Shown here: piece after piece, positions 1 through 64,000 of the stretch | How positions within the stretch are numbered: the first letter of the stretch is position 1 | How the letters are laid out: each line of letters begins with the position of its first letter | Assembly (NCBI RefSeq): GCF_015207735.1 | Contig: NZ_JADEWG010000006.1 | Location: forward strand, 1 to 64,000 | Source of the DNA: [Phormidium] sp. LEGE 05292 | GTDB lineage: Bacteria; Cyanobacteriota; Cyanobacteriia; Cyanobacteriales; Aerosakkonemataceae | Direction: 5' to 3' | DNA length: 64,000 nucleotides | Notes under the pieces: generated by a model | What the model was told of the DNA's origin: nothing | The model's database searches: none | What the model saw: only the letters and a program-made list of their open reading frames with translations | Made by a program: the position numbers and the translations under genes

Positions 1-1
1 A

Positions 2-64
2 TATTTCCCTGATTTATGTCGTGCTATTTCCCAGCGTTACAAGTGTCGCCAACTGAAAGCATAA
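2..64 (+). pseudogene. C-terminal remnant of an unidentified ORF at the window edge
   Basis: An open frame enters from the left edge and ends at the TAA at 62-64, giving about 20 residues with several Cys and Arg (ending CRQLKA). I do not recognise the family. Because a palindrome with a repeated half-site follows directly (61-123) and a LuxR fragment lies beyond it, the frame could be the tail of a transposase whose element ends near here, but that is a guess. The rest lies outside the window. Confidence 0.2.
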
Positions 65-123
65 AATGGCACTCAATTACTTGAAGGATAAAATGGCACA
101 AAGTGCCACTTTATCCTTCAAGT
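61..123. repeat. Near-perfect inverted repeat with a duplicated half-site
   Basis: Two 21-base arms at 79-99 and 103-123 are reverse complements with one mismatch and an AAA loop. The 12-mer ATAAAATGGCAC at 88-99 also occurs directly repeated at 61-72. The structure sits exactly where a LuxR-type reading frame loses its homology. It could be an IS end, a MITE, or a transcription terminator; no T-run flanks it, which argues against a simple terminator. Confidence 0.5.
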
Positions 124-129
124 GGCAAA

Positions 130-234
130 AGTACTGTCAAATCCCATATAAATCGACTTTTAGGCAAATTGGGTGTGGGCGATCGTACTCAAGCGGTAAT
201 TGTTGCCGTTAAGCGCGGGATTGTTAGCTTGTAG
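130..234 (+). pseudogene. C-terminal fragment of a LuxR/NarL-type response regulator
   Basis: Read from 130 to the TAG at 232-234, the frame gives 34 residues starting [15 protein letters not shown] and continuing [15 protein letters not shown]. This is the typical recognition helix and last helices of the GerE/LuxR helix-turn-helix domain of NarL-family regulators. Everything upstream (receiver, first HTH helices) is absent and replaced by the palindrome at 79-123. There is no plausible start codon with homology, so this is a gene remnant probably cut by insertion or deletion. Confidence 0.7.
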
Positions 235-498
235 ATTGTACAGAAGTGGGAATTTAAATACCAACTAAAGTTCGAGTCAGTTTTCCATCATGAGATCAGC
301 TGTTTCACTCATCGCTTGATTACATAAAAATGACAACCGTGAGTGGACGACAAGCACGAGTCAATTGCCTATATTGAATTCATGCAAATCTTGGTAGTGA
401 TTTAATTGCACGTTTCAGGTTTGCCAAATATGGAACGCACAAGGAAAAACATTTATTAATCGTTTGCAATTAATAGATGTTTTTCCTCAGAGGTTACA
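235..498. other. Intergenic region, nothing recognised
   Basis: Between the LuxR fragment and the DsbA-like gene I see no coding homology, no RNA gene and no clear promoter. A short AAAACATTTATTAAT / ATTAATAGATGTTTTT hairpin occurs at about 446-484, just before the next gene; it may be a regulatory stem or an incidental inverted repeat. Confidence 0.3.
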
Positions 499-1056
499 GT
501 GAGTCAGGATCGGAATCGCAGTTTGTTATCTGTCCCACCTTCAACACAGGATCACATACAGGGTCGGCTAGATGCCACTTTGATGTTGGTCATGTATGGA
601 GACTATCAAAGTTTTCAGAGTGCGAGTGTTTATAGGCTGATTAAAGTTATTTTGCGCCAGTTTAGTGTTTCTTCAAAGGAGAACTCTTTATGTTTCATTT
701 TCCGACATTTTCCACAACACCAAATTCATACTCATGCTCAACATGCTGCGGAAGCGGCTGAGGCAGCGGCAGTCCAAGATCGGTTCTGGCAAATGCACGA
801 GATGTTGTTTCTCCATCAACAAGAGTTAGGAAACGGTTATTTAGTGGAATATGCCAATAATTTAGGTCTCAATATTCCTCGATTTTTGCAAGATATATTT
901 AGGGGAACCCATATTGATCGCATCAATCAAGATATCGAAAGTGCATACCAGAGTGGAGTAACGTTTGCTCCAGCATTGTTTATCAATCGTGTTCGTTATA
1001 CCGAGCGCTGGAATATAGAGCAATTAACGACAGCGATTGTTAATGCAAGTCATTAG
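499..1056 (+). CDS. DsbA/thioredoxin-like family protein lacking the CxxC cysteines
   Basis: The 185-residue product aligns by eye with the DsbA-like thioredoxin-fold proteins (Thioredoxin_4 type) of cyanobacteria. It has the entry strand LMLVMYGDYQ near residue 30, a helical insert rich in Ala and Glu (about 80-95), and the cis-Pro region FAPALFINRVRY near 155-166. In that family the motif after YGDYQ holds a CxxC redox pair; here it reads S38-F-Q-S41, so neither cysteine is present. Thiol-disulfide exchange is therefore unlikely and the protein may be a degenerate or repurposed fold. No signal peptide is seen. The start is GTG; no strong Shine-Dalgarno is visible. Confidence 0.65.
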   Translation: MSQDRNRSLLSVPPSTQDHIQGRLDATLMLVMYGDYQSFQSASVYRLIKVILRQFSVSSKENSLCFIFRHFPQHQIHTHAQHAAEAAEAAAVQDRFWQMHEMLFLHQQELGNGYLVEYANNLGLNIPRFLQDIFRGTHIDRINQDIESAYQSGVTFAPALFINRVRYTERWNIEQLTTAIVNASH

Positions 1057-1177
1057 AAATATAGCAATTGCCGCAATGATGGCTTCTTGTATGAAGAGGT
1101 CAAAGGCGTTTGCTACAGGGGCATAGTAAGTGACAAGTTAAGTGACAACAAATTGAGTCAACAAAGGAGATTCGATC

Positions 1178-1768
1178 GTGCAAACTCAAAACACAAGTAA
1201 AATCACTGAAGTTAATCAGAGTCAACCATTACTGCATCAACATGGCTATGAAATTCAACAGTATGGTACTCTCCGTGATTTACCGATCGTCCTCAATCCC
1301 AAAGTTCGTAGTGAAAGTTGTGTTTTAGTCAATCAGATTTTGGCAGATGTTATCGTTCTTTATCACCTCTATAAGAAACATCACTGGTTGATGCGGGGAC
1401 ACACTTTTTATCAACTGCATCTATTGCTCGATAAACACGCCAGTGAACAGATTGAGTTAATTGATGCTTTGGGCGAACGAGTGCAAACCCTAGGAGGCGT
1501 GGCGATCGCCGATCCACGCCATGTGGCAGAAGTCACCAAGATTCAGCGTCCTCCCAATGGTGTGGAAGAGGTTCCCGTGATGCTGTCACGCTTGCTAGAG
1601 GCACATGAGTTGATTATTGGGGAATTGAGAGTGGCGATCGACAAAACCGCAGCAAGTGGAGATAGTGGCACCAATGATTTGTTAGTGAGTCAAGCATTGC
1701 GACTCCATGAGACACAAGTTTGGTTTTTGGCAGAACATTTGGTGGATACACCATTGGTGCGTAGTTAG
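1178..1768 (+). CDS. dps: Dps family ferritin-like DNA-protecting protein
   Basis: A 196-residue Dps/miniferritin. Members form 12-subunit shells that oxidise Fe(II) with peroxide and store it, protecting DNA. The inter-subunit ferroxidase ligands are all visible: H69 (in HHWLMRG), H81 and D85 (YQLHLLLD), D96 and E100 (LIDALGER). The first 40 residues form an extended N-terminal tail longer than in E. coli Dps. The GTG start at 1178 is supported by AAAGGAGA at 1163-1170. It stands alone between the DsbA-like gene and the GMC oxidoreductase; the context is oxidative stress rather than the distant siderophore locus. Confidence 0.92.
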   Translation: MQTQNTSKITEVNQSQPLLHQHGYEIQQYGTLRDLPIVLNPKVRSESCVLVNQILADVIVLYHLYKKHHWLMRGHTFYQLHLLLDKHASEQIELIDALGERVQTLGGVAIADPRHVAEVTKIQRPPNGVEEVPVMLSRLLEAHELIIGELRVAIDKTAASGDSGTNDLLVSQALRLHETQVWFLAEHLVDTPLVRS

Positions 1769-1822
1769 TCGCAGCAATTTTTTTGGCAACTCGAATTAAG
1801 TGTAACCGAGAGGAAAGGTATT

Positions 1823-3403
1823 GTGTCTCAATATGACTACATCGTGATTGGTGCAGGGTCGGCAGGTTGTGTCGTCGCTAATCGTCTAACAGAAGACACT
1901 GACACAACCGTGTTACTGCTTGAAGCGGGCAATCCAGACACGAAACCGGAGATCCATATTCCAGCAGAATGTATCAGCTTACTTGGCTCCGAAGTAGACT
2001 GGGGTTACTTCTCAGAACCAGAACCCTATCTGAATAACCGCAAAATGTTTTGTTCTCGTGGCAAAGTCTTGGGGGGCAGCAGTTCAATTAATTTCATGAT
2101 GTATATTCGGGGCAATTCCTCCGATTACGATCGCTGGCAGGAATTGGGCAATCCCAGTTGGAGTTATCAGAATGTCTTGCCTTATTTCAAAAAATCGGAA
2201 CACTCCTCACGCGGTGCAGATCCTTATCACGGTGTAGATGGTGAGTTGAGCGTCACCGATGTCACTTCTTTAGCTCCCATTTCTCAATGCTTTATAGACG
2301 CAGCGATCGCGCTCGGATATGGCTACAATCCTGACTTCAATGGGAAGAAGCAGGAGGGAGTCGGACTTTATCAATTGACGGTCAAGGACGGTAAACGACA
2401 CAGTGCTGCTGCTGCTTTTCTCGTACCAATTCTCCAACGCGCCAATTTGACCATAACGACAGGTGCTTTGGTAACGCGATTGTTATTTGAGGACACTCGC
2501 GTTGTTGGAGTAGAATATTTGCAAGAAGGGACGACGTTGCATCGGGTTAGAGCCAACCGGGAAGTAATTTTAAGTGCGGGTGCGTTTGATTCACCCAAAT
2601 TATTGATGCTGTCTGGCATTGGTAATGCAAACCATCTGCAAGCAATGGGAGTTCCGGTAGTGGCTGATTTGCCAGGAGTCGGTCAAAATCTCCAAGATCA
2701 CATTCTTGCTTGTGTTGTTCAAGCAGCCACTCAAACTATCCGTCCTGCTGTCACCAGTAATGGAATTGAAGTTGGATTGTTTTTACACAGTAAGAGGAAT
2801 TTGGAAACAGCACCTGACTTACAGTTTTTCTTCGGTCCCATTCAATTCTTACCGCCGAATTATGTTCCTGCTGCTTCTGGATTTACGGGTGCAGTTTCTT
2901 TGACTCGTCTTCAAAACATTGGCAATGTCAGTTTGCGATCGCTCGACCCCAAAGACGCACCAATGATCCGGATGAATTATCTGCAAAGTGAAGCTGATGT
3001 GCAAAAGTTAGTTGAGGGAATTAAATTAATCCGCCAATTGTTTCAATCCAGCGCCTTTGATGAGTTTCGTGGTGAAGAAATCGCTCCGGGCGTAAATGTT
3101 CAGAGTGATGCAGCATTAGAAGCATACATCCTAAACACTTGCAGTACGGTGTGGCATCCGGTTGGCACTTGCAAAATGGGCACTGATCCAATGGCAGTAG
3201 TAGACCCTGAGCTGCGGGTATATGGAATTGAGGGTTTGCGGGTTGTGGATGCCTCCATCATGCCAACTATTACGACAGGCAATACAAATGCACCGACGAT
3301 CATGATTGGTGAGAAAGCAGCCGATTTAATTAAATCGAGTCATACTAAGCAAACCCCTCTCACTGAATGCAACATCCAAAACTCAGCATATTCATCGATT
3401 TAG
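1823..3403 (+). CDS. GMC family FAD-dependent oxidoreductase (choline dehydrogenase-like)
   Basis: A 526-residue glucose-methanol-choline oxidoreductase that would oxidise an alcohol to an aldehyde or acid with FAD. Visible features are the N-terminal dinucleotide fold GAGSAGCVVANRL (residues 10-22), the GMC signature GGSSSINFMMYIRG near residue 90, and the second signature GAFDSPKLLMLSGIG near 252-266. The C-terminal active site has H445 in WHPVGTCKMG and Asn 487/489 in TGNTNAPT, where many members have His or Asn. The last 25 residues extend past the usual end. GTG start with AGGAAAGG at about 1811-1818. The substrate cannot be predicted. Confidence 0.85.
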   Translation: MSQYDYIVIGAGSAGCVVANRLTEDTDTTVLLLEAGNPDTKPEIHIPAECISLLGSEVDWGYFSEPEPYLNNRKMFCSRGKVLGGSSSINFMMYIRGNSSDYDRWQELGNPSWSYQNVLPYFKKSEHSSRGADPYHGVDGELSVTDVTSLAPISQCFIDAAIALGYGYNPDFNGKKQEGVGLYQLTVKDGKRHSAAAAFLVPILQRANLTITTGALVTRLLFEDTRVVGVEYLQEGTTLHRVRANREVILSAGAFDSPKLLMLSGIGNANHLQAMGVPVVADLPGVGQNLQDHILACVVQAATQTIRPAVTSNGIEVGLFLHSKRNLETAPDLQFFFGPIQFLPPNYVPAASGFTGAVSLTRLQNIGNVSLRSLDPKDAPMIRMNYLQSEADVQKLVEGIKLIRQLFQSSAFDEFRGEEIAPGVNVQSDAALEAYILNTCSTVWHPVGTCKMGTDPMAVVDPELRVYGIEGLRVVDASIMPTITTGNTNAPTIMIGEKAADLIKSSHTKQTPLTECNIQNSAYSSI

Positions 3404-3471
3404 ATTAGATGGCAGCAATGTTTTCTAAGCAACCGCAGGTTTATCACATTCTTTGCTTGAGGGAGATGTAA

Positions 3472-3906
3472 GTGAACACTGAATACTACGACGATATTAT
3501 TATCGGTGGCGGCAAAGCGGGTAAAACATTGGCACCCGTGCTGGTTGCGGCGGGGAGAAAAACTGCTCTGGTGGAGCGTAGTTTAGCAATGATTGGGGGT
3601 GGATGTATCAACATTGCTTGCATTCCTACAAAAACGATGGTAGCAAGTGCGGAGGTTGCCCATACCTGGACTTAAGGAAACCGGGTTTCTAACGAGTGAG
3701 TCAATCATGGAACTAGAACAGTTACCGGAGCATTTGATCGTACTCGGAAGTGGTTACATTGGCTTGGAATTTGCCCAGATGTTTCATCGCTTTGGCTCTC
3801 GCGTTACTGTGATTGGGCAGAGTGAGCAGATTTTATCGCAGCAAGACCGCGATATAGCGATCGCGGTTCAAAACTTGCTAGAGCAAGAGGGGATCGAATT
3901 CTTTGT
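3472..3906 (+). pseudogene. Decayed FAD-dependent disulfide oxidoreductase (mercuric reductase/lipoamide dehydrogenase type)
   Basis: Two out-of-phase pieces of one gene. The first (3472-3675) carries the FAD-binding IIIGGGKAGKTLAPVLVAAG and the redox box GGGCINIACIPTK with the pair of cysteines. The second, in another frame from about 3647, resumes at PIPGLKETGFLTS and runs through the NAD(P)-binding HLIVLGSGYIGLEFAQMF to LLEQEGIEFF, where homology stops. About 100 residues between the pieces and the whole dimerisation domain are missing. The remnant starts 68 bases after the GMC gene with a normal-looking ribosome site (GGGAGATG), so it was once expressed from this context. Confidence 0.8.
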
Positions 3907-4053
3907 TATTCTCAAAGTTGTGAAGCCACAAGTGCAAATAAAGCACTTCTCACTTGCATTCCTTACACCCCATACCCGTCCAGACTGTACTGCACTCAAA
4001 GCAAGAATTTTCAATGGTTCACACAAACTTAGAATCCTACGAGGTTTAATCAG

Positions 4054-4803
4054 ATGAACAAACTAGAAGGAAAAGTTGCTCTTATCACAGGTGGAAACAG
4101 TGGTATCGGTCTTGCCACTGCCAAGCAATTTGTTGCTGAAGGAGCGTATGTTTTCATTACAGGTCGTCGTCAAGCTGAATTGGATGCTGCGGTGGACGCG
4201 ATCGGCGAAAACATCCGGGGTATTCAAAGCGATGTTTCTAATTTGGCAGACCTCGATCGCCTGTTTGCGACGATTAAACAAGAGCAAGGACATCTTGATG
4301 TAGTGTTTGCCAATGCTGGCGTTGGTGAAATCGCCCCCCTCGGCTCAATCACTGAGGAACACTTTGACAAAATATTCAACATCAACGTCAAAGGGTTGTT
4401 GTTCACAGTGCAGAAGGCACTGCCGCTGCTGCCAGAGGGAGCTTCCATCATCCTGAACGCCTCGATTAATTCGATGAAAGGCGTTCCTGCCTTCAGTGTT
4501 TACGGCGCGACTAAAGCCGCTGTGCGATCGTTTGCCCGTAATTGGACACTCGATCTCAAAGAACGCCAGATTCGGGTGAACGCCATCAGTCCTGGTGTGG
4601 TTCCGACTCCAGGTTACGGTCTCTTGGGACTGAATGATCAGCAGTTGCAGGAGTTTGTAGATAGCCAAGCCATCAACATTCCGTTGGGAAGAGTCGGCAC
4701 ACCCGATGAAATTGCCAAAGCTGTTGTTTTTCTTGCTTCAGACGACAGCAGCTTTGTGAACGGCATTGAGTTATTTGTGGATGGCGGTATGGCACAAATT
4801 TGA
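4054..4803 (+). CDS. SDR family NAD(P)-dependent oxidoreductase
   Basis: A 249-residue classical short-chain dehydrogenase/reductase. The cofactor motif TGGNSGIG occupies residues 12-19, followed by TGRR near 36-39 suggesting NADP(H). The structural motif NAGVG lies near residue 90. The catalytic set is Ser in LNASINS (about 137) with Y150 and K154 in YGATK. The C-terminus DDSSFVNGIELFVDGG is typical. The start overlaps the tail of the preceding decayed frame by a few bases. Substrate unknown. Confidence 0.88.
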   Translation: MNKLEGKVALITGGNSGIGLATAKQFVAEGAYVFITGRRQAELDAAVDAIGENIRGIQSDVSNLADLDRLFATIKQEQGHLDVVFANAGVGEIAPLGSITEEHFDKIFNINVKGLLFTVQKALPLLPEGASIILNASINSMKGVPAFSVYGATKAAVRSFARNWTLDLKERQIRVNAISPGVVPTPGYGLLGLNDQQLQEFVDSQAINIPLGRVGTPDEIAKAVVFLASDDSSFVNGIELFVDGGMAQI

Positions 4804-4933
4804 CAGCGCACGCCCCTAACCGTCGTTGCCTATACGAAAATAGGGATTGTTTTGTAGATCAGATCGCTACTGAGAATGGCGACCCAAGAGCGTCTAGGCA
4901 GGTTCAATTTGGACTAAGTTGCCAAGATTGAGT

Positions 4934-5938
4934 ATGAGAAAATTACGTTCAAAATTTGCCCTCCTGAAAGCCAATCGCCCAGATGTGCCCGCTTCCTTTT
5001 TTGGTATCATTCTAGGTTTGGTTGGGCTAGGGAATTGTTGGCGAGTAGCGAGTAAAGTTTGGCATTTGCCTGCTTGGATTGGTGAAGCAATTATGTTACT
5101 GGCAGTTGTAGTGTGGTTCGTGTTTTTACTTCTTTATACCAGCAAATGGGTGTGGGCGCGGGCGGAAGCATGGGCAGAGTTCAGACATCCTATTTTATGT
5201 TGTTTTATTGGTCTAGTGCCTGTGTCTACATTGCTGGTGTCGTTGGCGATCGCACCCTATAACCGTACACTCGCGGTTGCACTCTTCATGATTGGCGCGA
5301 TCGGTCAATTAGGCTTTGGTGTATATCGTTCCGGGCAGTTCTGGATGGGCGGAGGTAAGCCAGAAGCAACTACACCTGTGCTTTATCTGACGACAGTTGC
5401 AGGTGGGTTTGTTGGTACAATTTCAGCCAGTACTTTCGGCTATCGTGAGTGGGGTGCGTTGTTTTGCGGGATGGGGCTGTTTTCATGGTTCGCATTGGAG
5501 TCGATTATCATGCAGCGATTGTATCTATTGGAACCATTGCCCAAACGCCTACGTCCAACACTGGGCATTCAACTGGCACCCCCTACCGTCGGCTGTGTTG
5601 CCTACTTAAGTCTCACTTACGGTCTGCCCGACATCTTTGCTCAAATGCTTTTCGGCTATGGACTGATGCAGGCACTAATCCTACTCAGGTTGCTACCGTG
5701 GTTATGCCAACAACCTTTTTCAGCATCCTATTGGGCATTTACGCTTGGCGTTGCTGGCTTGGCATTGGCTCCCTTACGCTTTGTTGAACGCGGTATGACC
5801 GGAGCAATAGAAGGTTTGGCAGTGCTATTATTTATTGGTGCAAATATCGTGATTGGTAGCATTGCTATAGGAACATTGCGACTCTTGCTGCGGGGCAAAC
5901 TCTTTCCATCATCAGCGATTAGAATCGCCACTGATTGA
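4934..5938 (+). CDS. tehA: SLAC1/TehA family anion channel or transporter
   Basis: About 334 residues with roughly ten hydrophobic segments. Family hallmarks are PASFFGIILGLVGLGNCWR near the N-terminus, the central FWMGGGKPEATTPVLYL, and LRFVERG near the end. TehA homologues form trimeric channels for small anions, named from tellurite resistance when overexpressed. I chose the ATG at 4934; an in-frame TTG at 4919 would add five residues. A C-terminal fragment of a second copy lies about 1 kb downstream (6908-7110). It sits in a row of small stress-type genes on the same strand. Confidence 0.82.
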   Translation: MRKLRSKFALLKANRPDVPASFFGIILGLVGLGNCWRVASKVWHLPAWIGEAIMLLAVVVWFVFLLLYTSKWVWARAEAWAEFRHPILCCFIGLVPVSTLLVSLAIAPYNRTLAVALFMIGAIGQLGFGVYRSGQFWMGGGKPEATTPVLYLTTVAGGFVGTISASTFGYREWGALFCGMGLFSWFALESIIMQRLYLLEPLPKRLRPTLGIQLAPPTVGCVAYLSLTYGLPDIFAQMLFGYGLMQALILLRLLPWLCQQPFSASYWAFTLGVAGLALAPLRFVERGMTGAIEGLAVLLFIGANIVIGSIAIGTLRLLLRGKLFPSSAIRIATD

Positions 5939-5944
5939 TATTAT

Positions 5945-6454
5945 TTGACTGCTGAAATGCTATTTGATACAACTATGAACAACCCCGAAAAGTCTCGACC
6001 ACCCTTGCCACCTTTCGATCGGGAATCTGCTATCCAAAAAGTCCGTCTTGCAGAAGATGCCTGGAATACCCGTAATCCTGAACGAGTATCACTCGCTTAC
6101 ACCTCAGATAGTGTTTGGCGTAACCGCTCAGAATTTCTATCCGGTCGTGAGGCGATTGTAGAATTCTTGACCCGAAAGTGGATTAAAGAATTGGATTACC
6201 GCTTAATCAAAGAGCTTTGGACTTTTCAAGACAATCGAATTGCTGTTCGGTTTGCTTACGAATGGCATGATGATTCCGGTAACTGGTTCCGTTCCTACGG
6301 CAATGAAAATTGGGAGTTTGACGAACATGGACTGATGCGGCGACGGATTGCTAGCATCAACGACTTGCCTATTCAAGAGAGTGATCGCAAATACCACTGG
6401 GCTCTGGGTCGCCGTCCCGACGATCATTTGGGATTATCCGACCTCAATCTTTAA
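5945..6454 (+). CDS. DUF1348 / NTF2-like fold family protein
   Basis: Up to 169 residues matching the DUF1348 branch of the SnoaL/NTF2-like superfamily. Landmarks are [38 protein letters not shown], the aromatic-rich [19 protein letters not shown], and the end [11 protein letters not shown]. These are small alpha+beta barrels, often annotated without known activity. The TTG at 5945 is the longest start; ATG at 5957 and 5975 are alternatives and the family core begins after 5975. It follows tehA by six bases and is probably cotranscribed. Confidence 0.8.
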
Positions 6455-6509
6455 GAAGTTATGGTCACGACTATATTTTTCAGTTTTTGTTATGTAAGGA
6501 GTCTATGTT

Positions 6510-6899
6510 ATGAATGCAAATAACGGCATTATCAACCAGCCTAGCCCGTATTCAGTCAATGAAGCGATCGATCGCTTGGTAAGTGTGATTCAGGCAAAAG
6601 GCATCACCATTTTTGCCCGCATCGATCAACAGGCGGAAGCTGAGAAAGTTGGACTCAATTTACTTCCAACGCAGTTGTTACTATTTGGTAATCCAAAAGC
6701 CGGAACCCCTCTGATGGTGGCAGAACCCACGATCGCTCTGGATTTGCCACTGAAAATACTGGCTTATGAAGCGACTGACAAAACGGTATGGCTCAGTTAC
6801 AACGATCCCAACTATATAAAACAGCGGTATTCTCTGCCAGATGAGTTGGTTAAAAACATTGATGTCATCATTCCGTTAATTCATCAAGCACTTCTTTAA
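6510..6899 (+). CDS. DUF302 domain protein
   Basis: A 129-residue single-domain DUF302 protein. The visible core is SVNEAIDRLVSVIQAKGITIFARIDQ, then LLPTQLLLFGNPKAGTPLM, then LPLKILAYE and VWLSYNDPNYI. The function of this domain is unknown; it often occurs with stress or cytochrome genes. The ATG is supported by AAGGAG at 6496-6501. Confidence 0.88.
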   Translation: MNANNGIINQPSPYSVNEAIDRLVSVIQAKGITIFARIDQQAEAEKVGLNLLPTQLLLFGNPKAGTPLMVAEPTIALDLPLKILAYEATDKTVWLSYNDPNYIKQRYSLPDELVKNIDVIIPLIHQALL

Positions 6900-6907
6900 G
6901 TAACTTT

Positions 6908-7110
6908 TATCAAATTACCGCATCTCACTGGGCATTCACGCTCAGCTTTGCTGCTTTATCGCTGGTATCTTTACGTTTTGTCGAGCGCAGCACAACCAAC
7001 ATGATGGAAAGTTTAGCTGTACTATTATTTGTAGGCGCAAATATTGTTATCAGTGACATTGCTCTAAGAACAGCTCGATTGCTGTTGCCAGGTAAACTCA
7101 TATCGCGATC
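6908..7110 (+). pseudogene. C-terminal fragment of a second tehA-like gene
   Basis: Beginning nine bases after the DUF302 stop, the frame reads SHWAFTLSFAALS, then SLRFVERSTT, then ESLAVLLFVGANIVI and RLLLPGKL. This closely parallels the last 60 residues of the intact TehA at 4934-5938 (SYWAFTLG, LRFVERG, EGLAVLLFIGANIVIG, RLLLRGKL). The frame stays open to 7201, but after about 7110 the sequence has no homology. The two copies differ at many positions, so this is an old duplication or a relic of another paralogue, not a recent copy. Confidence 0.75.
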
Positions 7111-7234
7111 GGGGAACCTACATGAGTTTTACCTTGCAGAATTCACGTTTCTACCTTCTCCATTTCAGGTTGATACTGCCCTAACGCGGCAGCGCTATTG
7201 AGTTTGGCACGATGATAGAATTCTTTTTGATTGG

Positions 7235-7827
7235 ACTTTGGACAAAGAAGAAAAGTGTTTCGCGATGAGTAAACGCGAAATAATTTATTGCTTAAAAAGC
7301 TTTAATGTCAAAACGTGAGGTTAGAAATTTAGGAACCGAGTAGCCCCAACACAGCAGTTGCCGAAAGAAAACAACTTCAAAAATCTCTACTCAAAACGCT
7401 TTCTCCATTAATTAAAGCTCTTTGCTGATAGTTATTACTCCCAACGTCAATTTCTGGATGCACTCTCTTCTCAATCAAATTTAGTACTAATTACCAGAGT
7501 ACGTAGCAATAGAGTTTTCTACCGTCAACCATCCATTAATGAAGAAACTAATTCCGGTCGGGCACACCGCCTCTGGTATGGTGAACGATTTGATTTAAAA
7601 GATGAAATTACTTGGCATCTACCTGATGCCGTGGTTTTTCGATTAGGCGGTTACAAGGTGATTCCAAAGAGAAAAGAAAACGACATCCTGTGGTCAAAAA
7701 GACTAAAAAGATGAAAAAGAACCCTTCTCCGACACAGACTGCTGCTTAAATCAGCCTAATTCTTCATTATTAATGATAATTTTTTCGCGCTACAACGTCG
7801 CGAAACAACTTTTCTTTTGTCCAAAGT
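7235..7827. mobile_element. Internally deleted IS remnant bounded by about 30-bp terminal inverted repeats
   Basis: The left end at 7235-7264 (starting ACTTTGGACAAAGAAGAAAA) is the near reverse complement of the right end at 7799-7827, with a one-base indel and two or so mismatches. Between them lies a decayed DDE transposase frame (7421-7714). At 593 bp it is much shorter than an intact element of about 1.3 kb would be, so it is immobile on its own. I could not identify a target-site duplication with confidence. Confidence 0.75.
7421..7714 (+). pseudogene. Transposase fragment (cyanobacterial DDE type)
   Basis: An open frame of about 97 codons without a start reads FADSYYSQRQFLDAL, then VLITRVRSNRVFYRQP, then HRLWYGERFDLKDEITWHLP. 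This spacing (Asp-containing strand, arginine-rich strand, then WYG-x-x-FDLKD) is that of a large family of cyanobacterial DDE transposases. The N-terminal region and the C-terminal third are missing, and the frame ends at TGA 7712-7714. It lies inside the inverted repeats of the IS remnant. Confidence 0.7.
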
Positions 7828-7903
7828 TTAAATCTCATTAGCTGCTATTTTTATTTGCTTACCGGAAGCATCCTCTGGAGACTGTTTGCGCTTATGCTAG
7901 TTC

Positions 7904-7925
7904 AGGGGGCGCTTGTCGCCCCCCG
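7904..7925 (-). terminator. GC-rich hairpin downstream of the porin gene
   Basis: A perfect stem of GGGGGCG pairing with CGCCCCC around a short CTTGT loop lies about 25 bases past the porin stop, where a terminator for the minus-strand transcript would be. There is no long U-run after the stem on that strand, so intrinsic termination is plausible but not certain. Confidence 0.45.
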
Positions 7926-7948
7926 AATGGAAGAACCCAATTGCATAA

Positions 7949-9577
7949 TTAGAACTCAAAAGTAGTTCGGATAGTGCCAATAACAAAGTCATCATTGTTG
8001 TTGTTGTGATTCGGATTTGTTATCCAGATGATACCGGGAGTAATGGCAATGTTATCCGTCACCTGATATCTGTAAAAGCTTTCAATGTGCAGTGAGGTAT
8101 CGGGGTCTTCAAATTGTCCGATCGCTCTTAAACCACTACTAGTATTAGTTAACTTAGGCTCCATGCCGATAATAATTCCGCCCAAATTTCCCTCTTTAGC
8201 AAGGTCGGGAAAAGCTATAGTCAGAGCATAGTTCCAAATTTGAGCATCTCCGAAACCGATCGCACGAGCAGCTGTATATCCAACCCAACCACCAATAGCA
8301 ATATTATCAGTGACTCTATAATTAGCTTGGATACCGTAGGAGTTAGCAACTACCGGACGCTCAATTTCTTGTGGCCCTAATTGATTTAAGCGGGCGGCTG
8401 TACTGCCAGTTCCAGTATCAAGACCTTCACCCGCAGAGGCATAAGAATGAATGTAAGTTAAGCCAAGGGCAAAGCGATCGCTGGGATTAAATGTTAACTG
8501 ACCAATAGCGCCATAATCCCCATTGAATAAACCTCTACCAGAAGTAGGATTATCTGCTTCTCCTGCTAGGTAACCAAAGTCAAATCTGACAGCATCGCTT
8601 AATTTTAATCTTGCACCTAAACCAGCATTTGCATTAGGAATTCGATATATTGGATTGCGCCGACCAAAGCGAGAAATTGCACCACTCCCACTGCTTCTAA
8701 AGTATGGGTTAATAACATTAGTGAAGTCATGAAGTCCAGCATTATTTGCTTCAAGAAAAACTGTTAGTCTTTCACCTATAGGAAAGCGATACTCTAAATC
8801 TCCTAGTTCAACTACACCATCAGTATTGGAAGCAAAAGCGAGGCGACCTTCATAAGTTGGTAAATCGAAACGTTCAAAATTGCCAAAATCAAGACGAGTT
8901 CTCAAGCGGTCTTTGCCTGTAAAACTAGTTTCAAAATAGAGACGCGCCCGTTGTTGAAAAACCGTATTATTACGATCGCCAACTTCATTGCCAAACACAT
9001 CGCTGATGGCAAAAATTACTTCACCTTCAAGTTTAGTCGTAGGGGAAAATCGGTTAGCTTCTAGCTGTTGGGTGCGAACTTCTAAAGTATCAATTCGACC
9101 TCTTAAGGCGTTAAGTTCAGTGGCGAATTCTGTTTGTAACTTTCGTAATGTTTCCCAATCTTCTTGACTAACTAAATTTCTATTTCCACTTGTAATTAAC
9201 TCGTTAATGCGGTTTAGAGCAGCATTCAAACCCGCCGCAAACTCGTAGCGTGTCATTGCTCGATCGCCTCGGAAAGTGCCATCCTCGTAACCAACAATGA
9301 TGCCGTAACGCTCTACTAAAGATTGTAATGCTTGGAACGCCCAATCACTCGGTTGTACATCGGAAAGTTGGGAAACAGAAGTAATTTGAGCCATCGAATC
9401 TGACTCTAGCGACACTTCTAAATTGCTTTGCGCGATCGCAAAACCTATACCTACAGAACTATTTGCACTTTCGGCATTAGCTGGTATTGACCCAGTTATT
9501 GCCGAAAAAGATACAACGGAAGTTACTCCGAAACAAAAGGTTGGAGCTAACAATAAATTGCCAAAAAATTGATTCAT
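7949..9577 (-). CDS. Iron-uptake porin, OprB family with SLH domain
   Basis: 542 residues from the ATG at 9577. An N-terminal signal region ends near ANAES. An S-layer-homology segment follows (SDVQPSDWAFQALQSLVERY, then GYEDGTFRG and MTRYEFAAGLNAAL). A short coiled coil comes next (WETLRKLQTEFATELNALRG), and then an OprB-type beta-barrel ending in a terminal Phe. Cyanobacterial members sit in the outer membrane, anchor to the wall through SLH, and several are linked to iron uptake. The preceding two-component pair on the same strand ends 140 bases upstream and may control it. An upstream in-frame TTG would extend into an unlikely leader. Confidence 0.87.
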   Translation of the reverse strand: MNQFFGNLLLAPTFCFGVTSVVSFSAITGSIPANAESANSSVGIGFAIAQSNLEVSLESDSMAQITSVSQLSDVQPSDWAFQALQSLVERYGIIVGYEDGTFRGDRAMTRYEFAAGLNAALNRINELITSGNRNLVSQEDWETLRKLQTEFATELNALRGRIDTLEVRTQQLEANRFSPTTKLEGEVIFAISDVFGNEVGDRNNTVFQQRARLYFETSFTGKDRLRTRLDFGNFERFDLPTYEGRLAFASNTDGVVELGDLEYRFPIGERLTVFLEANNAGLHDFTNVINPYFRSSGSGAISRFGRRNPIYRIPNANAGLGARLKLSDAVRFDFGYLAGEADNPTSGRGLFNGDYGAIGQLTFNPSDRFALGLTYIHSYASAGEGLDTGTGSTAARLNQLGPQEIERPVVANSYGIQANYRVTDNIAIGGWVGYTAARAIGFGDAQIWNYALTIAFPDLAKEGNLGGIIIGMEPKLTNTSSGLRAIGQFEDPDTSLHIESFYRYQVTDNIAITPGIIWITNPNHNNNNDDFVIGTIRTTFEF

Positions 9578-9717
9578 TTTTATAAGTTTAAGCGAAAATT
9601 GTCCTTTGGTTAACAAAAGGTTAATAAATTATTTTGTTGTAAATTGAGCTAAATATAAGTACAAAAAATATCTCTAAAGATAGACGAAAAAATAGAAAAC
9701 AATTTTGTTATTTGATA

Positions 9718-10386
9718 TTATATTCGGAGGCGATAACCCTGACCTCTAACAGTTTCGATCCGATCGCCCCCTAACTTTTTTCGCAAATAACCAACATAGA
9801 CATCAACAATATTTGAACCCGGATCGTAATCGTAACCCCAAACCCGATCGAGTAATTTTTCCCGGGTCAACAATTCTCCGGGATGACGAAGAAAGACTTC
9901 TGCAAGGGTAAATTCTCTGGCTGATAATTCAATGAGGCGATCGCTAACCTTAACCTGACGTTTATGCAAATCGAGCACAATATCACTTGCCTTGAGTACC
10001 ATTTCTTCGGTTCCATTAGGCGATCGTTTATCCCGCAATCGCAAACGCACTCGTGCTAATAATTCTTCAAAACCAAATGGCTTAGTTACATAGTCATCAG
10101 CCCCACCTTCCAAACCCGCAACTTTATCTTTTACACCATCACGAGCAGTAAGAATAATTATCGGCATTTGCTCTCCCCGCTGCCGCAATTCTTCGAGGAC
10201 AATCCACCCATTTTTACCTGGAAGACCGATATCAAGAATTAGGAGATCGAAATCCTCACTGGAAGCCATAGAAATTGTTTCATAACCATTTCTGGCTACT
10301 GCGGTAATAAATCCGTGAGCTTTAAAACCTTTCTCTAGAAAGCTAACAATAAAAGCTTCGTCTTCAGCAATTAGAATCCGATTCAT
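9718..10386 (-). CDS. OmpR/PhoB-family response regulator
   Basis: 222 residues from the ATG at 10386. The receiver domain has the acidic pair near residues 8-10 (AEDE), the phospho-acceptor D52 in LILDIGLPG, and the TKPF lysine near 102. A winged-helix DNA-binding domain follows (REFTLAEVFLRHPGELLTRE, then DVYVGYLRKKLG and RGQGYRL). It lies 13 bases after the histidine kinase on the same strand, so the pair is almost surely cotranscribed, with the kinase first. The porin gene is the nearest target candidate. Confidence 0.93.
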   Translation of the reverse strand: MNRILIAEDEAFIVSFLEKGFKAHGFITAVARNGYETISMASSEDFDLLILDIGLPGKNGWIVLEELRQRGEQMPIIILTARDGVKDKVAGLEGGADDYVTKPFGFEELLARVRLRLRDKRSPNGTEEMVLKASDIVLDLHKRQVKVSDRLIELSAREFTLAEVFLRHPGELLTREKLLDRVWGYDYDPGSNIVDVYVGYLRKKLGGDRIETVRGQGYRLRI

Positions 10387-10399
10387 AAAGATTTCAACT

Positions 10400-11866
10400 T
10401 TAATATTGTTCCACCGGAATAACAAGAGTGAAAGTAGAACCAGCACCCGGTTTACTTAATAGTTCTATCCAACCACCGTGAGCGATCGCGATCGCCCTAA
10501 CAATAGACAAACCCAAACCCGCCCCAGAAGAACACCGAAGACTATCAGCAACTCGGGCAAAGCGTTCAAAAATCCTTGCCTGTTCAGCCTCGGCAATACC
10601 TTCTCCAGTGTCGCGCACCCAGAAATAAGCTTTACCATTCCTCACTATCGAACCCAAAACGATCAAGTCTTTCTCTTGAGTATGCTGGGTTGCATTTCTA
10701 GCGAGTTCCATAATTGCCTGAGTAATACGTTGGTAGTCTGCTACAATACGCCCCTTACCCTTGCGTTCCAGATGCCAATCCCTATGGGCTAAAGCTTTTG
10801 CCTTGGCGTAAAGTTCCTCAGTCAGTTCACCAACTTCCACCGTTTCCAGGTTTAAAAAATCAGGTTGTTCTGCCTTCGCCAATAACAACAAGTCATCCAC
10901 AAAGCGATTCATGCGATCGAGTTCCCCAGTTACCAACTTAATCGTTTCGCGCCGTTCTTGAGGATCATCCCCCAGCAGTTCCAAATGCCCTCGAACGATC
11001 GTAATCGGCGTTCGCAGTTCGTGACTAGCATCGTTAACAAAGTCCTGTTGACTAGCAAAAGCAGCCTGAAGGCGATCGAGCATTTCATTAAAAGTAATAG
11101 TTAATTCTGCCAGTTCATCCGATCCTTTAACAGGAATACGTCGAGTCAGGTCAGATTCAGTAATAGAGTGGGCTGTTTCCGTAAGTAAGCGCAGAGGAGC
11201 TAGTGCCCGTCCCGCGACGATCCAAGCCAATACCGAAGCAACTGCAAGGACGGCAAGAGTTACTTGAATCGCAACAACCGTACCTTCATCGATCTGGCGA
11301 TGCTCAACACCAGTGAAGTAAACCATTACCATTACTCCACGAGTTTTACCTTTAAACAATGGCTTCGCCAAATAGATGAGAGTACCCGTTGAAGTTTCCT
11401 TTTTACCTTGCCTTTGCTCGGTTAGTTGTGCCCATTCTTTAAGCAACTCTGAATCTGACTGAAGCGAACTGGGAAGGATTGTCGGGTCAGATTTGTAGAA
11501 TTGACCGTTTAATAGCGCAATAAAATACTCGTTTTCATCGGGAACGTTACGCGATACATATTTATCGAAAATCGCGATGACATCATCACCAAAAGGTTGA
11601 CCTGTGGAGGGATTTGTTCCTTGTACTACTCGTTGAAATTCTTTGGTTTCGTGGTTAAGAGACTTTTCAATTCGCTGATCTAGGCGGACAAGCATAACTT
11701 GACGGATTGCCAAAATACAGACAATGGCAGAACAAGCCATCAGCACAACGTACCAGGCTAGGATACGCGATCGCACTCCAAAGAAAATTCGATACCATCC
11801 ACGAGATTTTTTCGTTTTATTAGACTCTGATAAGTGTAACTTTATACCAATAAGGTTAGTAGACAT
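10400..11866 (-). CDS. Membrane sensor histidine kinase
   Basis: 488 residues from the ATG at 11866 (an upstream ATG at 11929 would add 21). It has two membrane helices, about 35-57 and 197-218, enclosing a periplasmic sensor of roughly 140 residues. Then come a HAMP linker (about 219-271), the dimerisation helix with the phospho-acceptor H282 in DASHELRTP, and an HATPase domain (N box ARNAT, G boxes DTGEGIAEAE and GAGLGLSIV). It phosphorylates the regulator encoded next. The periplasmic domain has no family I recognise, so the signal is unknown. Confidence 0.92.
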   Translation of the reverse strand: MSTNLIGIKLHLSESNKTKKSRGWYRIFFGVRSRILAWYVVLMACSAIVCILAIRQVMLVRLDQRIEKSLNHETKEFQRVVQGTNPSTGQPFGDDVIAIFDKYVSRNVPDENEYFIALLNGQFYKSDPTILPSSLQSDSELLKEWAQLTEQRQGKKETSTGTLIYLAKPLFKGKTRGVMVMVYFTGVEHRQIDEGTVVAIQVTLAVLAVASVLAWIVAGRALAPLRLLTETAHSITESDLTRRIPVKGSDELAELTITFNEMLDRLQAAFASQQDFVNDASHELRTPITIVRGHLELLGDDPQERRETIKLVTGELDRMNRFVDDLLLLAKAEQPDFLNLETVEVGELTEELYAKAKALAHRDWHLERKGKGRIVADYQRITQAIMELARNATQHTQEKDLIVLGSIVRNGKAYFWVRDTGEGIAEAEQARIFERFARVADSLRCSSGAGLGLSIVRAIAIAHGGWIELLSKPGAGSTFTLVIPVEQY

Positions 11867-11960
11867 CTTGAAGTTACTTTTTGGGAAAGCATAACAGAAA
11901 TAAAACTCGATTTCTAAGTTCGATCGCATCTACTACTAGGGAGAAAAGTTCCCTACTCGA

Positions 11961-13025
11961 TTAAACTTGCTGTAATGAATTCAAATGCAACAGTTGTTCA
12001 AGTCGATCGATACCACGCTTAGTCGCGCCTTTATCTCTGGGATTAAACACGCTGTAATGCAGAATAGATTCGCGGATCTTTTCGTAGCGATCGCATTGCA
12101 AATTCTCATCAATTAAATGCTTTAATTGCTGGATATCATCACACACATCTCCGCACTGCCAAAGATAAGTCATTGACGAAACATCAGCACTGCGTTGCAG
12201 TCTACCAGGTTGAGGATTGAGATAAATTGCAGGTTTATTGAAATATAACCACTCGTAGCCTGAAGCTGAAATATCGCCAATAAACAGATCTGATTGAGCA
12301 AACCAAGGCATAACATTTCCCGAACAAACAAGTTTTATATTGGAAATGCTTTTTAAACGATTAACAATTTCTGGATCGTAAAATTGGCGATCGGAATTAA
12401 AAATATTCGGATGTGGTTTGACAATTAGGTTATAATCTTTAGTAATTTGGTGAACAACATCGAGATTATCCAAAAATATATCGATCGAGCTAATATTTCC
12501 TTTCCGCCAAGTTGGGGAGTAAATTACAGTTTTTCTATCATTGTTAAATAGATTGGGTTGTATAGGGAAATCGTCAAATTTAGGATATCCAATCAAAACC
12601 CATTTCATATTACGATTGCACTCATTTTGCAGCAAGCGTTCTGCCTGTCGCTGACCTACGCACAAGCAAAGTAAGTAATTGCTAAAATCGCGATCGTAAG
12701 TGAAAGGTTTATCGGACATCCCATGAAAAATTTGTACGGCGCGAGTTTGGTTACTTCTTTCTTGCTCTCGCAAAAAGGTAGGAGTTAATACTAAATCATA
12801 GCTGTCTAAATCACATCGATCTGTGAATAAATGCGCGTAGCCTGTATATTCGCGATCGCTACTTTCTGCACTGAGTTGTTGTACGACTAAGTAATTTTGG
12901 TGAATCCCTTGTTGCAGAAAGTAATCTAGATAAGGTTTAATGGCTGCAAAGTAATGTAGGTTGCCACAATACCTTAAGTAATAAGCGATTTTTTTGGGAG
13001 TTTGTGTTAAGGATTTCGTCATCAT
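11961..13025 (-). CDS. CDP-glycerol glycerophosphotransferase-like protein (copy A)
   Basis: 354 residues resembling the TagB/TagF-type CDP-glycerol:poly(glycerophosphate) glycerophosphotransferases. Motifs seen are FHGMSDK near 100, VIYSPTWRKG, LIVKPHPN, and the nucleotide-binding DISASGYEWLYFNKPAIYL. In Firmicutes this fold moves glycerol phosphate from CDP-glycerol onto teichoic acid chains; in a Gram-negative cyanobacterium the acceptor is unknown, perhaps an exopolysaccharide. No membrane helix is obvious. It is the last of four minus-strand genes and is separated from copy B by a 204-base gap. Confidence 0.78.
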   Translation of the reverse strand: MMTKSLTQTPKKIAYYLRYCGNLHYFAAIKPYLDYFLQQGIHQNYLVVQQLSAESSDREYTGYAHLFTDRCDLDSYDLVLTPTFLREQERSNQTRAVQIFHGMSDKPFTYDRDFSNYLLCLCVGQRQAERLLQNECNRNMKWVLIGYPKFDDFPIQPNLFNNDRKTVIYSPTWRKGNISSIDIFLDNLDVVHQITKDYNLIVKPHPNIFNSDRQFYDPEIVNRLKSISNIKLVCSGNVMPWFAQSDLFIGDISASGYEWLYFNKPAIYLNPQPGRLQRSADVSSMTYLWQCGDVCDDIQQLKHLIDENLQCDRYEKIRESILHYSVFNPRDKGATKRGIDRLEQLLHLNSLQQV

Positions 13026-13120
13026 GTTTGCCCAATTGAATTGAGATAAAGTCTGGTTGAATGGTTATTGTAAGAGGGTTTTTGGAAATTGTCTGTTGGG
13101 AATTGCAGGTTGAATTTTTA

Positions 13121-13161
13121 ACCACAGATGAAACACAGATGGACACAGATGAACACAGATG
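13121..13161. repeat. Short tandem 10-bp repeat (ACACAGATGA type)
   Basis: Four near-identical 10-base units based on ACACAGATGA lie between the two glycerophosphotransferase-like genes. Such CACAGATG arrays recur as intergenic interspersed repeats in many cyanobacterial genomes. No coding role is apparent. Confidence 0.7.
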
Positions 13162-13229
13162 TAGGTGATAGTCTTCCCGTAGAATAGACAGATATTTACT
13201 TTATTTGTCTTTTACGATTTCCCTTATTT

Positions 13230-14309
13230 TCAAGATAGAAATTGTTCTTTAAACCATGAGATAGCGGCATTAGTGGCTTGACCGGGGTTGTAAAATAAAT
13301 CTTGGGCAATGTTAGTCCGAATTTCTGAGAAACGATCGGATTCTGCGAGGCTAGTTGCTACTATTTTTTCTACTTGTTCGGGATGTTCGACGATTAAACC
13401 CCCGCGCCGTCCCCAAGTTTCTAGATCGACTAAAGCGCCTTGTTTTTGCGATCGCTCAATCAACTCTGGTACATCCAAAAATACCAAGGGTCGATTTAAT
13501 AAAGTATATTCATTCGCAACCGAAGAAGCATCGGTAATTAAAAGATCGGAAAGATAAAGTAAGGGAATAATATCAAGTTCACTCACCAGTCGAGTATGAG
13601 GACTTTCTAAAGGTGCTAATTTTGCAAACCAATCAATGTTATTTTTCGGATGATCGTGAGGTTTAATTAGCAAATCGTACTGATTTGTTTCTGACAAACG
13701 ACGAATCACTTCTTTACCCATTGTTTCTAACGAATTGTCAGCTTGTCCTGTGGGAGCATAGAGAATTATCGATCGCTTTCCATCAAATCCATATTTTTCT
13801 AATAACTCTTGGCGATCGAGTTCTCCTGTCACTAAAGAATCAGTTTTGGGAAAACCAATTGACACCCCACGCGGATCGTTTTCTGCTAACAAACCAGATT
13901 CAGCAAATTTGCGCCGCATATAAGGGCCAATAATAAAGAAAACATTGTAATCTAGGTTTTCCTGGCGTACTCCTCGGTTGCGGAAAGAAACGCCGTGAAA
14001 AATTTGAATGCGCGTTCCGAAGTTTTCTAAAGGTGCAATAATCCGCTTGTTGGCAGAAAAGAGTACATCGAATTGGCGATTTTGAATTTCATCAACTGAT
14101 AAGATCCGCTCTGATGGAATATGAAACGGTTTGTACATTGCATCGCCATCGTAATTGAATCCGGTTTCGGTTTCTGTGCGTACCCCTCCAGAAACATAAA
14201 CTTCTACTCCGGGAATTTTTACTAAATGCTCGTAAATAGGTCGAAAACAGAGAAAGTGAACGTGAGCATAACCTGTAAATAAGACAGTAACGTGCTTACT
14301 AGAAACCAT
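13230..14309 (-). CDS. CDP-glycerol glycerophosphotransferase-like protein (copy B)
   Basis: 359 residues, same superfamily as copy A but only distantly similar to it. Motifs are LFTGYAHVHFLCFRPIYEHL at the N-terminus, IFHGVSFRNRG, IILYAPTG, LIKPHDHPKN and LLITDASSVANEYTLLNRP. The N-terminal half would bind the acceptor and the C-terminal half the CDP-activated donor. It starts two bases after the kinase-like gene ends, so translational coupling is likely. Confidence 0.78.
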   Translation of the reverse strand: MVSSKHVTVLFTGYAHVHFLCFRPIYEHLVKIPGVEVYVSGGVRTETETGFNYDGDAMYKPFHIPSERILSVDEIQNRQFDVLFSANKRIIAPLENFGTRIQIFHGVSFRNRGVRQENLDYNVFFIIGPYMRRKFAESGLLAENDPRGVSIGFPKTDSLVTGELDRQELLEKYGFDGKRSIILYAPTGQADNSLETMGKEVIRRLSETNQYDLLIKPHDHPKNNIDWFAKLAPLESPHTRLVSELDIIPLLYLSDLLITDASSVANEYTLLNRPLVFLDVPELIERSQKQGALVDLETWGRRGGLIVEHPEQVEKIVATSLAESDRFSEIRTNIAQDLFYNPGQATNAAISWFKEQFLS

Positions 14310-14311
14310 AA

Positions 14312-15691
14312 CTATACCTCTGATAAAACCCCATATTTGAGTGCTGGTAAAGATAAATAATCACTCTTACCGTCAAGCAATTTTTCGCATTCAGTGACAA
14401 CAAAACTAAGATGTGTTTGCCATCCTTCTGGTAACTTTCTGAGTGACGAAATTTTACCGCGTAGCAACACTTGAGTAGCGATATGCCAAACTAAACGCGA
14501 TCGCTCGATCGCTCGATTAGTTTCTGCTTCATAACTTCTTAGCAAAGCTTCTACACAGGCGCTTACAGCTGATGGCGATATTTCTTCTCTTCCAGCTAGA
14601 TAAATTAAATGAGCAATCAAACGACCAATATCATAAAGGGAATCGCCTGCTGAAAGCATATCCCAATCAACTATACCGATTCTGTTTGAATTGTAATGAA
14701 TTTGATCGCCAAACAAATTGCCGTGAATTGGTTGATTTTGCGGGAAAGAAAACTGTTTGGATAAGTTTTTCAGTTTGGCGATCGCACCCTCAATTCTAGA
14801 ACTTAATTGCGGAAGTGCCAGCTTTGCACCCTTGAGATGGCGAGAGAGAATTTTTAACTCTTTTTGGGGTGTCCAAACTGGTTTAGGATCGAGATTTAAA
14901 TAATGCAATTGTCCGAGGACTTCTCCCACTTGTGCAAAAGTTTCCGGCAAAGCGCGACGCATTATTTCTGTAAACTGAGTGCCAGAAACTTCAGTCATTA
15001 AAACGGTGCGAATGGTGGGATTGTAGGAAACAATTTGAGGAACATCGAATTTTAATCGATCGCGTTTAGCCACTTCATCAACGATCTGAAAATTGCGAAT
15101 CACACATTCTGCGTCATCTTCATTAATTAACTTGGCAAAGTAACGACTGTGCGTAGTTGGGTGTTCCCAAGTCAGAAGCGATCGTTTTAATGGCACATAA
15201 CGAAACAGTTTAGGTGTGGGATAATCCGCCTCGTTCATCCCCTTTAATTCATCAGGCGGCACTAACAAATTGCAAAAATGTTCTGGATCTAATAACTGTG
15301 CCAACTCCCTCATATTTGGAGCATTAGGCAACGTCCAAACAACCGTGTGCCAATCGGGAATCAGAAATATTGGAGGCCCATTGCAGGGGAAAAAGTTCTG
15401 ACTATAACCGTTCCCTGCCTCCTTAAGAGCGGTTTCGGCTTTGGCAAAGATCTGAAAAAATAGATTGAGCGTTATTGTTGCTTGATTGCTGCCTCCCGGT
15501 GCGATCGTCGCTTCAGCCATAACTCGCGCCCGCTCGAATGGCTTGTAATTAGTTAGACCGAGCTTTATCCGTACAGACTGGGGCTGTTTGCCAGACCATT
15601 TGCTCCAGGCATCAGCAACAGCTTTTTCAACTGCGCTAGGTATACGAATTTGCTGAATGGTCTGAAAAACTGAGTCTTCGGTATAACTCAT
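14312..15691 (-). CDS. APH/choline-kinase superfamily phosphotransferase
   Basis: 459 residues. The C-terminal half has the kinase catalytic loop IHGNLFGDQI and the metal-binding IGIVDWDML of the aminoglycoside phosphotransferase/choline kinase superfamily. The N-terminal 150 residues form an extra domain with a FERARVMAEATI-type segment that I do not recognise. Located between a LicC-like nucleotidyltransferase and two glycerophosphotransferase-like genes, it may phosphorylate a small alcohol (choline, glycerol or another polyol) for activation. Its ATG overlaps the upstream stop as TAATG. Confidence 0.7.
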   Translation of the reverse strand: MSYTEDSVFQTIQQIRIPSAVEKAVADAWSKWSGKQPQSVRIKLGLTNYKPFERARVMAEATIAPGGSNQATITLNLFFQIFAKAETALKEAGNGYSQNFFPCNGPPIFLIPDWHTVVWTLPNAPNMRELAQLLDPEHFCNLLVPPDELKGMNEADYPTPKLFRYVPLKRSLLTWEHPTTHSRYFAKLINEDDAECVIRNFQIVDEVAKRDRLKFDVPQIVSYNPTIRTVLMTEVSGTQFTEIMRRALPETFAQVGEVLGQLHYLNLDPKPVWTPQKELKILSRHLKGAKLALPQLSSRIEGAIAKLKNLSKQFSFPQNQPIHGNLFGDQIHYNSNRIGIVDWDMLSAGDSLYDIGRLIAHLIYLAGREEISPSAVSACVEALLRSYEAETNRAIERSRLVWHIATQVLLRGKISSLRKLPEGWQTHLSFVVTECEKLLDGKSDYLSLPALKYGVLSEV

Positions 15692-16479
15692 TACGCCACC
15701 TCTGATTCGAGTAGGATTTCCCGCAAAGCAGCAGGTGAAGGTACTGTATGCTTGAGTTTTGAAGAGACAACAGCCTTACGAATTTTCGGCCAAATCCTTT
15801 CACAAGCATGATGCCAATCTTCAGGGAAATCGATTTCCACCCAAGGCAAATCGGCAATGTCTGCACCAAAGATGGGCATTTCACGAGCTAATTGTTCGAT
15901 CGCAGCAGGTGCCCATTGATTTTCTCCTCCAATTGCCAGGGCTGTTTCAGCTGCATTAAAAAAGGATTTAATGCTGGATGCCGTAAATTTCAAAAGTCCA
16001 GTACTTTCGCCATGCGCTTTTTCGACACTAAGCTTTTTACTAATGCGCCGTAGCTTGTTTTCTCTAAAAGCTACTTTCATCTGTTCTGCCTCAGTTCCCG
16101 AACTGGAATCATAAGCCAGTGCATTACCGGGAGTTTCCAATAAACGTTGATAAACTTGAGGATGGGCTAAAACATCGCTGTTCATAAGGATAAAGTCATC
16201 TTGTACCCAGTTTCGAGTTAGCCAAAGTGAGTAAAGGCTATTAGTTTTGGCATATCGACGGTTGACGACATAGTGACAGCGATCGCCGATCGCTTGACGC
16301 ACTTGATTACCGCAATATCCCAGTACAACGCAAACATCAGTAATTCCAAAGCTGCGAAGTGCAGCTAACTGATACTCAATTAGGTTTATCTCTCCTACTG
16401 GTGCCAAGCACTTAGGTCTGCCTTTAAGCACTGGTGTAAGCCGCGAACCACGACCAGCTGCAAGAATAATTGCCTGCAT
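15691..16479 (-). CDS. LicC-like sugar/choline phosphate nucleotidyltransferase
   Basis: 262 residues of the NTP_transferase fold. Seen are the nucleotide loop LAAGRGSRL (7-15), the lysine in RPKCLAPVG (about 20-28), the strand FILMNSDVL carrying the metal Asp, and GESTGLLKF and VEIDFPEDW for sugar or choline phosphate and the second metal. The overall look is closest to LicC-type CTP:phosphocholine cytidylyltransferases and small sugar-1-phosphate nucleotidyltransferases. As first gene of the four-gene set it would make the NDP- or CDP-activated donor used by the transferases. Confidence 0.75.
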   Translation of the reverse strand: MQAIILAAGRGSRLTPVLKGRPKCLAPVGEINLIEYQLAALRSFGITDVCVVLGYCGNQVRQAIGDRCHYVVNRRYAKTNSLYSLWLTRNWVQDDFILMNSDVLAHPQVYQRLLETPGNALAYDSSSGTEAEQMKVAFRENKLRRISKKLSVEKAHGESTGLLKFTASSIKSFFNAAETALAIGGENQWAPAAIEQLAREMPIFGADIADLPWVEIDFPEDWHHACERIWPKIRKAVVSSKLKHTVPSPAALREILLESEVA

Positions 16480-16635
16480 TTTCTGTCTCCTTTGTTTACT
16501 GTTTTCAGTTCAAAATCAGCTATTAAGGGCTTATCTTTTGCCCAAAAGCTTTGCTGAAAGAACTCTAGGTTGCAAAATGTTAAATTTAAATGCGTGTTAG
16601 TTTAGAAGAAGTAAAAAGGTATTAAAAGGTTTTGA

Positions 16636-16676
16636 TTTAACCTATTTTTAACTTCCCAATCAACTTACTTTAATTT
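16636..16676 (+). promoter_or_regulatory. Pho-box-like direct repeat array
   Basis: Four 8-base units with exact 11-base spacing: TTTAACCT (16636), TTTAACTT (16647), AATCAACT (16658) and TTTAATTT (16669), each separated by three bases. The cyanobacterial Pho box is described as repeats of (C/T)TTAAC(C/T)(T/A) with three-base spacers. The first two units fit it well and the last two loosely. Phosphate control would suit the glycerophosphodiester and CDP-glycerol-type genes on either side. Confidence 0.5.
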
Positions 16677-16712
16677 ACTAAATCTAATGTTAAATATCGT
16701 GAGAATGTTCTC

Positions 16713-16731
16713 ATTATTAACAGTTAATAAT
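16713..16731. promoter_or_regulatory. Palindromic operator candidate
   Basis: Nine-base arms ATTATTAAC and GTTAATAAT are perfect reverse complements around a single A. Another short inverted pair (GAGAA/TTCTC) abuts it on the left. It lies about 180 bases before the glycerophosphodiesterase start. It could bind a dimeric regulator; none is identified. Confidence 0.35.
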
Positions 16732-16908
16732 TCATCCTTTTGGCAGATACAGAAATTTTAGGATGCTGTTTACTAAAATCAAATTATTTAAACATCCATC
16801 TAAAGATAGAGATTTATTTATCTAAATAAACAATAGAAATAAACTGGTAAATTAGAAGATCGGAATGCGAAAGCTGTTAGATGGTTTTGATTACAAGAAG
16901 TTGAAGTT

Positions 16909-17622
16909 ATGCAAGTTATTGGACATCGTGGCGCTGCAAGTCTTGCTCCTGAAAATACGTGGGAAAGTTTTGATGTTGCATTATCAGTTGGTGTAGACGC
17001 GATCGAAACAGACATCCGCGCCACTAGCGATGGAAAGTTAATTCTGATCCACGACAAATCCCTAGACCGCACCACTAATGGAACAGGTTTAGTACAAATA
17101 ACCCCTTGGTCTGTCATCAATAAATTAGATGCTGGAGCGTGGTTTGGTGAAAAATTTAGCAGTGCCAAAGTACCCCTACTTCGAGATAGTTTAGAACGCT
17201 ATGGAAATCGTACTCACTTAGTTTTGGAAGTCAAACAAGTGGGAATAGAGTTGCTTGTTCTAGAAATGGTAAAAGAATTTAATCTTTTAGATTCTGTAAC
17301 TTTCACATCCTTTAATTTTCCAACGGTACAGAACATCAAAGCTCAATTCCCTGCTACTAAAGTTGGATGGTTAACATCCGACTTTAGTCAGGGAAATGTT
17401 ATGCAAGCTGTTGATGCAAGTTTGGATCAAATTTGTCTACCCGCCAGTGCAGTTTCTCCAGAATTAGTTTCCACTTATCAGAAAATTGGTTTAGAAGTTA
17501 GAGCGTGGAAAGTAACTAATACAGAAGTGATGAAATCAGCTATTCAAGCAGGTGTTGATGGAATGACAGTTAATTTTCCTCACCTTTTATTGGAAGCACT
17601 TGGGCGGAAAGCTAATTTTTGA
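16909..17622 (+). CDS. Glycerophosphodiester phosphodiesterase
   Basis: 237 residues of the GDPD (UgpQ-type, cytoplasmic) family, which hydrolyses glycerophosphodiesters to glycerol-3-phosphate and an alcohol. The TIM-barrel active site is complete: H6 and R7 (GHRGA), E33 and D35 (AIETDIR), H48 and D49 (LIHDKSLDRTTNGTG), and E/K in LVLEVK. There is no signal peptide. It is divergent from a CDP-glycerol-type operon, and the shared upstream region has a Pho-box-like array, so it may recycle the same phosphoglycerol units. It ends three bases from the convergent MFS gene. Confidence 0.92.
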   Translation: MQVIGHRGAASLAPENTWESFDVALSVGVDAIETDIRATSDGKLILIHDKSLDRTTNGTGLVQITPWSVINKLDAGAWFGEKFSSAKVPLLRDSLERYGNRTHLVLEVKQVGIELLVLEMVKEFNLLDSVTFTSFNFPTVQNIKAQFPATKVGWLTSDFSQGNVMQAVDASLDQICLPASAVSPELVSTYQKIGLEVRAWKVTNTEVMKSAIQAGVDGMTVNFPHLLLEALGRKANF

Positions 17623-17625
17623 CAT

Positions 17626-18963
17626 TTACCTCCGTCTTGTTTTTCTCCTAAACCAATGAAGAACAGAACTTCGACGACGGCGACGGCGACGGCGACGGCG
17701 ATGAGGTTGGGTACTCTTATCTCTCTCTGTATTTTCTAATAAGCGATCGAGATAAGCAGCATAAACTTCAGTAACGATCGCCAGCACAACACGGGCGCTT
17801 AACATAATTGTCAGACCCCAGGTAGTCCAGAGAAAACCAGCCAAAATTGGCCCAACAATTGTGCCAGCATCTTCACCCAAAATCATCCAACTCATCGTTT
17901 GGGCGCGTCGTCGCTTGTCAAAGCTGGAGATGTGCGCCATCAGAGAACCCCAAGCTGGACGAAAAGCTGATTTGCCAATGTCATCTACTAATTTTCCTGT
18001 AGTAATGCCGAGGAAATTAGGGGCAAAAATGTAAATAATCGAGGAAATAGTATTGGCAATGCTTCGCACCATCAATACAAGCTTACGATTTCCGCGATCG
18101 GACAGCCAACCAAACATCGGCCCTGAGATCAGCAGTACGATCGTTGAAGCAGTATAGATTAGACCTGTTTGCGCTTCGTTCAAACCACCATATTGTGTCG
18201 CCAGGATGGGAAACAGCCCTTTAAGCATTTCTGCTGTACCGTTGATCAAAAAATTCAATAGTGTGAACGGGAGTAGCAACCATCGAGATTCCAAGACGTT
18301 AACAGGAGGTTCTTCAGGTGTCGCTTGAGTTAAAGTTTCCACCGCCGCCTTTGTTTCTTCAGGTTGTGGCGTATTTTCTCGGACATAGCGTGCGACAGCG
18401 TAGAGTGGTAATACTGAGATAACAAAGGAGAGGGTAAAGACTAGGGAGAAGTTAGAGGCTGTTATTGTGAGGATAATCCCAGCCAGTGCTTTACCCAGAG
18501 AGCCTGCGACCATTTTCGCTGTATGATACCAGGCGAAGGCGGAAGCGATCGCTTTTTTGCCGCCTTGTTCAGCAATTAAAGCACTAGCCGCTGGATCGCG
18601 TAGTGCTTTTGATGAACCATGAATTGCTCTAACGCCATAAAGTTGCCAAGGTGATGTCACAAAAGCTAGGAGTAGCGCAACTAAACTACGTAGACCAATT
18701 GCGATCGTAAAGCTGCGTTTCAAACCAAAGCGGTCAGCTGCATAACCCATTACAGGTTTCAGCATCAAAGCTACAGCTTCGTTGAGGGCAATGAGAAAGC
18801 CAATTTGAGTCAAGCTTAACCCCAAATGACTGGCGTAGAGCGGTAATGCAAAGCTAATGAAACCGAAACTGAGGCGCGATAGGAAACCTTCTGCAACGAT
18901 CGCAAATAGTGACAGGTTTACTTGGCGGAGTCTGGATAACATCCGTTTCTTGTTCGATGCCAT
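17626..18963 (-). CDS. MFS transporter with arginine-rich C-terminal tail
   Basis: 445 residues with about 12 membrane helices and the MFS loop motif GYAADRFGLKRSF between helices 2 and 3, repeated as GWLSDRGNRKL between 8 and 9. The last 30 residues are cytosolic and very basic: a run of ten Arg encoded by alternating CGC/CGT codons (17672-17702), then SSVLHWFRRKTRRR. Substrate unknown. It is separated from the siderophore locus by an IS remnant, so a role there is not implied. Confidence 0.83.
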   Translation of the reverse strand: MASNKKRMLSRLRQVNLSLFAIVAEGFLSRLSFGFISFALPLYASHLGLSLTQIGFLIALNEAVALMLKPVMGYAADRFGLKRSFTIAIGLRSLVALLLAFVTSPWQLYGVRAIHGSSKALRDPAASALIAEQGGKKAIASAFAWYHTAKMVAGSLGKALAGIILTITASNFSLVFTLSFVISVLPLYAVARYVRENTPQPEETKAAVETLTQATPEEPPVNVLESRWLLLPFTLLNFLINGTAEMLKGLFPILATQYGGLNEAQTGLIYTASTIVLLISGPMFGWLSDRGNRKLVLMVRSIANTISSIIYIFAPNFLGITTGKLVDDIGKSAFRPAWGSLMAHISSFDKRRRAQTMSWMILGEDAGTIVGPILAGFLWTTWGLTIMLSARVVLAIVTEVYAAYLDRLLENTERDKSTQPHRRRRRRRRRRSSVLHWFRRKTRRR

Positions 18964-19609
18964 AAAAAAAGAAGTATCAGAACTGAGTTTCTAGGATGAT
19001 GCCACGTGCCGTCTGTGGTTGAATGCAAACAGACTTAGCCGATCGACTAACTCAATAATGAATAATTAACTTGATAAATAACTCAGTCAAAGGGGCCAAA
19101 TTTTTGGCTGGAATACTTTAAATAATTATGAAATTTAACTGCTGTAACTGAGTGCCTCGCCCACGATGAATAGGTTTAGCTGCCTTAAATTTCGAGCGGG
19201 TTTTCTTGACAACTCGTGGATTAGATCTAGGTTTTTTAGCTGGAATTATTTGGTCTAAAATTCAGTAATCAAACGATAAATTTGCTCTTTGCCATTCTCT
19301 TGAATTACATACTCAATCACTCGCACTCTCATCCGAGTAGCCCCTTTTTTCTGAGATTCTCGGTCAGGTGCAATCCAACTCAGATAAGAACCATCAGCCA
19401 GAACTTAGCGGCTGGAATCTCTTTTTTGAGGGACAATGTCTCTTTTTATGCAAGCTTTCCTCTTTTATATCCGTAATTTCCGATTGTGACAGTTCTGGGT
19501 GCGGAATGTGGGTTACATTTTCTTCGACTCATGCAAGGTTTTTGGGCTGTTTTACACTAATAAAGCCCCAAGGAATGCAAATGAACCAACAGGTCACATT
19601 TTTATCATT
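18964..19609. mobile_element. Intergenic region holding an IS4-type element remnant
   Basis: The 646 bases between the two MFS genes contain a broken minus-strand transposase (19118-19440). At about 19489-19515, sequence of the form TGGGTGCGGAATGTGGG resembles terminal sequence of cyanobacterial IS elements; the matching far end is not seen. The rest (18964-19117 and 19520-19609) shows nothing I can name. Confidence 0.5.
19118..19440 (-). pseudogene. IS4-family transposase remnant
   Basis: On the minus strand the frame reads VLADGSYLSWIAPDRESQKK, continuing GATRMRVRVIEYVIQENG and then a stop. After a gap it resumes with NPRVVKKTRSKFKAAKPIHR, then GRGTQLQQL and a terminal stop at 19118-19120. 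These are the DDE-region and C-terminal pieces of a common cyanobacterial IS4-type transposase. The part carrying the catalytic Glu (YxxRWxIE region) is deleted and the N-terminus is gone. Confidence 0.75.
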
Positions 19610-20965
19610 TTAATCTGAACTCGATTTGTCCTTGTTTGCAAGCCCATGTCCTCTTGTTTGCAAGTCGCTACTTATATCGTGGTCTAGTAAAATGTTTTCT
19701 ACATTCCGCAGTGTTCGGAAGGCATATCCGCCAATACCAATTAACACTATGCAAATCGCAGTCATAACATATAATAAGGTAATGCCGCTGCCTGTGTTCG
19801 TACCAAAAACTGAACCAAAAATGGATGCCAAAACTCCTTTTGATTTCATTGCTGGTTCAAAAAATCTGTCAGCTAAAAATCCAGCAATTAAGCTAGCTAT
19901 TGTTCCAATTATCATTCCGATCGCATGATCGGCAGCAAAAACTCGTCCCTGAATAGTGGGTGATACTTTGGCATACCAGATCGCATTACTAGAACTTAAT
20001 AACAAAGGTACATTTGCGTAGGAGTACAACTGAGCGATAATCCAAGTTAATTGTTTTTGACCTAAACCTAATGCAATTTTACCTAAACCACTACCGATAA
20101 ATCCAATTAACATTCCATGAATGCGACGCTTAAAACCGCCCCAAATACTTAAGCTTAATGCTCCGATCGCACCACCTACTCCAGCAGCCGTAACAACAAC
20201 ACCTAACACTTGGGCATTACCACCTGTACGGGCAAGAATCATCGGTTCATATAAGATTTCTCCTATTTGATGAAAAAACCAAAATAAGGAAAAAGCAATA
20301 GTCATTGCCCGTAAACTTGGTGTGGAAAAAATATATTGAAACCCCATTGCTATCTTCTGCAAAATTGTTTCGTTTTCGGAGTTAGTTGTATCTTCTGTAT
20401 CTAGAGAAGGTTGAGGAATTTTAACTAATAACAATGTTCCAATAGCAATCAGGAAAGTAGTAATATCAACGGCGATAATTAGCAATAGACCATTAACAGA
20501 ATAGAGGATACCTGCTAAGGCTGGAGCAATAATAGCTGATGCTTGAACTACCAAAGTACTCATACTGCTAGCACGAGTGTAATGCTCCTTTGTCACCATT
20601 AAAGGAATTGAGGTTGAATAAGCAAGATTTTGGATATGTCCGAAGCAACCATAAATAGCAGCTAAACCGTAGAGATGCCAGATAAGTAAGCTGTTAGTTG
20701 AATAAAGTAGCGCAATTGTAATGGTACATAAAGCTACACAGGTATCACCCAAAATCATCAGGTGTTTTCGGTTAAATTTGTCTACAAGAATTCCACTAAA
20801 TAGGGCTACAAAGAATTGTGGGAAATAAAAAAAGAAACTGAATAAGGCGATCGCTGTTGCCTGCTCAGTAAACTGCCAAACCCAAATGGTTAGTGCAAAT
20901 TGAGTCATGGCACTGCCAATAGCAGATACGAATTGACCGATCCAGATAATTAAGAAAGTACGCAC
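19610..20965 (-). CDS. MFS exporter, EntS/transmembrane secretion effector type (probable siderophore exporter)
   Basis: 451 residues, about 12 helices, of the MFS_3/EntS-like group. It begins FLIIWIGQFVSAIGSAMTQF and carries the loop motif GILVDKFNRKHLM between helices 2 and 3. EntS-type proteins export enterobactin and similar siderophores across the inner membrane. Its place next to the binding protein and TonB receptor of a salicylate-siderophore locus makes export of the local product the best guess. GTG start at 20965. Confidence 0.8.
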   Translation of the reverse strand: MRTFLIIWIGQFVSAIGSAMTQFALTIWVWQFTEQATAIALFSFFFYFPQFFVALFSGILVDKFNRKHLMILGDTCVALCTITIALLYSTNSLLIWHLYGLAAIYGCFGHIQNLAYSTSIPLMVTKEHYTRASSMSTLVVQASAIIAPALAGILYSVNGLLLIIAVDITTFLIAIGTLLLVKIPQPSLDTEDTTNSENETILQKIAMGFQYIFSTPSLRAMTIAFSLFWFFHQIGEILYEPMILARTGGNAQVLGVVVTAAGVGGAIGALSLSIWGGFKRRIHGMLIGFIGSGLGKIALGLGQKQLTWIIAQLYSYANVPLLLSSSNAIWYAKVSPTIQGRVFAADHAIGMIIGTIASLIAGFLADRFFEPAMKSKGVLASIFGSVFGTNTGSGITLLYVMTAICIVLIGIGGYAFRTLRNVENILLDHDISSDLQTRGHGLANKDKSSSD

Positions 20966-21058
20966 AGTAAATTAGTAGTAATTAATTGGACTTTATGGAA
21001 TTTAGCAAAATGGAATGCTTCTCTTTAGACCGCTTTTTAGCAATCTAAGTAACAAAGC

Positions 21059-22117
21059 TTATCTTACTGATAGCAACTGCTTTTTCAGTTCTTTGAGATA
21101 AAGTTTTGTACCGATGGAACCGGGTAAACTTGCACACATATAGTATGGAATGAAGTAGACTCGTCCGTTTTTACTGGCTTTAAAAGATTGAGCGATCGCA
21201 TTTTTTTCCCATGCCTGTTTTAGATTTAATAATTGGTGTTCTTTAAAGCTATTTTTGCTGTTCAGTTTGCTAAAATTGCTGCCTAATAAAATAATTGAAT
21301 CTGCATCATTGAATTGAGATAAAATTTCAAGTGAAACAGAAACAGGCGAACTTTTATTTAACTCAGGAGGCAAAATTAACTGAAATCCTAACTCTTTAAT
21401 CAGGGAACTGCAAAGACCGAAAGCATTGTCACCCAAATAAATATCCTGTAAGTTTCCTGAATGTAGTAACAGCACTTTTGAGTATTGAGCAACTATAGGC
21501 GCAAAGGAATCACGAGCCGTTTTAATCTGTTGTTTTGTTTCCGCTAATAGTGATTCTGTTTTTTTAGAACTTCCGACCGCTTGAGCGATCGTCTTCAGGT
21601 TTTTTTCTGCATTGTTCCAATCAAGTAGTAAGGTTGGAGCAATTTTGGATAATATTTTGTACTGGCTGGCATTGTATTGAGTACCTAAAATTAAGTCCGG
21701 TTTGACTTTGAGAATGGCTTCAATAGAGGGCGAGGAAAGCAAACCTAAATTTGCTGGCTGAGTATTAATTCGATTGCCCAAATAAGGGATTTGTTGACTG
21801 GGATTATCAAAATTTCCTTTGTGAAACATGAAATAGTCAGCAAACCCAGATGGTTGAATATCTAAAGTCAGTAATGATTCTAAAAGGGGCGAACCGAATA
21901 CTACAATTTTTTCAGGTTGTCCACAAACTTTGGTTTTTCCTATTTGATGCCCTATCGTTCGACAATTTGCCGAGCTAGCGAGTGACAGAGAGCGATCGCC
22001 ATTAGCAGAGAAATTATTTCTTATTCCCTGAAAAGTAACAATTACAAGTGCTGTTAATATCACTAACACCAAAAGCCAAATATAGGCAACAAATTTTACT
22101 GATTGCTTAGTCCTCAT
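21059..22117 (-). CDS. Iron-siderophore ABC transporter substrate-binding protein (FecB/FhuD-like)
   Basis: 352 residues. One N-terminal hydrophobic helix (about 11-30) would export or anchor it; no clean lipobox is seen. It is followed by the class III binding-protein fold: GQPEKIVVFGSPLLESLLTL, IEAILKVKPDLILGTQYN, KILSKIAPTLLLDWNN and a long connecting helix. It would hand ferric siderophore from the outer membrane receptor to an inner membrane permease. No FecCD permease or FecE ATPase gene is in the window, so the import machinery must lie elsewhere. It starts 26 bases after the receptor gene on the same strand. Confidence 0.87.
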   Translation of the reverse strand: MRTKQSVKFVAYIWLLVLVILTALVIVTFQGIRNNFSANGDRSLSLASSANCRTIGHQIGKTKVCGQPEKIVVFGSPLLESLLTLDIQPSGFADYFMFHKGNFDNPSQQIPYLGNRINTQPANLGLLSSPSIEAILKVKPDLILGTQYNASQYKILSKIAPTLLLDWNNAEKNLKTIAQAVGSSKKTESLLAETKQQIKTARDSFAPIVAQYSKVLLLHSGNLQDIYLGDNAFGLCSSLIKELGFQLILPPELNKSSPVSVSLEILSQFNDADSIILLGSNFSKLNSKNSFKEHQLLNLKQAWEKNAIAQSFKASKNGRVYFIPYYMCASLPGSIGTKLYLKELKKQLLSVR

Positions 22118-22143
22118 TTCCTTCTATTTGCGATTGAGAAAGA

Positions 22144-24618
22144 TCAAAATTCTACTGAAACTAAAGCTCGGACAGTGAAAGGTTCACCCGGAGTAATTTC
22201 TCTGACTCGGCTACTTCTACCGATCGCATCAATATAATTGGCATTAAATAAATTATTGAAATTGATTTGTGCCCGCCAATTATTACGCCGATAAAAGATA
22301 GCTGCATTCATCAAGAAAAAACTATCCGCCTGAAAAGAATTGGTTATATCTCCTTCTCGTTCCCCAACAAAATTAAATCCCATACCAAACCCTAAGCCTT
22401 GTAAATTACCAGCTTGAATTTCGTAAGTTGTCCATAAACTTGCACTATGTTGAGGAATACCTACCAGTCGATTACCTACAATTTCTGAATCGGTGTCTGC
22501 TGTGATTTTGGCATTAACAAACGCATAAGAAGCAATTATGTTCCAGCCTGGTAAAATTCTTCCAGCCACATCAAGTTCTACCCCTTGGCTTCGTTCTTTT
22601 CCTGTAGCAATAAAAAATCCTGGTAAAACTGCATTTGGATCGGAGACAGCAACATTTTGTTTGGTAATATCGAAGTAAGCTAAAGTCGCAAATAAACGAT
22701 TCTCCATTAACTGAGCTTTAACTCCTACTTCAAATCCTTCGCCCTGTTCAGGATCGAGGAGATTTCCCTCCACAGTAGTTCCTGTATTAGGAGCAAACGA
22801 TCGAGAATAACTACCATAAAGAGAGATTGCTTCGATCGGTTGATAGACAATACCAACACGAGGAGTAAAAGCATCATTATATTGAGTTTCCCGTGACTCA
22901 AAAAGGTTACTACTTAAGGTTTGTTTGATAGTATCATAACGAATGCCTGCTAACACAATTAAATTATCTAATAATTTAATTTGATCTTGCAAATAAATTC
23001 CTAAACGATCCTGCTGCGTTCTTTGATCGTCAAATGGAGAAAGGGTATTTGCCTTCGGTTTAGGAATAGTCCCATAAACGGGATTGAAAATATTTAGTGG
23101 TGACGGGTTATCAAAGTCAACCGTTGTCTCAGAATAAGTGTTAGCTCTGCCTAAATCAAATCCAAACAGAAGTGTGTGCCGAATTGGACCAGTGGAGAAA
23201 TTGCCTTGGATATTTGTGATCAAATTATAGTCTTGGCTATCACCAAACTGATCGGCAAAAAATCGAGTTAAAGTTCCCGTTTCTTCATCTAAAAAAGCAG
23301 GAAGCAAAATTACATCATTTTTATTACGTCCATAATTAAATGCTGAATGAGTAAAGCGAAACCCATTTCGCAATTTCCAGTTATCGCTAAAGCGATGTTC
23401 CAAATCATAACCCAAATCTGAGAATGTATTTTGAATAACATCACTAGGATCGTTCATCACACGTTCTCGCGGAATGTTAGCAATACCCCTACCAAAAGCG
23501 ACCGTTCCAAAATCAGCTGGATTATCATCCTTTATATACTCAAAAATAAAGTTGATATCGGTGCGGTTGCCAATCTTCCAAGTTAAAGCTGGGGCAATCG
23601 AAAAGCGATTATAGCTACTATCAAAATCTCGGAAACCACCGTCATTTAAATACATAGCATTCAAGCGATAGAGAAGGCTACGATCTGCGGTCAAAGGCCC
23701 GGAAATATCAAAAGAAGGGCGAAAAAAGTTGCGATTTCCAACTTGAAATTCAATATTATAAAATGGTTCTGATAGCGGTCGTTTTCTGACTACATTAATT
23801 ATTCCTCCAGGTTCGATATCACCGGATAAAATAGAAGAAGGTCCTTTAAGTACCTCAACTTGCGACAAATTTTGCACTTCTAGTAAACCACCCGACCCAG
23901 AGCGAAATAGAAATCCATCGCGCAGAACGGGAGCATTATCAAAGCCCCGAATGGAAAAACGAGGGCCTCTGCCATCTGTTTCACCCAAAAAAGTGACTGC
24001 GCTGGCATTTTCTACCACTTCCTCAATGTTTATAGCTTGTTGGTCTTGAATAACTCGTTGAGGAATAACTTGAATTGATTGGGGTATATCCCGTAGTGGG
24101 GTATCTGTTCGCGTTCCAGCAGTGGTATTAGGAACTACATATTGATTTTGTATCTCTCTACTGACCAAAATTTCAATTTCTTCATCTGGTTTAGGTGTAG
24201 TTGGTGTAGTGTTAAGGCTGAGGACTATTCCTAATGAACTGGGATTAATTTGAGCCTTTGGTATTTGTGTGGTTCCTGTTACCGTAACTCGGATAGTATT
24301 TGGAGATAACTGTGTTACTGTAACCGATTCAATTCCTTGTGCTGGTTTTTCTTGACGAAATTCTTCACCATTAGGTAAACGCAATTGGGTATTGAAAATA
24401 TCGGTTACTAAAGTTTTGTCCGAACTAGTTGTAGACACTTGGGGAGTTGTCTGTGAATCGGTTTCTAAAATTACATTAACTCCGCTGGGCGTGCTAATTA
24501 CACGCACGCCAGTTACTTCTATTATTTGTGCAAAAGCTGGAACTGCTACGAATGTAGAAATTGTGTTAGCTAATAAAAAACCTGGAACTAATTGTTGTAC
24601 TCTCAATCTAGTGTTCAC
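22144..24618 (-). CDS. TonB-dependent siderophore receptor with N-terminal AMIN domain
   Basis: 824 residues. A signal peptide ends near VPAFAQ (about 31). An AMIN domain typical of cyanobacterial receptors occupies about 35-133, with a possible TonB box EEIEILVS near 143-150. The plug (LRDIPQSIQVIPQRVIQDQQ, then VLKGPSSILSGDIEPGGIIN) is followed by a 22-strand barrel ending in the terminal Phe of RALVSVEF. The closest look is to FhuE/FpvA-type receptors for hydroxamate or mixed siderophores. GTG start with AAGGGA immediately before it. A perfect palindrome lies just upstream (24640-24654). It is the likely outer membrane gate for the product of the neighbouring NRPS/PKS. Confidence 0.92.
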   Translation of the reverse strand: MNTRLRVQQLVPGFLLANTISTFVAVPAFAQIIEVTGVRVISTPSGVNVILETDSQTTPQVSTTSSDKTLVTDIFNTQLRLPNGEEFRQEKPAQGIESVTVTQLSPNTIRVTVTGTTQIPKAQINPSSLGIVLSLNTTPTTPKPDEEIEILVSREIQNQYVVPNTTAGTRTDTPLRDIPQSIQVIPQRVIQDQQAINIEEVVENASAVTFLGETDGRGPRFSIRGFDNAPVLRDGFLFRSGSGGLLEVQNLSQVEVLKGPSSILSGDIEPGGIINVVRKRPLSEPFYNIEFQVGNRNFFRPSFDISGPLTADRSLLYRLNAMYLNDGGFRDFDSSYNRFSIAPALTWKIGNRTDINFIFEYIKDDNPADFGTVAFGRGIANIPRERVMNDPSDVIQNTFSDLGYDLEHRFSDNWKLRNGFRFTHSAFNYGRNKNDVILLPAFLDEETGTLTRFFADQFGDSQDYNLITNIQGNFSTGPIRHTLLFGFDLGRANTYSETTVDFDNPSPLNIFNPVYGTIPKPKANTLSPFDDQRTQQDRLGIYLQDQIKLLDNLIVLAGIRYDTIKQTLSSNLFESRETQYNDAFTPRVGIVYQPIEAISLYGSYSRSFAPNTGTTVEGNLLDPEQGEGFEVGVKAQLMENRLFATLAYFDITKQNVAVSDPNAVLPGFFIATGKERSQGVELDVAGRILPGWNIIASYAFVNAKITADTDSEIVGNRLVGIPQHSASLWTTYEIQAGNLQGLGFGMGFNFVGEREGDITNSFQADSFFLMNAAIFYRRNNWRAQINFNNLFNANYIDAIGRSSRVREITPGEPFTVRALVSVEF

Positions 24619-24639
24619 TCCCTTATCCCTAAGACTTAA

Positions 24640-24654
24640 GTTACTTTGAGTAAC
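24640..24654. promoter_or_regulatory. Palindromic operator candidate upstream of the TonB receptor
   Basis: GTTACT and AGTAAC are perfect inverted six-base arms separated by TTG, with partly symmetric TTAA/TTAA flanks. The site is about 22-36 bases before the receptor start, where a repressor or activator would act on the transport operon. It does not match the classical Fur consensus well. Confidence 0.35.
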
Positions 24655-24708
24655 TCAATTAAGTTTTTGCTCGAAAAAAAGTTTGTTTATGAATTTATGA
24701 TGTCAACT

Positions 24709-25128
24709 TCATTGCGGTGGATGAGCGTGCAGTTGACATTTATTGGTTGTGGAGAATGCGATCGCACTTGCAGCAGCATAAAATGGAGTATGGCTAATAC
24801 TCAACAGCCATTTAGTAATGCCAAATTTCGTTGCTATTTGCAAAGCAGTAGCATAAAGAACCACATAAGGTTCACCTGTCGATCGCTTTTGAATCTCAAT
24901 CTCCAACCATAAATCAGACTGTTGATAGTCTCTACAAAGTACTTTCAAAACTGCCTTTTTAGCAGCAAGACGACTGGCGAGATATTGCCAGTGATTAGTG
25001 TTAAATCCAGAAACATTGCGTTCGGCAACTGTAAGATATTGCTTGGCAAAACCTTCTTCCTTTTGTTTTACAAGTGCTTCGATACTTCTGACATCGACAA
25101 TGTCAATTCCATGACCGATGATACTCAT
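24709..25128 (-). CDS. AcpS-type 4'-phosphopantetheinyl transferase-like protein with an altered metal site
   Basis: 139 residues of the holo-ACP synthase fold. HGIDIVDV at the N-terminus supplies the metal Asp (D9), and SISHTPFYAAASAIAF near the C-terminus is typical. The central AcpS motif normally reads AAKEA, with a Glu that binds magnesium; here it is AAKKA, placing K58 where the Glu belongs. The codons on the minus strand are clearly AAA AAG. The protein may be inactive, regulatory, or use another ligand. It sits between the receptor and the salicylate synthase on the same strand. A second, canonical homologue is at 28101-28520. Confidence 0.75.
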   Translation of the reverse strand: MSIIGHGIDIVDVRSIEALVKQKEEGFAKQYLTVAERNVSGFNTNHWQYLASRLAAKKAVLKVLCRDYQQSDLWLEIEIQKRSTGEPYVVLYATALQIATKFGITKWLLSISHTPFYAAASAIAFSTTNKCQLHAHPPQ

Positions 25129-25147
25129 CCAAATATCTCATCTTTTT

Positions 25148-26470
25148 TCAAGATTCTAAAACCAAATTAGTTAGCATCGTATTCATTTTATTGACCGATT
25201 CAATGTACTCATTTCTAGGTACTGACTCGGCAACAATACCCGCCCCAGCATTAAGATAAATTTCATTATCATATTGGTAAACAGAGCGAATTGCGATCGC
25301 TAAATCTGATTCCCCGTTACTATCAACCCAACCAATACCACCCGCATAAATTCCTCTTGGTTCATCCTCCAAGCGATCGATCCAATCTAAAGCTGTCTGC
25401 TTATCAATTCCCGAAACAGTAATCCCTGGAAATAAAACCTTCAATCCATCCCACAAAGTTTTTCCTGATTGAAGTTGACCGCCAGCTCTAGAAGAAAGAT
25501 GTTGCACGCACCGATATTTTTTCACCTCCATAAAGTTAAAAACTCGCACCGTTTTTGGCAAACAAAATGAACAAAGTTCGCTTTGTGCTAACCAAATAGA
25601 AAGCGCGTGTTCTTTCACTTCCTTAGCATCAGTAAATAATTCATCATTAAGTTTTGCATCCTCTTCATTAGATTGACCGCGAGGACGAGTTGCTGCAAGA
25701 GGATTTGTCATAATAAACCCGTCTTTATCGACTTGCATCAAAATTTCAGGACTAAAGCCAACCGCACGCACATTTCCAATATTTAAACAGTAAGAACGCG
25801 CTGAGTTATTCGCTTTAGCTCCAACAGTATAAGTTCCCAGCACGTCCAAATTCCCAGTAAATTTTTTGGAACGAGAGATAATAGCTTTATGCAATTCATC
25901 TTTTTGAATTGCTGCAATTAACTTCTCAATCCGCCGAGAATAATTTTCACAATCCGCGAAATCTTCTGCTAAAGAAACTGGTTCATAATCGGGAAGCTTA
26001 CTATCAATAGATAATAGTTCTTTAATTTGTTCTAATGAGCCAGTGGTTTTAACATGAACGCCTTCTGCTGTAAAGTGCAGTTCAATTTCGGGAATTAAGA
26101 AATAGAGGAGTGGCTGCTCGATCGCTTTAGAATAAGAGGAATAAAAGCCAGCCATATCAAATGCTACATAACCATAAGCCGTCCAATTTTTAATCGGTAA
26201 AGACTTCAGTAACTCACCTACTTGCTTAAAAGGATCGTCAACGGGTTGAGAAAAAGATTTTCCCATACTCTCCAGGTCAACTGAAGTTTTGTTGACACAT
26301 ACTTTAGCTAATTCATTCCCAGCAATCCGTACTTCTTCATCTTTTTCATACATTACGTAATTGCTAATAATACCAGCTTGCAAGAAATTTTGTAAAATCC
26401 CGATCGCATTTTTTTTACCAGGCACAAAAGTTTCTTGATACGAAAGCGCAGGCTTTAATTCAGTTGTCAT
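25148..26470 (-). CDS. Salicylate synthase (MbtI/Irp9 type)
   Basis: 440 residues of the chorismate-binding MST family, about the length of MbtI and Irp9. It would turn chorismate into isochorismate and then salicylate plus pyruvate. Landmarks: K195 in HKAIISRS (the general base position), GFSPEIL near 238-244, PLAATRPRG at 257-265 (MbtI-type PLAGTRA), E284 and E287 in KEVKEHALS, and the magnesium glutamates E421/E424 in NEYIES. A plain isochorismate synthase is the alternative, but no separate pyruvate lyase gene is present, which favours a bifunctional salicylate synthase. It follows the aryl ligase gene by 21 bases. Confidence 0.85.
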   Translation of the reverse strand: MTTELKPALSYQETFVPGKKNAIGILQNFLQAGIISNYVMYEKDEEVRIAGNELAKVCVNKTSVDLESMGKSFSQPVDDPFKQVGELLKSLPIKNWTAYGYVAFDMAGFYSSYSKAIEQPLLYFLIPEIELHFTAEGVHVKTTGSLEQIKELLSIDSKLPDYEPVSLAEDFADCENYSRRIEKLIAAIQKDELHKAIISRSKKFTGNLDVLGTYTVGAKANNSARSYCLNIGNVRAVGFSPEILMQVDKDGFIMTNPLAATRPRGQSNEEDAKLNDELFTDAKEVKEHALSIWLAQSELCSFCLPKTVRVFNFMEVKKYRCVQHLSSRAGGQLQSGKTLWDGLKVLFPGITVSGIDKQTALDWIDRLEDEPRGIYAGGIGWVDSNGESDLAIAIRSVYQYDNEIYLNAGAGIVAESVPRNEYIESVNKMNTMLTNLVLES

Positions 26471-26491
26471 TAATTGCTCCTTATTAAAAAT

Positions 26492-28078
26492 TTATTTCGT
26501 ATTTTTTACTTCAGATATGTAAAAAGATTCTGCTAAATTCTGGCTACTTCCCACTAATTTACGATGAATTTTCCCGGTTGAAGTACGCGGTAAATGCTCT
26601 ACAAAGTAGATAATTTTTGGGGCTTTAAAATGAGGAAGTCGCTGTTTGGCAAACTTATAAATGCTAGTTTCCAGTTCTGAGGATGGCTTTTGTCCGGGCT
26701 TAAGACTGACATAAGCAACTACTTGAGTTAATTGTTCGCCGCGATCGGATTCTGGAACCACTGCTACTTCTAAAACTTGCGGATGCTGATGTAAAATATC
26801 CTCAATTTCCAAAGGAGAAACCCACTGACCATTTACTTTAAATAAATCGTCTTTCCGACCCATAAACTTGAAATAGCCATCAGCATCACACAGATATTTA
26901 TCCCCTGTTTTCATGGTGTTTCCATAAAGTGCTTGCCTGGTTTCTCGGAGTCGGTTCCAATAACCCAACATTAAGCTTTCTCCACTTACCAAAAGGTCGC
27001 CAATTTCACCTGGAGGGCAAGGAAGTCCATTTTCATCAACAACTCGGACATCGTAACCAGGAACTGGGCGACCGGAAGTACCAGGTTTGCATTCGCCCAA
27101 ACGATTAGCTAGAAAAATATGCAGAAATTCAGTTGTACCAATTCCCTCACAAATTTCTCGATCGTAAGTTTCTCGCCACTTTTGCCAAATACTTTCAGGA
27201 AGTTGTTCAGCAGCAGAAACGCACAAACGCACAGAGGAAGCATCTAAAGGCGAAATATCGTGTACTGCAAGAATATTGGCATAAATGCTGGGGATGCCAA
27301 AAAAAACAGTTGGTCGGTAACGTTGGATGTCGGAAATAATATCGAATGCGTTACTAGCATCTGACAATACAGTGGTTGCGCCAACTGCCATTGGCATATA
27401 AAGAGTATTTCCTAAACCGTAGGCGAAAGGTACTTTGGCAACCGAATAGGTGATGTCATTGGGTTGCAAATTAAGTGTCGCTTTAGCATAGTGTTCTGCA
27501 CAAACTACCATGCTTTGATGTAGGTGAATTACTCCTTTTGGTTTGCCCGTACTACCAGAAGTGTAAAGCCAGAATGCGGGTTCATCTTTAGAAGTTTTGG
27601 CGCAGGGAATAGGTTTGTCAAGTTGTCGATCGAGTAAAGATAAAAATGTATTATCCCCATCTTTGAGGAGAATGTGCTGCAAAAATTGCGACTCAATAGG
27701 GGCGAGTTTTTCTTGCCATTCTTGTGTAGTCAGTAAGATTTTAGCTCGCGAGTCTTGCAAAATATACTGCACTTCTTCAAGGTTACAAGCGGTGTTAATG
27801 GGAACGGGCACTGCACCGATCCAAACAGCTCCCCAAAAAGTAAAAACTAATTCAGGAGTATCGGGTAAAAGAATGGCTATTCTATTTTCTCGTTCTAAAC
27901 CGAGAGAAAGTAGCGATCGCGCTGTGCGTTGCACAAAACAACTGAGTTGGTCATAAGTATAGGTGTCGTCTCCATGCACAAAGGCGATTTTTTGGTGATT
28001 CCCTTGTTCTAGATTGTTATTTAAGAAATAAGCTGCCACGTTAAAGATACTAGGCAACTGTTCGGAAATACTTTCCAT
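26492..28078 (-). CDS. Aryl-CoA/aryl-AMP ligase (benzoate-CoA ligase-like), probable salicylate-activating enzyme
   Basis: 528 residues of the ANL adenylate-forming superfamily. The P-loop YTSGSTGKPKG is at 172-182. GIGTTEFLHIFLANR and the preceding segments look more like benzoate-CoA ligases than like DhbE/YbtE-type stand-alone salicyl-AMP ligases. The C-terminal domain has GRKDDLFKVNGQWVSPLEIE and the catalytic Lys in RTSTGKIHRK. Next to a salicylate synthase it should activate salicylate, either as salicyl-CoA or directly onto a carrier protein. Candidate acceptors are the free ACP at 28510-28773 and the ACP fused to the KASIII-like protein. Confidence 0.85.
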   Translation of the reverse strand: MESISEQLPSIFNVAAYFLNNNLEQGNHQKIAFVHGDDTYTYDQLSCFVQRTARSLLSLGLERENRIAILLPDTPELVFTFWGAVWIGAVPVPINTACNLEEVQYILQDSRAKILLTTQEWQEKLAPIESQFLQHILLKDGDNTFLSLLDRQLDKPIPCAKTSKDEPAFWLYTSGSTGKPKGVIHLHQSMVVCAEHYAKATLNLQPNDITYSVAKVPFAYGLGNTLYMPMAVGATTVLSDASNAFDIISDIQRYRPTVFFGIPSIYANILAVHDISPLDASSVRLCVSAAEQLPESIWQKWRETYDREICEGIGTTEFLHIFLANRLGECKPGTSGRPVPGYDVRVVDENGLPCPPGEIGDLLVSGESLMLGYWNRLRETRQALYGNTMKTGDKYLCDADGYFKFMGRKDDLFKVNGQWVSPLEIEDILHQHPQVLEVAVVPESDRGEQLTQVVAYVSLKPGQKPSSELETSIYKFAKQRLPHFKAPKIIYFVEHLPRTSTGKIHRKLVGSSQNLAESFYISEVKNTK

Positions 28079-28100
28079 ACAAATTTCCTTTGCTGCTGTT

Positions 28101-28520
28101 TTATAAACCCAGAACCTGAACCATTACGTGCTCATCCCAATAACACCAAGTTGCTAGCCATTTCTGAATCCCACATCGTTTCGCTTGAATGCTGGCATTT
28201 CCGTATAGCTGAACAGTTAACTTGTCTTCGGTGAGGTTTGCTTCAATTTCATTCCAACCAATCTCTACCAATCCAGTTCCCAAAGCTTTTCCTACAGCTT
28301 CCTTAGTGGCAAAGCTAATGGCTAAAGAAAGGTAAGGATAACTAGAAGATTGGTAACGATCGATTTCGTCTAAAGTAAATAACAAGTTTAAGGTTTCCCG
28401 GTCGCGTAGCGTGCCGTCAGGCGTATTGTATCGCTCAACTAATCTAGCAATTCGCGGAATTGATGCGATATCAACACCAAGTCCCTTAACTTCAGCTATC
28501 TCTTCGCTTTCAAGAGGCAT
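28101..28520 (-). CDS. AcpS-type 4'-phosphopantetheinyl transferase
   Basis: 139 residues. The holo-ACP synthase metal residues are intact: D17 in GVDIASI and E74 in FATKEAVGKALGTGL. It would attach phosphopantetheine from CoA to carrier proteins. Its ATG lies inside the last codons of the preceding ACP gene (11-base overlap), a strong sign that the two are made together and that this ACP is its dedicated substrate; it may also serve the NRPS/PKS carriers. Confidence 0.85.
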   Translation of the reverse strand: MPLESEEIAEVKGLGVDIASIPRIARLVERYNTPDGTLRDRETLNLLFTLDEIDRYQSSSYPYLSLAISFATKEAVGKALGTGLVEIGWNEIEANLTEDKLTVQLYGNASIQAKRCGIQKWLATWCYWDEHVMVQVLGL

Positions 28521-28773
28521 GATTAGAGTTAGAGTGAACGGATATCGCTGCTTCGACTTTATGGCAAACTTGATCTAGCGTCATATCTTGCCGACCTTCA
28601 AGCTTAACGCTCACACCTAGCCTGCGCTTCAGTCCCAAAGCAATTTCTACAATTTCGGTGGAATCAAGTTGTAAATCCTCCTGTAGTAATGCGTCCTGGT
28701 GAAGCGATTCTTTGGGAATACCTAAATCAATCAGTATTGCTTTTAGGGTATCCATCGCTTTTGAATTGTCCAT
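28510..28773 (-). CDS. Free-standing acyl carrier protein
   Basis: About 87 residues from the ATG at 28773; a longer frame from 28851 adds 26 unlikely residues. The phosphopantetheine site is S38 in LQLDSTEIVEIAL (DST rather than the usual DSL). It is the first gene of the minus-strand arm, overlaps the phosphopantetheinyl transferase gene, and is followed by the aryl ligase, so it is a good candidate for an aryl carrier protein holding salicylate. Confidence 0.82.
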   Translation of the reverse strand: MDNSKAMDTLKAILIDLGIPKESLHQDALLQEDLQLDSTEIVEIALGLKRRLGVSVKLEGRQDMTLDQVCHKVEAAISVHSNSNHAS

Positions 28774-29324
28774 AAATATCTCAATCCAACTATCGCTGTG
28801 ATGTCGGCACTCCTTAATGAAAATTTTTCTTGTTAGCTTAATAAGCTGCAATAATCTCTTTATCCAAACCTACAATACGCTAATTGTAATTAATTCGCAA
28901 TAACTTTTGAGAAAATTTTCTGAATTTAAGGCGATCGCACTACTCTTAAGGCAACACAAGGATCTCAGCAAGCGTGAAGATTAATGGCACGATCTCCTGA
29001 ACACTTTACGGAAAATGCTGTAGAGACGTTATATAGAACGTCTTTACAGCGTTTGTTGGACATAATATAAAGTCTTGTCTAAGGACAATCTAAATCAATT
29101 GATAACCAATGCTTATTGAAAATATATGGCAAATAAGAATAAATGTTCATGGAACACTTGCCAATGCACTGTCAACTACTTAAGATGATTAGGTCAGTTA
29201 GTTGCTAATAATTCCTATTTAGTAGCTGATAGGCATAAATCAAACGGAATTACTACCTGAGTGCCTCTGAGTTTAAAGTTATGTGCATTCCAGGTGAAAA
29301 TTACCGAAGTTTAGGAGTTGTGTA
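28774..29324. promoter_or_regulatory. Divergent control region of the siderophore locus
   Basis: About 550 bases separate the minus-strand salicylate/transport arm from the plus-strand assembly-line arm. Promoters for both should be here. It is AT-rich; I could not fix a convincing Fur box. An imperfect palindromic repeat occupies 29018-29050. Just before the next gene AGGAG at 29313-29317 is a good ribosome site for the GTG at 29325. Confidence 0.5.
29018..29050. repeat. GTAGAGACGT palindromic interspersed repeat
   Basis: The arms GCTGTAGAGACGTT and AACGTCTTTACAGC pair almost perfectly around TATATAG-like spacer bases. The same repeat core occurs as a perfect 28-base palindrome inside an NRPS gene at 60931-60958. 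These are common intergenic repeats in cyanobacteria. Confidence 0.6.
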
Positions 29325-30857
29325 GTGTCTCGACACTCCATTGGTATTTGTTCGCTTGCCGTAAGCTTTCCGAAACTAATTCGGACTAATGATTACTGGT
29401 ACGACAAGTCAAGAGAGTTAGCTGTTCAACAAAAGTCAAAGCGAGTTCGGTTGCCGAGAACTTCTCAACCCATTTCCAACCAAGATGGACTTGAGATTTG
29501 GTCGCAGGAGGTAGCACCATATTTAAACGATCCATTTCGCGGGAATGTAGAACGACGAGTTCTCAGTCAAGATGAATCGTCGCTGACATTGGAGTATCAG
29601 GCAGCTAAAGAAGCGATCGCTGCTGCAAATCTCGCTGCTGAAGAAGTGGAACTGGCGATCGTCACCTCACTTTTTTCAGAATCGATCGGATTTGGTAATG
29701 CCTCTTTACTCGCTCGTCAACTCAACTTGCATTGTCCAGCTTGGAACTTAGAAACAACTTGTTCGAGTGCTTTAGTGGCATTGCAAAATGCTCGATCGCT
29801 AATAGCAACAGAAGAATATCGCAATGTGTTAGTAGTAGTTTCGCACATTGGATCTGGCACAGTAGACGATCGAGACACCCTTTCTTGGTCGATGGGTGAC
29901 GGTGCGGGAGCATTTGTGGTAAGTTCGCTAAAACCTGGACAAGGAGTTCTCGGTACTAAAATCAATAGTGCTACTGCTACTTACGGCGCTTACTCCCACG
30001 AACTCGTAACTGACGATCGAGGAGTGCCGCGAATCTGTACCCGAACGGGTGACAATGCAAGTATGCTAGCGGAAACAGCAGTTGATTTCGTTCGCAGTTG
30101 TTGCGAAGGAGCAGCAAAAGCAGCTGGAATATCGCTCTCTAGCATTGACTTTTTTGCATTCAATACACCTACAGCTTGGTATGCCAGCGTTTGTAGTAGA
30201 GCATTAGCGATCGATCCAGAACGCACAATTAATCTTTACCTACGATACGCCAACATCGGGCCAGTTTTTCCCCTTGCCAATCTATACCACGCTGCGCGAT
30301 CGGGCAAATTAAAAGAAAATGACCTAGTTCTCGTTTACACAAACGGCGCAGGTGCGACAGCAGGCGCAACGGTAATGCGTTGGGGTGATGTAGCACTAGG
30401 ATCGATACCTGCTCCTCCGATCGACGTTACTCCAGAACAAGAAAAGATTCGTTTAGCTGGATTAAATTCGCATTCAAATGATAAACCTCACCTTACAGAA
30501 ATAGAGCATCTTTCCAGAGAAAACATTTTTGCTGTCAAACCAGAAAAAAGACGGCAAATATTAGAAACTTTCCTGTTAGGATGGCTCACCACTAATTTAC
30601 AATTACCTCCAAATCAGCTTGCACCTCAACAATCTTTTGCTTTTTTACTAGACTCCCTAGCAGCTTTGACGTTTAGAAGTCGCATAGAAACTGATTTGCA
30701 AGTGCAAGTACCGATGGAAAAATTCTTTGGGGATAATACCATTGCTCAACTCGCGGAACAAATACTAAATCAATTAGAACTAGCAAACCTCATTGCATCA
30801 CAAACAAGAAATAACACCGATTCTCGTGAAGAAGAACGGGAAATTTTGACTTTGTAA
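29325..30857 (+). CDS. KASIII-like acyltransferase fused to a C-terminal ACP
   Basis: 510 residues. Residues 1-355 are a ketoacyl-ACP synthase III-type thiolase fold with the nucleophile C146 in ETTCSSAL and the G-rich NGAGATAGA near 340. By eye, the position of the FabH catalytic His (HQAN motif) reads N280 in FAFNTPTAW, and the third residue is N310 in RYANIG. Such proteins often transfer acyl groups without decarboxylative condensation. Residues about 405-490 are an ACP with S444 in LLDSLAAL. It is the first gene of the assembly-line arm, directly before the first Cy-containing NRPS, so it may load the salicyl starter. The GTG start has AGGAG seven bases upstream. Confidence 0.82.
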   Translation: MSRHSIGICSLAVSFPKLIRTNDYWYDKSRELAVQQKSKRVRLPRTSQPISNQDGLEIWSQEVAPYLNDPFRGNVERRVLSQDESSLTLEYQAAKEAIAAANLAAEEVELAIVTSLFSESIGFGNASLLARQLNLHCPAWNLETTCSSALVALQNARSLIATEEYRNVLVVVSHIGSGTVDDRDTLSWSMGDGAGAFVVSSLKPGQGVLGTKINSATATYGAYSHELVTDDRGVPRICTRTGDNASMLAETAVDFVRSCCEGAAKAAGISLSSIDFFAFNTPTAWYASVCSRALAIDPERTINLYLRYANIGPVFPLANLYHAARSGKLKENDLVLVYTNGAGATAGATVMRWGDVALGSIPAPPIDVTPEQEKIRLAGLNSHSNDKPHLTEIEHLSRENIFAVKPEKRRQILETFLLGWLTTNLQLPPNQLAPQQSFAFLLDSLAALTFRSRIETDLQVQVPMEKFFGDNTIAQLAEQILNQLELANLIASQTRNNTDSREEEREILTL

Positions 30858-30947
30858 TTGCTTAACTAAAACTCAAAATTATTTCGTTTAAAAAACCAGA
30901 ACTAGCGAATCAATTTATAACGCAAAGCACAATTTTTGGGCATCATC

Positions 30948-33900
30948 ATGGATCTACATTCACTTTTAACTACTCTTTCCAACCAAGGTGTAAAACTTTC
31001 TGTTAATGGCAGTTCGCTAGAAATTGATGCGCCAAAAGGGGCAATCACTCCAGAACTGCGACATTCGCTAGCAACACATAAAACAGAAATTTTGACGCTG
31101 CTGCAACAAAATAGTGTAAATGTGAATTCTACGACTCTGCCATCTATTGTGCCAGCACTAGAATTACGCTATGAACCTTTTCCTTTAACGGATATGCAAT
31201 ATGCTTTTTGGGTGGGTCGAAGCGGAATTTTAGAACTTGGTAATGTTGCTAATCATGGGTATTACGAAATTGAAGGGAAAGATTTAAATTTAGAACGCTT
31301 AAATTGGGGATTGCAACAATTAATTGAGCGTCACGATATGCTAAGAGCGATCGTCCTCCCCGATGGTCGCCAACAGATTCAAAAAATAACTCCTCCCTAT
31401 CAAATGCAAGTAGTCGATTTGAGAGGAGAAAATGAAGATGTTGTTAACGCTAAACTAGCAGAAATTCGCGATCGCTTATCCCATCAAGTCATCCCTGCCG
31501 ATCGATGGCCCTTGTTTGAATTTTGCTGCACTCGCTTAGATGAAGGGCGGATTCGGTTGCATATTAGCTATGATTTACAAGTATTTGATGCTTGGAGTTT
31601 GTTTCGTTTATTTGATGAGTGGGTGCAACTTTACCAAAACCCCAATTTAGTATTACCACCTTTAGAAATTTCATTTCGGGATTATGTTTTAGCTGAACAA
31701 GCATTAACAGAAACAGAACTTTATCAGCGATCGCAAGAATACTGGTTTAATCGTCTCGATACAATGCCTCTAGCGCCAGACTTACCCCTCGCCAAAAATC
31801 CCAAAGAACTCAAACAACATCGAAACAAACGTTACGAAAGCAGACTAAAACAAACAGACTGGCAACAGTTAAAAGAACGAGCAGCAAAAGCAGGTTTAAC
31901 ACCTTCTGGATTATTACTAGCAGCTTTTACCGAAATCATCGCCCGTTGGAATAAAAACCCCCAATTTACGATTAATCTTGCCTTATTCAATCGGTTGCCA
32001 TTGCATCATCAAGTTAATGACATTTTAGGTGATTTTACCTCTGTTACTCTCTTAGCTGTAGACCATTCATTATCTGAATCTTTTAGCGATCGCGCAATTC
32101 AGATTCAGAAACAATTGTGGCAAGATTTAGAACATCGTTACTACAGTGGAGTGCGGGTAACAAGAGAATTGGCGCGAAGAAAAGGTACAGCCCCCAGTGC
32201 AATGCCGATCGTATTCACTAGTACTTTAGGCTTTCGTTCTCTCGGACAAGAAACTTTGACTTTTAGCCACTTTGGAGAGTTGGTATATGGGATTAGCCAA
32301 GCTTCTCAAGCATGGATGGATATTCAAGTTTGGGAAGAAAAGGGAGAATTAACCTTTAACTGGGATGTTGTGGAAGAACTTTTTCCTGATGGTATGATTC
32401 CAGATATGTTTGAAGCATATTGTTGTTTGCTTGAAACATTAATTGCTTCTGAATCTGCGTGGATGGAAAATACGCAGCAGCTATTACTTCCGACTCAATT
32501 AGCTTTATTTAATAAGATTAATGCTACAGATGCACCGATTCCAAATCAACTATTACATGAATTGTTTGCGGCACAAGTTTTAAGACGGGCAAATGAAAAT
32601 GCGATCGTCACATCTCAAAGCAAGATAACTTATCAGGAATTGTTCGATCGATCTAACCAATTAGCTCATCGTTTGCGAAAATTAGGAGCATCTCCCAATC
32701 AATTAATTGCTGTAGTAATGGAAAAAGGATGGGAGCAAATTGTAGCAGTAATGGGTATTTTAATATCTGGTGCTGCTTATGTGCCGATCGATCCCAAATT
32801 ACCCCAAGAACGTTTGTTATATCTTCTCGAAAATAGTGAAGCAAAAATAGTACTTACCCAATCATGGTTAACAGAAAATTTAGCGTATATTAAAAGTAAA
32901 GATATTCAATATTTGTGTGTAGATACTGATGAATTAGCCCAAGAAAGTAAAGAACCACTTTCATCTGTCCAAACTCCCGATGATTTAGCTTATGTAATTT
33001 ATACATCGGGTTCTACAGGGTTGCCAAAAGGTGTAATGATTACTCATCGCAATGTAGCGAATGTGGTTGTTTACACTAATAAGCGATTTAATGTTAATTG
33101 TCACGATCGAATTTTAGCTTTAACAGCCCTGAATCATGACTTATCAGTGTATGACATCTTTGGTTTGTTGAGTGCTGGAGCATCAATTGTTATGCCCGAT
33201 GCGGATGCTGTAAAAGATCCTAGTCATTGGCTTCAATTGATGATGTCAGAGCGAGTAACTTTATGGAATTCGGTTCCTCAGATGATGGAAATGTTAATAG
33301 ATTATGCAACAGGACAATCTGAGGCATTTCCTAACAGTTTGCGCTTGGCAATTTTGGGGGGTGATTGGCTTCCGGTTTCTCTGCCCGATCGCATTCGTGC
33401 TTTAATTCCAAATATACAATTGCTCAGTATTGGTGGGCCGACAGAAACTACAATTTGGAATATTGGTTATCTAATTGAAAAAGTCGATCAAAATTGGAAA
33501 AGTATTCCTTACGGTCAACCAATGGCTAACTCAAAATACTATATTTTGAATGATGCTTTAGAAGAATGTCCAATTTGGGTTCCCGGTCAAATGTATTGTT
33601 CTGGAGTGCAGTTGGCAAAAGGCTATTGGCGAAACCCGGAAAAAACTAGCGATAGTTTTATTTCTCATCCGCGCACGGGAGAACGACTTTATCGCACCGG
33701 AGATTTAGGTTGTTATCTACCAGATGGAAATATTCAATTTTTAGGAAGAGTAGACTTCCAAATTAAAATTCGGGGACATCGTATTGAAGCTGGAGAAATT
33801 GAGGCAGCATTGATTCAACATCCTGCTATAAAAGCAGCCGTGGTGAATGCAAGCACAACCCAAAAAAGTCAAGAACGGTTAATTGCTTATGTTGTTCCTG

Positions 33901-34427
33901 ACTCAAAATTAGCACCGACAATTGAGGAGTTACGTAACTTTTTAAGTGGTAAATTACCAGAATATATGATGCCTTATGCTTTCATATTTTTGGAAAATTT
34001 GCCATTATCAGCTAACGGAAAAGTAGACCGCTTGGGACTTCCAAATCCAGAAGTTTTTTTGGAAGAATTAGAACGATCGTACATAGCACCGCAAAATGAT
34101 ACCGAACAAACCATTGCTAACTTATGGCAAGAGGTTTTAAATCTCGAAAAAGTAGGGGTGAATAGTAACTTTTTTGAAATCGGAGGAAACTCATTATTAA
34201 TTACAAAAATTTACAACAAAATTAGTCAAGTTTTTCCCGATCGTGTAACATACATATCATTGGTTGATTTATTTAAATATCCAACCATTCGTTCTCTCGC
34301 CAAACACTTAAATCAATCTCAACAAAAAGCTTCATCCGATCAAAACAATTTAGAATTAGTCAATCAGGTAGCGGCAGGTAAAAACCGCATCAAACAAAGA
34401 TTAAAACAATCCAAATTAGCTAATTAA
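30948..34427 (+). CDS. NRPS module: docking-Cy-A(Cys-like)-PCP
   Basis: 1159 residues from the ATG at 30948. Order: TubC-type N-terminal docking domain (1-53), heterocyclisation domain (about 75-500) with the full DxxxxDxxS motif (D209, D214, S217), adenylation domain (about 535-1020, core YTSGSTGLPKG near 685), and PCP with Ser in EIGGNSLL near 1080. The specificity residues by eye are D-L-Y-N-I-G-I-I-W, close to the Cys code DLYNLSLIWK of pyochelin- and yersiniabactin-type modules. It should join Cys to the salicyl starter and close a thiazoline. No epimerase, reductase or methyltransferase is inserted. Confidence 0.9.
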   Translation: MDLHSLLTTLSNQGVKLSVNGSSLEIDAPKGAITPELRHSLATHKTEILTLLQQNSVNVNSTTLPSIVPALELRYEPFPLTDMQYAFWVGRSGILELGNVANHGYYEIEGKDLNLERLNWGLQQLIERHDMLRAIVLPDGRQQIQKITPPYQMQVVDLRGENEDVVNAKLAEIRDRLSHQVIPADRWPLFEFCCTRLDEGRIRLHISYDLQVFDAWSLFRLFDEWVQLYQNPNLVLPPLEISFRDYVLAEQALTETELYQRSQEYWFNRLDTMPLAPDLPLAKNPKELKQHRNKRYESRLKQTDWQQLKERAAKAGLTPSGLLLAAFTEIIARWNKNPQFTINLALFNRLPLHHQVNDILGDFTSVTLLAVDHSLSESFSDRAIQIQKQLWQDLEHRYYSGVRVTRELARRKGTAPSAMPIVFTSTLGFRSLGQETLTFSHFGELVYGISQASQAWMDIQVWEEKGELTFNWDVVEELFPDGMIPDMFEAYCCLLETLIASESAWMENTQQLLLPTQLALFNKINATDAPIPNQLLHELFAAQVLRRANENAIVTSQSKITYQELFDRSNQLAHRLRKLGASPNQLIAVVMEKGWEQIVAVMGILISGAAYVPIDPKLPQERLLYLLENSEAKIVLTQSWLTENLAYIKSKDIQYLCVDTDELAQESKEPLSSVQTPDDLAYVIYTSGSTGLPKGVMITHRNVANVVVYTNKRFNVNCHDRILALTALNHDLSVYDIFGLLSAGASIVMPDADAVKDPSHWLQLMMSERVTLWNSVPQMMEMLIDYATGQSEAFPNSLRLAILGGDWLPVSLPDRIRALIPNIQLLSIGGPTETTIWNIGYLIEKVDQNWKSIPYGQPMANSKYYILNDALEECPIWVPGQMYCSGVQLAKGYWRNPEKTSDSFISHPRTGERLYRTGDLGCYLPDGNIQFLGRVDFQIKIRGHRIEAGEIEAALIQHPAIKAAVVNASTTQKSQERLIAYVVPDSKLAPTIEELRNFLSGKLPEYMMPYAFIFLENLPLSANGKVDRLGLPNPEVFLEELERSYIAPQNDTEQTIANLWQEVLNLEKVGVNSNFFEIGGNSLLITKIYNKISQVFPDRVTYISLVDLFKYPTIRSLAKHLNQSQQKASSDQNNLELVNQVAAGKNRIKQRLKQSKLAN

Positions 34428-34791
34428 TAATGCTGCGTAAAGGCGGGTTTTATTGTGAGATATTCTACTGTGAGTCCAAAATTATCTGCTAAACCCTGGG
34501 TAAGGGCGGGTTTTGTTATGAGATATTCTACTGTGAGTCCAAAATTATCTGCTAAACCCTGGGTAAGGGCGGGTTTTGTTGTGAAATCTTCTGCTGTAAG
34601 TCCAAATTTATCTGCTAAACCCGCCCCTACAACTCCTAATACCAAATCCTGGTTAGTTACCGTTATCTTTTCCCTCTTTCCTCTGCGTTCTTTGCGTCTG
34701 GAGTGGTTCAATCATAAAAGGTATTTTTAACCCAGATTTAGTATAAAATTCCAAAATTTTTTCAAAGTAAACTAACCTTTTTTACAAAATC
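34428..34791. repeat. Intergenic repeat block: 63-bp tandem repeat plus a dispersed repeat
   Basis: Three 63-base units begin at 34442, 34505 and 34568; the first two differ by a few bases and the third is more diverged and ends about 34630. Each includes GGCGGGTTTTGTT and TCTGCTAAACCC. Because 63 is a multiple of three the block stays open in both strands (for example about 34455-34730), but the frames look like repeat translation, not a gene. A CCTCTGCGTTCTTTGCGTC repeat follows at about 34637-34710. The remainder is AT-rich upstream sequence of the PKS gene. Confidence 0.8.
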
Positions 34792-37700
34792 ATGTTTGAA
34801 TCGAATGCAATGGAAGTAGCAATTATTGGTATTTCAGGGCGTTTTCCTGGTAGTAAAGACGTAGAAAGTTTTTGGGATAACTTAATCAATGGATTAGAAT
34901 TTATTTCGGTTTTTCCCGATCGGGATGGAGAAGACAAAGAATTAAAATCAGCAGGTTTATTAGAAGATATTGAGCTATTTGATGCTTCTTTTTTTGGTTT
35001 TAATCCCAGAGAAGCGGAAATTATGGACCCGCAACATCGCCTTTTTTTAGAGTGTGCTTGGGAAGCTTTAGAAAATGCGGGTTATGATTCGGAAAGAGAA
35101 GAAAGACCGATCGGAGTTTATGCAGGAGTAGGAAGAAGCACATATTTGCTTTATAACCTGTTTCCTAATAAACTCAATGAAACTCTCGGATATTTTCCAA
35201 TATTACTTGCTTCAGATAAAGATTACGTACCTACTCGCGTTTCCTATAAATTAAATCTTAAAGGGCCAAGTATTAGCGTCGGAACTGCTTGTTCGAGTTC
35301 CTTAGTTGCAGTTCATTTAGCTTATCAAAGTTTACTTAGTGGCGATTGCGATATCGCTTTGGCTGCTGGCGTATCAGTTAAAGCACCTCAAAATGCAGCA
35401 ACACTTTGCCCGGAAGGTATTTCTCCTGATGGTCGTTGTTTTGCTTTTGATGCTCGTGCAAATGGAACAATTGGTGGTAATGGTATTGGTGTGGTTGTTC
35501 TCAAGCGACTTGAAGATGCGATCGCCGATCGAGATTACATTTATGCTGTTATTAAAGGTTCGGCAATTAATAATGATGGCGCTGTAAAAGTTAGCTACAC
35601 TGCACCCAGCGAAGAAGCCCAAGCCAAAGTAATTCGATCGGCCCAAATTTTAGCAGAAGTCGAGCCGGAAACTATTACTTATGTAGAAACTCATGGAACA
35701 GGAACTTCTATGGGCGATCCGATCGAAATTGCTGGATTAAAACGCGCATTTTCTACTAATAAAAAAGGTTATTGTGCAATTGGTTCTGTAAAAACCAATA
35801 TTGGGCATTTAGATGCAGCGGCGGGAATAGCTAGCTTGATTAAAACGGTTTTGGCGATCGAGCATAAATTACTGCCACCAAGCCTTAATTTTGAAACACC
35901 AAATCCTCAAATAGATTTTGAAAATAGTCCATTTTATGTTAACACCAAGCTCTCTGAATGGAAAATTAATGGCATACCTCGTCGTGCGGGAGTAAGTTCT
36001 TTTGGATTTGGGGGAACAAATGCTCACGTAATTTTAGAAGAAGCACCACAAATTGAGCGCTCGACAACCTCCCGTCCTTGGCAATTATTAACATTATCCG
36101 CTAAAACTAATTCGGCTTTAGACACAGCAACTACTAATTTAGTCAAACATTTCAAGCAGCATTCTCAACTTAATTTGGCTGATGTTGCTTACACTTTACA
36201 AGTAGGTCGTCGAGAATTTGAACATCGACGGATAGTAGTTTGTAAAGATATTGAAGATGCTATAGCTGCATTGGAAGATCCCAAACGAGTTTTCACCAAT
36301 ATTTCACAAACAAATGAGCGTCCTGTTGCCTTTATGTTCACTGGATTGGGAACTCATTATGTCAATATGGCTGGAGAATTGTACCAAGTCGAGCCAACAT
36401 TTCAAAGTGCGATCGATCGCTGTTGCGAAATCCTCAAACCTTTAATTGGTTCAGATTTAAGAGATATACTTTATCCCGATCGTCACCAAACTTCTAACTC
36501 GACTAAGCAGGAATCTCGATCGGGTTTCGATCTGCGAAAAATGTTAGGTCGCGATCGAGAAATTGCCGATGAAAATACTCAAAAACTCAACCAAACTCGT
36601 TTCACCCAACCAGCTATTTTCGTCATTGAATACGCTTTAGCTCAGTTGTGGATATCTTGGGGAATTCGTCCGGCGGCGATGATTGGCTACAGCATTGGTG
36701 AATACGTTGCAGCTTGTTTAGCTGGAGTTTTGTCTCTTGAAGATGCGCTAACTTTAGTTGCTAAAAGAGCAGAAATGATTCAAGAATTGCCGGGTGGTGC
36801 AATGTTAGCCGTACCTCTTTCGGAATTAGAAGTACGCCCTCTTTTAAACGAAAAGTTATCGTTATCAGCAATTAACGGGGCAAAACTTTGTGTAATTGCT
36901 GGGGATGTAGAGGCGATCGATCGATTAGCTTCTCAACTCACTGAAAAAGGATTAGCTTGTCGGCGTTTGCAAACCTCTCACGCCTTTCATTCTCATCTCA
37001 TGAAACTAATTGCCAAATCCTTCACAAAGTTGGTTAAAACTATTAATCTTAAACCCCCACAAATTCCTTATTTATCCAACGTTACTGGAACTTGGATTAC
37101 AGAAAATCAAGCTACAGATCCGAATTATTGGACAGAACATTTGTGTCAACCAGTGTTATTTGCCAATGGAGTAAATGAGTTATGGAAACAACACAAACCG
37201 ATTTTATTGGAAGTTGGCCCCGGACAAACATTAAGTAGTTTAGCATTACAATGTTTAGAAAGCGATCGAGTAACAGATAAAGTTATCTTGTCTTCCCTTC
37301 GAGATGCTTATAATCAAACCTCAGATTTAAGCTTTTTACTTAATACTTTAGGTCAACTATGGCTATCAGGAATTAAGATAAATTGGTCGGGATTTTACAG
37401 TTACGAATCTCGTTATCGGACTCCATTGCCAACCTATCCTTTTGAGCGTCAGTATTACTGGGTTGAACCTTTTAAATCTGAACAAACTGCATCAACAAAG
37501 CAAGTTTCTTTAGAGAAAAAACCGGATATAGCAGACTGGTTTTATATTCCAATTTGGAAAAAATCAATCCCACCAGTTCCCTTTAAAGCAGGTAATTTAG
37601 CTAAACAAAAGTCTTGTTGGTTATTGTTTGTTGATGACTGTAGCTTATCTTTTGAAATAGCTAAAAGAATAGAAACTGAAAATCAAGATGTTATTAGAGT

Positions 37701-39390
37701 GAGGGTGGGAGAACAATTTAGTAAACTCAGTGACAGGGAATATTTAATTAATCCTCGATCGCAAGATGATTATCATGCTTTACTTAAAAATCTTCAGGCT
37801 ACAAATAAGTTGCCTAAAACTATAATTCATTCATGGACAATCAAACTGAGCAAAGAAGAACCAGAAGAAATCGATCTTTTTGCAGAAACTCAGAACTTAG
37901 GCTTTTATAGTTTGTTATTTCTTACTCAAGCGATCGTAAAACAAAATATTACAGATTCGCTAGAAATTTGGGTACTTTCCCAAGGTATACACGGAATTGA
38001 AAGCACAGATATATTGCATCCAGAAAAAGCAACTTTGTTAGGGTTATGTAACGTCATCCCCCAGGAATATGCGAATATTACTTGCCGCAGTATTGATTTA
38101 TTAATACCAGAACCAAATAGTCAGCAAGAAAAGAAACTAATCGACTATATTCTGACAGAAATATCTGCTCCATCTTCTGATTTAACAATTGCTTATCGTG
38201 GCAATCATCGATGGCTGCAAGATTTTGAATCCATGAAATTAAATGATAGCAGTGTGCCTCAAATAAATTTGCGACAAGGTGGCGTATATCTGATTACAGG
38301 TGGATTAGGAAAACTTGGACTAATGCTGGCTAAATATTTAGCTGAAAGTGTACAAGCTAAATTAGCATTAATAGGGCGATCGGGATTGCCTAAAAAAGAA
38401 GAATGGGAACAATGGTTGGCGACTCATGATGAGTGCGATCGAATAAGTAATGCAATCAAGAAAGTTCAAGAATTAAAAGAATTAGGTGCTGAAGTTCTAG
38501 TCATTAGTGCTAACGTCGCTAATGAAGCTCAAATGCAAGCAGCGATTACTCAAATTGAGCAAAAATTTGGTACAATTAACGGCGTAATTCACACTGCTGG
38601 AGCATCTGAAAAAGACTCCACTAAGTCAATTTTAGAAATAGGTTATGCTGAATGTGAATTACATTTTCAACCAAAAGTGCAGGGAGTATACACTTTAGAA
38701 AAAGTGTTGCAAGGAAGAGAACTTGATTATTGCGTTTTAATATCTTCTGTTTCCTCAATTTTGGGAGGATTAAGATTAGCTGCTTACAGTTCAGCCAATA
38801 TTTTTCTAGATGCTTTTGCTCACAAAAAAAATCAAGCTAATCACCATAATTGGTGCAGCACAAATTGGCTCTGGATTGACATACCAGAAGAAACTAACCA
38901 AGCTTTTCAGCGGATTTTGTCCCAAAGTACACTTTCTCAAGTTGTTATTTCACAAATTGATTTAAACGCCCAAATCAATAAGTGGATTAAACGCCAAAAA
39001 CCACAGGTAGATGAGCAAACAAATTCTGCATTCCACCCACGTTCAAACCTACGAAATTCTTACGTTGCCCCTAGTAATGAAATCGAGGTGATAATTGCTA
39101 ACCTTTACCAACAATTTTTAGGAATTGAAAAAGTAGGTATTCATGATAACTTCTTTGAATTAGGTGGACATTCTTTAATTGCAACTCAGCTAATTTACCA
39201 AATTCGTAAAGACTTCCAGTTAGAAATTCCGGTAACTCTGTTATTAGAATCTCCTACTGTAGCAGAATGTGCTTTAGCTATTGAAAGAATTTTAATCGGT
39301 GAATTAGAAGAGTTAACTGAAGAAGAAGCTGAAGCTCTTGTATTAAATATTTCCAGTACTGGTGCTAAACATGATGGAATCGTGCGTTAA
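34792..39390 (+). CDS. Type I PKS module: KS-AT-KR-ACP (variant AT)
   Basis: 1532 residues. KS (about 7-425) has the triad C167, H301, H339. AT (about 505-830) carries nucleophile S634 in GYSIGEY and the HAFHS pair at 730-734. The AT entry loop is FTGLGTHY instead of FPGQGSQY, the nucleophile elbow has Tyr instead of His, and about 25 extra residues occur at 570-597. A KR (structural half from about 920; Rossmann ITGGLGKLG near 1168; SSVSS and AAYSSAN active site) and an ACP (Ser in ELGGHSL near 1459) complete it. There is no DH or ER, so it leaves a beta-hydroxyl. The AT is a candidate for the hydroxymalonyl-ACP made by the next four genes. Confidence 0.9.
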   Translation: MFESNAMEVAIIGISGRFPGSKDVESFWDNLINGLEFISVFPDRDGEDKELKSAGLLEDIELFDASFFGFNPREAEIMDPQHRLFLECAWEALENAGYDSEREERPIGVYAGVGRSTYLLYNLFPNKLNETLGYFPILLASDKDYVPTRVSYKLNLKGPSISVGTACSSSLVAVHLAYQSLLSGDCDIALAAGVSVKAPQNAATLCPEGISPDGRCFAFDARANGTIGGNGIGVVVLKRLEDAIADRDYIYAVIKGSAINNDGAVKVSYTAPSEEAQAKVIRSAQILAEVEPETITYVETHGTGTSMGDPIEIAGLKRAFSTNKKGYCAIGSVKTNIGHLDAAAGIASLIKTVLAIEHKLLPPSLNFETPNPQIDFENSPFYVNTKLSEWKINGIPRRAGVSSFGFGGTNAHVILEEAPQIERSTTSRPWQLLTLSAKTNSALDTATTNLVKHFKQHSQLNLADVAYTLQVGRREFEHRRIVVCKDIEDAIAALEDPKRVFTNISQTNERPVAFMFTGLGTHYVNMAGELYQVEPTFQSAIDRCCEILKPLIGSDLRDILYPDRHQTSNSTKQESRSGFDLRKMLGRDREIADENTQKLNQTRFTQPAIFVIEYALAQLWISWGIRPAAMIGYSIGEYVAACLAGVLSLEDALTLVAKRAEMIQELPGGAMLAVPLSELEVRPLLNEKLSLSAINGAKLCVIAGDVEAIDRLASQLTEKGLACRRLQTSHAFHSHLMKLIAKSFTKLVKTINLKPPQIPYLSNVTGTWITENQATDPNYWTEHLCQPVLFANGVNELWKQHKPILLEVGPGQTLSSLALQCLESDRVTDKVILSSLRDAYNQTSDLSFLLNTLGQLWLSGIKINWSGFYSYESRYRTPLPTYPFERQYYWVEPFKSEQTASTKQVSLEKKPDIADWFYIPIWKKSIPPVPFKAGNLAKQKSCWLLFVDDCSLSFEIAKRIETENQDVIRVRVGEQFSKLSDREYLINPRSQDDYHALLKNLQATNKLPKTIIHSWTIKLSKEEPEEIDLFAETQNLGFYSLLFLTQAIVKQNITDSLEIWVLSQGIHGIESTDILHPEKATLLGLCNVIPQEYANITCRSIDLLIPEPNSQQEKKLIDYILTEISAPSSDLTIAYRGNHRWLQDFESMKLNDSSVPQINLRQGGVYLITGGLGKLGLMLAKYLAESVQAKLALIGRSGLPKKEEWEQWLATHDECDRISNAIKKVQELKELGAEVLVISANVANEAQMQAAITQIEQKFGTINGVIHTAGASEKDSTKSILEIGYAECELHFQPKVQGVYTLEKVLQGRELDYCVLISSVSSILGGLRLAAYSSANIFLDAFAHKKNQANHHNWCSTNWLWIDIPEETNQAFQRILSQSTLSQVVISQIDLNAQINKWIKRQKPQVDEQTNSAFHPRSNLRNSYVAPSNEIEVIIANLYQQFLGIEKVGIHDNFFELGGHSLIATQLIYQIRKDFQLEIPVTLLLESPTVAECALAIERILIGELEELTEEEAEALVLNISSTGAKHDGIVR

Positions 39391-39463
39391 GTTAACACTT
39401 TTGCGCCCTACAAATAGAGTTAGTAAAAGATAGCTAAAATTTATAAAAGAGGTAATTTTGAAA

Positions 39464-40318
39464 ATGGATATTCAAGTTGTTGGTGTTGTTGGAGCCGGGG
39501 TGATGGGCATTGGGGTAGCGCAAAATCTTGCCCAAACCGGACATCAAGTAATTCTTGTGGATATTGCCGATCGCATTTTAGAAAAAGCCAAACAAGAAAT
39601 TGCTCAAAATATTCGTTTTCAAGGTTTTTTCAATAAAAGTGAGAAAATCGAAAATCCGAGCGAAATTTTATCTCGCATTAAATTTACCACCGATTACCAA
39701 TTCTTAGAATCGGCGGAATTTATTATTGAAAATACGACCGAAAAATGGGATATTAAAAAGGAGGTTTACGCTCAACTTGATGCTATTTGCCCTCAAGAAA
39801 CAATTTTTGCTGCTAACACATCTGCTATTCCTATTACTCGGATTGCTTCGGTAACTGAGCGATCGCCTAAAGTGATTGGGATTCATTTTATGAACCCAGT
39901 ACCTATAAAGTCAATGGTGGAAATTATTAGTGGGTATCACACTTCTCAAGAAACCATTGAAACGGTCAAAAAAGTGTTAACGCAAATGGGTAAAGAAGGC
40001 ATTTTAGTAAATGATTCACCCGGATTTGTTTCTAACCGAGTACTGATGTTAACAATTAATGAAGCAGTTTTTCTCTTACAAGATCGAGTTGCTTCAGCAT
40101 CAGATGTGGATAGAATTTTTAAAGGTTGTTTTGGTCACAAAATGGGGCCATTAGAAACTGCTGATTTAATCGGATTAGATACAATTCTTTTTTCGATCGA
40201 AGTTCTTTACGAAAGCTTTAACGATAGTAAATACAGACCTTGCCCATTACTCAAAAAAATGGTAGATGCAGGGCTGTATGGTCGAAAAAGCGGGCAGGGT
40301 TTTTATGCTTACAAATGA
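39464..40318 (+). CDS. 3-hydroxyacyl-CoA dehydrogenase-like protein (FkbK type)
   Basis: 284 residues of the 3-hydroxybutyryl-CoA dehydrogenase family. The NAD-binding GVVGAGVMGIGVAQ is at the N-terminus, and the active region GIHFMNPVPIKSMVEI and NDSPGFVSNRVLM is intact. In methoxymalonyl/hydroxymalonyl-ACP operons this family member oxidises ACP-bound glycerate. A TTG at 39458 is better spaced from AAAGAGG (39446-39452) and would add two residues. First gene of a tight FkbK-J-I-H order. Confidence 0.87.
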   Translation: MDIQVVGVVGAGVMGIGVAQNLAQTGHQVILVDIADRILEKAKQEIAQNIRFQGFFNKSEKIENPSEILSRIKFTTDYQFLESAEFIIENTTEKWDIKKEVYAQLDAICPQETIFAANTSAIPITRIASVTERSPKVIGIHFMNPVPIKSMVEIISGYHTSQETIETVKKVLTQMGKEGILVNDSPGFVSNRVLMLTINEAVFLLQDRVASASDVDRIFKGCFGHKMGPLETADLIGLDTILFSIEVLYESFNDSKYRPCPLLKKMVDAGLYGRKSGQGFYAYK

Positions 40319-40358
40319 ATAGCTTAAATTTACGGTAATTAATTTGGGGTAATCCATC

Positions 40359-40610
40359 ATGAAAGCAGCTAAATCTAGAATCAAAAACTTTCTTGCACAA
40401 TATTTTGGCGATCGAGAATTACAAGATGATGAGAACATCTTTGCTCTTGGTTTTGTCAATTCCATGTTTGCTATGCAACTGGTTTTGTTTATAGAAAAAG
40501 AGTTTGAAATCACAATTGAGAATGAAGATCTCGATTTAGAAAACTTCAAGAGTATTAACGCTATGGTTAATTTACTCGATCGTAAAACAACGGTAGTTGC
40601 AGGCAATTAA
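40359..40610 (+). CDS. Discrete acyl carrier protein (FkbJ type)
   Basis: 83 residues. The phosphopantetheine Ser is S35 in LGFVNSMFAMQL; Asn replaces the usual Asp before Ser, as seen in carrier proteins of hydroxymalonyl/methoxymalonyl pathways. It would carry the glyceryl unit loaded by the FkbH-like enzyme. It lies 40 bases after the dehydrogenase and 28 bases before the acyl-CoA dehydrogenase. Confidence 0.87.
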   Translation: MKAAKSRIKNFLAQYFGDRELQDDENIFALGFVNSMFAMQLVLFIEKEFEITIENEDLDLENFKSINAMVNLLDRKTTVVAGN

Positions 40611-40638
40611 AATTAACCATCGACATTGAAGTGATACT

Positions 40639-41823
40639 ATGAATCTAGAATTAACTACTCAGCAAAAACAAGCTCAATCTGAATTTAAAGCTTTCGTAAA
40701 TGAAGAAATTATTCCTCATGCCAACCAATACGATCGCCAAGAACACACCCCCAACGAACTGATTGAAAAATTAGCTCAAAAAGGGTATTTAGGTGCTGCC
40801 TTACCTAAAGATAAAGGTGGCAGAGGCATGGATGCGATCGCATTTGGTCTTTTAAATGAAGAAATCGGACGAGGTTGTTCTTCATTGCGAAGTTTGCTGA
40901 CAGTTCATAACATGGTATCTCAAGCTTTGCTTAAGTGGGGCAACAGATTTCAAAAAGAAAATTGGCTGCCTAAATTAGCATCAGGAGAAGTTATTGCTGC
41001 TTTTGCATTGAGCGAACCTAATGTAGGTAGCGATGCCAAAAGTATAGAAACAACTGCTACGCGAGCGGAAAATTTTTACATATTAAATGGACAAAAAAAA
41101 TGGATTACTTATGGACAAATAGCAGATGTGTTTTTAGTTTTTGCTCAAAATGAAGGTAAACCTACAGCATTCTTATTAGAAAAAAATTCCCCTGGACTTA
41201 CAATAAAGCCCATTTTTGGAATGCTAGGTACGCGAGCTTCGATGTTAGCAGAATTGCACCTAAATGGTTGTAAAATTCCCTTAGAAAATCTCGTTTGTAG
41301 ACAGGGTTTTGGTTTTTCTCATGTAGCTTCATCTGCATTAGATTATGGAAGATACAGCGTAGCTTGGGGCTGTGTAGGCATTGCCCAAGCTTGTTTAGAA
41401 GCTTGCATTCAATATACAAATCAACGGCAGCAGTTTGGGGTTTATCTAAAAGAACATCAATTAATTCAACAAATGATCGCGGAGATGTTGGTGAACATCA
41501 AAGCATCAAGATTACTATGTTATCAAGCTGGCTACCTCAGAGATAATGGCGATCCTAAATCAATTATGGAAACTTCAATTGCCAAATATTTTGCTTCTAT
41601 AACAGCAACTAAAACGGCAAATAAAGCAGTACAAATTCATGGTGCTAATGGTTGCAGTAGTGAATATTCAGTTCAACGATATTTACGAGATGCAAAAATC
41701 ATGGAAATTATCGAAGGCAGCAATCAAATTCAACAAATAACCATCGCTGAGTATGGTTATCAAGAGTATTTATTTTCACCCAATCTTCCAGTGATATCTC
41801 AAGAATTAACAGCAAGGATTTAA
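40639..41823 (+). CDS. Acyl-CoA dehydrogenase family protein (FkbI type)
   Basis: 394 residues of the FAD-dependent acyl-CoA dehydrogenase fold. FALSEPNVGSDAKS (flavin contact), the WITYGQIADVFLVFA strand and IIEGSNQIQQI near the C-terminus (catalytic Glu region) are seen. In the FkbH pathway it completes oxidation of the ACP-bound three-carbon unit to hydroxymalonyl-ACP. It ends three bases before the FkbH-like gene. Confidence 0.9.
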   Translation: MNLELTTQQKQAQSEFKAFVNEEIIPHANQYDRQEHTPNELIEKLAQKGYLGAALPKDKGGRGMDAIAFGLLNEEIGRGCSSLRSLLTVHNMVSQALLKWGNRFQKENWLPKLASGEVIAAFALSEPNVGSDAKSIETTATRAENFYILNGQKKWITYGQIADVFLVFAQNEGKPTAFLLEKNSPGLTIKPIFGMLGTRASMLAELHLNGCKIPLENLVCRQGFGFSHVASSALDYGRYSVAWGCVGIAQACLEACIQYTNQRQQFGVYLKEHQLIQQMIAEMLVNIKASRLLCYQAGYLRDNGDPKSIMETSIAKYFASITATKTANKAVQIHGANGCSSEYSVQRYLRDAKIMEIIEGSNQIQQITIAEYGYQEYLFSPNLPVISQELTARI

Positions 41824-41826
41824 AAA

Positions 41827-42906
41827 ATGATAAATTTAAATTCGGAGAAATTAGCAACCAAATCAGCTAACCAAAAAACAATTAAATGTGTAGTTTGGGA
41901 CTTAGATAACACTTTATGGAATGGCGTGTTATTAGAAGACGATCGCATTGAATTAAAACCCAATGTGTTGAGCATCGTTAAAACTTTGGACAATCGAGGA
42001 ATCCTTCAATCTATTGCCAGCAAAAATGACTACGATCGAGCAATGGCTAAACTAGAAGAATTGGGCTTACATGACTACTTTTTGTATCCCCAAATTAATT
42101 GGAATTCTAAAGTTTCCTCAATCCAAGAAATTGCTAAATTAATTAACATTGGTATAAATGCGATCGCCTTTATTGACGATCAGCCATTTGAGTTAGAAGA
42201 AGTTAACTTTTCACTACCTAAAGTGTTCTGTATTAACGCCGCTTTTCTAGAAAAACTGCTTGATATGCCAGAAATGAATCCTATTTTTATTACAGAGGAT
42301 TCAAAAAATAGAAGATTGATGTATATTGGTGATATACAACGTCAAAAATTAGAATCAGAATTTGTTGGTTCCAAAGAAGAATTCTTAGCCACACTTAAAA
42401 TGCACTTTACTATTTCTTTGGCTCAAGAAGAAGATTTGCAACGAGCCGAAGAATTAACAACACGCACGAACCAACTCAACACAACTGGCTATACTTATTC
42501 ATACGATGAACTCAATCAATTTAGACAATCAAATAATCACAAACTACTAATCGCCAGCTTATCAGATAAATATGGAAGCTATGGAAAAATCGGACTAGCT
42601 CTTGTTGAATGTCAACAAAATATTTGGACAATCAAATTATTGTTAATGTCTTGTCGAGTTATGTCTAGAGGTGTCGGTGCAATTATGCTTAACTACATAA
42701 TGAAACTGGCAAAAGAAAATAACGTTCGTTTGTGTGCCGAATTCGTTTTTAATAATCGAAATCGCATGATGTATATAGCTTATAAATTTGCCGGATTTAA
42801 AGAAATTGATAAAAAATACGAACTATCTCTTCTAGAAAACGACCTCAAATCAATACAGCCTTACCCCAAATATATACAAATACAAATAATCCTAAATCCC
42901 ACTTAA
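41827..42906 (+). CDS. FkbH-like HAD-superfamily glyceryl-ACP synthase
   Basis: 359 residues. The HAD phosphatase-like N-terminal domain has the nucleophile motif WDLDNTLW (D25, D27), an SIASKNDYD segment and FIDDQPFEL. The C-terminal half resembles the GNAT-like domain of FkbH proteins. FkbH enzymes take 1,3-bisphosphoglycerate and load a dephosphorylated glyceryl group onto the discrete ACP. Its last codons (IILNPT) overlap a dispersed repeat that continues into the following intergenic region. Confidence 0.9.
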   Translation: MINLNSEKLATKSANQKTIKCVVWDLDNTLWNGVLLEDDRIELKPNVLSIVKTLDNRGILQSIASKNDYDRAMAKLEELGLHDYFLYPQINWNSKVSSIQEIAKLINIGINAIAFIDDQPFELEEVNFSLPKVFCINAAFLEKLLDMPEMNPIFITEDSKNRRLMYIGDIQRQKLESEFVGSKEEFLATLKMHFTISLAQEEDLQRAEELTTRTNQLNTTGYTYSYDELNQFRQSNNHKLLIASLSDKYGSYGKIGLALVECQQNIWTIKLLLMSCRVMSRGVGAIMLNYIMKLAKENNVRLCAEFVFNNRNRMMYIAYKFAGFKEIDKKYELSLLENDLKSIQPYPKYIQIQIILNPT

Positions 42907-42955
42907 TTTTTCCAATATATTCTCACTTTTTCCTCTGCGTCTCTGCGGTTTTTTA
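42888..42955. repeat. Dispersed CCTCTGCGTCTCTGCGG repeat overlapping a gene 3' end
   Basis: The sequence running from a TAATCCTAAATCCCACTTAA block to TCCTCTGCGTCTCTGCGGTT (42931-42950) recurs with changes at about 46425-46490 and 34637-34710. All three copies lie between assembly-line genes. This copy supplies the last codons and stop of the FkbH-like gene. Confidence 0.6.
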
Positions 42956-43002
42956 CTAATCATTAATTGCTTAAAACTCAAAATATTTAATCAGGAAAAG
43001 CA

Positions 43003-46000
43003 ATGTCATCATCAGAAAACCTCACTCAATTAAAATCTAGACTTTCACCAGCCAAGCAAGCACTGCTGGAAAACCGTTTACGAGGTGGAATAAAGTTAGA
43101 TTCTCAAACTAATTCACCTCAAGAGGAACTCCCTAAAATAGTTCTTAATCCAGACGAAGAAAACCAAAAATTTCCTTTAACTGATGTTCAACAAGCTTAC
43201 TGGATCGGTCGTCAAAATCTTTTTGATTTGGGTAATGTAGCCAGTCAAGCTTATTTAGAAATTGATACTATTAATTTAGACTTAGAACTATTTGAAAAAG
43301 CATGGCAGCAATTAATTAAGCGTCATGGGATGCTAAGAGCGATCGTCCTACCTGACGGACAACAGCAAATTTTGGCAGAAGTTCCCGACTACAAAATTAA
43401 AGTTTTGGACTTACGAAAAGAAACTCCCGAAATAGTTTCTTCCCAGTTAGCAGATATTCGATCGCACTTATCCCACCAAAAATTACCTAGCGATCGATGG
43501 CCTCTTTTTAGCATCCAAGCTTCTCTATTAAACAATCAAAAAACTAGACTGCACTTTAATTTTGATGTCTTAATTTGCGACGTTTCCGGTTTAGGAATTA
43601 TTAGTCGAGAACTAACTCAACTAATGCAAAATCCTGAAACAGTTCTTCCGCCTTTAGAACTCTCATTTCGGGATTATGTATTAGCTGAAATTGCCTTCCA
43701 TAACTCAGAAACATATCATCGATCGCTAAAATATTGGCAAAATCGTCTAGCAAATTTACCGCCATCTCCCGAACTACCACTACTTAAAAATTTGACATCG
43801 ATCAAACATCCTCAATTTGTGCGCCGAACTAAAAAACTAGCGCCTGATAGCTGGCAACGTCTTAAACAGAAAGCTACCCAAATTAACATAACTCCTTCTG
43901 GATTATTATTAGCTGCCTTTGCCGAAATCCTCACAACTTGGAGTAAAAATCCGCAATTTTCACTTAATTTAACTCTCTTTAATCCTTTACCATTGCATCC
44001 ACAAGTAAATCAAATTGTGGGAGACTTCACATCTGTCACTTTACTAGCAGTAGATAATTCAAAACAAGAGTCATTTGAAGTGCGGACTCAACGCATTCAA
44101 AAACAACTTTGGGAAAGTCTCGATCGTCGTTACGTCAGTGGCGTGCAAGTGTTGCGGGAACTAGCGCGAAACAGAGGTCAAGCTTCAGCAGCATTCATGC
44201 CAGTTGTTTTCACTAGCAGCCTTATTCAAAGTAGCCAAAACCAACAATCAGTACCAATGTCTTGGTTGGGAGAACTCGTTTACAGCATCACCCAAACTCC
44301 ACAAGTTTATCTAGATCATCAAGTTTTTGAAGATGCGGGAACCTTAATTTTACATTGGGATGCTGTGGAAGAAGTTTTCCCAGAAAAACTTTTAGATGAT
44401 ATGTTTGCCGCTTATAGCAATTTCTTAGAAGATCTTGCTAATAAAGAAGAACTTTGGCAAACAAAAACGCGACAATTTTTACCAGCAGAACAGTTACAAC
44501 AACTAGCTAAAATTAATGAAACAGATACTTTAGTACATCAGACAAATTTATTGCATAAATTGTTTTTCGACCGTGTAGCACAGCATCCCCAACAAGCAGC
44601 TATTATTACTGAAAACCGCACCTTAACCTATCAAGAATTAAGCGATCGCGTCAATCAAATCGCACATCAACTGAGACAAAAAGGCATTCGTCCCAACCAA
44701 TTAGTAGCAATTGTAATGGAAAAAGGCTGGGAACAAATCGTTGCTGCTCTAGGCATTTTAGCTTCTGGTGCTGCTTATGTACCGATCGATCCCGGACTTC
44801 CTAGCGAACGTCGATCGCATTTATTACAAGAGACAGAAGCGCAATTTATCCTTACTCAATCTTGGCTTGAAACCGCTTTAGAATTTCCAGAAAATATCAT
44901 TCGGTTTTGTATTGACACCAGCGAAACTTCTAGTTTTCCAACACCTTTAGAACCGATTCAAAAACCATCAGATTTAGCTTATGTTATTTATACTTCTGGT
45001 TCTACTGGTTTACCAAAAGGAGTAACGATCGATCATCAAGGCGCAGTTAATACAATTCTCGACATTAATCAGCGGTTTAACGTGAAATATCAAGACCGAG
45101 TATTTGCCCTATCATCTCTAAGTTTTGATCTTTCAGTGTATGACATTTTTGGCACTTTAGCAGCAGGAGGAACAATTGTTATCCCTGATGCCAATGCGAC
45201 AAAAGACCCCGATCGCTGGTTACAATTAATTGCCAAATATCAGGTGACAATTTGGAACTCAGTGCCAACTTTGATGCAAATGCTAGTAGAATATGCGGCT
45301 AGTCGATCGCAATTATTACCTCAATCATTGCGACTAATTCTGTTAAGTGGAGATTGGCTTCCCTTAAACTTACCAAACCAGATTCGCGCTGTATTTGAAC
45401 AAGCACAAGTAATTAGTTTAGGAGGTGCAACAGAAGCATCTATTTGGTCAATTCTTTATCCGATCGAACAAGTCGATCCTACTTGGAAAAGTATACCTTA
45501 TGGCCGCCCAATGCGTCACCAACGTTTTTATGTATTAAATGAAGCTTTAGAACAATGTCCAATTTGGGTAACTGGACAACTTTACATCGGAGGAATAGGA
45601 TTAGCTCAAGGTTATTGGCGCAACCCAGAAAAGACTAATGCTAGTTTTATTATTCATCCCCAAACTCAAGAAAGATTATATAAAACTGGCGATTTAGGTC
45701 GATATTTACCAGATGGAAATATCGAATTTATCGGTCGAGAAGATTTCCAAGTCAAAGTTAACGGACACCGCATTGAATTGGGGGAAATTGAAGTAACTTT
45801 GAAACAACATTCTAGCGTGAAAGAAGCGATCGTCACTGCTATTGGAGAATCACAGGAAAACAAGCAACTGGTAGCATATATAGTGCCAAATTCAGAAGAA
45901 ATATCCAACCTATTTGAAGGAGAAAACGCTGACTTTTTTCAAGAATCAAAAACAGCAGAGTGGCGCAACTTCCTACAAAAGAAACTACCAGAATATATGG

Positions 46001-46443
46001 TACCTGCTGATTTTTTCATCCTCAATACTTTACCATTAACATCAAACGGTAAAATAGACCGCCGTGCCTTACCCGCACCAAAAAGTACTCGCCCAAAAAA
46101 TAGCTTGGTATATGTAAAACCTCAAACTGAAGTTGAACAAATGATTGCTGCTATTTGGCAAGAAATATTGCAAATAGAAAAAGTAGGAATTCACGATAAC
46201 TTTTTTGAACTAGGCGGCAATTCACTATTACTGATAAGAACTCAAGTAAAACTACAAGAAATCTTTACTCAAGAGTTACCAATTATGGAAATGATTAACT
46301 CTCCAAATATAGATTCTCTTGCCAAATATTTTACTCAAAAACAAACTAAACAAACCGCAACAGATCGAGGTCTTAATCGTGCTGAATACCGAAAGCAGAA
46401 GATAGAAAACAGAAAGCAAAAGGTAATACCAAATCCTAGTTAA
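43003..46443 (+). CDS. NRPS module: Cy-A(Cys)-PCP
   Basis: 1146 residues. A short N-terminal docking-like segment (LKSRLSPAKQALLENRLRGG) is followed by a heterocyclisation domain (about 50-480). Its motif reads D188-x4-D193-x-S-G196, that is DxxxxDxxG where Ser is usual. The A domain (about 505-1010, core YTSGSTGLPKG near 664) has specificity residues D-L-Y-N-L-S-L-I-W plus the C-terminal Lys, exactly the DLYNLSLIWK Cys code. The PCP Ser is in ELGGNSLLL near 1073. The tail KQKIENRKQK looks derived from repeat sequence. It should add a second Cys and form a thiazoline after the first PKS extension. Confidence 0.9.
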   Translation: MSSSENLTQLKSRLSPAKQALLENRLRGGIKLDSQTNSPQEELPKIVLNPDEENQKFPLTDVQQAYWIGRQNLFDLGNVASQAYLEIDTINLDLELFEKAWQQLIKRHGMLRAIVLPDGQQQILAEVPDYKIKVLDLRKETPEIVSSQLADIRSHLSHQKLPSDRWPLFSIQASLLNNQKTRLHFNFDVLICDVSGLGIISRELTQLMQNPETVLPPLELSFRDYVLAEIAFHNSETYHRSLKYWQNRLANLPPSPELPLLKNLTSIKHPQFVRRTKKLAPDSWQRLKQKATQINITPSGLLLAAFAEILTTWSKNPQFSLNLTLFNPLPLHPQVNQIVGDFTSVTLLAVDNSKQESFEVRTQRIQKQLWESLDRRYVSGVQVLRELARNRGQASAAFMPVVFTSSLIQSSQNQQSVPMSWLGELVYSITQTPQVYLDHQVFEDAGTLILHWDAVEEVFPEKLLDDMFAAYSNFLEDLANKEELWQTKTRQFLPAEQLQQLAKINETDTLVHQTNLLHKLFFDRVAQHPQQAAIITENRTLTYQELSDRVNQIAHQLRQKGIRPNQLVAIVMEKGWEQIVAALGILASGAAYVPIDPGLPSERRSHLLQETEAQFILTQSWLETALEFPENIIRFCIDTSETSSFPTPLEPIQKPSDLAYVIYTSGSTGLPKGVTIDHQGAVNTILDINQRFNVKYQDRVFALSSLSFDLSVYDIFGTLAAGGTIVIPDANATKDPDRWLQLIAKYQVTIWNSVPTLMQMLVEYAASRSQLLPQSLRLILLSGDWLPLNLPNQIRAVFEQAQVISLGGATEASIWSILYPIEQVDPTWKSIPYGRPMRHQRFYVLNEALEQCPIWVTGQLYIGGIGLAQGYWRNPEKTNASFIIHPQTQERLYKTGDLGRYLPDGNIEFIGREDFQVKVNGHRIELGEIEVTLKQHSSVKEAIVTAIGESQENKQLVAYIVPNSEEISNLFEGENADFFQESKTAEWRNFLQKKLPEYMVPADFFILNTLPLTSNGKIDRRALPAPKSTRPKNSLVYVKPQTEVEQMIAAIWQEILQIEKVGIHDNFFELGGNSLLLIRTQVKLQEIFTQELPIMEMINSPNIDSLAKYFTQKQTKQTATDRGLNRAEYRKQKIENRKQKVIPNPS

Positions 46444-46490
46444 TTACCTCAACATATTCTCCTTTCTTCCTCTGCGTCCTCTGCGGTTCA
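46425..46490. repeat. Dispersed CCTCTGCGTCCTCTGCGG repeat overlapping a gene 3' end
   Basis: ATACCAAATCCTAGTTAATTACC followed by TTCCTCTGCGTCCTCTGCGG matches the block at 34637-34710 over most of its length and the one at 42888-42955 partly. It provides the stop codon and final residues (IPNPS) of the NRPS gene. Confidence 0.6.
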
Positions 46491-46550
46491 TTATAAAAAG
46501 CTGAACGCAGAAAGTAAAAGATAAAATTTCCCCAATCCCTAAAATTGTTT

Positions 46551-49500
46551 ATGAGTAACTCAGATATAGCTATCATAGGAATGTCCGGTCGTTTTCCCGG
46601 TGCAAAGAATATTGATGAATTTTGGCAAAACTTACAGGATGGAAAAGAAGCTATTTCCTTCTTTTCCGATGAAGAACTACGCTCGTCTGGTATCGATGAA
46701 ACATTAATTAATAATTCCAAATACGTTAAAGCTAACGCGATCGTCTCAGACATCGAACTCTTTGACGCTTCCTTTTTCGACTTCAGTGCCAGAGAAGCGG
46801 AAATCACCGATCCGCAACACCGTCTTTTTTTAGAACACGCTTGGGAAGCTTTAGAAAACGCTGGTTATAATACTCAAAATTACGAAGGTTCGATCGGCAT
46901 TTACGCAGGAGCAGATCTTAGTAGCTACTTACTAAACAACTTTAACTACAACTTAGAACCACAATCTTTTTTTCAAATACTTATTGCTAACGACAAAGAT
47001 TATTTACCAACAAAAGTATCTTATAAATTAAATCTTAAAGGGCCTTCTGTCAGCATCCAAACCGCTTGTTCTACCTCATTAGTAGCTATTCATATAGCTT
47101 GCCAGAGCTTATTAAATGGCGAATGCGATATCTCTTTAGCTGGTGGAGTTTCCATCAAAGTTCCGCAACAAATCGGATATCTCCACAAAGAAGGTATGGT
47201 AACATCTCCCGATGGACATTGCCGAACATTTGATGCCAGAGCACAGGGAACAGTTTTTGGCAATGGAATCGGAATTGTTGTACTCAAATTGCTTGAAGAT
47301 GCGATCGCCGATCGAGATAATATTTATGCAATTATTAAAGGTTCAGCTATTAACAATGATGGTTCTTTAAAACTTAGTTATACGGCTCCTAGTATAGATG
47401 GTCAAACAGCAGTAATTTCCGAAGCTCACTCTATTGCAAGTATCGAACCCGAAACTATTAGTTATATTGAAGCGCACGGAACAGCTACAGATTTAGGAGA
47501 TCCGATCGAAATTGCAGCACTCACAAAAGCTTTTGGCAAACGTGGACGGTGTGCATTAGGCTCAGTAAAAACCAATATCGGACATCTCAGTGCAGCTGCT
47601 GGCGTAGCAGGATTAATCAAAACAGTTTTAGCACTCAAACATCGAAAAATTCCCCCCAATTTGCATTTTGAACAACCTAATCCCAAAATTGATTTTGCAA
47701 ACACTCCTTTTTATGTCAATACCCAACTATCAGAATGGCAAGAAGGCAATACGCCTCGCCGTGCAGGAGTAAGTTCTTTTGGAATTGGAGGAACTAACGC
47801 TCACATTGTATTAGAAGAAGCTCCAATAATTGAAACTTTCAAAAAATCTCGACCCTGGCAACTTTTAGTATTATCCGCTAAAACTAATTCTGCATTAGAA
47901 ACAGCCACACAAAATCTAGCCGAACATCTCAAACAACAACCCAACCTCAATTTAGCTGATGTAGCTTATACTTTAGGAGTAGGTCGCCAAACCTTCGACT
48001 ATCGCCGGATATTAGTTTGCCAAAATATTGATGAAGCTGTAAAAGCATTGCAATTTTCAAAACAAGAAAAGGTTTTCACTCACTATCAACAACCTATTAA
48101 TCGACAGGTTGTTTTTATGTTTCCCGGACAAGGTTCTCAGTATGTAAATATGGGTCAGGAACTCTACGAAACTGAACATACATTTCGGGAACAAGTAGAT
48201 ATTTGCTGTGAACTTCTTAAACCCCATCTAAACATCGATTTGCGTCAAGTACTTTACCCCAATCAAGAACATTTAGCAGAAGCTTCTATGCAACTGCAAC
48301 AAACTGCAATTACCCAACCTGCATTATTTGTAATTGAGTATGCTCTAGCCCAATTATGGAAAAAATGGGGAGTGCATCCAACAGCTGCGATCGGTCATAG
48401 TATTGGTGAATATGTAGCCGCTACAATAGCCGGAGTATTTTCCTTAAAAGATGCTTTAATCTTAGTAGCTACCAGAGGTAAGTTAATGCAGCAATTACCA
48501 TCAGGTAGCATGATTGCAATTCCACTTTCAGAAACACAAATTTTACCTTTTTTGGGCAAAGAACTTTCTCTCGCTGCTGTTAACGGAATATCTTCTTGTG
48601 TAATTTCTGGAAGTTCAGAGGCAATAGAAACATTAGAAAATCACTTAACTATTCAAGGAATAGAATGTCGCCGTTTACATACTTCTCATGCCTTCCATTC
48701 ATATCAAATGGAGCCAATTTTAGAATCCTTTACTCAGCGAGTCAAACAAGTTAGCCTCCAACCTCCACAAATCCCTTTTATTTCTAATGTCACTGGCACT
48801 TGGATTACAGCGGAAGAAGCTACAAATCCTAACTATTGGGCGGCTCATTTGCGAAAAACAGTACAGTTAGCTTCTGGCTTACAAGAATTATTACAAGAAA
48901 CATCGCAAATTTTACTAGAAGTAGGCCCCGGAAGAACATTAACAACACTAGCTAAACGTCATCCAAATAAGACTAAGCAAGTAATAATTTCTTCCTTACG
49001 TCATCCCCAAGAAACTATTTCGGATGTGGCATTTTTGTTAAAAACATTAGGTCATCTTTGGCTTAATGGATTACAAGTAAATTGGTCTGGTTTTTATCAC
49101 CACGAACAGCGTCGTCGTCTCCCTTTACCAACATATCCTTTTGAACGTCAGCGTTATTGGATTGAAGCATCTCACAAGAGACAAGTTAATCAAATATCAC
49201 TAAACAAACAGCCGGATATTGCTGACTGGTTTTACTTACCTTTGTGGAAACAATCAGTGCCGATCGGACCGATTAAACAAGGAGAATTGCTAGTACAAAA
49301 GTCTTGTATTTTAGCATTTATCGATTCTCCTACGGAAACGCTACGCGAACACCACAACTTAGGCATTCAATTGGTAAAACGACTGGAAACAGAAGGTTAT
49401 AATGTAATTACTGTCCAAATCGGTACAAAGTTTGCTTGGTTGGGTGGCGATCGATATTCTTTAAATCCCCAACAAAGCAATGATTACGATCTCTTAGTCA

Positions 49501-51092
49501 AAGAACTTTTGGCACAACAGAGACTGCCAGAAAAAATCGTCCATTGTTGGAGTGTTACACCTTTTAATCAAGTTGAATTAGAATTAACTGAAGTTGAAAA
49601 AGCTCAAGATTTAGGCTTTTATTCTCTGTTATTTCTTGCTCAAGCACTAGGAAAACAAAATCTAACTGAAAGGTTCCAAATTACAGTTATATCCAACAAC
49701 ATACAATCAGTGACTGGAGAAGAATGGCTATCTCCAGAGAAAGCCACTTTACTTAGTCCTGTGAAAGTAATTCCCCAGGAATATCCTCATATCACCTGTC
49801 GCAGCATTGATATTACACTTCCTCTTTCAGGAAGTTGGCAACAGGAGAAACTTATAGAACAACTTTTTACAGAACTCATAATTCCTAACTCCGAGCAGGT
49901 GATTGCTTACCGAGGAAATCATCGTTGGTTACAAACTTTTGAATCTATTCGACTGGATGAATCGATTGCAGAAATACCACGATTAAGAGAAGAAGGAGTC
50001 TATTTAATTACAGGTGGATTAGGAGGAATTGGACTTGTTTTGGCAGAATATTTAGCAAAAAAAGTACGTGCCAAACTAATTTTGTTAGGACGTTCTAGTT
50101 TTCCTCCTAGAGAGGAGTGGGAAAACTGTTTACACGATCGCCAACGCCAACAAATTCAGAAAATCCGAGAATTAGAAAATTTAGGTGCAGAGGTTTTAGT
50201 CATTAGTGCTGATGTGGCGAATCTGGCACAAATGACGGATGCGATCAAAAAAATTGAGTTGCGTTTTGGTCAGCTTAATGGTGTAATTCACGCTGCTGGA
50301 ATAGTGGGAGAAAAATCTTTCGGTGCGATCGCCCAAACTAATAAACTTGAGTGCGAACAACAGTTTCAATCAAAAGTTTATGGAACTTTAGTATTAGAAA
50401 AACTTTTGCAAAATAAAAAGTTAGATTTCTGTGTATTAGTATCTTCTTTGTCGTCTGTTTTAGGAGGATTGGGTTATAGTGCTTATGCGGCAGCTAATAT
50501 TTTTATGGATGCCGTAACTAAATACCATAATCAAAGCGATAAAACACCTTGGATCGCTATAAATTGCGATGTCTGGAAGCTGGGAGTAGAAAGTGGATTA
50601 GAGCAAACTAGCTTGGCTGAATTTGCGATGAAACCAGCAGAAGGAATTCAAGCATTTGAAAATATTTTATCTAGATGTCAACTCGATCGCGTAGTTGTTT
50701 CAACAGGAAATTTACAAGCAAGAATCGACAAATTTACAAACCATAAACCTTCTCAAAATAAAGTTTTTTCTCCAGAAATTAATTCTCCTTCACTTCATCC
50801 AAGACCAAATTTAGAAAATGCTTACGTAAATCCTAGTAATGATACAGAACAGAGACTTGTTGAAATATGGCAACAAGTACTTGGTGTAGAACCAATAGGC
50901 ATTTTTGACAACTTTTTTGATTTGGGTGGAGACTCTTTAATTGGTATTCAACTAATTTCCCAAATTCGGAACAACTTCCAATTAGAAATAGCTATTACAC
51001 ACATTTTTGAGTTTCCGCGAATAGCAGATTTAGCTTTTGTTATTGAGGAAATTATTATCGAGGAATTGGAAAAAATAGAAGTTAAAACTTAA
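46551..51092 (+). CDS. Type I PKS module: KS-AT-KR-ACP (malonyl-type AT)
   Basis: 1513 residues from the ATG at 46551. KS (about 1-430) has C173 in QTACSTSL with the downstream His pair in IEAHGTA and KTNIGHL. AT has FPGQGSQY, H616-S617 in GHSIGEY, and HAFHS, the malonyl signature. KR has ITGGLGGIG near 1156 and the SSLSS/SAYAAAN active site. The ACP Ser is in DLGGDSLI near 1462. It adds a reduced two-carbon unit after the second thiazoline. In contrast to the first PKS, its AT is fully canonical. An upstream in-frame TTG at 46545 would add two residues. Confidence 0.92.
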   Translation: MSNSDIAIIGMSGRFPGAKNIDEFWQNLQDGKEAISFFSDEELRSSGIDETLINNSKYVKANAIVSDIELFDASFFDFSAREAEITDPQHRLFLEHAWEALENAGYNTQNYEGSIGIYAGADLSSYLLNNFNYNLEPQSFFQILIANDKDYLPTKVSYKLNLKGPSVSIQTACSTSLVAIHIACQSLLNGECDISLAGGVSIKVPQQIGYLHKEGMVTSPDGHCRTFDARAQGTVFGNGIGIVVLKLLEDAIADRDNIYAIIKGSAINNDGSLKLSYTAPSIDGQTAVISEAHSIASIEPETISYIEAHGTATDLGDPIEIAALTKAFGKRGRCALGSVKTNIGHLSAAAGVAGLIKTVLALKHRKIPPNLHFEQPNPKIDFANTPFYVNTQLSEWQEGNTPRRAGVSSFGIGGTNAHIVLEEAPIIETFKKSRPWQLLVLSAKTNSALETATQNLAEHLKQQPNLNLADVAYTLGVGRQTFDYRRILVCQNIDEAVKALQFSKQEKVFTHYQQPINRQVVFMFPGQGSQYVNMGQELYETEHTFREQVDICCELLKPHLNIDLRQVLYPNQEHLAEASMQLQQTAITQPALFVIEYALAQLWKKWGVHPTAAIGHSIGEYVAATIAGVFSLKDALILVATRGKLMQQLPSGSMIAIPLSETQILPFLGKELSLAAVNGISSCVISGSSEAIETLENHLTIQGIECRRLHTSHAFHSYQMEPILESFTQRVKQVSLQPPQIPFISNVTGTWITAEEATNPNYWAAHLRKTVQLASGLQELLQETSQILLEVGPGRTLTTLAKRHPNKTKQVIISSLRHPQETISDVAFLLKTLGHLWLNGLQVNWSGFYHHEQRRRLPLPTYPFERQRYWIEASHKRQVNQISLNKQPDIADWFYLPLWKQSVPIGPIKQGELLVQKSCILAFIDSPTETLREHHNLGIQLVKRLETEGYNVITVQIGTKFAWLGGDRYSLNPQQSNDYDLLVKELLAQQRLPEKIVHCWSVTPFNQVELELTEVEKAQDLGFYSLLFLAQALGKQNLTERFQITVISNNIQSVTGEEWLSPEKATLLSPVKVIPQEYPHITCRSIDITLPLSGSWQQEKLIEQLFTELIIPNSEQVIAYRGNHRWLQTFESIRLDESIAEIPRLREEGVYLITGGLGGIGLVLAEYLAKKVRAKLILLGRSSFPPREEWENCLHDRQRQQIQKIRELENLGAEVLVISADVANLAQMTDAIKKIELRFGQLNGVIHAAGIVGEKSFGAIAQTNKLECEQQFQSKVYGTLVLEKLLQNKKLDFCVLVSSLSSVLGGLGYSAYAAANIFMDAVTKYHNQSDKTPWIAINCDVWKLGVESGLEQTSLAEFAMKPAEGIQAFENILSRCQLDRVVVSTGNLQARIDKFTNHKPSQNKVFSPEINSPSLHPRPNLENAYVNPSNDTEQRLVEIWQQVLGVEPIGIFDNFFDLGGDSLIGIQLISQIRNNFQLEIAITHIFEFPRIADLAFVIEEIIIEELEKIEVKT

Positions 51093-51142
51093 AAGGTAAA
51101 AATCAAAATTTAAAAGAAGAGTTGTTTATTGGACTGACTGCA

Positions 51143-54100
51143 ATGGATGTAAATAAAAAAGAAAACATAATCGCTCGAAAATCAAAACTTTCTCCTACCC
51201 AACTAGCACTTCTACAAAAGCGTTTGCGAGGAGAAGTAGATTCTGATTTTAAGTTAGAAGCTATTCCTCGACGTTCTAATAGAAATCGTTTACCTTTGTC
51301 TTTTACTCAACAAAGACTCTGGTTTTTGCAACAATTGGAACCAGAAAATCATTTTTATAATGAGTGTGGAGCAATCCAATTAACAGGTTCGCTGGATATA
51401 GAATCCTTAGAAAAAAGTATTAATGAAATTGTCCAACGTCATGAAGCTTTGCACACAGTTTTTGAGGTAGTAGAAGGACAACCTTTTCAAGTAATTACTC
51501 CAAATTTAAAGGTAAGTTTGCCAGTAGTAAACTTAAATGAGTTATCGGAAATAGAGCAAAAAATTGAGGTTCAGCGGATTGCGATCGCACACAATCAACA
51601 CCCTTTTGATTTGGTTCGCGGCCCCTTGTTACGATGGAAATTGCTACAACTAAATGAACGAGAATATATATTGCTATTTGCTATCCATCATATTGTTTTT
51701 GATGGTTGGTCAGTGGCTATATTAGTTCGTGAATTATCGGCATTTTACCAAGCTTTTTTAACAAGAAAACCTCTATCATTACCTGAACTTCCGATTCAAT
51801 ATGCAGACTTTGCCATCTGGCAGCGAGAAGAATTACAAGGGGAAAAATTACAATCTCAATTGTCTTATTGGAAGCAACAATTAAAAAATGCGCCACCATT
51901 GTTGCAACTTCCTACAGATCGATCGCGCCCGTTAATTCAAACTTATCGAGGTGCAAGACAATCATTTACTTTGCCTAAAACTTTGACTGATGCTTTGAAA
52001 GCGATCGGTCGCCAAACAGATGCTACTCTGTTTATGACTTTGTTGGCTGCATTTAAAATTTTACTTTATCGCTACACTGGGCAACAAGATCTTGTCATTG
52101 GTTCGCCTATTGCTAACCGTAATCGATCGGAACTTGAAGGACTAATCGGTTTTTTTGTTAACAACTTAGTTGTGCGCACTGATATTTCGGGTAATCCTAC
52201 TTTTGAGGAACTTTTAAGGCGAATCAAAAAAGTAGTAATTGAAGCATATACTAATCAAGATTTGCCCTTTGAAAAACTCGTAGAAGAATTACAACCAGAA
52301 CGAAATATTAACTACAATCCCTTATTTCAGGTATCATTTGCTTTACAAAATACTCCAAAAGTAAATTTTGAATTACCTGGATTGACCATCACTCCTTTTG
52401 AAATAGAATATACCAAAGCTTTATTCGATCTGCACTTAGATATTAACGAAACTGATTCAGGGTTAGAAGGTTTTTGGGAATACAATACTGATTTGTTTGA
52501 TGCTGCCACCATAAACCGGATGAACGGGCATTTTCAAATTTTACTGGAAGCGATCGCAAACGATACCCAACAACGAGTCGATCAATTACCATTATTAACT
52601 CTAACTGAACGGCATCAATTGCTAATTGATTGGAATCAAACACAAGCAGATTATCCAAAAAATACTTGTATTCATCAACTATTTGAAGCGCAAGTTGAGC
52701 GAACACCCGATGCAGTAGCGGTAGTGTTTGAAGACAAACAATTAACTTATCAAGAACTGAATATTAGAGCGAATCAATTAGCACATTATTTGCAAAAATT
52801 AGGCGTAAAACCAGAGATTTTGGTAGGTATTTGTGTAGAGCGATCGCTCGAAATGTTAATTGGACTATTGGGCATTCTCAAAGCAGGTGGAGCGTATCTT
52901 CCGCTAGATCCAGCTTACCCGAAAGAACGCTTAACTTTCATGCTCAGAGATGCTAATGTCCCAGTCTTATTAACCCAACAAACATTACTTGATAAACTAT
53001 CAGAATATTCAGAAGAAATCTTTTGTTTAGATACTGATTGGCAACTTATTTCTCAATCAAATCAGCACAATCCCAGCACTACCGTAAAACCAGAAAACTT
53101 GGCTTATGTAATTTATACATCTGGTTCCACAGGAAACCCAAAAGGAGTGCTAATTGAGCATCATTCTTTAGTGAATTTTACCCAAGCTGCGATCGCAGAA
53201 TACCAGATTTCTGCAAGCGATCGAATTTTCCAATTTGCCTCAACAAGTTTTGATGCTGCGGCTGAAGAAATTTATCCTTGTTTAATTTCTGGTGGATCGT
53301 TGATTTTGCGTACTGAAGAAATGTTGAAATCAATATCAGCATTTATCAATTATTCAAAACAATGGCAAATTACTTTATGGGATTTACCGACAGCTTACTG
53401 GCATTTTTTAGTAAATGAATTAGCCAATAGCAATTTAAGATTACCTGAGTCATTACGCCTAGTAATTCTTGGGGGAGAACGAGTATTACTTGAAAAAGTC
53501 GCAACTTGGTATCAATTAATCGGTGATTATCCACAATTAGTTAATAGTTACGGCCCAACTGAGACTACTGTAGTTGCTACTTTAGCTAAACTATCAAAAA
53601 ATATTATTAATTGTCGGGAAATTTCCATTGGAAAACCAATTAATAATGTTCAAGTATATGTACTTGATCGACATTTTCAACCTGTTCCTATTGGTGTACC
53701 AGGCGAGTTGCACATTGGCGGAATAGGATTAGCTAGAGGCTACCTCAACCGTCCAGAATTAACTACAGAAAAATTCATCACCAATCCCTTTGACAACTCA
53801 AAATTATACAAAACTGGTGACTTAGTTCGTTACTTATCAGATGGCAACCTTGAATATTTGGGACGCATCGATCAACAAGTAAAAATTCGTGGCTTCCGCA
53901 TCGAACTTGGAGAAATTGAAACGGCACTCATCCAACATCCAGCAGTGCGAGAAACAGTAGTTCTAGCTCAAGAAAAAGTGTTAGGTAACAAGTTTTTGGT
54001 AGCTTATATAGTCACAGAACAACCAGAATTTTCTATTAGTGAACTGCGCCACTTCCTTAAAGAAAAATTGCCTGAATACATGGTGCCTTCGGTCTTTATA

Positions 54101-57100
54101 CAAATCGAAGCTTTGCCTTTAACACCAAACGGCAAAATAGACCGCAACGCACTGCCAAAACCTGACACAACTAGACCTGAACTCGAAAAGGTTTATACAC
54201 CTCCCAGCACTCCAATTGAAATCAAATTGGTTGAAATTTGGGCACAAGTTTTGGGTGTAGAAAAGGTGGGAATTTACGATAACTTTTTTGAGTTGGGAGG
54301 AGATTCTATTCTCACAATTCAAATTGTTGCTAGAGCAAGTCAAGCAGGTTTACAGTTAACTCCTAAAGAGTTATTTAAACACCAAAATATTGCGGAATTA
54401 GCAGCCGTTGCTGTCACCAAGAAGGAAATTTTAACAGAGCAAGGAATAGTCACGGGTGCAGTTTTTCTTACGCCAATTCAAAAATGGTTTTTCGAGCAAA
54501 ATTTACTTGAATGCCATCATTTTAACCAAACTGTTTTACTAGAAATACCACAAGAGGTTGACTTAAATTTGTTAGAGCAAGCACTACGGCACTTACTACT
54601 TCATCATGATGCTTTACGTTTGCAATTTGAAGAAAAAGAGTCTGCACAATTTACTTCCGATCTATCCATATCATTAACCCATTGCGATTTCTCAAAATTG
54701 GCAGAAGCAGAGCAAAAATTAGCTATTGAGACAACTGCTACTGAACTACAAGCTAGTCTTAATCTCTCATCAGGCCCACTTTTGCGTGTAGGTTTCTTTG
54801 ACTTAGGTGCAAACAAATCCAGCCGCTTATTAATTGTTATTCATCACTTAGTTGTAGATGGAGTTTCTTGGCGCATTTTATTAGAAGATTTGCAGACAGC
54901 TTACCAGCAATTAGTTCGAGGCAAACAGGTAAATTTGCCAGCGAAAACTACTTCTTTTCAACAGTGGGCGCAAAAACTGCGAGAGTATGCGCGATCGACA
55001 ACTATTAAACAACAATTAAACTATTGGCAATCTCTATCCCAAAAGCCATCAATCTCTTTACCTGTGGATTTTCCCGGTGGCGAGAACACAATGGCTACTG
55101 TGGATTGTGTATCAGTTACTCTAAGTTTCTCAGAAACCCAAGCCTTACTCAAGGAAGTACCGCAAATTTATCAAACTCAAATTAATGATGTATTGCTCGC
55201 GGCACTGGTGCAAGCTTTTGCTCAATGGACAGGCGAACAAACTCTGTTGATAGATTTAGAAGGTCACGGACGAGAGGAAATTTCCGATGATGTAGATTTA
55301 TCAAGGACAGTGGGTTGGTTTACAACAGTTTTTCCAGTGTTTTTGAATCTGGAAAAAGCATCTAACCCTGGAGATGTCTTGAAGAAGGTTAAAGAACAGC
55401 TGCGTAGTATTCCTCATCGAGGCATTGGTTATGGTGTGTTGCGTTATCTCAGTGACGATCGCCAAATTACCGAACAATTAAGCACTCTGCCACAAGCTGA
55501 GGTAATTTTCAATTACTTAGGGCAATTTGACCAAACACTTTCCGAATTATCTTTCTTTAGTTTGGCTCAAGAATCTAGCGGATTAGCTCGTAGTTCTAAA
55601 GGTAAACGTTGTCATCTTTTAGAAATTGATGGATTAGTAAAACAGGGACAGTTGCAACTAAATTGGAGTTATAGCCAAAAGGTACATCGCCGTTCCACGA
55701 TCGAGTTTTTGGCGCAAAATTTTGTGGCAGCTTTGCGATCGATCGTTGCTCACTGTCAACCTTTTGCAACAGATTTAAATAATCAAAATATAGAGGACTT
55801 TTATCTTCTTTCTCATGCACAACAAGGAATGCTTTTCCATAGCCTTTTGGAACCTAAATCTGGTGTATACTTCGCTCAACTAAGCTGTGATTTGCATGGA
55901 TTAAACGTTATTGCCTTTGTCCAAGCTTGGCAACAAGTAATAAATCGACATTCAGTTTTACGAACTGCCTTTTTATGGGAAAAATTAGAGAACCCCATTC
56001 AAATAGTAAATCGGCAAGTAGAACTCGATTGGCAAACCCAAAACTGGCAAAACATTCCTCCGCACGAACGCAAAGAACGACTAGAAAAATTACTAGAAGC
56101 AGACCGAAAGCGTAGTTTTGAACTATCCAAAACACCGCTGATGCGCTTCATTGCGATCGAACTCACCGAAACTCATTATCATTTCATTTGGAGCCATCAC
56201 CATCTATTGCTCGATGGTTGGTCTATTCCAATAATTTTCAAGGAAGTTATTGCCTATTATCAGGGATTTTGTCAAGGTCAAATCCCCGATTTAAAACCAC
56301 CATCACCTTATCGAAATTACATCTCATGGCTACAACAGCAAGATATGTTGTCAGCCGAAAGATTTTGGCGAGAAAAACTGAAAGGTTTTACCACACCAAC
56401 ATCACTGGGAGTAGGTAAAACCGCTCTCAAATTGCCGAATCAGGAAGAGAATTACAACGAGCAAGAAATTAAATTATCGATCGCCAAAACAACCGCACTA
56501 AAAACCCTAGCACAACAATATTATTTAACACTTAACACCTTAATTCAAGGAGCTTGGGCTTTACTTCTGAGTCGTTATAGTACTGAGGAAGATGTCGTAT
56601 TTGGTACAACTGTTTCTGGTCGTCCCTCTGCTCTGCCAAATGTAGAATCTATGGTAGGGTTGTTTATCAATACCTTACCAATACGAGTGCAGGTATCACC
56701 TGACGAATTTCTCATACCTTGGCTCAAACGCATCCAAACGGAAAACATAGAAGTGCGTCAATACGAGTATAGTCCGTTAGTAGAAATTCACGGTTGGAGC
56801 GAAGTGCCTAGAGATTTACCTCTGTTTGAAAGTCTGGTAGTTTTCGAGAACTATCCCATAGAATCTTCCTTAAAAGAGACAATTACAGACCTAAAAATTG
56901 AGAATGTTCGTGCTTACGAAAAAACGAATTATCCTTTGAATTTATTAGGAATACCCGGTTCAGAATTGGTGTTAAAAATTGCTTACAATAGCCAACGTTT
57001 TGATGCTGCTACCATTACCCGAATGTTGGGTCATTTACAAACTTTACTAGAAGGAATGGTCAGCAATCCTCAAGTGCGCCTTTCAGATTTACCTTTATTA

Positions 57101-58981
57101 ACTCCATCTGAACGCCATCAACTATTAGTAAAGTGGAATAATACACAAGTTGATTATCCCCAAACATTTTGTATTCATCAACTATTTGAAACACAAGTTG
57201 AGAGAACACCCGATGCAGTAGCGGTAGTCTTTGAAGACCAGCAATTAACTTATCGAGAACTCAATGTTAGAGCAAATCAGTTAGCACATTATTTGCAAAA
57301 ATTAGGAGTAAAACCAGAAGTTTTAGTAGGAATTTGTGTAGAGCGATCGCTAGAAATGGCGATCGGATTATTGGGTATTCTCAAAGCAGGTGGAGCTTAT
57401 GTACCTCTCGATCCAGAATATCCCAGCCAGCGACTACAATTCATGCTGACAGATTCCCAAGTTCCGGTGTTCTTAACCCAACAAAAATTACTAGAATCTC
57501 TCCCCAAATCTCCAACAAAAATCGTTTGTTTAGATACTGATTGGCAACTAATTTCTCAATCAAATCAGCACAATTCCAGCACTAATATAAAACCAGAAAA
57601 CTTAGCTTATGTAATTTATACTTCCGGTTCCACAGGCAAACCAAAAGGTGCCATGAACACCCACCAAGGAATCTGCAATCGTCTTTTGTGGATGCAACAA
57701 GCATATCAATTAAATACAGATGATGTGGTATTGCAAAAAACACCTTTTAGTTTTGATGTTTCAGTGTGGGAATTTTTCTGGCCTTTGTTAAATGGTAGTC
57801 GATTAGCGATCGCCAAACCAGGAGGACATCGAGACTCACAATACCTAGTAAATTTGATTGTTCAACAACAGGTGAGTACCTTACATTTTGTCCCTTCTAT
57901 GCTGCAAATCTTTTTGGAAAATCAAAATCTGAAAAGTTGCCATAGTTTGCGGCGAGTAATTTGTAGTGGAGAAGCTTTAAGTGTAGAGTTACAAGCCAAA
58001 TTCTTTGCTCAATTACAATGTGAATTACATAACCTTTATGGGCCTACAGAAGCAGCGATCGATGTTACCTTTTGGCAATGCCAAAAAGATAGCCAACTAA
58101 CAACAACTGTACCGATCGGACGACCCATTGCCAACACCCAAATTTACATTCTTGACCAAAACTTACAACCAACACCAATCGGTGTTCCAGGCGAGTTGCA
58201 CATTGGCGGAATAGGATTAGCTAGAGGCTACCTAAATCGACCAGAATTAACTAATGAAAAGTTCATAGACAATCCCTTTGAAAATTCAAAATTATATAAA
58301 ACTGGAGACTTAGCCCGCTATTTACTAGATGGAAATATCGAATACTTAGGACGCATTGACCACCAAGTAAAAATTCGCGGTTTTCGCATAGAATTAGGAG
58401 AAATTGAAGCAGCATTAAGTCAACATTCTCAAGTCAGAGAAACAGTAGTTATTGCTAGGGAAGACGCATCAGGCGATAAACGTTTAATTGCCTATATCGT
58501 TCCTAATTCAAAAATAAACGTTAACACTAGCGAACTACGTAGTTTTCTTCAAGAAAAATTACCGGACTATATGCTACCAACAGCTTTTGTTATGCTGGAG
58601 GCACTTCCTCTAACGCCTAATGGTAAGTTAGACCGCAAAGCTTTACCTGCACCGGATATATCAAGAAATAATGTTAGCTTTGTTTCACCTCGTAACTCTA
58701 CAGAAGAGACAATTGCTGCTATTTATGCTGAAGTTTTAGGACTAGAAAAAGTTGGAATTTATGACAATTTCTTTGATTTAGGAGGACATTCTCTTTTGGC
58801 AACTCGCGTTATTTCTCGCTTGCGTTCAGTATTTCAAATAGAGTTACCTCTCAGCAGTTTGTTTGAAAAACCAACTGTGGCACTTTTGAGCGATCGCATT
58901 ACCACAATGCGTCAGCTTCTCTCTCAAATTTCCCAACCATCAATTGTCGTCGGAAATGGTCGCAAGGAAATAGAATTATGA
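51143..58981 (+). CDS. Dimodular NRPS: C-A-PCP-E-C-A(Ser)-PCP
   Basis: 2612 residues from the ATG at 51143. Order: docking-like helix (1-40), LCL-type C (HHIVFDG), A1 (core near 655), PCP1 (Ser in ELGGDSIL near 1054), epimerisation domain (IHHLVVDG near 1233), DCL-type C (HHHLLLDGWS near 1684), A2 (core near 2160), PCP2 (Ser in DLGGHSLL near 2549). A1 specificity residues by eye are D-A-E-D-I-G-S-V-V, nearest to the Lys-type DAESIGSVVK, so a basic residue made D by the E domain is possible. A2 reads D-V-W-H-I-S-L-I-D, a Ser code. The gene overlaps the next one as ATGA. Confidence 0.9.
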   Translation: MDVNKKENIIARKSKLSPTQLALLQKRLRGEVDSDFKLEAIPRRSNRNRLPLSFTQQRLWFLQQLEPENHFYNECGAIQLTGSLDIESLEKSINEIVQRHEALHTVFEVVEGQPFQVITPNLKVSLPVVNLNELSEIEQKIEVQRIAIAHNQHPFDLVRGPLLRWKLLQLNEREYILLFAIHHIVFDGWSVAILVRELSAFYQAFLTRKPLSLPELPIQYADFAIWQREELQGEKLQSQLSYWKQQLKNAPPLLQLPTDRSRPLIQTYRGARQSFTLPKTLTDALKAIGRQTDATLFMTLLAAFKILLYRYTGQQDLVIGSPIANRNRSELEGLIGFFVNNLVVRTDISGNPTFEELLRRIKKVVIEAYTNQDLPFEKLVEELQPERNINYNPLFQVSFALQNTPKVNFELPGLTITPFEIEYTKALFDLHLDINETDSGLEGFWEYNTDLFDAATINRMNGHFQILLEAIANDTQQRVDQLPLLTLTERHQLLIDWNQTQADYPKNTCIHQLFEAQVERTPDAVAVVFEDKQLTYQELNIRANQLAHYLQKLGVKPEILVGICVERSLEMLIGLLGILKAGGAYLPLDPAYPKERLTFMLRDANVPVLLTQQTLLDKLSEYSEEIFCLDTDWQLISQSNQHNPSTTVKPENLAYVIYTSGSTGNPKGVLIEHHSLVNFTQAAIAEYQISASDRIFQFASTSFDAAAEEIYPCLISGGSLILRTEEMLKSISAFINYSKQWQITLWDLPTAYWHFLVNELANSNLRLPESLRLVILGGERVLLEKVATWYQLIGDYPQLVNSYGPTETTVVATLAKLSKNIINCREISIGKPINNVQVYVLDRHFQPVPIGVPGELHIGGIGLARGYLNRPELTTEKFITNPFDNSKLYKTGDLVRYLSDGNLEYLGRIDQQVKIRGFRIELGEIETALIQHPAVRETVVLAQEKVLGNKFLVAYIVTEQPEFSISELRHFLKEKLPEYMVPSVFIQIEALPLTPNGKIDRNALPKPDTTRPELEKVYTPPSTPIEIKLVEIWAQVLGVEKVGIYDNFFELGGDSILTIQIVARASQAGLQLTPKELFKHQNIAELAAVAVTKKEILTEQGIVTGAVFLTPIQKWFFEQNLLECHHFNQTVLLEIPQEVDLNLLEQALRHLLLHHDALRLQFEEKESAQFTSDLSISLTHCDFSKLAEAEQKLAIETTATELQASLNLSSGPLLRVGFFDLGANKSSRLLIVIHHLVVDGVSWRILLEDLQTAYQQLVRGKQVNLPAKTTSFQQWAQKLREYARSTTIKQQLNYWQSLSQKPSISLPVDFPGGENTMATVDCVSVTLSFSETQALLKEVPQIYQTQINDVLLAALVQAFAQWTGEQTLLIDLEGHGREEISDDVDLSRTVGWFTTVFPVFLNLEKASNPGDVLKKVKEQLRSIPHRGIGYGVLRYLSDDRQITEQLSTLPQAEVIFNYLGQFDQTLSELSFFSLAQESSGLARSSKGKRCHLLEIDGLVKQGQLQLNWSYSQKVHRRSTIEFLAQNFVAALRSIVAHCQPFATDLNNQNIEDFYLLSHAQQGMLFHSLLEPKSGVYFAQLSCDLHGLNVIAFVQAWQQVINRHSVLRTAFLWEKLENPIQIVNRQVELDWQTQNWQNIPPHERKERLEKLLEADRKRSFELSKTPLMRFIAIELTETHYHFIWSHHHLLLDGWSIPIIFKEVIAYYQGFCQGQIPDLKPPSPYRNYISWLQQQDMLSAERFWREKLKGFTTPTSLGVGKTALKLPNQEENYNEQEIKLSIAKTTALKTLAQQYYLTLNTLIQGAWALLLSRYSTEEDVVFGTTVSGRPSALPNVESMVGLFINTLPIRVQVSPDEFLIPWLKRIQTENIEVRQYEYSPLVEIHGWSEVPRDLPLFESLVVFENYPIESSLKETITDLKIENVRAYEKTNYPLNLLGIPGSELVLKIAYNSQRFDAATITRMLGHLQTLLEGMVSNPQVRLSDLPLLTPSERHQLLVKWNNTQVDYPQTFCIHQLFETQVERTPDAVAVVFEDQQLTYRELNVRANQLAHYLQKLGVKPEVLVGICVERSLEMAIGLLGILKAGGAYVPLDPEYPSQRLQFMLTDSQVPVFLTQQKLLESLPKSPTKIVCLDTDWQLISQSNQHNSSTNIKPENLAYVIYTSGSTGKPKGAMNTHQGICNRLLWMQQAYQLNTDDVVLQKTPFSFDVSVWEFFWPLLNGSRLAIAKPGGHRDSQYLVNLIVQQQVSTLHFVPSMLQIFLENQNLKSCHSLRRVICSGEALSVELQAKFFAQLQCELHNLYGPTEAAIDVTFWQCQKDSQLTTTVPIGRPIANTQIYILDQNLQPTPIGVPGELHIGGIGLARGYLNRPELTNEKFIDNPFENSKLYKTGDLARYLLDGNIEYLGRIDHQVKIRGFRIELGEIEAALSQHSQVRETVVIAREDASGDKRLIAYIVPNSKINVNTSELRSFLQEKLPDYMLPTAFVMLEALPLTPNGKLDRKALPAPDISRNNVSFVSPRNSTEETIAAIYAEVLGLEKVGIYDNFFDLGGHSLLATRVISRLRSVFQIELPLSSLFEKPTVALLSDRITTMRQLLSQISQPSIVVGNGRKEIEL

Positions 58982-61900
58982 AAACCATTGATGAATTTTT
59001 GTCTTACCTTTATAGTTTAGATGTCAAGCTTTGGATAGATGGAGAACGTCTGCGATGTAATGCTCCTGAAGAGGTGTTAACATCAAATCTCGGTGCTGAA
59101 ATTTCCGATCGCAAATCAGAAATTATCGCCTTTCTCAAAATCGCCAATTTATCATCAAACGCAGCTATTCAACCTATTTCAAGAGAGGGAAATCTCCCCC
59201 TATCTTTTGCCCAACAAAGGTTATGGTTTCTCGATCGAATTAACCCAGGCAACCCTTTTTACAACATTCCTGGGGCTGTGCATCTCAAAGGTTCGCTTAA
59301 TATAGCTGCCTTGAAGCAAAGTTTTAATGAAATTGTGCGTCGTCATGAAATTTTACGCACTACTTTTAAAACTGTAGATGGTCAGCCAGTCCAAGCGATT
59401 TCTCCTACCTTAAAATTAACTCTGCCTCTCATAAATTGGCAACAGTTAAGTGACGACGATCGCGCATCTGAAATCCAGCGTCTAATTAATGAAGAAGCCC
59501 AACAACCTTTCGACTTAGCCCAAGGGCCACTACTACGAATTACTTTAGTTTGTTTGGATGAAAATGAGTATGTGTTGCTATTAACGATGCACCATATTAT
59601 TTCTGATGCTTGGTCTATGAGTGTATTGGTACGAGAATTAACCACACTCTACGAAGCATTTTCTAAAGGTCAACCTTCTCCACTTTCAGAGTTACCCATT
59701 CAGTACGCTGATTTTGCTGCTTGGCAACGCCTTTTCTTTCAGGGTGAAGTACTCGAAACTCAATTGTCTTATTGGCAAAAACAACTAAGCGGTAATCTTC
59801 CAGTTTTGCAATTGCCTACAGACCGTCCCCGACCGAGAATTCAAACATTTCGAGGTTCAAGGCGATCGTTCTCTCTTTCCCCCGATCTTACAGAAGCACT
59901 TAAGGCTTTAAGTCAGAAGGAAGAAGTAACACTCTTCATGACATTACTAACAGCATTCCAGATTTTACTTTACCGCTATACTTCCCAAGAAGACATTCTG
60001 GTTGGTTCACCGATCGCTAATCGCAACCGCTCAGAAATTGAAGGATTAATTGGCTTTTTTGTCAATACTTTAGTGTTGCGTACCAACCTATCAGGAAATC
60101 CGACTTTTCAACAACTTTTGAAACGAGTGCGACAAGTAACTTGGGATGCTTACGACCATCAAGATTTGCCTTTAGAAAAGTTAGTTGAAGAACTGCAACC
60201 AGAGCGAGACTTAAGCTACAATCCTCTGTTTCAAGTCATGTTCGTGCTTCAAAATGCTCCAAATATAGACCTGAAACTTTCCGGTTTGACGCTGAGTTTT
60301 CTGCGATCGGAAAATTCAACAGCTATGTTGGATTTAACTTTAGATATGTATGAAACTCCCTCTGGATTAAAGGGAGAGTTTTACTACAACACAGACTTAT
60401 TTGATGAAGCTACAATTAACCGGATGGCAGAGCATTTTGGCAATTTGTTGTTAGGCATTGTCCATAATCCAGAACAACACATTTCTGAATTACCCTTGCT
60501 ATCAGAAGCGGAAAGATATCAGTTACTCGTAGAGTGGAATAACACTCAGATTGAGTATCCCAAAAACCTGTGTTTTCATCAATTATTTGAAGCTCAAGTG
60601 TTACAGACACCTGATGCAGTTGCGGTTGTGTTTTACGATCGAACTCTCACCTACCGAGAACTTAACCAACGTGCTAATCAACTAGCGCATTATTTACAAA
60701 AACTGGGCGTGAAACCAGAAGTTGTGGTAGGGATTTGTTTGGAGCGATCGCCAGAAATGATTATCGCCATTTTAAGCATTCTCAAAGCTGGTGGCGCATA
60801 TTTACCCCTAGACCCAACATATCCCGCAGAACGTCTTGCTTTCATGTTGTCAGATTCACAAGTTCCCCTTCTCCTGACAACTCAAACGTTAATTGCAAAA
60901 CTACCCCAACACCAAGCCCAAGTCATCCTTGTAGAGACGTTGTATACAACGTCTCTACAATCTATGTTGTATACAACATCTCCACAATCTATGTTATCTA
61001 CAACGTCTCTACAATCTATGTTGGAGATGTCTATTGCACAGGAAAGCGAACAGAATCCTAACAGTAACGTTACTGTAGAAAACTTGGCTTACCTAATTTA
61101 TACCTCTGGATCTACAGGAAAACCAAAAGGTGTTTTGGTGACTCATGAAGGATTGAGCAACCTAACTCTAGACAAGATTCGCACTTGCAAAGTTAAGCCC
61201 AATAGCCGCATTCTGCAATTCTTTTCCTTAAGTTTTGATGCTTCCATTCCTGAAATAGTCATGGCTTTAGGTTCTGGTGCAGCCCTCCATTTAGCAACGT
61301 CGGAAGATTTGCTTCCTGGTTCTGCTTTGATGAATTTGCTCAAGGAACAAGCCATTACTCATATTACACTTCCTCCATCAGCATTAGCAGTTCTCCCTAC
61401 TACTGAATTACCTGCTTTGGAAATGGTTTTAGTAGGAGGAGAAGCGCCTTCTAGCGAATTGATTGCTAACTGGTCAAAAGGGCGATTGTTCATCAATGCT
61501 TATGGCCCTACAGAAACCACTGTCAATGCAAGTATGGTGGAATGTGGTAAGAGTGGTAAATTTTTTCCTACTATTCGTCCTGCTGCTAACAAGCAGTTTT
61601 ACATCTTAGACCAACATCTGCAACTCGTTCCCATTGGTGTACCAGGAGAATTGTACATCGGTGGAGTCGGTCTAGCCAGGGGCTACCTCAATCGTCCAGA
61701 AAAAACTACTGAGGCATTTATCCCCAATCCTTTTGAGTCGGGAGAGGGTAAAAGGCTTTACAAAACTGGGGATTTAGCCTGCTATTTAAATGATGGTCAT
61801 ATTAAGCTTCTCGGTCGTCTCGATCATCAAGTAAAAATTCGTGGTTTTCGGATTGAACTAGGAGAAATTGAAGCAATCTTAAGCCAACATTCAGCAATTC

Positions 61901-62448
61901 AAGAAAGTATTGTTATCGTCCGCGAAGACCAATCTGGAGATAAACGGCTAGTTGCATATATTGTTTACGATCGCAAAAATACTCTCTCAATTAGCGATTT
62001 ACGTCGCTTTATTTCTGAAAAATTACCCAAGTATATGATTCCGTCGATATTCGTGACGCTGGAGGCTTTACCCCTCAATCCTAACGGCAAAATAGACCGT
62101 TTTACCTTACCTGTACCCGATTGGAATCGCCCGGAATCAGAAGTAGCTTTTGTCGCCCCTCGCACTCCGACAGAGCAAATTTTAGCTGAGGTTTTTGCCA
62201 ATGTACTTAAGGTTGAGCAAGTGGGTGTTCATCATAACTTTTTTGAGTTAGGAGGACATTCGTTATTAGCAACTCAATTAGTGGCTCAGTTACTCAAAAC
62301 AATTGAGGTAGAGGTGACAGTAGTTGATTTATTTGAAGCGCCTACTGTTGTTGGTTTGGCTGAACGTATAGAGAAGTTGCAAACTTTGAAAAAGCTGTCA
62401 TACCTTCCTTTAGAGATGACAGAAGAAAGAGAGGAATTTGAAATTTAA
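58978..62448 (+). CDS. NRPS module: docking-C-A-PCP
   Basis: 1156 residues. TubC-type docking domain (1-55, LDVKLWIDGERLRCNAP), C domain with MHHIISDAWS near 200, A domain (about 520-1040) and PCP with Ser in ELGGHSLLA near 1098. A residues by eye are D-A-P-T-L-G-A-V-N, a pattern I cannot assign to an amino acid with confidence. Between A-domain core motifs 2 and 3 a three-fold nine-residue repeat (YTTSLQSML and variants, about residues 655-683) has been inserted by a DNA repeat. Start overlaps the previous stop by four bases. Confidence 0.9.
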   Translation: MKTIDEFLSYLYSLDVKLWIDGERLRCNAPEEVLTSNLGAEISDRKSEIIAFLKIANLSSNAAIQPISREGNLPLSFAQQRLWFLDRINPGNPFYNIPGAVHLKGSLNIAALKQSFNEIVRRHEILRTTFKTVDGQPVQAISPTLKLTLPLINWQQLSDDDRASEIQRLINEEAQQPFDLAQGPLLRITLVCLDENEYVLLLTMHHIISDAWSMSVLVRELTTLYEAFSKGQPSPLSELPIQYADFAAWQRLFFQGEVLETQLSYWQKQLSGNLPVLQLPTDRPRPRIQTFRGSRRSFSLSPDLTEALKALSQKEEVTLFMTLLTAFQILLYRYTSQEDILVGSPIANRNRSEIEGLIGFFVNTLVLRTNLSGNPTFQQLLKRVRQVTWDAYDHQDLPLEKLVEELQPERDLSYNPLFQVMFVLQNAPNIDLKLSGLTLSFLRSENSTAMLDLTLDMYETPSGLKGEFYYNTDLFDEATINRMAEHFGNLLLGIVHNPEQHISELPLLSEAERYQLLVEWNNTQIEYPKNLCFHQLFEAQVLQTPDAVAVVFYDRTLTYRELNQRANQLAHYLQKLGVKPEVVVGICLERSPEMIIAILSILKAGGAYLPLDPTYPAERLAFMLSDSQVPLLLTTQTLIAKLPQHQAQVILVETLYTTSLQSMLYTTSPQSMLSTTSLQSMLEMSIAQESEQNPNSNVTVENLAYLIYTSGSTGKPKGVLVTHEGLSNLTLDKIRTCKVKPNSRILQFFSLSFDASIPEIVMALGSGAALHLATSEDLLPGSALMNLLKEQAITHITLPPSALAVLPTTELPALEMVLVGGEAPSSELIANWSKGRLFINAYGPTETTVNASMVECGKSGKFFPTIRPAANKQFYILDQHLQLVPIGVPGELYIGGVGLARGYLNRPEKTTEAFIPNPFESGEGKRLYKTGDLACYLNDGHIKLLGRLDHQVKIRGFRIELGEIEAILSQHSAIQESIVIVREDQSGDKRLVAYIVYDRKNTLSISDLRRFISEKLPKYMIPSIFVTLEALPLNPNGKIDRFTLPVPDWNRPESEVAFVAPRTPTEQILAEVFANVLKVEQVGVHHNFFELGGHSLLATQLVAQLLKTIEVEVTVVDLFEAPTVVGLAERIEKLQTLKKLSYLPLEMTEEREEFEI
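60931..61025. repeat. Palindromic and 27-bp tandem repeat inside the NRPS A domain
   Basis: A perfect 28-base palindrome (60931-60958, GTAGAGACGT to ACGTCTCTAC) is followed by three 27-base tandem units from 60945 to 61025. Each encodes nine residues of the type YTTSLQSML, so the reading frame is kept. The palindrome core matches the intergenic repeat at 29018-29050. Confidence 0.85.
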
Positions 62449-62475
62449 TCCCATCAAGTTAACTGAGTTTTAATT

Positions 62476-63915
62476 ATGAGTTTTAGCGATCGACCTAACG
62501 AAAATAAAGTTACTCAAAGTATCGATCGATTTTTAGCTAATCTTAGCGGTCTCGATATCAAGCTTTGGGTGGATGGAGAACGCTTGCGATGTAATGCTCC
62601 TAAAGGAGTGCTGACACCAACTTTGAGAGGTGAACTTTGCGATCGTAAAGCTGAAATTGTAGAGTTTCTTAACAATAAGTCTAGCAACGGCGAAACTTTA
62701 GCTTTACTCAATGCTGATGCAATTTTAGATTCTTCTATTTCCCCAGAATTAGCGACTCAACCAAATGTTCAACCCAATGCTATATTGTTAACTGGAGCTA
62801 CCGGATTTATTGGAGCATTTTTACTTTACGAACTTCTGCAACAAACAGCTTCTGCTAATGTTTATTGCTTAGTTCGTGCAGATAGTATTGCATCAGCACA
62901 AAATAAGTTACAAAACTGCCTGAAATCTTATCTACTTTGGGAAGATAGTTTCAAAAACAGAATTATTCCTGTTATTGGAGATTTATCCAAACCGCTATTA
63001 GGAATTTCCGAGCAAAGTTTTCGTGAACTTGCCGATCGAATTGATACCATCTATCATAATGGTGCGTTGGTTAATCATACTTTTCCTTATTCGTTACTCA
63101 AAGGTACGAATGTTTTGGGAACTCAAGAAGTCTTGAGATTGGCTTGTCAAATTAAAGCCAAACCCGTCCATTTTATTTCTTCGATCAGTGTTTTCCCAGA
63201 AGTAGAAAATTCGGGATTGAGAGTAATTCGAGAACAGGATAATATTGATAATGGACAAGTGCCATCAGGTGGCTACAACCAAAGTAAATGGGTAGCCGAA
63301 AAGTTAGTAAATGTGGCACGCGATCGCGGACTTCCCGTTTCTATTTATCGATTAGGAAGAATTTCTGGACATAGCCAAACAGGTGTTTTTAATGTCAATG
63401 ATTTTTTGTACAGATTAATTATTGGTTGCGTTGAACTCGGTAGTATTCCTGATACCGAAATGATGCTAAATATCATCCCTGTAGACTATGCCAGTAAAGC
63501 TATTGTTCATCTCTCTAAACAACAAGTTTCTTGGGATAAAGTTTTTCACTTAGTTCATCCTGATTCTGTTTCCTCGAATTTGTTTTTTGAGAAATTGCGA
63601 TCGATCGGCTATCCCATTCAAATTGTTTCCTACAAACAATGGCATACTCAACTAATGAAAATTGCAGAAACTTCTCCAAAACATCCCTTATATCCCCTTG
63701 TCTCATTACTTACAAATAATCATTCTCAAACAGCAACCACTGATTCAGAAGTTGTAAAATTTGATTACCAAAACACTCTTAATGGATTAACAGGTACATC
63801 GATTAACTGTCCTCCGATCGATGATAAATTGCTGAACACTTACTGTTCTTTCTTGATTGGTAAAGGATTTTTAGACCCACCTTTCATCAGTCATGAATTG
63901 AAACAAGCGGTATAG
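62476..63915 (+). CDS. Stand-alone thioester reductase with TubC-type docking domain
   Basis: 479 residues. Residues about 15-75 form a TubC-type docking domain very like that of the preceding NRPS (DIKLWVDGERLRCNAP). The rest is a Lys2/CAR-type NAD(P)H thioester reductase: LLTGATGFIGAFLLYEL near 100, VYCLVRADS, YHNGALVNH, FISSISVF and the YNQSKWVAEKL catalytic Tyr/Lys. It would release the finished chain from the last PCP as an aldehyde, or after a second reduction as an alcohol. Normally this domain is fused to the last module; here it is a separate protein that must dock. Confidence 0.9.
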   Translation: MSFSDRPNENKVTQSIDRFLANLSGLDIKLWVDGERLRCNAPKGVLTPTLRGELCDRKAEIVEFLNNKSSNGETLALLNADAILDSSISPELATQPNVQPNAILLTGATGFIGAFLLYELLQQTASANVYCLVRADSIASAQNKLQNCLKSYLLWEDSFKNRIIPVIGDLSKPLLGISEQSFRELADRIDTIYHNGALVNHTFPYSLLKGTNVLGTQEVLRLACQIKAKPVHFISSISVFPEVENSGLRVIREQDNIDNGQVPSGGYNQSKWVAEKLVNVARDRGLPVSIYRLGRISGHSQTGVFNVNDFLYRLIIGCVELGSIPDTEMMLNIIPVDYASKAIVHLSKQQVSWDKVFHLVHPDSVSSNLFFEKLRSIGYPIQIVSYKQWHTQLMKIAETSPKHPLYPLVSLLTNNHSQTATTDSEVVKFDYQNTLNGLTGTSINCPPIDDKLLNTYCSFLIGKGFLDPPFISHELKQAV

Positions 63916-63987
63916 CAAATTATTAACTTGTTTCTCCAAAAAATTCCGAAATACCAACACTTAAAAAAACGCTAGGAGTGAACTTAA

Positions 63988-64000
63988 ATGTCTTCAGAAA
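63988..64000 (+). CDS. Start of a further gene, cut by the window end
   Basis: An ATG at 63988 follows GCTAGGAGTG, giving AGGAG with suitable spacing, and the first codons read MSSE. Only four codons are visible, so no function can be given. It is in line with the assembly-line genes and may belong to the same operon. Confidence 0.5.

Follow-up and report, generated by a model that had tools for sequence, protein, structure and literature searches.

The product of a 510-codon gene in the 64,000-nucleotide window analysed here (positions 1 to 64,000 of contig NZ_JADEWG010000006.1, from the 7.5 Mb genome of [Phormidium] sp. LEGE 05292, our G000) is a KASIII-like domain fused to an acyl carrier protein (ACP), and from its sequence and its relatives we find it probable that this KASIII-ACP is a starter-transfer adaptor, which would bring a salicyl group from a free ACP to the first Cy module of a nonribosomal peptide synthetase (NRPS). 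The region from 24.7 to 64 kb of the window looks like an NRPS/PKS metallophore cluster with salicylate as its starter and adjoins genes for a TonB-type receptor and for a putative substrate-binding protein, both named by eye. It holds together what marks salicyl-capped cyanobacterial metallophores, namely a salicylate synthase (below its cut-off), a salicylate-activating ligase and a first module assigned to the Cy type by parallel. The features that the argument needs are the following.

24709-25128, minus strand: AcpS-type phosphopantetheinyl transferase 2 (Pfam).
25148-26470, minus strand: salicylate synthase (TIGR03494, 323.2 bits, just below the cut-off of 325.15).
26492-28078, minus strand: salicylate-activating ligase of the benzoate-CoA ligase family (TIGR02262, 496 bits, cut-off 375).
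28101-28520, minus strand: AcpS-type phosphopantetheinyl transferase 1 (Pfam).
28510-28773, minus strand: free ACP, the likely first salicyl acceptor (weak NCBIfam ACP matches below cut-off; homologue survey).
29325-30857, plus strand: KASIII::ACP didomain gene, 510 aa, GTG start (ORF list and Pfam).
29325-30404, plus strand: KASIII-like domain, residues 1-360 (Pfam; AF2 model and PDB comparison).
29760-29762, plus strand: Cys146, nucleophile (kept in 53/53 non-redundant sequences).
30162-30164, plus strand: Asn280, at the position of the FabH His (alignments).
30252-30254, plus strand: Asn310, at the position of the FabH Asn (53/53 non-redundant sequences).
30525-30779, plus strand: fused ACP, about residues 401-485 (Pfam PP-binding and alignments).
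30654-30656, plus strand: Ser444, phosphopantetheine site of the fused ACP (28/28 relatives reaching the position).
30810-30854, plus strand: C-terminal docking tail, residues 496-510, ending EEEREILTL (conserved tail motif in the family).
30936-34427, plus strand: first NRPS module, TubC_N-Cy-A-PCP, likely starter acceptor (Pfam, with 'Condensation' for Cy).
30957-31109, plus strand: TubC_N (beta-hairpin docking) domain (PF18563, 68.8 bits, cut-off 26).

In the relay that we propose, salicylate would come from the salicylate synthase, as its family assignment suggests, and would be activated by the benzoate-CoA-ligase-like enzyme, which most likely loads it onto the free ACP. Salicyl loading confined to the free ACP had been named in the earlier note as a refutation of its idea; in our relay such loading would be the earlier of two. 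The salicyl group would then move onto Cys146 of the KASIII domain as a thioester, a step to which the conservation of this residue points, and from there to the phosphopantetheine arm that the fused ACP carries at Ser444. The C-terminal tail would dock on TubC_N, as this pair of sequences suggests, and the salicyl-S-ACP would be offered to the Cy domain, which would join the salicyl group to the amino acid of the first module. The presumed order is therefore ligase, free ACP, Cys146, fused ACP (Ser444) and Cy. A starter role for KASIII-ACP is in itself unsurprising, and the points of note are the His-less site and the relay over two ACPs.

The fusion of a KASIII-like domain to an ACP, claimed in an earlier note on this DNA, was borne out by the Pfam domains on the 510-residue reading frame, which are ACP_syn_III (residues 142-215), ACP_syn_III_C (265-353) and PP-binding (424-479), all above cut-off. 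The AF2 model built from a 31-row alignment had a mean pLDDT of 80.3 and a pTM of 0.78, with pLDDT values below 50 for residues 36-53, 380-393 and the tail 496-510. Pfam, the model and the PDB matches agree on a FabH-type thiolase fold for the KASIII domain, the best PDB matches over about residues 1-360 being PqsC (6et0_A, Z 40.0, 2.4 Å over 321) and FabH-type enzymes (S. aureus FabH 1zow_A, Z 39.5, 1.9 Å over 308); this likeness of fold in a model is no demonstration of function. The protein also misses the NCBI family cut-offs, with 104 against 249 bits for PRK09352 and 90 against 292 bits for fabH. CerJ and ChlB3 were absent among the best 50 PDB matches listed in each of two model comparisons, and CerJ is a weak phmmer match (E 0.00053). 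Of the 35 relatives found by a contig search, 34 are in records titled as cyanobacterial, and the remaining one (L034) is in a deltaproteobacterial metagenome-assembled genome.

Residues of the active site were compared with the FabH of the same genome (L037), in the window together with the 35 relatives, and in a non-redundant set of 53 sequences, composed of 36 fused and 17 stand-alone forms from the relatives and the survey genomes. This set omits two copies of the window (L036, L040), two contig-end fragments (L023, L033) and identical KASIII segments, while the alignment A1 comprises 30 of the 35 relatives (L011, L019, L023, L032 and L033 omitted). In the alignment with L037, C146 coincides with the FabH Cys, N280 in 'FNTPTAW' falls on the His of 'LHQAN', and N310 in 'YANIG' falls on the Asn of 'YGNTS'; three phmmer alignments with FabH-type enzymes likewise set N280 on the His. 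The reading by eye in the earlier note, that C146 is kept and the FabH His replaced by N280, thus held in proper alignments, and the check that had been set beforehand, a FabH alignment placing His at the catalytic position, returned Asn280. Among the window and its relatives C146 is found in 36/36 and N280 in 35/36 (Ser in L022), and of those that reach the positions all have N310 (35/35) and S444 (28/28). Cys146 and Asn310 are invariant in the set of 53, where position 280 in the fused forms is Asn in 35 cases and Ser in one, with no His in the 36, and in the 17 stand-alone forms is Asn in 11, Tyr in three, Thr in two and His in one.

KASIII-ACP hence has the fold of FabH together with its Cys and its triad Asn but departs from the Cys-His-Asn triad of the FabH condensing enzymes by having Asn280 for His, so that its triad, as read from the alignments, is Cys-Asn-Asn. 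Because of the Asn at the FabH His position, we infer that the domain is probably no longer capable of decarboxylative condensation and retains thioester exchange only. FabH without its His is still able to transacylate. Could the KASIII domain condense nevertheless and extend the salicyl group with malonyl before hand-over? The fold is that of a KASIII, but with the His replaced in each of the 36 fused forms we regard this as highly improbable, and the available parts of the fatuamide A report (PMC11877528), where the salicyl group is placed directly on the thiazoline, argue against it too. The lusichelins also have salicyl directly on the thiazoline, but the corresponding text names no KASIII in their cluster.

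The closest parallels to the proposed role are thiolase-fold Cys acyltransferases. ChlB3 of the chlorothricin pathway moves 6-methylsalicyl from ChlB1 to ChlB2, that is from ACP to ACP, according to the passages available from PMC9573744, and CerJ acts in the cervimycin pathway. From their descriptions in the literature excerpts, both differ from KASIII-ACP in being separate proteins with a Cys-His-Asp triad, whereas KASIII-ACP has Cys-Asn-Asn and a fused ACP. DpsC-like priming ketosynthases are able to hand a primer straight to an ACP (PMC12664062, in part); they differ by a Ser nucleophile and a His in the triad, and they feed type II PKSs. The excerpts on CerJ also report that the H295N change abolished transfer, and as ChlB3 and CerJ use His, a His-free site is possibly inactive as a transferase, provided that H295 corresponds to position 280. 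The missing His and the inactive CerJ variant would fit a different arrangement, in which the fused ACP is loaded by the ligase itself and KASIII serves only as scaffold or as an editing hydrolase clearing wrong starters. We think this improbable, since Cys146 and the surrounding motifs are invariant or nearly so and since the free ACP would be left without a role. Moreover, within the fused protein conservation is highest in the KASIII domain, where the mean pairwise identity is 0.68, compared with 0.47 in the ACP and 0.30 in the linker; this is evidence against a dead domain. If the adaptor reading is correct, a thiolase-fold acyltransferase can work without the catalytic His.

The question of which ACP is loaded first was addressed in 386 cyanobacterial genomes, using E-value thresholds of 1e-60 for KASIII, 1e-60 for the synthase, 1e-150 for the ligase, 1e-12 for the free ACP and 1e-250 for the NRPS. 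With these thresholds, by which weaker relatives would be missed, any KASIII-family match was found in 19 genomes, fused KASIII-ACP in 10, the salicylate synthase in 13, the ligase in 12 and the free ACP in 12. The genome sets of ligase and free ACP are identical and include all 10 KASIII-ACP genomes, and all 10 have both salicylate synthase and ligase (Fisher tests over the 386 genomes). The free ACP itself gave no Pfam match at E 0.001. At the level of loci it lies together with the ligase in 27 of the 29 in which the ligase is in reach; of the other two, L017 begins inside the ligase, and in L090 the ACP lies about 20 kb off on the same plasmid. In L003 and L007 ligase and free ACP are found farther out in the same genome, and L025 is a contig of 5.5 kb. 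Phosphopantetheinyl transferases were considered as a constant part of the device and rejected, as both are absent from the stretch examined in 6 of the 29 ligase-bearing loci.

Three genomes have the synthase and no KASIII-ACP (G005, G070 and G213), and none of them has a homologue of the first NRPS at E <= 1e-250, whereas 8 of the 9 other KASIII-ACP genomes do. The ninth, G338, has an 821-residue TubC_N-Cy protein directly after KASIII-ACP. With most of the A domain absent from this module, the G338 line may be dead; the shortened NRPS (L101, G338:C1:3118500-3138400) is either a natural internal deletion or an assembly error. The distribution of the NRPS homologue favours the transfer role, while the damaged module of G338 is neutral towards it. 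G213 has the salicylate synthase only, and in G005 and G070 the ligase, free ACP and transferase adjoin two FabF-like ketosynthase genes, one with the Cys motif and the other without it. The identical distribution of ligase and free ACP over 12 of the 386 genomes, two of which are without KASIII-ACP, makes the free ACP the better candidate for first acceptor; in G005 and G070, though, it could be simply the PKS's own ACP. The two loci in question (L078, G005:C89:1-20000, and L079, G070:C43:10000-29999) appear to be cyanobacterial clusters for type II PKSs that are primed with salicylate, with salicylate synthase, ligase, free ACP, phosphopantetheinyl transferase, a ketosynthase pair, cyclase-type genes and an MTHFR-like gene. 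L078, which additionally matches Polyketide_cyc and Cyclase in Pfam, was assigned by Pfam and BLAST, and L079 by BLAST with its remaining genes named by eye. They are reminiscent of a type II PKS with salicylate priming such as that of thermorubin, which the accessible part of PMC12664062 lists as salicylate-primed.

A salicyl-CoA intermediate is possible because the ligase scores as a benzoate-CoA ligase, above its TIGR02262 cut-off. FabH-type enzymes usually take acyl-CoA, and several of the stand-alone relatives adjoin 4CL-like ligases, so the ligase could make salicyl-CoA from which Cys146 would take the salicyl group to the fused ACP, the free ACP being employed elsewhere. Against this speak the exact coincidence of ligase and free ACP over the 386 genomes and their co-location, and we consider the CoA route unlikely. 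The alignment around Trp32, Arg36 and Arg151, the CoA-binding residues of FabH, shifts between runs and was given no weight. EncC is the ACP charged in the benzoate loading of enterocin; that system feeds a type II PKS directly and is not known to have a KASIII adaptor. Its ligase EncN charges an ACP without a CoA intermediate (PMC12664062, in the passages available). Of the loading idea in the earlier note, the non-condensing starter transfer is retained, and so is the fused ACP as donor to the first Cy domain, instead of an aryl carrier protein fused to the NRPS, whereas salicyl-CoA as direct donor has become doubtful through the shared occurrence of ligase and free ACP.

The transfer from the fused ACP to Cy, the last part of the preferred relay, is its best supported step, as judged from the docking tail, from the TubC_N domain of the NRPS and from two genomes in which the partners are naturally fused into one protein. 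Pfam divides the first NRPS into TubC_N (residues 8-58), Condensation (from 114) and a single PP-binding domain (1058-1125), with no aryl carrier domain at the N-terminus, and the Cy type of the condensation domain is assigned by parallel with the fatuamide, lusichelin and anachelin clusters. According to the portions of PMC9113145 available, betaHD domains bind short C-terminal tails, PCP/Cy interfaces included. Both sides of such a SLiM-betaHD pair are present here, the betaHD at the N-terminus of the first NRPS and a short charged and hydrophobic tail at the C-terminus of KASIII-ACP. The tail, its partner TubC_N and N310 are additional to the features in the earlier note.

A docking-type tail is found in 24 of the 27 complete KASIII-ACP reading frames (L015, L025 and L029 are without the motif) and in 9 of 15 other reading frames directly 5' of TubC_N proteins, compared with none of 6 stand-alone KASIII and 2 of the 280 remaining reading frames; the Fisher value of 3e-30 is overstated, since the sequences are homologous and the counts not independent. 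A TubC_N reading frame follows within 2.5 kb of KASIII-ACP in 26 of 27 loci, the exception being L010, which stops before the NRPS. The six motif-less reading frames 5' of TubC_N lie between KASIII-ACP and the NRPS and are of halogenase type (five) or PhyH type (one). In the five halogenase-type loci (L001, L006, L016, L018 and L019, the last assigned by BLAST and the other four by Pfam) the tail remains on KASIII-ACP. The gene in these loci is of the flavin-dependent halogenase type, which suggests halogenated salicyl metallophores, and as it follows KASIII-ACP in several relatives, the fused ACP may, speculatively, also hold salicylate during halogenation. In L030 (Iningainema) and L083 (G172) KASIII-ACP and Cy-A-PCP are joined in one reading frame of about 1590 residues, and the carrier Ser is retained in both. 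TubC_N had no match in the Pfam scan of L030, where the middle ACP has no separate Pfam stretch and is visible in the alignment only; in L083 the BLAST match to the NRPS begins at NRPS residue 66, past TubC_N, which is left unmatched. If the relay is as proposed, KASIII-ACP is a portable adaptor that puts aryl starters onto NRPS lines via a docking tail.

The type of gene is not new, as 'KACP, KSIII acyl carrier protein' is listed among the anachelin cluster symbols by Calteau et al. 2014 (PMC4247773). As in the window, the NRPS/PKS cluster of the siderophore anachelin is, in the available parts of that paper, one that starts from salicylate; it has a salicylate synthase and a 'salicylyl CoA/PCP ligase', and its genes 1-4 are candidates for making the salicylate starter unit, a set of four that is repeated in the accessible text of a cyanobacterial siderophore review. 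KACP appears in these parts as a legend symbol, without residues, mechanism, docking or partner ACP, and the PCC 7122 protein is likened to ours by name only. The fatuamide A cluster shares with the window an ACP, a phosphopantetheinyl transferase, a benzoate-CoA-ligase-like gene, a salicylate synthase and a Cy-A-Cys NRPS, and Table 2 of the excerpted report (PMC11877528) contains FatG, a 1524-nucleotide KASIII gene given no role. The best match listed for FatG is from an uncultured Coleofasciculus (compare L002), and the likeness to KASIII-ACP is one of description, not of alignment. In the published scheme salicylate is loaded by FatD onto the free ACP, FatB. The lusichelin paper, in its available passages, goes from ligase to Cy and names no KASIII. 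In both accounts, as far as these passages go, activated salicylate reaches Cy with no stated route onto the NRPS, a gap that KASIII-ACP would fill. The part of a metallophore mining paper that was searched had no match to 'ketoacyl' or 'FabH', and no description of the proposed mechanism was found in the open-access literature at the level of titles, abstract openings and passages.

The fused forms make up one clade on the tree, at a weak support of 0.444. Fourteen stand-alone KASIII loci were examined (L026, L027, L028, L031, L034, L082, L084-L089, L091 and L092), with neighbours named by Pfam for L027 and L034 and otherwise by BLAST, annotation or eye. A gene for a ThDP enzyme adjoins KASIII in 12 of the 14 (not in L086 and L091), and in six (L026, L027, L028, L031, L086 and L087) an aromatic ammonia lyase occurs together with a 4CL-like ligase, neighbours which suggest that the wider KASIII family handles aromatic acyl groups. 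We can imagine, with some reserve and with the balance leaning against it, a wider and as yet unrecognised His-less Cys-Asn-Asn family of thiolase-fold enzymes that shuttles aromatic acyl groups, where the fused branch would be an ACP-to-ACP adaptor linking a type II-style activation pair to a modular NRPS and the stand-alone branch would give cinnamoyl-like groups to a partner ThDP enzyme. The pathways with an adjoining ThDP enzyme possibly lead to an acyloin or a diketone.

Some further observations concern the surroundings of such genes. Clusters of the salicyl metallophore type with KASIII-ACP lie on cyanobacterial plasmids in L090 (NZ_CP097482.1) and L093 (NZ_AP017565.1), and the stand-alone KASIII of L091 (NC_014718.1, 341499-342590), 34% identical, lies beside ACP and AMP-binding genes on a plasmid of Mycetohabitans rhizoxinica. 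In the window, PKS1 and the second Cy-like module are separated by a row of genes (39458-42906) for a 3-hydroxyacyl-CoA dehydrogenase, an ACP, an acyl-CoA dehydrogenase and an FkbH-type protein. This is an unusual set for extender units of the hydroxy- or methoxymalonyl type, and the row contains no O-methyltransferase gene. At the end of the window, the terminal TubC_N-NAD_binding_4 protein (62476-63915) is a stand-alone, docking-tagged reductive release enzyme.
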